29,943 nt of DNA. It comes from a virus. Numbering within the stretch: position 1 is the first letter of the stretch; each line of letters begins with the position of its first letter. The notes under the pieces were generated by a model. The model had not been told where the DNA came from, ran no database searches, and saw nothing but the letters and a program-made list of their open reading frames with translations. The position numbers and the translations under genes were made by a program. Location of the stretch: positions 1 to 29,943 of the IMG/VR virus record IMGVR_UViG_3300043540_000165. One strand, 5' to 3'. Positions 1 to 29,943 of the stretch are shown here, piece after piece.

Positions 1-10
1 GTCGCCAACT

Positions 11-50
11 GGCGGATTGGAGGGCGTGATCCGCCCGGCTGATCTATAAT
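11..50 (+). promoter_or_regulatory. Dyad followed by a perfect -10 box
   Basis: A 7-bp inverted repeat (GGCGGAT at 11-17, ATCCGCC at 29-35, 11-nt loop) is followed by TATAAT at 45-50. No convincing -35 box lies 16-18 nt upstream. The dyad could be an operator or the terminator of a gene left of the window. If the -10 box is used, transcription would start near 57, only about 10 nt before the ATG at 68. This is a candidate only. Confidence 0.3.
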
Positions 51-67
51 CGGGATTGGACGAATTC

Positions 68-247
68 ATGACTGCGGCTCAATTTTATGCCCGGCTGCTC
101 GCCCTGCTGCAGGAATCAGGTCTATCGAAGGCCGAAAAGATCGAACTGCTGGAGCACGCCGTGGAATTTGTGCACGAGGAAGCCGCGGTAAAGGTGATCT
201 GGGGGTCGAAACCGCCGAAGAAGATGCGAGGGACGAGGCCAGCTTAA
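68..247 (+). CDS. Small hypothetical protein (59 aa)
   Basis: I do not recognise this protein. It is mostly helical by composition, with an acidic, leucine-rich middle (residues about 5-35) and a basic tail rich in Lys, Pro and Arg. The ATG at 68 is preferred over an in-frame TTG at 56, because GGA at 58-60 gives it a weak ribosome-binding site at fair spacing and the TTG has none. It is the first gene in the window and is followed by a 218-bp gap, so it may belong to a separate transcript from the genes to its right. The amphipathic pattern favours a real small protein over chance. Confidence 0.45.
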   Translation: MTAAQFYARLLALLQESGLSKAEKIELLEHAVEFVHEEAAVKVIWGSKPPKKMRGTRPA

Positions 248-465
248 GCTGGTTGTCGTCGAAATCGAAGTCACTGCGGGCGGTCAAACCGGCTTCAAAA
301 CACTGAAAAACACATTCACCCCGCCTCGTTTTCATTTCAGGCCTCCCGGAACCCGCTGATTCCAATCGCAAAAAAGCTATTGACACGCTGGTAGCGAGAT
401 CGCTTATCGTTACGGCAGATCAGCGGGTCCGGCCAGCACACCGGGTGTGAAAGCGGCGAGCGCGA
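248..465. other. Intergenic region, partly AT-rich
   Basis: I see no convincing gene here. The stretch from about 285 to 400 is richer in A and T than its surroundings. It holds the promoter candidate listed at 380-410. The rest shows no repeat or hairpin that I can support. Confidence 0.4.
380..410 (+). promoter_or_regulatory. Candidate sigma-70 promoter
   Basis: A perfect TTGACA is at 380-385, just after an A-run at 370-375 that resembles an UP element. The best -10 match is TATCGT at 405-410 (4 of 6), which leaves a long 19-nt spacer. It lies 56 bp upstream of the GTG at 466 and could drive the rightward accessory genes. The -35 is strong and the -10 is weak. Confidence 0.35.
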
Positions 466-828
466 GTGACGATACCCGACTATCAAATCCCCAAACACCT
501 GCCCGAGAATCCCAACGCGAAGATCCAGGTGGTTTTCGCCGACAGCGGAAGGGATGCTCTCGTGGCCAATCCGGCGGCGGTCCGGGCGATGTCGCGGTGC
601 CATATGCTGAACGGCGAGATCAACAAGCACGGCTACCTGAAATTCGTGCGGCTGCTGGTCTCGATTCGGGAGGCCTACCGGATCAAACACGCGACGGAGG
701 GCGAAGTGCGGTTGCCGCGGCAGGCCATCACGAAGTTCCGGCAGGCCAAGGGCGCCAAGCGGTGGGCCTGGCGTCCGGATAACGCGCAGTGCGGCCGAAT
801 GGGCGGCGTGGAGTCGATCTTTGTCTGA
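466..828 (+). CDS. Hypothetical protein (120 aa)
   Basis: I do not recognise the family. The protein is basic and mixed in structure. A likely helical stretch (residues about 55-95) carries many Arg and Lys residues, and the C-terminus is rich in Trp, Arg and Gly. The GTG at 466 is the only sensible start and has no strong ribosome-binding site. It is the first of a run of small rightward genes that ends just before the methyltransferases. A nucleic-acid-binding role would fit the charge but is not shown by any motif. Confidence 0.5.
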   Translation: MTIPDYQIPKHLPENPNAKIQVVFADSGRDALVANPAAVRAMSRCHMLNGEINKHGYLKFVRLLVSIREAYRIKHATEGEVRLPRQAITKFRQAKGAKRWAWRPDNAQCGRMGGVESIFV

Positions 829-851
829 TCGGCGCTACGAGGCTGGTTTGC

Positions 852-1091
852 ATGAGACATGAACGTGGGAATTGCAAAGTGATCATGCGCGATGGCGCGC
901 TGCTGCCGGGCATGACGATGCCGGCGCTCAGCCCGCCGCCTCCGGACCCGCACCCAGATAAGCGGGTTCAGGCGATGCGGGACGCGTGGGATATGCGCAT
1001 CATCGGTTGGGATGGGGTATGGCCGGATGGCGTGCGGCCGCGTTTCCTGACGCGCTATGCCGGCATGCAGTTGGGGCGCGAAGCGGCGTGA
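852..1091 (+). CDS. Small hypothetical protein (79 aa)
   Basis: I do not recognise this protein. A proline-rich stretch in the middle (residues about 30-40) is followed by a C-terminal part rich in Trp, Arg and Gly. The start is uncertain: ATG at 852 and ATG at 885 are both possible and neither has a good ribosome-binding site. The reading frame is also open upstream to 789, inside the previous gene. Its stop overlaps the GTG start of the next small gene, which suggests translational coupling and supports it being a real gene. Confidence 0.4.
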   Translation: MRHERGNCKVIMRDGALLPGMTMPALSPPPPDPHPDKRVQAMRDAWDMRIIGWDGVWPDGVRPRFLTRYAGMQLGREAA

Positions 1092-1219
1092 CACCGGAAC
1101 AGATGCGCATTATCGAAGCCCTCCAGTTGCCGCGCGGGCTGGCCGTGCTCGCACAAGAGAAGAGCTGCGGGGTTGGTATTCGCGGCCGCAAAATCAAGCA
1201 ACCGCGGGCGGCAGCCTGA
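1088..1219 (+). CDS. Very small basic protein (43 aa)
   Basis: The frame begins with a GTG at 1088 that overlaps the TGA of the preceding gene (GTGA), the usual arrangement for coupled genes. The 43-residue product starts with a short helix-like segment and ends in a basic tail rich in Arg and Lys. I do not recognise it. The overlap is the main support, and chance cannot be ruled out at this length. Confidence 0.35.
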   Translation: MTPEQMRIIEALQLPRGLAVLAQEKSCGVGIRGRKIKQPRAAA

Positions 1220-1252
1220 CGAGACGCGGTTTCATCTCCTTCGTTTTCCAAT

Positions 1253-2800
1253 ATGAGCGCGAGACCCATCCCGCCCGCCATGGCGCGGCACATCGAGGTC
1301 TGGCCGACGGAACGCCTGCGCGCCTACGACCGCAATGCGCGGACGCACTCTCCCGAGCAGGTGGCGCAGATCGCAGCCTCGATCCTCGAATTCGGCTTCC
1401 TGAATCCGATCCTCGTGGACTCCAGCACCGGGATTATCGTCGCCGGCCACGGCCGATTGCTGGCTGCCCGGAAGCTGGGGCTCGCCGAGGTCCCGGTGGT
1501 GGTTCTGGATCACCTCAGCGAGACCCAGCGGCGGGCCTACGTACTCGCGGACAACCGGCTGGCGCTCAGTGCCGGCTGGGACGAGGCGCTGCTGGCAGAG
1601 GAATTGCGCGGCCTCGAAGCAGAGGGCATGGACCTCGCGGTAGCTGGGTTTTCCGATGCCGAATTGGAGGCTATCTTGCGAAATTCGCAAGATGGCCCGG
1701 TTGAGCCAGAAGCCGTCGAGGACGAAATCCCGGAGCAGCCGGCAGATCCGGTCACCCGGCCGGGCGACCTGTGGTTCATTGGGGGCCATCGGCTGATCTG
1801 CGGTGATTACCGCGAGCTCTCTATTGTGCGGAAGGTTCTGGACGGCGCCAGTGCCAATTTGGTGATCACGTCGCCGCCCTACGCCTCGCAGCGCGCGTAT
1901 GATCCGGCCAGTGGCTTCAAACCGATCCGGCCGGAAGAATATAGCGCGTGGTACTCCGCCGTGGCCGCCAACATCGCGGCGATTCTGGCGTCCGACGGTT
2001 CCTACTTTCTCAATGTCAAGGCACATGCGGACGCGGGCCAGCGGAGCCTTTACGTGATGGACCTGGTTATTGCGCACGTGCGGCAGTGGGGCTGGTGGTT
2101 TATCGACGAGCTGTGCTGGCGCAAAACCGACAACGGTGTGCCGGGAGGTTGGGGCAACAGGTTTAAGAATGCTTTCGAGCCAATTTTCCACTTCACGGCT
2201 CCGGAGGCGCAGATCAAGTTTCGTCCCAAGCGCGTAGGCCATGAATCGGAAGACTGCTTCGATTACAGCCCCAACAACCCGAAATCCACCTCGGGCAGCG
2301 GTCTGCTGGGTACCGGCCCACGTGGCGCGGCCGCGGATCACGGGCGCAATCATGATGCGTGGCAGAACTGCCGATCCAGTTTCGACAACCTGGAGGGCCG
2401 ATTTACCGGCATCGCGCGGCCCTCGAATGTAATCGAGGTGAAGACGGAGAGCAGCCAGGGAAGCCACTCCGCGCCTTTTCCGAGGGCGCTGGTAGAGTTC
2501 TTCGTGAAAGCCTACTCCGATCCCGGAGACCTGATTTGCGATCCGTTCCTTGGCAGCGGGACCACGATCGCGGCGGCGCATGCGCTGGACCGGATCGGCT
2601 GTGGCTGCGAGATTTCGCCGGCCTACTGCGACGTGATTGTGCGCCGGCTGATGAACCTCACCGGCGAGATGCCGATGCTTGCCGGCACCGGCGAGAGCTT
2701 CCCCGCAGTAGCGGCCGCGCGCGGGATCGGTACCGAACCGCTGGTGGAAATCAGCCGCGCGGACCGCAGACACAAGAGAACGGCGCCCCGATGTTCGTGA
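1253..2800 (+). CDS. ParB-domain DNA methyltransferase, TSPPY type (515 aa)
   Basis: This is a fusion of an N-terminal ParB/Spo0J-like nuclease-type domain (residues about 10-140, with GHGRLLAAR at 65-73) and a DNA methyltransferase. In the methyltransferase, the catalytic motif IV is TSPPY at 206-210 and the AdoMet-binding motif I is DPFLGSGTT at 430-438. Motif IV before motif I is the beta-class order. TSPPY is typical of enzymes making N4-methylcytosine, although some N6-adenine enzymes differ. It probably methylates phage or host DNA, perhaps against restriction. No partner restriction enzyme is visible. It is followed after 16 bp by a homologue with a different motif IV. The ATG at 1253 has no clear ribosome-binding site, and ATG at 1280 is an alternative. 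Confidence 0.9.
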   Translation: MSARPIPPAMARHIEVWPTERLRAYDRNARTHSPEQVAQIAASILEFGFLNPILVDSSTGIIVAGHGRLLAARKLGLAEVPVVVLDHLSETQRRAYVLADNRLALSAGWDEALLAEELRGLEAEGMDLAVAGFSDAELEAILRNSQDGPVEPEAVEDEIPEQPADPVTRPGDLWFIGGHRLICGDYRELSIVRKVLDGASANLVITSPPYASQRAYDPASGFKPIRPEEYSAWYSAVAANIAAILASDGSYFLNVKAHADAGQRSLYVMDLVIAHVRQWGWWFIDELCWRKTDNGVPGGWGNRFKNAFEPIFHFTAPEAQIKFRPKRVGHESEDCFDYSPNNPKSTSGSGLLGTGPRGAAADHGRNHDAWQNCRSSFDNLEGRFTGIARPSNVIEVKTESSQGSHSAPFPRALVEFFVKAYSDPGDLICDPFLGSGTTIAAAHALDRIGCGCEISPAYCDVIVRRLMNLTGEMPMLAGTGESFPAVAAARGIGTEPLVEISRADRRHKRTAPRCS

Positions 2801-2816
2801 AGAGCGGCTGGATTCG

Positions 2817-4109
2817 ATGAGTATGGCCAGCAGCATTTTGGAAAAGCTCCGGAAACTGGCAGTCCAGATCTGGCCGATTGACCGCCTGCTACCCTACGCA
2901 CGGAATGCGCGGACGCATTCCGACGAGCAGGTGGCGCAGGTGGCCGCCAGCATCCAGGAATTCGGATGGACGAATCCGATCCTGGTCGGCAGGGATGGCG
3001 TGATCATCGCCGGCCACGCGCGCCTGGCGGCCGCGCGGAAGCTGGGTATTGCCGAAGTTCCAGTCATCGTCCTGGACCACCTGACGGAAACGCAGCGGCG
3101 CGCCCTGGTCCTGGCCGACAATAAGCTGGCGCTCAACGCCGGGTGGGACGAGGAAATGCTCCGCGTGGAGCTGGAAACGCTGAAGGAGGACGACTTCGAC
3201 CTGGGTATCGTCGGCTGGAGCAACGAGGAGTTGGACGTGCTCCTGACCGATCCAGAGCACACGAACGAGGGCCTCAGCGACGAAGACGCTACGCCCGACG
3301 TGCAGGAGACCGCCATCACGGTTCCAGGCGATGTATGGGTCCTGGGCAACCACCGGCTTCTGTGCGGCGATGCCACCCAGATGGAATCCGTGGAGAAGGC
3401 GATGGCGGGCGGGCTGGCCGACATGGTGTTCTGCGATCCGCCGTACAACGTGAACTACGGCCAGACGATGAAGGACAAGCTCCGCGGCAAGACTCATCGG
3501 AAGATCGCGAACGATAACCTCGGCGATGGCTTCGAGCAGTTTCTTCGCGATGCCTGCGTGAACCTCCTGGCCGTGACCAAAGGCGCGATCTACATCTGCA
3601 TGTCGTCGTCGGAATTACACACGCTCTACCGCGCCTTCACCGAAGCGGGCGGGCACTGGTCCACATTCCTGATTTGGGCGAAGAACGTCTTCACGATGGG
3701 GCGCGCGGATTACCAGCGGCAATACGAGCCGATGCTCTACGGGTGGAAGGATGGCGCGGATCATTACTGGTGCGGCGCGCGCGATCAGGGAGACGTCTGG
3801 TTCGTGAAGAAGCCGCACCGCAACGATCTTCATCCGACGGCCAAGCCCGTCGAGTTGGTGGAACGCGCCTTGCGCAACTCCAGCAAGGGCCGGGACACGA
3901 TCTTCGATCCGTTCGGCGGCTCCGGCACAACGCTGATCGCGTGCGAGAAGGCGGGGCGGCAGGCACGGCTGATCGAGTTGGAGCCGCAGTACTGTGACGT
4001 GATCATTCGCAGATGGCAGCAATTCGCCGGGCAGCAGACGCGGCATGAGGAATCCGGGCGCACCTTTGACGAAGTGGCTGCCGGGAATGGCATGGAAAAT
4101 AAGCAGTGA
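2817..4109 (+). CDS. ParB-domain DNA methyltransferase, DPPY type (430 aa)
   Basis: This has the same architecture as its left neighbour and is clearly homologous to it over the first 185 residues. The ParB-like domain covers about 15-145 (GHARLAAARKLG at 66-77). Motif IV is DPPY at 207-210, followed by NVNYG, and the AdoMet motif DPFGGSGTT is at 364-372. DPPY in a beta-class enzyme points to N6-methyladenine. Both proteins also share a short C-terminal signature ending in VAA. The pair looks like a tandem duplication in which the catalytic and target-recognition half diverged or was exchanged. The ATG at 2817 overlaps no other gene. The gene runs convergently into the minus-strand cassette, with only 32 bp between them and no obvious terminator. 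Confidence 0.9.
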   Translation: MSMASSILEKLRKLAVQIWPIDRLLPYARNARTHSDEQVAQVAASIQEFGWTNPILVGRDGVIIAGHARLAAARKLGIAEVPVIVLDHLTETQRRALVLADNKLALNAGWDEEMLRVELETLKEDDFDLGIVGWSNEELDVLLTDPEHTNEGLSDEDATPDVQETAITVPGDVWVLGNHRLLCGDATQMESVEKAMAGGLADMVFCDPPYNVNYGQTMKDKLRGKTHRKIANDNLGDGFEQFLRDACVNLLAVTKGAIYICMSSSELHTLYRAFTEAGGHWSTFLIWAKNVFTMGRADYQRQYEPMLYGWKDGADHYWCGARDQGDVWFVKKPHRNDLHPTAKPVELVERALRNSSKGRDTIFDPFGGSGTTLIACEKAGRQARLIELEPQYCDVIIRRWQQFAGQQTRHEESGRTFDEVAAGNGMENKQ

Positions 4110-4141
4110 ACGTGCTGGCGACACCTTCGGGGCGTGAGCGG

Positions 4142-4447
4142 CTACGCGACGTCCTGCTGGGGGATTTCGATGGCGATGCGGTAGTCGCCGCCGACTCCCT
4201 GCGCCCACACGATGTACCGCCAAGGGCAGAGGCCGGCATCCTCGCCGCGCTCCAGGCGGTGCATCCGGCCGTGCATGTCGCTGGCGGCCAGTTCCCAGGC
4301 TTCGCTAATCGTAGAGGCGACGGCGACCGGCGCGTAACGGCCTTCTTCGTCTTCGGCGATCAACATCGCCAGGCCCAGCGGCGTATCGGGCTGGAGGGGA
4401 ATCGCAAAGCCGTTGTAGGTTTTGGGCTGCTTCCTGGTTCCTGCCAT
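4142..4447 (-). CDS. Hypothetical protein (101 aa), end of minus-strand cassette
   Basis: I do not recognise this protein. It is soluble and of mixed alpha/beta composition, with an acidic middle and several Met, Trp and His residues. An AAGGAA eight bases upstream decides the start at 4447. A slightly longer frame beginning at 4465 lacks such a site. It is the last gene of a three-gene leftward cassette and lies 120 bp after the DUF3489 gene, from which it is separated by a GC-rich hairpin, so it may have its own promoter or be expressed by read-through. Confidence 0.6.
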   Translation of the reverse strand: MAGTRKQPKTYNGFAIPLQPDTPLGLAMLIAEDEEGRYAPVAVASTISEAWELAASDMHGRMHRLERGEDAGLCPWRYIVWAQGVGGDYRIAIEIPQQDVA

Positions 4448-4527
4448 GTGTTTGGTTCCTTGCAATACGATTCATTGCTCGGGCGCAGCTGGAAAGCAAC
4501 GAAATAGTCGCGCACTGAAGCAGAAGA

Positions 4528-4548
4528 GCCGCCCACATCCGGGGCGGC
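4528..4548 (-). terminator. GC-rich hairpin, terminator-like
   Basis: A perfect 7-bp stem (GCCGCCC at 4528-4534, GGGCGGC at 4542-4548, 7-nt loop) lies 19 bp beyond the stop of the DUF3489 gene on the minus strand. On that strand it is followed by TCTTCTGC, which is only moderately T-rich. It could terminate or attenuate transcription before the 4142-4447 gene. Confidence 0.45.
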
Positions 4549-4567
4549 AATCCTGCGGTGAAGTCGC

Positions 4568-5158
4568 TTACAGAATGCGGTAGGCCCTTTCGCCCCCGGC
4601 GTTCTTACTCGACTCGACTTTGAGACCCATGCGCTTCGTGATGGTTCCGCTGATGAAACCCCTGATGGAGTGTTTTTGCCAGTCCGTGGCCTTGCCAATC
4701 TCGGCTAGCGTTGCGCCATCCTTGCGGCGCAGCATGTCCAGCACGATGGCCTTCTTGCTGCCCTCGCGCGCCGTGGGCGTGCCGTCCGCGGCCTTCGCCG
4801 CCTTGGTCGCCATGGCCTTTTTCGGCGCGCCCTTGGCCGCCTTGGGCGCGGTGGGGGCGGTTTCCGTGGCGGCGGCCGTCTCCGGCGCGGCGGGCGCGTC
4901 CAGTTTCTGGATGGCCTTCCAGATCCGCGCGACCGCCGTTTTCCGATCCGTGAACTTCTTGAGCGGCTTCAGGTCGGCGCCAAATCCGGCAACTCCGGCA
5001 AAGGAGTTCCAGACGTTGACCAGCCGGTCGGCCGGCCAGTTGGCGGCGAGTTTGGCCAGATCTTTCTCGCTGGCGAATTGTTCCTGGCCTTCCGGGATCT
5101 GTCCGGCGGCCGGGAAGGCCGTGATGGTTTCATCTTTGTCGATCGCAAAAAGTCGCAT
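4568..5158 (-). CDS. DUF3489-domain protein (196 aa)
   Basis: The C-terminal 65 residues match the DUF3489 pattern I know: a helix ending in LDMLRRKDGATLAEI, then a W-Q-x-H-S-(I/V)-R-G-x-I-S-G core, a KRMGLKV strand and a closing YRI. The fold is probably a winged helix, so DNA binding is likely but not proven. The N-terminal about 95 residues form a separate part with several Trp residues. They are joined to DUF3489 by an Ala, Pro and Lys-rich linker (about residues 95-135). The start at 5158 is set by AAAGGA about six bases upstream. An in-frame extension to 5362 would run through the upstream gene and is rejected. It sits 11 bp after the 5170-5352 gene, so the two are probably one operon. 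Confidence 0.85.
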   Translation of the reverse strand: MRLFAIDKDETITAFPAAGQIPEGQEQFASEKDLAKLAANWPADRLVNVWNSFAGVAGFGADLKPLKKFTDRKTAVARIWKAIQKLDAPAAPETAAATETAPTAPKAAKGAPKKAMATKAAKAADGTPTAREGSKKAIVLDMLRRKDGATLAEIGKATDWQKHSIRGFISGTITKRMGLKVESSKNAGGERAYRIL

Positions 5159-5169
5159 GGCTGTCCTTT

Positions 5170-5352
5170 CTATTGCTCGTGTGCGGGGCGGCGCAGGCGG
5201 GCCGCCGACCGGATGCGAACCTCGCGTCCGGTTACCAGATTCGTTCCACGCCAGCCGCTGTAGGGCGACTCGCCGGTGATGCGCACCTTGGTCAGCATGC
5301 CGCTGACCTTGACGATGTAGGTCGATCCGATTTGCACGTCCTGGCGCTTCAT
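5170..5352 (-). CDS. Small basic protein (60 aa), first gene of minus-strand cassette
   Basis: This is a short protein with a beta-rich look: two strands with Val and Ile alternation, then a TGREVRIRSAARLRR basic end. Small proteins of this pattern often accompany DUF3489 genes in bacterial genomes, in my recollection, but their function is unknown. It is read divergently from the head operon at 5450, across a 97-bp gap, and is followed after 11 bp by the DUF3489 gene. The start at 5352 is the only ATG that fits, and the upstream ribosome-binding sequence is weak. Confidence 0.65.
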   Translation of the reverse strand: MKRQDVQIGSTYIVKVSGMLTKVRITGESPYSGWRGTNLVTGREVRIRSAARLRRPAHEQ

Positions 5353-5449
5353 AGCATTTCATTCATTGATCGGTTCCCACCGAACATCAAGCTCAAAGTT
5401 CTCGGAGATTCGGCGGAAAAGATGAGCGCCCGAAGGGAAGGCGATTGAC
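5353..5449. promoter_or_regulatory. Divergent intergenic region
   Basis: This 97-bp gap separates the leftward accessory cassette from the rightward head operon, so it should hold a leftward promoter and perhaps a rightward one. I see no good -35/-10 pair on either strand. A short dyad TCGGT-TCCC-ACCGA is present near 5369-5382. AGGGAAGG at about 5433-5440 is the ribosome-binding site of the 5450 gene. Confidence 0.3.
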
Positions 5450-5704
5450 ATGGCTCGCGGAGTAGATCAGATCCAAGCGGACCTCGATGCGCTGAACGCG
5501 GCCAAGGCGCGGCCGGAGAAGATCGTCCAGTTTCCCGACGGTCGCCGGGTTCAGTACCGCGATATGGACGAACTGCTGAAGGCGATCGCGGCGACCGAAG
5601 AGGAACTGCGGAAAGCCAGTGGCGCGACCGGGAGCCGCGTCCGCTTCGCACAACACAAGCGCGGCGACGGCCCCACGGGACCGACGCTTTACGACCGGTG
5701 GTAG
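5450..5704 (+). CDS. gpW-like head-tail joining protein (84 aa)
   Basis: The protein has the layout of the lambda gpW family: an N-terminal helix (residues about 5-20), a short strand pair ending in GRRVQYRDMDELLKAI (about 31-46), and a second helix, with a basic flexible tail. Lambda gpW sits in the head connector and is needed before tails can attach. Its position just upstream of the portal gene fits, as W precedes B in lambda. AGGGAAGG about nine bases upstream supports the ATG at 5450. The usual terminase large subunit is not found to the left. It is the first gene of the head operon. Confidence 0.7.
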   Translation: MARGVDQIQADLDALNAAKARPEKIVQFPDGRRVQYRDMDELLKAIAATEEELRKASGATGSRVRFAQHKRGDGPTGPTLYDRW

Positions 5705-5710
5705 GAAGCC

Positions 5711-6001
5711 ATGATCCATTGCGAGCATTGCGAAAACCTGGCTACCGAGATTCGGGAGACGCGCTCGATGGTGGAGCGCCTGGTGGCGGAAACGGCTGCC
5801 ACCCGCACCGTCGTGGAAAGCATGCAGAAGACGCTGCTCGGCAATGGACAACCCGGCCGGTGCGCGGAGCACGGCGAACGGCTTGCGCGGATGGAGCGAT
5901 GGCGATCCTGGCTCACGGGTGCCTTGGGCGTTTTGGGCGTCCTCTGGGCCGCCGCTATCACGGTCTTTGCGGCGGTCGTAGCGGAAAGGATGAAGCGATG
6001 A
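5711..6001 (+). CDS. Coiled-coil protein with one membrane segment, XhlA/holin-like (96 aa)
   Basis: The N-terminus carries Cys and His residues (CEHCENL), followed by a predicted coiled coil (about residues 10-42) and a single hydrophobic membrane helix at about 67-90, ending in a short positive tail. This layout recalls XhlA-type holin accessory proteins. The location, between gpW-like and portal genes, is unusual for a lysis gene, so a structural or membrane-anchoring role is also possible. Its TGA overlaps the ATG of the next gene (ATGA), which implies coupled translation. Confidence 0.55.
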   Translation: MIHCEHCENLATEIRETRSMVERLVAETAATRTVVESMQKTLLGNGQPGRCAEHGERLARMERWRSWLTGALGVLGVLWAAAITVFAAVVAERMKR

Positions 6002-6189
6002 ACACCAGCGATATCGCCGAAGTGTTGGACGGCGCGCCCAGGCAAGGCGCTGCGGTGGACGATCCGGAAGGCTTGCGGCATGTGGTCTTCAGCGACACCG
6101 CAATGCAGAGAATCACTCGGGAACTTCGCTTGGCTGCGTCCGAACGACCCCACGTGGAGTCCTTCGGTGCCTCACAGGAGCGCAAATGA
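5998..6189 (+). CDS. Small hypothetical protein (63 aa)
   Basis: I do not recognise this protein. It is acidic at the N-terminus and helical towards the C-terminus. The support is positional: its ATG overlaps the stop of the previous gene by the ATGA arrangement, and its own stop overlaps the next ATG in the same way. The gene is therefore one link of a tightly coupled chain leading to the portal gene. No motif suggests a function. Confidence 0.55.
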   Translation: MNTSDIAEVLDGAPRQGAAVDDPEGLRHVVFSDTAMQRITRELRLAASERPHVESFGASQERK

Positions 6190-6452
6190 GGATCGTTCGC
6201 CGGATATTCCGATTGCTGTGCGATCGCTGGCGCGGCACGGCACCGAAAAGCCTGTTCGATCTCGCCAGGGAGCCGCGCCCGAAATCCAAGCTCCCGACTT
6301 CGAAGCTTTACGTGATCGAGGCCGATTTCGAGATTTCGCCGGATGCCTATGACGCGCTCCAGGCGCATCTCGATTTGCTGCGCGCCAAGTATGGCCTGGA
6401 CTTCATGATCCTGGAGCCTGGATTCAAGCTGAAACGGTTCGATGACTACTAA
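6186..6452 (+). CDS. Small hypothetical protein upstream of portal (88 aa)
   Basis: The first 17 residues form a basic amphipathic helix (MRIVRRIFRLLCDRWRG). The C-terminal half alternates strand and helix (KLYVIEADFEISPDAYDALQ, then LDFMILEPGFKLKRF). I do not recognise the family. The start overlaps the preceding stop (ATGA), and the end overlaps the first 11 bases of the portal gene, so translation of portal may depend on this frame. The amphipathic start could bind membrane or nucleic acid, which is inference only. Confidence 0.55.
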   Translation: MRIVRRIFRLLCDRWRGTAPKSLFDLAREPRPKSKLPTSKLYVIEADFEISPDAYDALQAHLDLLRAKYGLDFMILEPGFKLKRFDDY

Positions 6453-8160
6453 TTCGACGCCGGAATCCGCTGTCCCGCTGCTGCGCCGGGACTGGACTGC
6501 CCGTTCGGCTTCATCCGGCCGATACGCCGTCCAGCGCACGGTGGCGGAACTCATCGACGGCTATCGCCGCCGCCATGCGGAGCGGTTCCGCTACGAGGGT
6601 GCCAGCGCCGGCCGCCGCGCATACGGTTGGTACGCCGCATCGACCGATGCCAACGTCGAGCTGATGGGATCGCTCATCTGGCTGCGCAACCGCAGCCGCG
6701 ACCTCATCCGCAACAACCCCTATGCGGCGAATGCAGTCACGGTCCTGGCCGGCAACGTGGTCGGAACCGGCATCGTGCCGAAGGCGAAGACGGGCGACCC
6801 AGGGCTCGACAAGATTATCGATGGCGAGTGGCCGTATTTCGCGGAGGCCTGCGACACTCCGCAGCGCCTCGACTTCTATGGCATGCAGACGCTGACCGTC
6901 CGCACCATGGCCGAAAGCGGTGAATCGATCATCCGGTTCCGGCCGCAGCCCGCGGATTTCGGGTTGCGCATCCCGCTCCAGCTTCAGATGCTCGAAGCGG
7001 ATTTCCTCGATCAGGCGCGCACGATGGGACTCGTGAACGGCCATGTCATGGAAGGCGTGCAGTTCGACGAGAAGGGCCGGCGCGTGGCCTACTGGCTGTT
7101 CAGCTATCACCCAGGCGGCGTGCTGATCCTGAATCCGCGCGGCGGCATTGTCAGCCAACCCGTGCCGGCCGAGCAGATCATGCACGTTTACCAGGTGCTC
7201 CGGCCTGGCCAGGTTCGGGGCGTGCCGTGGCTCGCGCCCGTGATGATGGCACTCCGCGACCTGGACGATTACTGCGACGCAGAGCGCGTGCGGAAGAAGG
7301 TGGAGGCCTGCGTGACGGCGTTCGTGACGCAACCCGAGGGCGCCGACGGAGAGCCGATGGGAATCGCCGGGACCGATCCGTCGAGCGGGCTGCCGGTGGA
7401 GAGCTTCCAGCCCGGCATGGTCGAGTATCTGAAGCCCGGCCAGGAGATCAAATTCAACAACCCGACGCCGGCGGGCGGTTACCGCGAGTACAAGATGACC
7501 GAGTTGCAGGGCATCATGGCTGGCATCGGTCTACCCTATGAACTGGGCACCGGCGACATGTCGCAGGTGAATTACTCGTCCTGGCGCGGCGGGATGCTGG
7601 GCTTCCGCAACACGGTGGAGAACTACCGCTGGTTGACGCTGATTCCGCTATTCTGCATGCCCGTGTGGCGGCGGTTCATCGATGTGCTCGTGCTCCAGGG
7701 AAAGATCCCGGCGTCGGCCGATGAAGATCCCAAGATTAACCTCCGCACGGTGCAGTGGACGGCGCCGCGGTTCGAGTCGGTCGATCCGGTGAAGGATGCC
7801 GAGAGCGTGCTGAAAGACGTGCGCATGGGCCGGAAGACGTGGTTCGAAGCCGTGCTGGAAAACGGCTACGACCCGACCACTCAGCTCGAGCACATCGCAC
7901 TGTTTAACAAGCTTGCCGACAAGTTCGAGATCATCCTCGACATTGACCCGCGCAATGTTACGCTGCGTGGGCAGGAACAGCCCGCCAACACCGAGGAGCG
8001 AACGCCGAGCAGCAAGGCTGCGCCCGCGCAAACCGGACCGGCAAAGAAGAAAGCCACCGCTCTCTCCGACGAGGATCTGACGATGGTGAAGGAACTGCTC
8101 GTCGCGGGAATCTCGCGGAACACCACCTGGGAATCAACATCCCGGCTCTACCAGGGATAA
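6442..8160 (+). CDS. Portal protein, lambda gpB family (572 aa)
   Basis: This is the dodecameric head vertex through which DNA enters and leaves and to which the connector attaches. The sequence follows the lambda-type portal pattern: an Arg/Asp-rich start of the core with RNRSRDLIRNNPYAANAV (about 90-107), the VVGTGI segment, the LEADFLDQ motif, the GQVRGVPWLAPVM motif, and the YSSWRGGMLGF region near residue 380. The last about 60 residues are Ala, Pro, Lys and Glu-rich and probably disordered. Length is within the family range. The ATG at 6442 lies inside the end of the preceding gene. No internal protease domain is seen, because the protease is fused to the capsid protein downstream. Confidence 0.92.
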   Translation: MTTNSTPESAVPLLRRDWTARSASSGRYAVQRTVAELIDGYRRRHAERFRYEGASAGRRAYGWYAASTDANVELMGSLIWLRNRSRDLIRNNPYAANAVTVLAGNVVGTGIVPKAKTGDPGLDKIIDGEWPYFAEACDTPQRLDFYGMQTLTVRTMAESGESIIRFRPQPADFGLRIPLQLQMLEADFLDQARTMGLVNGHVMEGVQFDEKGRRVAYWLFSYHPGGVLILNPRGGIVSQPVPAEQIMHVYQVLRPGQVRGVPWLAPVMMALRDLDDYCDAERVRKKVEACVTAFVTQPEGADGEPMGIAGTDPSSGLPVESFQPGMVEYLKPGQEIKFNNPTPAGGYREYKMTELQGIMAGIGLPYELGTGDMSQVNYSSWRGGMLGFRNTVENYRWLTLIPLFCMPVWRRFIDVLVLQGKIPASADEDPKINLRTVQWTAPRFESVDPVKDAESVLKDVRMGRKTWFEAVLENGYDPTTQLEHIALFNKLADKFEIILDIDPRNVTLRGQEQPANTEERTPSSKAAPAQTGPAKKKATALSDEDLTMVKELLVAGISRNTTWESTSRLYQG

Positions 8161-8185
8161 ATCCAAACCGAAGGGAGATGCACTT

Positions 8186-8674
8186 ATGCAGGGAGACCCG
8201 AACGTGAAGGCCGGGCTGCAACGCCTCGTTGCCGCACTGCTGGACCTGATGTGCCAGTACATGCTGGACGCGATCAATACGAAGCGGCTCGGACTGAGCA
8301 TTGGCGACGGCCTGGACGAGTTGTGCGGCCAGTGCGGAACCGATCTCAAGGATCTGGTGAAGTGGCTCTATTTCCTCGAGGCCCAACCGGAGATTGGCGC
8401 CGCAAAAGCGCACGCGACCGTGGCCCAGGTCCTCACCGATGCAACGACCGCGGAAACCGCCTTCGTGGCCGCCGTGAATCAGCTTGCGGACGTGGCGCTC
8501 AAGGCGGGCGACATGGCCGTTTTTCACGGCCTTCAACACCTTGCCAAGTTCCACACGATCGGCGGCGGCGTGGTCGGCTCGACGGATCGCACCGGACACA
8601 TCGCGTGGCTCCAGAAGCAGGACTGGCAGGTCCGCGAGTTCGGCGAAAAGGATTACGAGGCCACGAAGGCGTAA
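8186..8674 (+). CDS. Degenerate bacterioferritin-like protein (162 aa)
   Basis: The overall pattern matches bacterioferritin as I remember it. The start MQGDPNVKAGLQRLVAAL with QYML near 24-27 mirrors MKGD...LN.LL..EL....QYFL. The middle has WLYFLEAQPEI, like ERILFLEGLPNL. The end has GHIAWLQKQ, like GHIDWLETE. Size is equal (about 158 in E. coli). The usual ferroxidase residues are mostly absent on this alignment: position 18 is Leu, the E-x-x-H pair of the second helix is Cys and Asp, and only the His of the last GHI is kept. It is therefore a four-helix protein unlikely to oxidise iron. AAGGGAG eight bases upstream supports the start. It lies between portal and protease/capsid, so a head-assembly role is an inference. 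Confidence 0.6.
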   Translation: MQGDPNVKAGLQRLVAALLDLMCQYMLDAINTKRLGLSIGDGLDELCGQCGTDLKDLVKWLYFLEAQPEIGAAKAHATVAQVLTDATTAETAFVAAVNQLADVALKAGDMAVFHGLQHLAKFHTIGGGVVGSTDRTGHIAWLQKQDWQVREFGEKDYEATKA

Positions 8675-8686
8675 CAGGAGGGCACG

Positions 8687-11038
8687 ATGCCGCTACTCGA
8701 AACTGAAACCTCGAAACCTGCCGCTGCGGAACCGGTGATCACCGCGGCGGAAGCGGCGGCCGCGACCCCGCCGCCCGCCCAACACGATACGGAAATCTTC
8801 ACCGCCGATGCGCACGTCGTGCCCAGCACCGCCAACACGAAAGACGGGACCATCGACGTGGTCTGGTACAGCGGCGCCTATGTGCCGCGCGTCGACCGAT
8901 CGACCGGCGAGCCGTACATGCTCAAGCTCGATATGTCCGGCTGCCGCATGGATCGCCTGAACAACGGCGCGCCGGTTTTCGACACCCACTTCACCGGCGA
9001 CGATTTCAAGTCGCTGATCGCCGGCAAGGTGGGCACGCGCGCGCAAGTGGGCGTCGTCCGGCGTGCCTGGGCGAACGGCGACAAGGGGATGGCCACGTTG
9101 CAATTCGATCTCGGCGATCCCGACGGCGCCGAGATGTTCCGCAAGGCCAGCTCCGGTATCCTCCAGAATCTCAGCTTCGGCACCTTCGTTTACAAGCGCG
9201 ACAAGGTCGACCCGCAGACGCTTCAAACCGAAGCTCCGAACCGCAGTTTTCCAGAGGGCAAGCCGCCGTACCTGAACGACAAGGAAATCGGCATGTTCAA
9301 GGCCACCGACTGGGAGCCGTTCGAAATCTCCCCGTGCACGGTTCCCGCCGATTTCAATACCGCGTTCCTCAGCGCGGAACCCACGGGAGAAATGATCATT
9401 GTCGGCACGCCGGAGCCCGGCGTGATCGATGCACTTCGGGCAATCAGCCCACAAAAGGAGAAACCTGCAATGCCGGAAACGACCACGCAGGAAACGGGCG
9501 TGGATGCCCGTCCAGTGAACGAACAGGCTCTGGCCGCCGCGCGGGAACAGGCGGTCCAGGCCGAACGGCAGCGCGTCAGCGAGATTCAATCGCTGAGCGC
9601 CACCGCAACCAAACACGGCATCGACGGCTCCGTCATTAGCGCGTTCCTCGCCAAAGGCGTATCGGCCGATCAAGCCCGGAAGGAACTGTTCGACCGGCTC
9701 GCCGACCTGGGAGGCCGGACCGTGCCTCCGGGTCCGGGGCAGAAGGGACAGGAGTTCAATCCGCCTTCGGAGCAAGTGACCTTCGGCCGCGATGCTTTGG
9801 AAACGCGTCTCTCCTGCATGCAGGCAGCCATGCTCCTGCGCGCCGACGCCCGCTTCTTCCTGGGGCGGCACCAGGACCACAATGGCAACCTCGGCGAATA
9901 TCTCGACGGCTGCGGCCCCGAGCAGCAGCGGCGCGCCGAGGAGATGGCCCGCGACTACCGCAATTTCAAGCTCGTCGACATGGCCAAGGAATACCTTCAG
10001 ATGAAGGGGGTTCCCGTGCGCGGCTTGGACGTAACGCGGATTGCGGAACTGGCGCTCCAGGCTCCCTCGCGCAACGTGGAGTTCTTCGAGGGTGGCGCCG
10101 AATCGACCTCCGACTTCCCGGCGATCCTGGCTAACGTCGCCAACAAGACCCTGCGCCAGGGTTACGAGGCCTACGCGCGCACCTTCCAGCCGTTCTGCCG
10201 GCAGGTGACCGCGCAGGACTTCAAGCCCATCAACCGCGTGCTGCTGGCCGATGCCCCCGTCCTCCAGGCGATCAACGAAAAGGGCGAGTACCACCGGGCG
10301 CAGCTCACCGACAACAACATCAGCTACAAGCTGGGCACCTACGGCGAGATCGTGGCCATCACGCGCAAGGTCATCATCAATGACGACCTCCAGGCGTTCA
10401 CCCGCGTCCCCGCCCTGCTGGGCGTGGCTGCGGCGCGGCTCGAGTCGGACACGGTGTGGGGCATCATCACCTCGAATCCGGCGGCGATCTACGCGGGCGA
10501 CAAAACCTCGACGGCGTTGTTCCATGCCAATCACGGCAACCTGCTGACCGGCGGCGGCAGCAGCATCGATCCCACGGCGAACGCCGGCAATCCGGCGGGT
10601 ACCGGTCCGCTGGCGGCGCTGGCTGCCGGCCGCAAGGCGTTGCGCTTGCAGAAGGGACCGCAGGGCACGCCCCTCAACATCACCCCGAGGTTTATCGGGG
10701 TGCCGACGGCGCTGGAAACCTACATGCTGCAGCTCGTCTATCCGATCAACATCGCCTCGGCGACCGCCGCAGCCGTGGTGCCCGACTGGGTGCGCAGCCT
10801 GGTGCCGGTGGTCGAGCCGCGTCTCGATGCGGTGGCCGGTGGCGGCACGGCGTGGTACCTGATCGCGGACCCAGCGTACATCGACACCGTGGAGTACTGC
10901 TACCTGGAAGGGCAGCAGGGCGTGTACATCGAGACCAAGCAGGGCTTCGAGATCGACGGCGTCGAGATCAAGGCGCGCATGGACTTCGGCGCGGCGGCCA
11001 TCGATTACCGGGGCCTCCAGAAGAACGCCGGTGCGTAG
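8687..11038 (+). CDS. Prohead protease-major capsid fusion protein (783 aa)
   Basis: Residues about 55-225 resemble an HK97-type prohead protease (family S78). The candidate catalytic residues are His101 (FDTHF), Ser163 (NLSFG) and Glu213 (FEISPCTVPAD), in the family order. Residues about 262-450 are helical and linker-like, similar to a scaffolding region. Residues about 470-783 match the Mu gpT-like major head protein (VAITRKVIINDDLQAF, DYRGLQ near the end). Fused protease-capsid proteins of this kind are known. A strong AGGAGG at 8676-8681 precedes the first ATG. A second in-frame ATG at 9470 has its own AAGGAG, so the capsid part is probably also made separately. A strong hairpin follows the gene. 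Confidence 0.88.
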   Translation: MPLLETETSKPAAAEPVITAAEAAAATPPPAQHDTEIFTADAHVVPSTANTKDGTIDVVWYSGAYVPRVDRSTGEPYMLKLDMSGCRMDRLNNGAPVFDTHFTGDDFKSLIAGKVGTRAQVGVVRRAWANGDKGMATLQFDLGDPDGAEMFRKASSGILQNLSFGTFVYKRDKVDPQTLQTEAPNRSFPEGKPPYLNDKEIGMFKATDWEPFEISPCTVPADFNTAFLSAEPTGEMIIVGTPEPGVIDALRAISPQKEKPAMPETTTQETGVDARPVNEQALAAAREQAVQAERQRVSEIQSLSATATKHGIDGSVISAFLAKGVSADQARKELFDRLADLGGRTVPPGPGQKGQEFNPPSEQVTFGRDALETRLSCMQAAMLLRADARFFLGRHQDHNGNLGEYLDGCGPEQQRRAEEMARDYRNFKLVDMAKEYLQMKGVPVRGLDVTRIAELALQAPSRNVEFFEGGAESTSDFPAILANVANKTLRQGYEAYARTFQPFCRQVTAQDFKPINRVLLADAPVLQAINEKGEYHRAQLTDNNISYKLGTYGEIVAITRKVIINDDLQAFTRVPALLGVAAARLESDTVWGIITSNPAAIYAGDKTSTALFHANHGNLLTGGGSSIDPTANAGNPAGTGPLAALAAGRKALRLQKGPQGTPLNITPRFIGVPTALETYMLQLVYPINIASATAAAVVPDWVRSLVPVVEPRLDAVAGGGTAWYLIADPAYIDTVEYCYLEGQQGVYIETKQGFEIDGVEIKARMDFGAAAIDYRGLQKNAGA
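9455..9472 (+). promoter_or_regulatory. Internal ribosome-binding site and in-frame start
   Basis: AAGGAG at 9455-9460 stands nine bases before an ATG at 9470 that is in frame with the fusion gene (codon 262) and begins MPETTTQETG. It falls just past the protease domain. It would yield a 522-residue scaffold-plus-capsid protein without the protease, much as lambda C and Nu3 share a frame. It may instead be the relic of two separate genes before fusion. Confidence 0.65.
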
Positions 11039-11069
11039 AGCGCGGCGGGCGTAGCGAAACCACAGCACA

Positions 11070-11093
11070 CCGGGGCGGTGCTGACCGCCCCGG
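11070..11093 (+). terminator. Perfect 10-bp hairpin after capsid gene
   Basis: CCGGGGCGGT at 11070-11079 pairs with ACCGCCCCGG at 11084-11093 across a GCTG tetraloop. It lies 31 bp after the capsid stop and just before the ribosome-binding site of the decoration gene. No T-run follows, so it may be a weak terminator, an mRNA-stabilising end for the capsid message, or both. Confidence 0.5.
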
Positions 11094-11118
11094 AATCGTA
11101 GACAAGGAGATCCCAAAC

Positions 11119-11913
11119 ATGCAGAATTACATTCAACGGGGGAGTACCCTCACCGTGACCGCGCCCTATGCGTTGCTGAGCGGCGGCGGTTGCCAGGTGG
11201 GCAACATCTTCGGCGTGTCGGTGAATAACCAGAGCCTGGGCGATTCGACCGAGTTGGTGGTTGAGGGGGTGTTCGATCTCGCCAAAGATGGCAGCACGTT
11301 CACCTCGGGTGCCAAGGTCTACTGGGACAACACCCAGCAGTTGGCGACCGCGAATACGCTGACCGCTGCTGGCGCGGCGAACAAGGAAATCGGCTTCGCC
11401 GTGCTGGATCAGGCCAATGGCGTCGCTGCGCCTGGCGGCCAGGCGGCCGACCCGACGGTGCGCGTGCGGCTCAACCCGCTCAGCTTCGGTCCCGTGCAGG
11501 CGTCCGATACCGATCCTTCCGTGCTTCAGAAGGCGGTCGTCACCCTGACGGCGGCGCAGATCATGGCCATGTATGGCACGCCGCAGAGCATTTTGCCGGC
11601 GCCGGCTGCCGGGCAGGTACTCGTGATCGACCAGATCATCGCGCAGATGAAGCCGGGCGCCACGCAGTTCACTGGCGGCGGTGCGGTGACATTCCAATAT
11701 CACGGGACCGCCATCGTGCCGCACTCGGGGAACATCCCCTCCGCGACCGTCACCGCTGCCGGCGGCAGCGAGAACGTGGTGCCGCCGCCCACGGGCACGA
11801 TCCAGCCGCCCGCAGCGACCGGCCTCGACATCACCAATGCCACGGCCGCCTTCGCCACCGGCAACGGCACACTCGTGGTGACGGTGTTCTACTCCATCAT
11901 CACGCTTTCGTAG
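11119..11913 (+). CDS. Two-domain head decoration protein, DUF2190 plus beta domain (264 aa)
   Basis: The N-terminal about 120 residues fit DUF2190, a family found next to capsid genes and thought to decorate or stabilise the head: MQNYIQRGSTLTVTAPYALLS, a VGNIFGV strand, and a final PTVRVRLN. The C-terminal half (about 130-264) begins VTLTAAQIMAMYGTP and is a beta-rich module of a kind common in phage structural proteins, here with glycine-rich linkers. The fusion may give each decoration site two domains. AAGGAGA at 11104-11110 fixes the ATG at 11119. The frame is open upstream through the capsid gene, but that extension is meaningless. The gene is bracketed by two GC-rich hairpins. Confidence 0.75.
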   Translation: MQNYIQRGSTLTVTAPYALLSGGGCQVGNIFGVSVNNQSLGDSTELVVEGVFDLAKDGSTFTSGAKVYWDNTQQLATANTLTAAGAANKEIGFAVLDQANGVAAPGGQAADPTVRVRLNPLSFGPVQASDTDPSVLQKAVVTLTAAQIMAMYGTPQSILPAPAAGQVLVIDQIIAQMKPGATQFTGGGAVTFQYHGTAIVPHSGNIPSATVTAAGGSENVVPPPTGTIQPPAATGLDITNATAAFATGNGTLVVTVFYSIITLS

Positions 11914-11932
11914 CGGCTCGCCGCTCAAAACG

Positions 11933-11955
11933 GGGCGGCCGCCGCGCCGCCCTTT
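11933..11955 (+). terminator. GC-rich hairpin with short T-run
   Basis: GGGCGGC at 11933-11939 pairs with GCCGCCC at 11946-11952 (6-nt loop) and is followed by TTT. AAAA precedes the stem. This is the most terminator-like structure in the window. It stands between the decoration gene and the connector genes, so it probably lowers expression of the genes that follow. Confidence 0.55.
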
Positions 11956-11964
11956 CCTGTCCCT

Positions 11965-12297
11965 ATGGCCGATTGGCCCACCATCAACGCCAGCGTCAAT
12001 GCGGTGATGATCGCTACCTTTGGCGTGCCCGCCACATTCACGCCTCAGGACAGCGCCGGAGGGTGGCTTGCCCCGCAAACCATCCTGGGAATCGTCATGC
12101 GCCCGGCGATGCCGGAGGATTTCCCTCCCGGTTATGGAACTGGTACCGCTAACCTGCGGTTCTGGGTCAACCTCGAAACGATATCTCCGCCGCCGCAGCA
12201 CGGTGACCAGATCGCATTCAACAGCAAGGCTTACGTAGTACAGGAAGTGGATGTGGATATCGATGGCGGCGCGATTCTCAAGCTGAGGGCCATGTAG
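11965..12297 (+). CDS. Head-tail joining protein, lambda FII-like candidate (110 aa)
   Basis: Size, order and layout fit the head-tail attachment proteins of the lambda FII type: an N-terminal helix region with VNAVMIATFGVPATFTP, a set of short beta strands, then a GDQIAFNSKAYVVQEVDVD segment and a final strand. These proteins cap the head connector and receive the tail. It follows the decoration gene and precedes a tail-terminator-like gene, the usual place. No ribosome-binding site is seen before the ATG at 11965, which begins 10 bp after a terminator-like hairpin, so its expression may be low. Confidence 0.55.
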   Translation: MADWPTINASVNAVMIATFGVPATFTPQDSAGGWLAPQTILGIVMRPAMPEDFPPGYGTGTANLRFWVNLETISPPPQHGDQIAFNSKAYVVQEVDVDIDGGAILKLRAM

Positions 12298-12299
12298 CA

Positions 12300-12788
12300 A
12301 TGCTGAACGCCGCTCCCATCACGGACGCCATTGTCAGCGCACTCCAGGCCATTTCTGACTTGGCTGCGGCAATGACGGTGGTGGAATCGAACCAGCCGGT
12401 ATGCCGGATCTACGCCCATCACTATCGCCTGGGCGCCGAATACCGCCTCGCCGAACGCATTTACAAAATGCCGGCGCCCTCGATGCTGGTCGCCTGGGAC
12501 GGCGATCTGGGCGGCAACTTCAACGGCCAGACCATCTGGAAGCACCGCTTCAACGTGTATTTCCGCATGGGGAACGCGGCCGGCTTGAGCGAGCCAGTCG
12601 GGTACGAGGACCTGTGGTCGATCGTCTGTAACCAGCCACCCGCCGGCAGTGAGGTCAACATCCGGTACATGCAGCTGTATCCCGGCCTCGACATTATGGA
12701 CACGCCGGGCGTGGCCCACGCGCTCGACGAGGACCTCCAGGACCGATTCGTGGGCACGTTTGTGATTCCAGAGATTGGAGATAACTGA
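12300..12788 (+). CDS. Tail terminator/completion-like protein (162 aa)
   Basis: No strong motif is seen. The protein has an N-terminal helix (MLNAAPITDAIVSALQAI), a beta-rich middle with several aromatic residues (WKHRFNVYFRM), and a C-terminal strand (FVGTFVIPEIGDN). This layout and its place between the connector protein and the tail-tube gene fit a tail terminator or completion protein (lambda Z/U type). Its function is therefore assigned mainly by position. The start lies 2 bp after the previous stop, and GAGGG in the preceding gene may serve as its ribosome-binding site. Confidence 0.5.
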   Translation: MLNAAPITDAIVSALQAISDLAAAMTVVESNQPVCRIYAHHYRLGAEYRLAERIYKMPAPSMLVAWDGDLGGNFNGQTIWKHRFNVYFRMGNAAGLSEPVGYEDLWSIVCNQPPAGSEVNIRYMQLYPGLDIMDTPGVAHALDEDLQDRFVGTFVIPEIGDN

Positions 12789-12789
12789 G

Positions 12790-12993
12790 ATGCCTGATCT
12801 GACGCAGGAGATGGCCGACGTGGCGGCGGCCATCGAGAAGATGGAGCACCAGGCCGCCGCGCCCGTTTCCCCGCCCGCGCCCGGCAAGGTCCGGTTGCGC
12901 CACCCAAACACTGGTGACGTCCAGGACGTCGATGCCGTCCCCGAGTCGATGATCCCTCTGATGGGGCGTGGCTACCAGCAGGTGAAGGAGTAA
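12790..12993 (+). CDS. Small protein before tail tube (67 aa)
   Basis: A helical N-terminal half rich in Glu and Ala is followed by a Pro-rich linker and a C-terminal piece RHPNTGDVQDVDAVPES ending in GYQQV, a pattern seen at the ends of several small phage proteins. I cannot name the family. GGAGA eight bases upstream supports ATG 12790 over an in-frame TTG at 12775. It sits between the tail-completion-like and the tail-tube genes with only 4 bp to the latter, so it is probably part of tail assembly. Confidence 0.55.
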   Translation: MPDLTQEMADVAAAIEKMEHQAAAPVSPPAPGKVRLRHPNTGDVQDVDAVPESMIPLMGRGYQQVKE

Positions 12994-12997
12994 ATCA

Positions 12998-14011
12998 ATG
13001 CCCGCGAGAGTACAACAGCTTGTCCTCGGCCTCGGCAACAACAAGCAGAGCGCCATCGGATCGGCAGGCAGCACGTTCCTCCGCTTCAAGAAGCTGGACA
13101 CGACGATCACGACACCGAAGCCGGTGTTCGAAAACGACGCCGCCGAAATCGGCAAGGGCCACGAGTTCATCACGCAGACGTTTCCGTCGCATTACGACGT
13201 GGCCAACCGGCTGGAGAAGTATGCCAGCGCGGAGTTCGTCACCTGGGCCTGCGCGTACGGCCTTGGCAACGTGGCCGTGACCGGGTCCAGCGCGCCTTAC
13301 GCCTATACGATCCTGCCGATCGATCCCGGCACGACGCTCGAACTTCCGTACTTCTCGCTGGTCGAGCAGATCGCCGAGGGCGGCGGGAAGGCGGTCGATA
13401 ACCTGTATGTCGGCTGCGCCATCGAGGACTTCACGTACCAGTTCTCGTATGGGCCTGGCCGGTCGTCCTCGAAGATGACCGTCAACTGGGTGGGCTCCGG
13501 CCTCCTCACGACGCCGTCGGGCATCACCGTGCCCGCGCTCACCATCGAGAACAACATGCTGGCGGCATCCATGTCGCTGTCCGTCAACGGCGTGGATTAC
13601 GTCTCGACCAAGCGCATCCTCTCCGGCAGCATCGGGTGGAAGAACAACCTGCTGCTCAACGCGGGCTTCTATCCCGGCTCCGGCTTGCAGAACGGCCTCC
13701 AGGTGCGGGGACGTATGGAAATCGGCGCCCGCGTGCCGACGTTCCAGTTCACCGCGCGCCTGCTCTCGGGGTCCACCGAGTACAACACGCTCGTGCAGCA
13801 AACCACCGGCACGGCGACGCTGTCGGTCCAGCACGACGCTGGCAATTCCGTCTCGTTCGCGTTCCCCAAGATGGCTTTCCAGGTCGTCGAGAACGCCGAA
13901 GCGGACGGCATCGTGGCGGTCACGGTGACCGGCGCTCCCCAGTACGACACGGTGAGCAGCACGGTCATGTCGGTCACCACGAAGTGCGGCATCGGCACTA
14001 TCGCGCAGTAA
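12998..14011 (+). CDS. Major tail tube protein (337 aa)
   Basis: The sequence is beta-rich with Gly, Ser and Thr throughout. It follows the pattern of siphovirus tail-tube subunits: FLRFKKLDTTITTP near the start, an EIGKGHEF segment, a SGSIGWKNNLLLNAGFYPG segment in the middle, and a C-terminal strand pair. About 337 residues is within the usual range for this family. Hexamers of this subunit would stack around the tape measure protein to form the tail tube. AAGGAG at 12985-12990, seven bases upstream, gives a strong start. It is directly followed by the chaperone gene with its frameshift signal, as in lambda V, G and T. Confidence 0.8.
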   Translation: MPARVQQLVLGLGNNKQSAIGSAGSTFLRFKKLDTTITTPKPVFENDAAEIGKGHEFITQTFPSHYDVANRLEKYASAEFVTWACAYGLGNVAVTGSSAPYAYTILPIDPGTTLELPYFSLVEQIAEGGGKAVDNLYVGCAIEDFTYQFSYGPGRSSSKMTVNWVGSGLLTTPSGITVPALTIENNMLAASMSLSVNGVDYVSTKRILSGSIGWKNNLLLNAGFYPGSGLQNGLQVRGRMEIGARVPTFQFTARLLSGSTEYNTLVQQTTGTATLSVQHDAGNSVSFAFPKMAFQVVENAEADGIVAVTVTGAPQYDTVSSTVMSVTTKCGIGTIAQ

Positions 14012-14041
14012 AGAATCCAAAATCCAACACAGGAGTGGTCC

Positions 14042-14656
14042 ATGTACGGCAGCATTCCCAACGAGGGCATCACCATCCGAGTGCCCAATCCGCCGAAGGC
14101 GGCTCGCGTCCGTCTCCCGACCAGCGACGAGATGCTGGGCCGCCTGGCACAGCAGAAGTCGATCCGGCGCACCATCGGCCGGCGCAAATCGCAGACGGAA
14201 TACGTCCCGAATCCGAAGGCCGATCTTGCCTTGTTCAACCAGCTTCGGTTGGACAAGGACGGCCCGGAGTTCGACGAGTTCGAGGCGAGCAACGCGCTCT
14301 CGAAGCTCACGTACTGCGAGGTCACCGACTGCGAGCGCGCGGGCGACGAGTACCGCATTACGCTCAAGACGCCGTTCGGCGACACCACCCACACGATGCG
14401 CATTCCGACGCAGCGGGACGTGACCCTTTACCGGCGCACGGTCGTCTCGGCCACCGATCTTCCGCACGGCCAGGAGGAGCTGCGTTACCGCACGGAGCCC
14501 GCCATCGATCTCTACAACTCCGTGGTCACGAAGGCCGAGGGTTACGCCGATAGCCTCAAGATCGAGGACGTGCCGCCGCACCACAAATCCGCGGTCGTCG
14601 TCGAACTGGTGCAGGCCATCGACGATCTCGACCCGCAGATCGACCCAAACTCTTAG
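14042..14656 (+). CDS. Tail assembly chaperone, gpG-like (204 aa)
   Basis: This gene takes the place of lambda G, between the tail-tube and tape-measure genes. The protein is highly charged and helical, with an Arg-rich region (about residues 35-50) and an acidic C-terminus (DDLDPQIDPNS), which fits a soluble assembly factor and not a virion part. I cannot point to a signature motif. AGGAG at 14031-14035 fixes the start. Its last codons contain a canonical slippery heptamer, and the -1 frame stays open for a further 148 residues, so a longer fusion form of about 351 residues is expected as in lambda gpGT. Confidence 0.7.
   Translation: MYGSIPNEGITIRVPNPPKAARVRLPTSDEMLGRLAQQKSIRRTIGRRKSQTEYVPNPKADLALFNQLRLDKDGPEFDEFEASNALSKLTYCEVTDCERAGDEYRITLKTPFGDTTHTMRIPTQRDVTLYRRTVVSATDLPHGQEELRYRTEPAIDLYNSVVTKAEGYADSLKIEDVPPHHKSAVVVELVQAIDDLDPQIDPNS
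14644..14650 (+). other. -1 frameshift slippery site C CCA AAC
   Basis: The heptamer CCCAAAC is read in the zero frame as C CCA AAC, the canonical X XXY YYZ form, two codons before the TAG at 14654-14656. Slipping back one base gives CCC AAA. A hairpin begins five bases beyond it. Confidence 0.75.
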
Positions 14657-15096
14657 GGCCGGATGAGTGGCCGCATCCGGTCCCTCTCCGGCTCCTCATC
14701 CATCGGTCCATCCACCAGGAGGATCTTTGCGATGGCGGCGCGGACGGCCCGCGCGGCTGCCCGGATGCCAACGATGTGACGTGCGGGAAGTGCGGGCACC
14801 AGCACACGGTTGGGGACACCAATGCGCCTGGCGCCTGCCCGCATTGCGGCTCCTGGCAATACACCATCAATCGCTGCTCGCATTGCCGGCTGGACGACCT
14901 GGATCACGTGCGTTCGCACTCGGCCGCCGGCCGCCTGTTCGAGCGGGTCCTCGAACTGGAGTTCGATGCGGCCCACTTCAGTGTCCCCTGGAGCGACGTG
15001 ACATCTGAGGAGGTGCGCGGGCTTCAGATCCTCAAGGAAGAACGCGAGCGCTACCAGCGAGAGCAAGCACGGAAGCCGCCGGTTGCGTCACCGTGA
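14650..15096 (+). CDS. -1 frame extension of tail chaperone, gpT-like with zinc ribbon
   Basis: This frame continues the chaperone after a -1 slip and adds 148 residues. The first part, with DEWPHPVPLRLLIHRSIHQ, reads as real protein from the very first codon after the slip, which is strong evidence for frameshifting. Next comes a cysteine-rich segment: CGKCGHQH, then CPHCGS and CSHC, a zinc-ribbon pattern. The C-terminus is helical and charged. An internal GTG at 14776 could start a shorter protein, but it has no ribosome-binding site and would leave 14650-14775 unexplained. In lambda the T part binds tail-tube subunits. The zinc ribbon here would be a different module. Confidence 0.7.
   Translation, partial: LLGPDEWPHPVPLRLLIHRSIHQEDLCDGGADGPRGCPDANDVTCGKCGHQHTVGDTNAPGACPHCGSWQYTINRCSHCRLDDLDHVRSHSAAGRLFERVLELEFDAAHFSVPWSDVTSEEVRGLQILKEERERYQREQARKPPVASP
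14656..14684 (+). promoter_or_regulatory. Frameshift-stimulating hairpin
   Basis: GGG at 14656-14658 plus CCGGATG at 14659-14665 pairs with CATCCGG at 14674-14680 and CCC at 14682-14684, with one bulged T at 14681 and an 8-nt loop. That makes ten base pairs, mostly G-C, and the stem starts five bases after the slippery heptamer, the spacing expected for -1 frameshifting. The zero-frame stop overlaps its base. Confidence 0.7.
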
Positions 15097-15099
15097 AGA

Positions 15100-15381
15100 T
15101 CAGTCGGCATTCTCTTGACTGTCAGCCTTCCGCCGGTAGTCAGCGCCCGGCTCCAGGCGGCCATCGGGCATCACGCGCGTAATTCTCGCATTATTCTGCT
15201 TCATGAATTTCCGGCCGATGTTCAAGAACGACTCAAACGGTTCCGCGCTCTCTCCCTCGCACAAGATCCAGGCGAGCACGTCATATTGGAGTCCGATCTT
15301 ATCCTTATTTTCGCCGCTCGCATAGTGATGCATGATGCCCGTCAGATCAAAGGCTGCCTTGATTTCCTCTTTGCTCTTCAC
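15100..15381 (-). CDS. Minus-strand small protein, moron candidate (93 aa)
   Basis: I do not recognise the family. The protein is charged and mostly helical, with KEEIKAAFDLTGIMHHYASG near the start and a single hydrophobic turn (VLAWILCEG). It is read against all surrounding tail genes and fits exactly between the stop at 15096 and the start at 15406. Composition also differs: my hand count for 15181-15360 is about 49% G+C, far below the neighbours. GTG at 15381 is the first start after an in-frame stop, but GGAGGG directly abuts it. ATG at 15333 is an alternative. The whole pattern suggests a later insertion with its own expression. Confidence 0.6.
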   Translation of the reverse strand: MKSKEEIKAAFDLTGIMHHYASGENKDKIGLQYDVLAWILCEGESAEPFESFLNIGRKFMKQNNARITRVMPDGRLEPGADYRRKADSQENAD

Positions 15382-15405
15382 CCCTCCATTTTAGAGCGGG
15401 CATAA

Positions 15406-15855
15406 ATGCCTTTCCAAGCGAAGATCACTCGCGCCCGGTTTGTGCTCGGGCCGTTCACGTCCGAGGACATGCTGACCATCGGCAACGTGGTAGTGGAGTC
15501 GATCAAAGATCGGCTCCACAAGGGCCTGAACATCAACGACCAGCCCGCCAAGCCGTTGAAACCCGGCCGCAACGGTAAGCGGGGCTATCCGGATTATAAG
15601 GCGGCGCGCGGCCTCCAGCCGTTCCGCGATTGGTTCTGGATCGGGCGTACGCTCCGGTCGCTCAAAGTGAAATCCGCCAGCGAGAACCGCTGTGTCATCG
15701 GCTTCATCGACCCGAATGCGGACCTGATCGCGCACGTGAACAACATGCGCGAGCGCGCGTTCGGCATTTCTCCCAAGGACCGCCAGGCCATGGCTGCGGC
15801 TATCAGGGCGGTATTGCGCACCGCGCGAGTGATCCAGATCAGGAAGGCCGCGTAA
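15406..15855 (+). CDS. Virion-morphogenesis/tail-completion-like protein (149 aa)
   Basis: The protein is basic and has the outline of phage virion-morphogenesis or HK97 gp10-like proteins: an N-terminal helix (MLTIGNVVVESIKDRLHKGLN), a PAKPLKPGRNGK segment, a middle W-x-G-R-T-L-R-S-L motif, an AHVNNMRERAFGIS segment and a final helix. Such proteins help close the tail or neck. The position just upstream of the tape measure gene is later than usual for gp10, so the assignment rests on shape. The ATG at 15406 follows a weak GAGCGGG site. Confidence 0.5.
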   Translation: MPFQAKITRARFVLGPFTSEDMLTIGNVVVESIKDRLHKGLNINDQPAKPLKPGRNGKRGYPDYKAARGLQPFRDWFWIGRTLRSLKVKSASENRCVIGFIDPNADLIAHVNNMRERAFGISPKDRQAMAAAIRAVLRTARVIQIRKAA

Positions 15856-18800
15856 ATGGACCAGGAATCCGTCGTTCTTGAAGTCGATCCGCGCAGTGTT
15901 CACCAGGCCATTGTCCAGGCGAACAAGGACGTGGAGTCCTGGGAGAAGGGCATCGTCGGCGCGGGCGACCGGATGCAGAAGTCGCTGGAGCGCATGGCCG
16001 ACCTGCTCATCAAGGTCAACGACAAGTCCCGCAGTTCGATGGAGCGATTGACGCAGTCCATCGAGAAGCAGGCCGCCGCATACGGCAAGACCGGCGTTGA
16101 TCGTCTCGTCGCGGAACGCGACCGTCTGATCAAGAAACTCGGCGACGAGGAGGGCATGATCAACCGCGTCCGCGCCGCCTACGAGAAGATGATCGCGGTC
16201 GAGCAGAAGAAGGACGGCGGCGGCGCGGAGGCGTTCGGCAGGCAGATCGAGCAGATGATCCGCGACCCGCTCAACGGCGCCAAGGAGGCAGCGGCGGGTC
16301 TGCTCGAAAAGGTCGGCACGATGGGCGCCTCCCTCGCGGCCGGAGTCGGGGTCCTCACCGCGATTGCTGTCGCCGGGTGGGAGGCGGCCAAGAGTCTCGG
16401 CGAGTACGGCACGCGCATTCGCGACGTGGAGTTGCGCACCGGCCTGGCGGCCAAGGAGGTCGGCCAGTTCGACTTCGCGGCCAAGGCTGTCGGCCAGGAC
16501 GTGACCATCGTCGAGCGTCTGATGCGTGGCCTGTCGCAGGCCGCCGACGACACCTCGACGCAGGGCGAGAAGGCGCGCGCCACCATGCAGCGGTTGGGCA
16601 TCGATCTCCGCACCGCGTCGGGCGAGATGAAGCCCACGTCGCTGATCTTGAGCGAGATCTCCGACGCATTGAATAAGCTCCCGGAGGGCGTCCAGCGCGA
16701 CGCCGCCGCAATGGATCTGTTCAAACGTGTGGGCGTCGAGGCCATCCCGTTCCTCACGGAGTTGAACGAGAACCTGCGCGAGGCCAAGGCACAGGGATTC
16801 GGGCCGACCGAGGACGACGTACGCCGGTTCACCGAGTACCAGCGCAATGTCGCGGAGTTGCAGACCAAGTGGGACGCGCTGATGCGGCAGTTCAAAGAGG
16901 GCCTCGTCACCACGCTCACCATCTCGATCAACTGGGTGGGCGCGGGCGTGAAGTGGTTCCTCAATACCATCACGCCCTACGGCGACGAGCAGCGCGAGCG
17001 CCAGGAAGAAGAGGACGCGCGCCAGATCGCGGCGGCCGGAGGCATCGGCGTGCATGGCTCCAGGAGCGCGCACCGCAGTCTCCAGAACCAGATGGACCAG
17101 ATGGCGGCCGGATTCATGCAGGACCGCCTGGCCATCGAGGCGCGGATCGCGGAACTGCGGAAGCAGCAGGGGGATCTGGTCGGCAACCTGAGTTGGCTGG
17201 CGTACATCGCGCCGACCCAGGACGAGCAGCAGCGCATGGCCAAGGCCGCCAGCATCCAGAAGGACATCGAGAGCATGCAGAACACCCTCGATGAAGCGGA
17301 GAAGGCCACGCGCCGCAAGGATCTCAAGGAGGGCCAGTCGTACATCGACGGCCTGCGCGCCCGGTATTTCGGCACGCACGACGGCATCGAGGCGGCGTAC
17401 CAGCAGGCCAAGAAGGACGTTGGGAATTACCGGAAGCAACTGTTCGAACCGTCGCAACTGCTCACCAAGACGGAGGCCGAGGACCTCAATAAGAAGCTGC
17501 GTGAAGCGGAGGGCCGGGAGGCGCGCGCCAAGGCATCGCTCGATGCGGAGTCGGAGCGCAAGAAGTTCCTGACGGAGAGCCAGGCGTTCATCAGGAAGGG
17601 CGATGAGGCCGAACTCGACGCCATCGGGAAGATTTACTATCAGCGGGACCTGCTGTTGCAGCAGGCCGCCAAGGTGAAGGCGACCGAGGCCGAGATTGCC
17701 GCGATCCGGAAATCCGCCGACGAGCAGACCGGCAAGGTGTTGAAGGATTCCTGGGAGAAGTTCGAGGAGTACGACCAGAAGCGCCGGATCGATCAGCAGA
17801 ACAAGTTCCTGGAGTTGTTCCTGCCCACGAAGGAGCAATTGAAAGAGTGGGAGGACGTGTTCAAGGCGCAGGAGCGCATCCAGGATATCGATGTGCAGGC
17901 GCAGAAGGAGGCACTGCGCCGGCACGCGAACGCGCAGGTAAAGCAAGCCGCGACGCCCGAGGATGCGTACCAGATCCGCGTGGACCTCGCGGTCAAGCTT
18001 GCGCAGATCGAGGTGGACCGCATCCGGCGCGAGGACGACAACGCGAAGCGCATGGTGATGGCCGCCGAGGCGCAGAAGCAGCTCTACACCGATCTCGCGG
18101 CGGCGCAGGACGAGTTGGAGGAGAAGCGCGCGCAGGCCGCCGAACGCGCTGCCGAGGAGGCCCAGCGCGAGTTCGACACGATCCAGAAGGAGGCGTCGGG
18201 CCTGTTCCACACGCTGCTCACCCGGCCCCAGGAGTTCGGCAAGCAACTGGGCAACACCCTTCGCGAGGCGATTCTGAAGCCGGTGACCGATGCGTTCGGC
18301 GGCATGATTGCGACCGCCGTGCAACCGCTCGTGGGCGGCATCGGCGGCATGTTCAAAGGCATATTCGGCACCAAGGACCCGGTGAAGGTATCGACGGATC
18401 TCAACACCGCCGCCACGGCGCAGAACTCCGCGGCCGTCGCGATGCTCACCGCCGTGCTGGCCGGATTCATGGGCATCGGTATGCCGATGTTCGCCGCGCC
18501 GAGCATTCCCGGCATCTCGGGAATCACGCTGCCGTCGTTCTCGGCGCCCGCGCCCGCGACGCGGTGGGCAGGCCTGCCGAAGTTCGCCGATGGCGGCGTC
18601 ACGACCGGTCCCACCATCGTCGGCGAGGCCGGGCCGGAGTGGGTAATCCCGCTGAAGCGGCTCCACAACATGGGCCTGCCGCCAAGCGTCAATCTCGTTG
18701 GCCACTATGGGCCCGAGACGACGGAGGCATTGGGCAAGGCGACCGGCGCGCTCATGGACATTGCACTCCCGGCTGGTCTGGCGGCGTTGGCCGGGCCGGC

Positions 18801-21210
18801 GGGAATCAGCGTTGGGGATACGCTTATGGCGCTCCTGACAGGCGCCGTGGCCGCTGCGACGCCGCCTCGGAACGACGGTGTCATGCTCGGGGTGATTCCG
18901 ATTGGGCCGCCCGGAGCGGGCAGCTATGCTGCGTTGAGCGACGAGGCGAAGCTGGCCCGCATCGCCAGCACGGCCCAAAAGGTCCAGGTGACGACGCGTC
19001 CTGGGGAGTGGATCGATATTCCTGGCGACACGATCTGGATCGGTCCTCGGCAACGATTCGCCATGCCGGGCGCCAACAACGAGGTTTGGGGAGAGGGCCT
19101 GATTCGTGAGGTGTACGATCCGTCTGTCCCGGCCAGTAAACAGCGGATCACCACTCTCGGCATTCCCGAGAACCAGCGCGGGCAGGGCGTCGGGCAGGCG
19201 TTGTATTTGGCGGCGCTGAAGCACGGGCCGATCAATTGGGAGGAGCCGTTCCAGAGCCTCAAGATCACGGAGGAGGCGTCCCAGGTGCGCGCCGCGCTGG
19301 TCCGCAAGGGCCTCGCAGAGCGCCGGGGCGACTGGATGGTGCTCACGGAAAAGGCGAGGCGGCTATTGGGGATGGACGAGGTGTTCTCTGCCTCCGTGCG
19401 CGGCCCGCGCGACCTGGAGTACATGCGCAAGCCAGCGGGGTCGAGGGGCGTGCGCGATCCGCAATCCGACTGGTACTACAAGGAGGGCGGGCGCGACGAC
19501 TGGGGCATGACGCATGACATGCACGTGGCGTCGGGGCGCAAAGGCGGCCTCAAGAGTGGGATCACGCGGCAGATCCTGATGGCCAATCGCGACCCGGAGT
19601 TGGACCCGAGCGGGATGTATATCGGGCCCCCGGTGGACGTGCCGGAGACGACCCACGCTGCGAGCATGAAGCTCGATGCGTTGCTCGGGGATCGGTTCCG
19701 GAACATCGTGTGGAAAGAAGTAAAGGGCGTCGCTCCGGGCCAAGGGCAAAAGGTCCGGTATGGCGACGAGATGTTGAGCCTGATCGAAGCGGGCAAGCGG
19801 ATCGGTAAGGACGCATCGGGGCTTTCGAGTTGGCTCAAAAAGCGATTCCCCGGCCAGCCGTTCGACACCATCGACCTTAAAAGGGCGCTCGACGAACGCG
19901 GTTGGACTGGCGGCAAACTGCCCTCCTACGACTCGGGTGGTAGTGTTGCCAGCACCGGCCTGGCGGTCGTCCACAAGGGTGAGGCGGTGATCCCGCAGGC
20001 CGACACGCTCAAGCACAGCATCGACAACCTCACGGGCGCGATGAACGGCAACGCCACGATGTTCCGGTGGTTGCTCTCGTCGGTGTTCGGCGGCCGGACA
20101 ATGGATTACCCCGTCGCGATCCCCGGCATCGGCGCGATCCAGATCCCGATGGGCAGCGGGGGCGCCAGCACCACGTTCAGTATCTCGGGCAGCGGAGGTT
20201 ATGCGCCCGTCTCTGGCGGCAGCACGACTGCGCTCGCTCCCGAGGGCGGCTATACGCCCGCGCCCTGGGCCTGGTCGAAGACCGCCCTGCCCGCCAGCGA
20301 ACTGCAACGCATCGACCAGATGGTCGGCGGGCAGGGCGGCAAGTTCCTGTCCAAGGGTGTGTTCAATCAGAAGGCACTCAAGGACGCGCTCTCCAACCTG
20401 AAAGGATCGGTGTGGAACGAGGATGCGTGGAACGCATATCCCTGGACCACGGGCGGCGTCCTGGCGGGCGGCGCGCAGGCCATTGCCACGTCGCCTGCCG
20501 CTGGCATGGCGGGCGTCTCCCTGGCCCTGGCCGGGCTGACTGGCGACCGGCGCGGCACTTGGGGCGGCGCGATGGAGTCCGCGGCCGGAGGCGCGCTGAT
20601 CGGCGATCAGGCCGGCGGGCCTTTGGGCGCGGCGGCCGGCGCGTCGTTCGGCTTCGAAGTCGCGATGTTCGAGAAGTTGTTCGGCGTGGAGTCTCCGCAG
20701 AACGAGGCGAAACGTCTGGTCAAGCAAATCTACTCGATCAACATCGACAACTCGATGGCCAGGGATATCGTCAACATCGCGCAGCAGAAGTACGCCGGGC
20801 ACGTGAGCATCGCTGTCCGCGACCCCGACGTGCGCAAGATGTTGATGCTGTACTCGCAGGCGACCGGGCAGAAGTTCCCGCTCTCGGCGAGCACGCCGCA
20901 GTCGGTGGCGCTCGCGGAATCGGGCGGCCGCTTGTACCAGCAGGCGACTTATGTGAACGGCATGCCGTACACGTTCCAGAGCAACCTGCCGGTCCTGGGC
21001 GGCTACCAGACCGGCACGTATCCCATGCCGGGCGGCGCTCCTCTCTCGCTTCAGGTGAATGTCTCCGGCCAGGGCGCGGCGCAGTTCGTCGCCGGTCAGG
21101 TGGTGACGCCGGAGTTTGTGCAGGCCCAGTGGTCGAGCGCGGGGGCGTCCAGCAACGGGCGCCTCCAGAACTCGGCCATGATCCAGCAGCCGGGCCTGCT
21201 GGTGTCCTGA
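15856..21210 (+). CDS. Tape measure protein with inserted segment (1784 aa)
   Basis: The tape measure sets tail length and is threaded through the tube. Residues 1-150 and about 560-800 are charged, helical and coiled-coil-like, with one hydrophobic helix at about 157-182. The usual tape-measure motif with DGG, then GEAGPEWVIPL, occurs at 912-933. A second, weaker copy with SGG and GEAVIPQ is at 1361-1381. Between them lie about 420 residues that do not look like tape measure, including a GNAT-like R-x-x-G-x-G motif at 1108-1113 and more AT-rich codons than the flanks. A Gly/Ala-rich hydrophobic region covers about 1532-1609. AGGAAGG eight bases upstream fixes the start. It is the longest gene in the window. 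Confidence 0.88.
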   Translation: MDQESVVLEVDPRSVHQAIVQANKDVESWEKGIVGAGDRMQKSLERMADLLIKVNDKSRSSMERLTQSIEKQAAAYGKTGVDRLVAERDRLIKKLGDEEGMINRVRAAYEKMIAVEQKKDGGGAEAFGRQIEQMIRDPLNGAKEAAAGLLEKVGTMGASLAAGVGVLTAIAVAGWEAAKSLGEYGTRIRDVELRTGLAAKEVGQFDFAAKAVGQDVTIVERLMRGLSQAADDTSTQGEKARATMQRLGIDLRTASGEMKPTSLILSEISDALNKLPEGVQRDAAAMDLFKRVGVEAIPFLTELNENLREAKAQGFGPTEDDVRRFTEYQRNVAELQTKWDALMRQFKEGLVTTLTISINWVGAGVKWFLNTITPYGDEQRERQEEEDARQIAAAGGIGVHGSRSAHRSLQNQMDQMAAGFMQDRLAIEARIAELRKQQGDLVGNLSWLAYIAPTQDEQQRMAKAASIQKDIESMQNTLDEAEKATRRKDLKEGQSYIDGLRARYFGTHDGIEAAYQQAKKDVGNYRKQLFEPSQLLTKTEAEDLNKKLREAEGREARAKASLDAESERKKFLTESQAFIRKGDEAELDAIGKIYYQRDLLLQQAAKVKATEAEIAAIRKSADEQTGKVLKDSWEKFEEYDQKRRIDQQNKFLELFLPTKEQLKEWEDVFKAQERIQDIDVQAQKEALRRHANAQVKQAATPEDAYQIRVDLAVKLAQIEVDRIRREDDNAKRMVMAAEAQKQLYTDLAAAQDELEEKRAQAAERAAEEAQREFDTIQKEASGLFHTLLTRPQEFGKQLGNTLREAILKPVTDAFGGMIATAVQPLVGGIGGMFKGIFGTKDPVKVSTDLNTAATAQNSAAVAMLTAVLAGFMGIGMPMFAAPSIPGISGITLPSFSAPAPATRWAGLPKFADGGVTTGPTIVGEAGPEWVIPLKRLHNMGLPPSVNLVGHYGPETTEALGKATGALMDIALPAGLAALAGPAGISVGDTLMALLTGAVAAATPPRNDGVMLGVIPIGPPGAGSYAALSDEAKLARIASTAQKVQVTTRPGEWIDIPGDTIWIGPRQRFAMPGANNEVWGEGLIREVYDPSVPASKQRITTLGIPENQRGQGVGQALYLAALKHGPINWEEPFQSLKITEEASQVRAALVRKGLAERRGDWMVLTEKARRLLGMDEVFSASVRGPRDLEYMRKPAGSRGVRDPQSDWYYKEGGRDDWGMTHDMHVASGRKGGLKSGITRQILMANRDPELDPSGMYIGPPVDVPETTHAASMKLDALLGDRFRNIVWKEVKGVAPGQGQKVRYGDEMLSLIEAGKRIGKDASGLSSWLKKRFPGQPFDTIDLKRALDERGWTGGKLPSYDSGGSVASTGLAVVHKGEAVIPQADTLKHSIDNLTGAMNGNATMFRWLLSSVFGGRTMDYPVAIPGIGAIQIPMGSGGASTTFSISGSGGYAPVSGGSTTALAPEGGYTPAPWAWSKTALPASELQRIDQMVGGQGGKFLSKGVFNQKALKDALSNLKGSVWNEDAWNAYPWTTGGVLAGGAQAIATSPAAGMAGVSLALAGLTGDRRGTWGGAMESAAGGALIGDQAGGPLGAAAGASFGFEVAMFEKLFGVESPQNEAKRLVKQIYSINIDNSMARDIVNIAQQKYAGHVSIAVRDPDVRKMLMLYSQATGQKFPLSASTPQSVALAESGGRLYQQATYVNGMPYTFQSNLPVLGGYQTGTYPMPGGAPLSLQVNVSGQGAAQFVAGQVVTPEFVQAQWSSAGASSNGRLQNSAMIQQPGLLVS

Positions 21211-21211
21211 T

Positions 21212-21373
21212 CTATTGCAGCCTCCGTCGTGGCGTGGGGCGATCCTCCGCGTCATTCGTGGGGGCGTTCCATCGCTCCAGCGCTCCGGCCAACCGCTCGA
21301 CGGCGGCGCCAAGCGCGGTGGCCAAACGCACGATGGTTCTGCACTCTTCGATTACTTCCTGCTCGCGGGTCAT
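21212..21373 (-). CDS. Minus-strand small helical protein, moron candidate (53 aa)
   Basis: The frame starts with ATG at 21373 and has AAAGGA five bases upstream, a better ribosome-binding site than most genes nearby. The product is one long amphipathic helix (residues 1-40, with RTIVRLATALGAAVERLAGAL) and a basic tail. I do not recognise it. It lies wholly in the gap between the tape measure stop (21210) and the next tail gene (21437), on the opposite strand. A longer in-frame version beginning at 21544 would overlap the next tail gene and is rejected. Confidence 0.5.
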   Translation of the reverse strand: MTREQEVIEECRTIVRLATALGAAVERLAGALERWNAPTNDAEDRPTPRRRLQ

Positions 21374-21436
21374 GGTGGTCCTTTCGGCACTATCCATTCC
21401 TCCGGCCCCGGCGACGCCGCAAGGTCTTTCGTAACG

Positions 21437-21829
21437 ATGCCCGGCAACGTCCAAAACGCGGATCCAAATGGGGTGATGCCCTTCGCCCTCTGCACCGCGT
21501 TCAGCGAGTCGCGCGAGTACGTCCAATTGCAGGCGCAATACCACGACGGCACCATCCAGCGCTCGCAGTTGGCCAGCACCGCGCGGCGCACGTTCCAGGT
21601 TTCGCAGCGATTGAACGCGGCGAAGGCTGCCGCACTCAAGACGTTTTGGGATGGCCAGCAGGGCGGGGTGGTCCCGTTCATCTTCTACAACCTAATCGAA
21701 GGCACTTACGATCCGAACGGCAACTCGCTGCAGGGCCGGTACACGGTCGTGTTCCGGGGCAACTGGTCGCAGACCACCGGCCTGGCGCGCACCGATGTTC
21801 AGAACCTCGAACTGATCGAAGTCGCTTAA
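21437..21829 (+). CDS. Minor tail protein, DUF2460/gpM-like (130 aa)
   Basis: The segment AAALKTFWDGQQGGVVPFIFYN (about residues 63-84) matches the pattern of small distal-tail proteins, in which a helix leads to an F-W/F-x-x-x-x-G turn and an aromatic strand. The protein then ends in beta strands (GRYTVVFRGNW). Its position right after the tape measure is that of lambda M. The same segment recurs near residue 80 of the next, very large tail protein, so the two share a domain. The start at 21437 is chosen because the upstream part of the frame is a shadow of the antisense gene. The ribosome-binding site is weak. Confidence 0.6.
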   Translation: MPGNVQNADPNGVMPFALCTAFSESREYVQLQAQYHDGTIQRSQLASTARRTFQVSQRLNAAKAAALKTFWDGQQGGVVPFIFYNLIEGTYDPNGNSLQGRYTVVFRGNWSQTTGLARTDVQNLELIEVA

Positions 21830-21833
21830 TTCT

Positions 21834-24800
21834 ATGCCGGATACGATTGGCCGCATCACGGTCCCAACGCTTGTCTCGTCGGGCCTGACGTTCCCGTTGA
21901 CGAGCGATATCGGGTACGGCTTCTCGCAGGACCGCCCCGTCGTCGTGCATCGCTTCGGCGAGTTGGACGCGAAGGCAGAGCAGCGTTTCGCGGTCGGACT
22001 CGGCCCGCGCAAGTTCGCCTTTAGGCGCCAGCATCTCTCGAAGCACGACCGCAACTCGCTCGTCTCGTTTTGGGAGGGGTTGCAGGGCGCGTGGCAGTCG
22101 TTCACGTACAATGCGCCCAACGCCGACCAGACGACGACGCCGACCACGGTGACGTGGGAGTATGCCCCGCTCTCGCTCCAGTACCTCGCCAACGCCTGCC
22201 AGGCCGGGTTCAACTTCATCGAGGTGCCGTCCAGCGGGCCGACGTATCAGGTCAACAGCACGTGCCTGCGCTTCCCGTCCTCCGCGCTCAAGACGGCCTT
22301 GCTCTCGCAGGTCCAGCAAATCATCCCGTTGATCCACATTCGCGTGCGCGAATCCGCGGTGCCGGATATCTGGCTGTCCGACCGGCGTTGCACGCTAACC
22401 GACCAGGCGAGCGGGGCGGTCAAGACGGCGATGGGATGGTCCGCGCTCTCGCAAACGTACCTGCCGCGCGTCCTGGGCCTCGGAGAGCCAGGCTCCGACA
22501 CGATCATCTCGCAGGATATCCGTGGAACCGCCGACAGCGTGCAGTTCACGTTCGGCAATGCCGACCGCGTGATGACCGCATTGGCCAACGACACGGATCT
22601 CAAGTTCGCATCCATCGACCTTTGCCTCCTGCACGTCAACTCGAACACCGTGATCCAACTGTGGAAGGGCTTCATCGTGAGCTACACGACCGACGGCAGC
22701 CCGCAGTTCACCGTGCGCTGCTCCGATGGCCTGTTCCAACTCACGCAGATGTACCCGGTGCGCGTGATCTCCCGCCAGTGCTGGAAGACGTTCGCCGATG
22801 GCGTCAACTGTCCTTACGCAGGCGATCCAAGCGGCGGTTGCGACTATTACTTCGACTCGGCCAACGGTTGCCAGGCGCATAGCATGACGAAGTACTTCGG
22901 CGGCCACCCGGCCGAACCGCAAGGCGTCTGGATCAAAGACAACTCGACCGGCATCTGGGGCATCGGGCGCAGCACCGTCACCGCCACGTCGATCATCTCC
23001 GATACCATCTGGGGGAACGCGCTCCAGGAAATCTGGTGCAACGACGACGGTGATCCGGGCAAGGCGTTCTGGGTCAACTGCATGATCGCGGCGGGCCGCG
23101 ACGAGTCCGACTTCTACGACGCCCTCGGCATCGTGGGCGCCGGCCCGATCTGCTCGTACACGGGGATGCTCGTATACCAGAACGCGGATGGCTACCGCTA
23201 CATCATCGCGCCCATGCTCGACGGTCAGCCGCCGCAGGGATTTCAGGTAGACGGCAACCTCAACGTCACCAAGGACCAGCCGACCATGGGCCTGCGCGAG
23301 GTGACCGGCATCGACCCGTGCGATCCGGCGCACGACTCCTTCTCGCTGGGCCAGGGCACGCCGCAGGTGTGGGGTCCGGAGATGGCAGCCGGGACCGCGT
23401 TCGTGGAGATCCGGCGCACCGACCAGAAGGGCATCCAGCCGACCACGACGGACCAGCACCAGATGCAAGTGCCGATCTCGCAGGGCCTCGCGGGCTGGAC
23501 GTGGGACCAGAACGGCAATCGCTCGCTCATCAACGGTCTGACCAACCCGTTCTGGATCGCGGTCAACTGCTTCCTGCGCGCGCTCGGGCTGTTTGGCGCG
23601 TCGTCCGCGATGCAACTCCAGAACTTCGTCCTGACCTCCGTTTACGCGGGCGATGGCAGCGGCGCCGCCGAGATCGCCGACGATCCGGTCACGCCGATCA
23701 TTGGGACCGGCACGGAGAAGCAGTGGCGATTCCAGGGTGTCCTGGCCGCGCAGAAGCCGTTCCGCGATTGGATGGTCGAGATCCTGGCCTGCGGCCTCGG
23801 GTACTTCACTTTCGAGTTCGGCAAATTGAAGCTCGGGTGCCGGATCAACGCGACCGCCGTCGAGGCATTCACGCTCGGCAATATCCTGTTCCAGTCGCTC
23901 CGGTTGGAGCCGGTCGAAGCCTCGTTCGAGCATCTGGTCATCGACTTTGCGGATCAGGCGTATCAGTATCAGGCCAACACCGCCGAATACACGGACAAGG
24001 ACCACGCCGCCTATTACGGGCGCGCCGGCGCGCCGTTGACCGCGCGCCAGCACCTCGTCGGCTGCGGCACGCTCTCGCAGGCGTTGCGCCTGGCGCTCGT
24101 CAGGACGCGCGAGGAGATTGGCGGCGTGAACGCGGCCGAGTGGCGCAACGCGCGGAACGCCTATTGGCAGACGACGATTCTGGCCCTCAACACGGAGATC
24201 GGTCAGGTCGTCTCGATGACGCATCCCGACGTGCCGGGCGGCGCGGGCAACTTCCGCATCACGTCCTGGCGGCTCAAGAAGGACTGGTCCATCGAGATCC
24301 AAGCGAAGACCGTGACGCCCTCGATGTACGACCGCACGGTAGGGCCGCAGGTGCATGAGGTTTTGCCCGACCCGCTGCCCGGCATGTTCTACCCGGTCCC
24401 GCTCGGGCCGATGTGGGCGCCGTACCAGGTCCAAGCGCCGGCCAACGATGCATTGTTCGCGGGCGAGTGGACGTTCGACTCCGACCAGACGTATACGACG
24501 CTCGCGGACGGCAGCGCGCTCGCCTCCCTGGCCATCACCGGCAAGCTCCCGGTCAACGACTTCAGCCCTGGCGTCGGCGGGCCCGCCATCGGGACGATCT
24601 CGCAGAGCAGCACGGGCGGCTCGCTCCCTGGCGGCGTGACCTTGCGGATCGCGCTCTGCGCGCTCGACGCAAACGGCCTTCCCTCGGTGCCGTCGAAGAT
24701 TGCCATTGTAACGACGGCGGCCGGCACCAATACGAATCAGGTCACGCTCTCCGGCATCACGTGGCCTGCTGTGGCTGGCCTGGCGCGATACGCCGTGTTC

Positions 24801-26015
24801 GTCTCTACGCAGGACGACCTGATCTGCTGGCAGCAGGGCGACGTGCTCACGGCGGGCGCGGGGAACACCTATACGCCCGGCTCGATCACGATCAACGGGC
24901 CTCTGGCGCACTCAACCTGGGCGTTGCCGTCGCCCTACGTCTCGAAGGTCCGGATCAAGGCCAAACACGCGGTCCACAGCGGGATCGTCGGCGTAAACGT
25001 GGACAACGTGACCGCGAGCACGATCGTCTGCAATGAACTGGTGAATCCGAACACGACCTTCGATCCCACGGGTCGGGTCGTCTCGGTCATCGGGCGGCCG
25101 GAGAGCAGCACGCCGTTCGTGAGCTTCACGATCGCGGCATACGACAAAACGACCGGCACGCTTACGGTGACGCCCTCGCCTGTTACGACGGGCCATCCCG
25201 AGCTTTCGGTCCAGAAGAACGACACAATCGTCATCCGGTTCAAGGCCGACGCCGCCAACTCGAGTAACCAGACGCAGATCACCGACTCCGGTTGCCAGAA
25301 CATGATCTATGCGAACGGGATGACGCCGAACGCGGAGGTCGGCAACATCCTGCGGGTCATCCAGGGCACCGGGCGCGGCCAGTTGCGCAAGATCACCGGC
25401 AACACGGCGACGACGCTTTCCTGGGACCTGCCCTTGCTGCTCGACACCACGTCCGTCTGGATCGTGGAAGCTCCGGCGTGGGATTACATCGCAGACTCCA
25501 CGGCGATCGACAACGCCGACCCGGCGCATGCGGTCACGCTCAACGTGCCGACCGACAACCTCATCAACCAGCCCCTCGTGATTGCCGGGTTCACGGTCGA
25601 TTCGAACGGCAACGAGTGCCCGGACGGCGACGTGCCGATCCGCGAGGACTGGATCTATGGCGCCGAGGGCGAGGCGCAGGCGGGCTTCATCCTGCCGGTA
25701 GCTGGCGTCCTGGGCATCCAGTCCGACGCGGCGCCGGCCTTCTACCTCGCGAAGGATTTCACCGCCGGCGCGGTCAAGGCTTACGTCAAGTCCGCGCCGT
25801 TGGGAGCTGCGCTGGTTTTGTCCATCTATATCGGCGCCGAGGTCGATCCATGGATAACGCTGACAATCCCGGCGGGCAGTAAATCCGCCGCCGCGACAGC
25901 GGGGCAGATCGATGGGGCCGAGGTCATACCGGCCAACACGAACATCCGGCTCGCGATTACCGCCGTCGGGACCGTCTATCCCGGCGCGGACCTGTCGGTT
26001 TTCGTCTACTCGTAA
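21834..26015 (+). CDS. Fused tail-tip protein: gpM-like, gpL-like and hub parts (1393 aa)
   Basis: Several minor tail proteins seem joined here. Residues about 40-100 repeat the gpM-like domain of the preceding gene. Residues about 180-420 resemble the gpL/DUF2163 family, which carries an iron-sulfur cluster in lambda gpL. Four cysteines at 316, 326, 336 and 346 are spaced exactly ten apart, followed by MTKYFGGHP, the FGG-(F/H)-P signature. Residues about 635-835 look like the tail hub or gpJ-like domain (QKPFRDWMVEILACGLGYF, SWRLKKDWSIEIQAK). Residues 835-1393 are beta-rich and probably several fibronectin-like or fibre modules. It begins 4 bp after the previous stop. The role is the tail tip between tape measure and fibre. 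Confidence 0.75.
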   Translation: MPDTIGRITVPTLVSSGLTFPLTSDIGYGFSQDRPVVVHRFGELDAKAEQRFAVGLGPRKFAFRRQHLSKHDRNSLVSFWEGLQGAWQSFTYNAPNADQTTTPTTVTWEYAPLSLQYLANACQAGFNFIEVPSSGPTYQVNSTCLRFPSSALKTALLSQVQQIIPLIHIRVRESAVPDIWLSDRRCTLTDQASGAVKTAMGWSALSQTYLPRVLGLGEPGSDTIISQDIRGTADSVQFTFGNADRVMTALANDTDLKFASIDLCLLHVNSNTVIQLWKGFIVSYTTDGSPQFTVRCSDGLFQLTQMYPVRVISRQCWKTFADGVNCPYAGDPSGGCDYYFDSANGCQAHSMTKYFGGHPAEPQGVWIKDNSTGIWGIGRSTVTATSIISDTIWGNALQEIWCNDDGDPGKAFWVNCMIAAGRDESDFYDALGIVGAGPICSYTGMLVYQNADGYRYIIAPMLDGQPPQGFQVDGNLNVTKDQPTMGLREVTGIDPCDPAHDSFSLGQGTPQVWGPEMAAGTAFVEIRRTDQKGIQPTTTDQHQMQVPISQGLAGWTWDQNGNRSLINGLTNPFWIAVNCFLRALGLFGASSAMQLQNFVLTSVYAGDGSGAAEIADDPVTPIIGTGTEKQWRFQGVLAAQKPFRDWMVEILACGLGYFTFEFGKLKLGCRINATAVEAFTLGNILFQSLRLEPVEASFEHLVIDFADQAYQYQANTAEYTDKDHAAYYGRAGAPLTARQHLVGCGTLSQALRLALVRTREEIGGVNAAEWRNARNAYWQTTILALNTEIGQVVSMTHPDVPGGAGNFRITSWRLKKDWSIEIQAKTVTPSMYDRTVGPQVHEVLPDPLPGMFYPVPLGPMWAPYQVQAPANDALFAGEWTFDSDQTYTTLADGSALASLAITGKLPVNDFSPGVGGPAIGTISQSSTGGSLPGGVTLRIALCALDANGLPSVPSKIAIVTTAAGTNTNQVTLSGITWPAVAGLARYAVFVSTQDDLICWQQGDVLTAGAGNTYTPGSITINGPLAHSTWALPSPYVSKVRIKAKHAVHSGIVGVNVDNVTASTIVCNELVNPNTTFDPTGRVVSVIGRPESSTPFVSFTIAAYDKTTGTLTVTPSPVTTGHPELSVQKNDTIVIRFKADAANSSNQTQITDSGCQNMIYANGMTPNAEVGNILRVIQGTGRGQLRKITGNTATTLSWDLPLLLDTTSVWIVEAPAWDYIADSTAIDNADPAHAVTLNVPTDNLINQPLVIAGFTVDSNGNECPDGDVPIREDWIYGAEGEAQAGFILPVAGVLGIQSDAAPAFYLAKDFTAGAVKAYVKSAPLGAALVLSIYIGAEVDPWITLTIPAGSKSAAATAGQIDGAEVIPANTNIRLAITAVGTVYPGADLSVFVYS

Positions 26016-26048
26016 ACCCGATTAACAACCCCACCGCGAATCGTCGAA

Positions 26049-26528
26049 ATGCCCGACACTACGCTGCGGCGTCTCAACGCCAAAGTCTGCAAAACCGGCG
26101 ACTGCTGGGTCTGGACCGGCTCTTTGAGCAACAAGGGATACGGCCAAATGCACGTCTCTGGGAAAAACCTGCTGGCGCACCGCGTGTCCTTTGAACTATT
26201 TCATGGGCCGATTCCGCCGGGAATGTGGGTTCTGCATCGGTGTGACAACCGAAGATGCGTCAATCCTGACCACCTGTTCCTTGGGGACTGCGCGTTGAAC
26301 ATGCAGGATTGCGCTGCGAAGGGGCGGCTGCACTTTCAAAAGGCGTCCGGGCGAGGCGAAGAGCACACGCAGGCAAAATTGACCGTTGAACAAGTTGCCG
26401 ACATGCGCGAGTTGTACAGGTCCGGACGGTTTACCAAGAAGGATCTCGCCGTTCGGTTCGGAATCAGCCCATCCCAAGCAGGCAACATCCTGCTGTACCG
26501 CCACTGGAAACACGAGGCCGCAGCCTGA
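26049..26528 (+). CDS. HNH endonuclease with C-terminal helix-turn-helix (159 aa)
   Basis: The HNH_3-type motif is clear: GYGQMHVSGKNLLAHRVSFE, then WVLHRCDN, RRCVNPDHLFLG and a following N-M-x-D-C-A-A-K-G-R. The metal and catalytic His and Asn residues are present. The C-terminal part (about 105-150, with KLTVEQVADMRELYRSG and KKDLAVRFGIS) is a helix-turn-helix, typical of free-standing homing endonucleases that bind a specific site. It stands between the tail-tip and fibre genes, has only about 57% G+C in the stretch I counted, and its TGA overlaps the fibre ATG. It is probably a mobile gene inserted in the tail operon. Confidence 0.88.
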   Translation: MPDTTLRRLNAKVCKTGDCWVWTGSLSNKGYGQMHVSGKNLLAHRVSFELFHGPIPPGMWVLHRCDNRRCVNPDHLFLGDCALNMQDCAAKGRLHFQKASGRGEEHTQAKLTVEQVADMRELYRSGRFTKKDLAVRFGISPSQAGNILLYRHWKHEAAA

Positions 26529-29500
26529 TGGACACAATTGCAAAGCTTCAACCGCACCGCACCATCAGCCTCCAGGGTTTTGACGGTTTCGGTGCCGCGG
26601 CCGCGCTCTGGGGTGCATCGGACTCAGGATTCAGTCTGTCCGGCGTCTTCCGGGATCAGGGCGATTTTGCGGTACTCGTGCTGTTCCAGAAGGACGATCC
26701 CTTCGGGCACCCGCGCTTCTCGTACCTGCCTGATGGCAACATCTCCGGCCTGAAGCTTGACTTCGATATCCAGTTCCAGGGTGTCCAGGCGTTCGAGTCG
26801 AAGCGATGGCCGTGGATCGACTGGGCGTACATCAACGCCTATGACGAGAGCGGCAACCTGCTCCAGCACCCGCTCCTGGATCTCGCGGCCGGACCCTCCG
26901 GACGCACCGGCGCGTCGGGGATATTCACGCTCAACGTGGGCACGCCGACCTCGACCGATCGCGTGACGCTCTGGTATCAGAACCGGGCGTTCGATTACAG
27001 CGTCTCCTCCGGCAGTGGCGGCGCTAGTTCGTGCGTGCAGGCGATCTGGTCGGGTGCGGCGTCTCCATCCACCGAACAGGATATGTGGTGGCAGCCCACG
27101 ACCGCCTCCACCGACCAGGCCATGTGGTGGCAGGGCGACCACGAATCCTGCGTGCAGGCGATGTGGTGGCAGGGCAACGCGAACTTTACGCATTACGTTC
27201 AGATCCAGACCCAGGCGCACGGGTGGAACCACATCTACGGCGTGCAGGAGGACGGACTCAGCAGCGCGGGAATCGCCCAAGCCATGGCGAGTCAGATCAA
27301 CTCCACCGACCCGTACTGTGCGGCCACGGTAGGTGGCCAGTACGGAAATGAGATCATGATCGTGCTCAAGACCCTGATCCCGATGACGGATCTCGTCGTG
27401 TCGAGTTCCGATGGCGGTGCGTCTGCGACGCTCACGATGTACGTGCATTGGGTGCAGATCGGATCGAACAAGTATCAGATCGCCGAGGATGGGCTGAACA
27501 GCGCGCAGATTGCGAGCGCCATTGCCGGGCAGATCAACTCCTCGGACCCGAACTGCACGGCGACGGTCACCGGCGCGTACAACAACGAGATCATCGTCGC
27601 CCTCAAACCGGGCATTCTCGGGCCTATCTCGGTATCGAGTTCCGATGGCTCCGGCCCGGCGACGCTCGGCGATTACGTGCATTGGGTCCAGATCGGCAGC
27701 ACCAGGTACTCGTGCGAGCAGGGGGCGCTTTCCGCGGCGGATGTGGCGGCCAACATCGCGGGCCAGATCGCGGCCGGCGATCCGTCTTGCACCGCTACCG
27801 CATCCAACAACGCGATCATGATCTCGCTCCGGAGTGGCCAGGCCGGGCCGGTACAGGTATCCAGTTCGGACGGCTCCGCTCCCGCCACCTTGAGCGATGC
27901 CATGCACTCCGTAACCATCGGAACCGCGATCTATTCGTGCGCCCAGGATGGCCTTTCGTCTGCGGAGATCGCACAGAACATCGCCGACCAGATCAACGCG
28001 AGCGACCCGAACTGCACGGCCACGGTAGGCGGCGACCAGGGCAACGAGATCACAATCACCCTGCGGCCTGGCATCCAGGGTCCGATTTCTGTGTCCAGCA
28101 CGGATGGATCGGCCCCGGCAACGCTCACCGGGTTCGATCCCTCTGTCGTGTGTTCGACCCTCGCCGACCAGATCAACCAGACGGACTGGAGCCAGAACGG
28201 CCCGGTTGCACTCTCCGCAACCGCCTCGGGGAACCAGATCACGATCACGGCAGAGCCGGGCGCGGACGGCAACGCGGTCACGTTCTACGAACTGCACGCG
28301 AGTGACAACCTGTACTTCTCGCCGTCCACGCTGCAATTGGCCGGCGGCTCGTCGGATAACGTGCGCTGGCACGTGACCATCGACTTCGGCGCCTTGGGAT
28401 GGACCGACGTGACGAAGGTGTGGCTCACGTTCGCGCCCGCGCTCGCGAACAGCGCGGCCTACGTGTCGACCGAGTGGAGCGTCAACGTCACCAACTGGAC
28501 GGTGACCGATCCCTATGGTGTTCGTGCGCTCAAGGTCGCCGGGCCTGGCTCCCTCCGGTTGGAGGAGGACGACCCCTGGGTCACGCAGGCGGGCTATTGG
28601 GAGGACCCGTCGCTCGTGGCGCCCAAGGTTGCCGCCTACTGGAGCAAGGGCCGCGCGATTCGGTCGGCATACAGCCCCTACGAGGCGCGCACGCTCACCA
28701 TCGAGACACACTGCCAGTACACGCACGATGTCTACGTGGGTACGTGGCTCGATACGAACTGCGGCATCATCCAAGCCACACTCGACGGCGGCACGCCGGT
28801 CACGCTCGATTGTTACGGTTCTGGCATGCTGGCGCGGCGGCGCCTGTTCCAGAACGTGGCGGCGGGGCACCACACCGTCGTGATCTCGATGACCGGCGAC
28901 AAGAACGCGAGCAGCAATGGGTGGTACTTCTATTTCGACTTCCTGGAGTGCGCCGTCCTGACCGACGTGCCCGACGCGCCGGAGACGCGCTCCGACGTTG
29001 GCCTGGCCACGGACTTCGACACCGATAACACGTACAAGCTGTCGCCACAGCGATTGATTTGGAATCTCGAGAAGCTCGGCCTCGTGGGCGAGATCGACCA
29101 TTACTGCGGCGTGTTCTGGTGGAACCAGCGTAAGGCTTCGGGCGGCAACTATCCGAGTGCGACCATCACGTTCGACGGGGCCTGGCAGGATCAGGACGTG
29201 ATTTGGGTTCACATCGGCGACGGCGCTATCGGCAAGACCGTCTTCCCCGCCGACACATCGGAGACGATCGCCGCGCATTTCGCGTACTTCATCAACGCGA
29301 CGCTCGTCGGCGTGTGGGCCGAGGCGAACGGAGCGGTCCTGACGATCACCTGCCGCAGCACCGGCACGAACTGGCTCTATACGTTGTCGGTCGATACCAG
29401 CACGGCGCACGGGACCGCGACGGTGGTGGGCGACCTCAGGACCGGCGCGGCCGATCCGACGTGGGTCATCGACCCGACCGCGACGCAGCCCCTGAACCGC

Positions 29501-29943
29501 GCGATCCGCGACTGGCACGCGGATTACTTCTCCGCGCTCAAGGCGGCCGGAATCGGCGTGGTCGTCTCGTTCTCGCAGGAGTTGGTCAACCCGCCCGACG
29601 ATCCGGCCAGCGGCGCGGTGTGGACGCAGAGATATCCGGACGGTAGCCCGGCGACCACGGACACCGGCTTCGGTGGGCTGTATAGCTCGATGGCGGCATT
29701 CGGTACGCCGGTTGTGAACTACATGGCATCCGTCTATGCGCAGATGGCCGGGCTGATGGTGGCGGCGGGCCTCCCGCCCCGGCTCCAGTTCGGCGAGGTG
29801 CTGTGGTGGTACATCGTCGGCGCGAGCGGGATGGGCTTCTATGACGCCGACACCACGGCTGCGGCGCAGGCCGCCCTTGGCCGCGCGCTCCACACGTTCC
29901 TGACCGCCAACGACGACCCCAGCGTCAACGGGTACGCGGACGC
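26528..29943 (+). CDS. Large tail fibre/receptor-binding protein, open at right edge (over 1138 aa)
   Basis: An open frame runs from ATG 26528 to the window end without a stop, so the gene is partial. Residues 1-165 are beta-rich (N-terminal attachment region). A Trp-rich stretch with three copies of MWWQ lies at about 168-214. Four tandem beta repeats of 75-84 residues, plus a degenerate fifth, occupy 27191-28300, and a related copy appears at about 29204-29440. The last visible part (from about 29488) has alternating helices and strands with FGEVLWWYI and GMGFYDADT, which recalls TIM-barrel glycosidase-like fibre domains. That last point is speculative. The start overlaps the HNH stop (TGATG). 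It probably contacts the host surface. Confidence 0.8.
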   Translation, partial: MDTIAKLQPHRTISLQGFDGFGAAAALWGASDSGFSLSGVFRDQGDFAVLVLFQKDDPFGHPRFSYLPDGNISGLKLDFDIQFQGVQAFESKRWPWIDWAYINAYDESGNLLQHPLLDLAAGPSGRTGASGIFTLNVGTPTSTDRVTLWYQNRAFDYSVSSGSGGASSCVQAIWSGAASPSTEQDMWWQPTTASTDQAMWWQGDHESCVQAMWWQGNANFTHYVQIQTQAHGWNHIYGVQEDGLSSAGIAQAMASQINSTDPYCAATVGGQYGNEIMIVLKTLIPMTDLVVSSSDGGASATLTMYVHWVQIGSNKYQIAEDGLNSAQIASAIAGQINSSDPNCTATVTGAYNNEIIVALKPGILGPISVSSSDGSGPATLGDYVHWVQIGSTRYSCEQGALSAADVAANIAGQIAAGDPSCTATASNNAIMISLRSGQAGPVQVSSSDGSAPATLSDAMHSVTIGTAIYSCAQDGLSSAEIAQNIADQINASDPNCTATVGGDQGNEITITLRPGIQGPISVSSTDGSAPATLTGFDPSVVCSTLADQINQTDWSQNGPVALSATASGNQITITAEPGADGNAVTFYELHASDNLYFSPSTLQLAGGSSDNVRWHVTIDFGALGWTDVTKVWLTFAPALANSAAYVSTEWSVNVTNWTVTDPYGVRALKVAGPGSLRLEEDDPWVTQAGYWEDPSLVAPKVAAYWSKGRAIRSAYSPYEARTLTIETHCQYTHDVYVGTWLDTNCGIIQATLDGGTPVTLDCYGSGMLARRRLFQNVAAGHHTVVISMTGDKNASSNGWYFYFDFLECAVLTDVPDAPETRSDVGLATDFDTDNTYKLSPQRLIWNLEKLGLVGEIDHYCGVFWWNQRKASGGNYPSATITFDGAWQDQDVIWVHIGDGAIGKTVFPADTSETIAAHFAYFINATLVGVWAEANGAVLTITCRSTGTNWLYTLSVDTSTAHGTATVVGDLRTGAADPTWVIDPTATQPLNRAIRDWHADYFSALKAAGIGVVVSFSQELVNPPDDPASGAVWTQRYPDGSPATTDTGFGGLYSSMAAFGTPVVNYMASVYAQMAGLMVAAGLPPRLQFGEVLWWYIVGASGMGFYDADTTAAAQAALGRALHTFLTANDDPSVNGYAD
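27029..27175 (+). repeat. Trp-rich short repeats (MWWQ)
   Basis: Within the fibre gene, the unit (x)QAMWWQ(G) occurs at residues 186-189, 199-202 and 212-215, spaced exactly 13 codons apart, after a weaker relative, SCVQAIW, at 168-174. The SCVQA element recurs at 207-211. This looks like recent duplication of a 13-codon unit. Confidence 0.7.
27191..28300 (+). repeat. Tandem beta-type repeats in fibre protein
   Basis: Repeats begin at about 27191, 27443, 27677 and 27902, with a degenerate one at about 28133, giving units of 84, 78, 75 and 77 codons. The shared core reads as a V-x-I-G strand, a D-G-L-x-S-A helix with Q-I-N or Q-I-A, a D-P-x-C-x-A-T strand, N-E-I or N-A-I, a G-P strand and V-S-S-S-D-G. 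Such units are common in phage fibre and sheath proteins. Confidence 0.75.

Follow-up and report, generated by a model that had tools for sequence, protein, structure and literature searches.

The window analysed here, a 29,943-base virus record, encodes on its plus strand a 783-amino-acid open reading frame (ORF; positions 8687–11038) in which a prohead protease, a scaffold and a major capsid protein (MCP) are fused. The predicted product scores 540.1 bits against the NCBIfam model for prohead protease/major capsid protein fusions (NF045541; curated cut-off 525), which places it in that family, and it also matches phrog_4523 ("major head and protease protein", 4e-161) and Pfam Phage_capsid_4 (5.6e-55). 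The start codon (ATG 8687) is preceded by a Shine-Dalgarno (SD) region around CAGGAGGG (8673–8681, plus strand; anti-SD energy −10.8). A second SD, AAAAGGAG (9453–9460, plus strand), recognised from its sequence and from synonymous constraint, lies within the frame. As an earlier, sequence-only reading of this DNA had claimed, its AAGGAG core (9455–9460) sits 9 nt ahead of an in-frame ATG (9470–9472, plus strand), codon 262 of 783, from which a 522-amino-acid scaffold-MCP (9470–11038, plus strand) is predicted, comprising the scaffold helices and the HK97-fold MCP. Among the SD and ATG pairs inside the fusion ORF, this pair is the strongest. Its anti-SD duplex energy (−8.7 kcal/mol) is comparable with that of real gene starts in the window, and the gene following the fusion begins with an identical SD and spacing (AAGGAG-N9-ATG at 11119). 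An Rfam search of the region around the internal start returned no match, and the local RNA fold there is ordinary (z = −1.5).

The AlphaFold model of the 783-amino-acid protein (mean pLDDT 79) resolves, in order, a beta-rich folded domain (residues 41–221; 8807–9349, plus strand; pLDDT mostly 80–96), a disordered linker (residues 222–279; 9350–9523, plus strand; pLDDT <50 at 222–244 and 253–279), long scaffold-like helices (residues 280–344), a second linker and the capsid domain. The folded N-terminal part is identified as an S78-type maturation protease because its catalytic residues H101 and S163 are invariant across 68 aligned homologues, 43 of which match Pfam Peptidase_S78 (the window protein itself falls below the Pfam threshold). 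At the other end of the protein, Foldseek matched the capsid domain to HK97-fold shells (E about 1e-8). The capsid part is related in sequence to Mu gpT, and its relatives in the PDB include a Mu-type MCP (9jod) and a GpT-domain MCP (8rkx). M262 falls within the disordered linker, between the protease domain and the scaffold helices, which agrees with the earlier placement of the internal start at the border of the protease and scaffold-capsid parts. Based on this model, a product begun at M262 would be a complete scaffold and capsid protein with a flexible N-terminus.

Close relatives were represented by 80 loci whose fusion proteins are 70–85% identical to that of the window. All 80 kept the SD and ATG, 9 nt apart (AAGGAG in 79 and AGAGGAG in one), and the ATG was likewise invariant in 52/52 dereplicated clade members, although the rest of the flanking linker ranks with the most variable regions of the protein. 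The alignment check proposed in the sequence-only reading, namely whether the SD and ATG hold while the surrounding codons vary, therefore came out strongly in its favor. Synonymous sites were compared in 5-codon windows across 40 dereplicated genes (median nucleotide identity 77%). Codons 256–260, which spell the SD, showed a synonymous identity of 0.988 versus 0.64 gene-wide, ranking first of 664 windows. Constraint was still raised for about 12 codons past the internal ATG (codons 263–275, 9473–9511; 0.79 versus 0.64), which is more than the SD alone requires. Strong synonymous constraint in the window clade was also found at codons 245–256, spanning a conserved block immediately upstream (GGGCAATCAGCCC; 9438–9450, plus strand). 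This block contains a putative 4-bp hairpin, GGGC-N5-GCCC, in 74/77 clade members, and is possibly a small RNA hairpin. The LPPA33 clade has a different GC-rich block at a similar place, with poorly kept pairing, and upstream hairpins are weakly enriched family-wide (p = 0.001 versus shuffles and 0.03 versus other places). Given this weak family signal and the poor pairing in the LPPA33 clade, we do not claim the hairpin.

For more distant relatives, viral and genome collections were searched with single proteins as queries, the cross-family alignment (A1) being too divergent, and the loci obtained were dereplicated to <80% amino acid identity, leaving 183 fusions. A recognisable protease-end motif was present in 151 of these, with proteases of the S78 and ClpP types, and was used to anchor a search for an in-frame ATG with an SD energy of −5 or better located 8–72 codons past the motif. 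Such a site was found in 136/151 diverse fusions (90%), at a median distance of 43 codons in the S78 type. Control zones of equal length, eight in all, gave 12–47 positives, and the other two frames gave 28 and 4. Synonymous shuffling (200 replicates) yielded 88.8 ± 4.2 (maximum 101) versus the 136 observed, a null that is high (89/151) because the acidic, lysine-rich linker favors GAG and AAG codons. The homologues compared share ancestry and are not phylogenetically independent, so p-values given here are indicative only. The anchored test replaced an earlier count over a broad border zone (161/183), in which approximately 10 sites fell in the DWEPM protease motif and were SD-ATG lookalikes arising by coding chance. 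Four of the 151 anchored fusions have no border ATG, three of which carry GTG or TTG with an SD, and three loci of this set (L215, L244 and L245) have no convincing border site. Three Bacteroidota prophages kept the border ATG behind an A-rich leader (TTCAAATACA-ATG or similar) that lacks an SD, in line with the general absence of SD usage in Bacteroidota. Such a leader is shared at the border by the Chitinophagaceae prophages L193, L196 and L202, where it is possibly a Bacteroidota-type internal start signal.

The same site stands out within individual lineages. In each of six clades (52, 31, 70, 30, 27 and 9 dereplicated members; the two ClpP-type clades overlap), a single border ATG was present in 100% of members and its SD in 99–100%, and the border SD-start was the best-conserved or equal-best SD-start of the gene. 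The LPPA33 and L457 clades resemble the window clade in that synonymous constraint along the gene peaks at the border region. In all reference phages at about 25–35% identity, whether their protease is of the S78 or the ClpP type, a purine-rich, SD-like sequence accompanies an ATG right after the protease. The border start lies at codon 221 in Gifsy-2 (GAGGAG) and at codon 204 in Paenibacillus phage Pd_22F (AAGGAG). Judging from these comparisons, the predicted border start is the rule across the whole fusion family, including ClpP-type members (e.g., Gifsy-2), and is not particular to the window phage.

Border sites also resemble translation starts in several respects, based on a set of 161 sites that contains approximately 10 probably spurious DWEPM-motif sites. 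The spacing from SD to ATG peaks at 4–8 nt, compared with a flat spread at other internal ATGs. Predicted local mRNA folding is weaker at the border ATG than elsewhere (−12.0 versus −17.2 kcal/mol, p = 5e-28), and this drop in structure has its centre at the ATG itself. Moreover, residue 2 is small at 106/161 border sites versus 1100/2346 other methionines (p = 4e-6), and a small second residue is typical of proteins that lose their initiator methionine. Across lineages, the border SD is encoded by differing peptides and in differing codon phases (EE, KE, QE, KG, RG and TRT), and selection on the RNA is therefore favored. Together, conservation and start-like features support the proposal that ribosomes initiate internally in this gene.

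Other explanations for the conserved site were weighed against internal initiation. The sequence-only reading had itself suggested that the SD and ATG might be a relic of gene fusion, left from a once-separate capsid gene and now unused. This would suit the relationship of the MCP to gpT, which Mu encodes in a gene of its own, and the composite origin from protease-scaffold and MCP genes discussed by the MD8 authors (PMC8508860). However, an unused relic should decay, whereas no other codons in the gene are as constrained as those that spell the SD, and 90% of very diverse fusions retain the site, its SD having been rebuilt from different codons. We consider this origin of the signal highly improbable. 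Equally hard to credit is a role as an SD-like pause site, where the purine run would slow elongating ribosomes and give the protease time to fold ahead of scaffold synthesis, with the ATG being incidental. Its position in a disordered linker just past the folded protease would be apt, but pausing leaves unexplained the invariant ATG, the 4–8 nt spacing, the replacements by GTG or TTG, the open mRNA centred on the ATG and the Bacteroidota ATG that lacks an SD.

Selection could instead act on the protein, if the linker peptide served as a motif for cleavage or interaction and its lysine and glutamate codons produced the SD as a by-product. Some peptide conservation does occur (KEKPAM in the window clade, and EEF..MP in ClpP-type phages), and linkers may be cut by maturation proteases. 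Nonetheless, synonymous constraint is in excess at the SD codons and lineages differ in the peptide over the SD, making a purely protein-level origin quite unlikely. There is a similarly slim chance that the capsid part is also expressed from its own shorter mRNA via an internal promoter. The SD-ATG would be needed equally in that case, but no sigma-70-like promoter was found inside the gene, although the host might recognise a promoter of another type there.

Internal initiation on the message of the fusion itself is hence the reading we favor, and the window gene is very probably a dual-start gene yielding a rare 783-amino-acid protease-scaffold-MCP and an abundant 522-amino-acid scaffold-MCP, in effect the lambda C/Nu3 device extended to the capsid protein. 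The sequences themselves show where the site is, that it is conserved as RNA, that it has the features of a start and that it falls between folded domains; from this we infer the making of both proteins, their ratio, their co-assembly and later cleavage. Ribosomes starting at ATG 8687 would produce the long form, while those starting independently at ATG 9470, guided by the AAGGAG at 9455–9460, would produce the short form without the protease. Because both forms share the scaffold and capsid parts, a minority of long subunits could co-assemble with the short majority, which would set a limited protease dose in the shell, and the shared part would offer a simple means of placing the protease inside. 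After shell closure, the protease would trim the scaffold regions and presumably also cut its own tether. Because maturation probably removes the scaffold part, virion proteomics would probably miss an N-terminus beginning MPETT, which the sequence-only reading had suggested looking for.

The ratio of short to long form cannot be read from SD strength, because the long form also has a strong SD (−10.8 versus −8.7). In several relatives, the long form has a weak SD, begins with GTG or starts within the portal gene, and such starts are suggestive of a bias that would favor the short form. Proheads of HK97 contain 415 MCP and about 60 protease copies, and those of D3 about 90 protease copies (PMC12749128). 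A fusion without a second start would supply one protease per capsid subunit, whereas HK97 and D3 proheads have roughly one for several capsid subunits, a mismatch that the conserved internal start would resolve.

Similar arrangements are known in part from other phages. Lambda C and Nu3 are nested in-frame genes (Shaw & Murialdo 1980, as cited in PMC8508860). The parallel with C/Nu3 drawn in the sequence-only reading holds in that one frame carries an in-frame internal SD and start at the protease/scaffold border, predicted here to give a protease-free product, and in that this start is conserved as an RNA signal. It does not extend to the nested product, which in lambda is scaffold only, the capsid protein (gpE) being encoded by a separate gene, whereas the window frame runs on through the HK97-fold domain to 11038. 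The window gene would thus work like C/Nu3 without being a strict member of that type, because its frame continues through the capsid domain. In Mu, the I/Z protease-scaffold pair is also nested in frame, with an internal start between protease and scaffold. The internal start likewise separates protease from scaffold here, but gpT is encoded by a separate gene in Mu, while the equivalents of I, Z and T form one ORF in the window. The ClpP-scaffold-MCP fusions of Gifsy-2, MD8, F10 and mEp043 (NF045540 type) have the same three-part layout and a conserved border SD-ATG, and differ in that their protease is ClpP-like, compared with S78-like in the window. The predicted short form follows the plan of HK97 gp5, with an N-terminal scaffold domain and an HK97-fold capsid domain. 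In HK97, however, the gp4 protease has its own gene, so that the two start sites setting the ratio belong to different genes.

Protease-capsid fusion genes are already known (MD8 paper, PMC8508860; NCBIfam), as are nested in-frame protease/scaffold genes. The MD8 paper makes no mention of an internal start, and no report of one in protease-capsid fusions was found in the literature searched, whose coverage did not extend to Effantin et al. 2010 on Gifsy-2. This agrees with the earlier impression that the signal had not been pointed out in such fusions; the internal start appears new, although its priority is not certain. Extrapolating from the sequence comparisons, it is likely that nearly every annotated protease-MCP fusion gene, of both S78 and ClpP types and in hosts ranging from Proteobacteria to Paenibacillus and Bacteroidota, yields two products, and that its abundant scaffold-capsid product, made from an unannotated start, is missing from annotations. 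Databases would then give an incorrect N-terminus for the principal capsid precursor in a large phage family. In addition, protease dose would become directly testable in phages such as mEp043 and Gifsy-2, and the gene would be a clear example of a single reading frame under selection both as a protein and as a translation start.

Several loci differ in the makeup of the fusion itself. In L433, L435, L438 and L442, the capsid part is 51–56% identical to that of the Bordetella phage PBb001 fusion and the N-terminal half has a ClpP-like rather than an S78-like motif, which suggests an exchange of the protease half upstream of the border. A Rhizobium prophage (L234, 2863–4368) carries a stand-alone scaffold-MCP-like ORF without a fused protease, which starts MDETTLTAM after AGGAAAACAAA. 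Split-gene comparators were set aside as too few or doubtful (L402 looks frame-shifted, L241 is a fragment, and L234 is the stand-alone MCP). Elsewhere in the window, two adjacent ORFs (1253–2800 and 2817–4109) each encode a ParB-like domain at the N-terminus joined to a DNA methyltransferase (phrog_498, etc.), in an arrangement resembling a tandem duplication.
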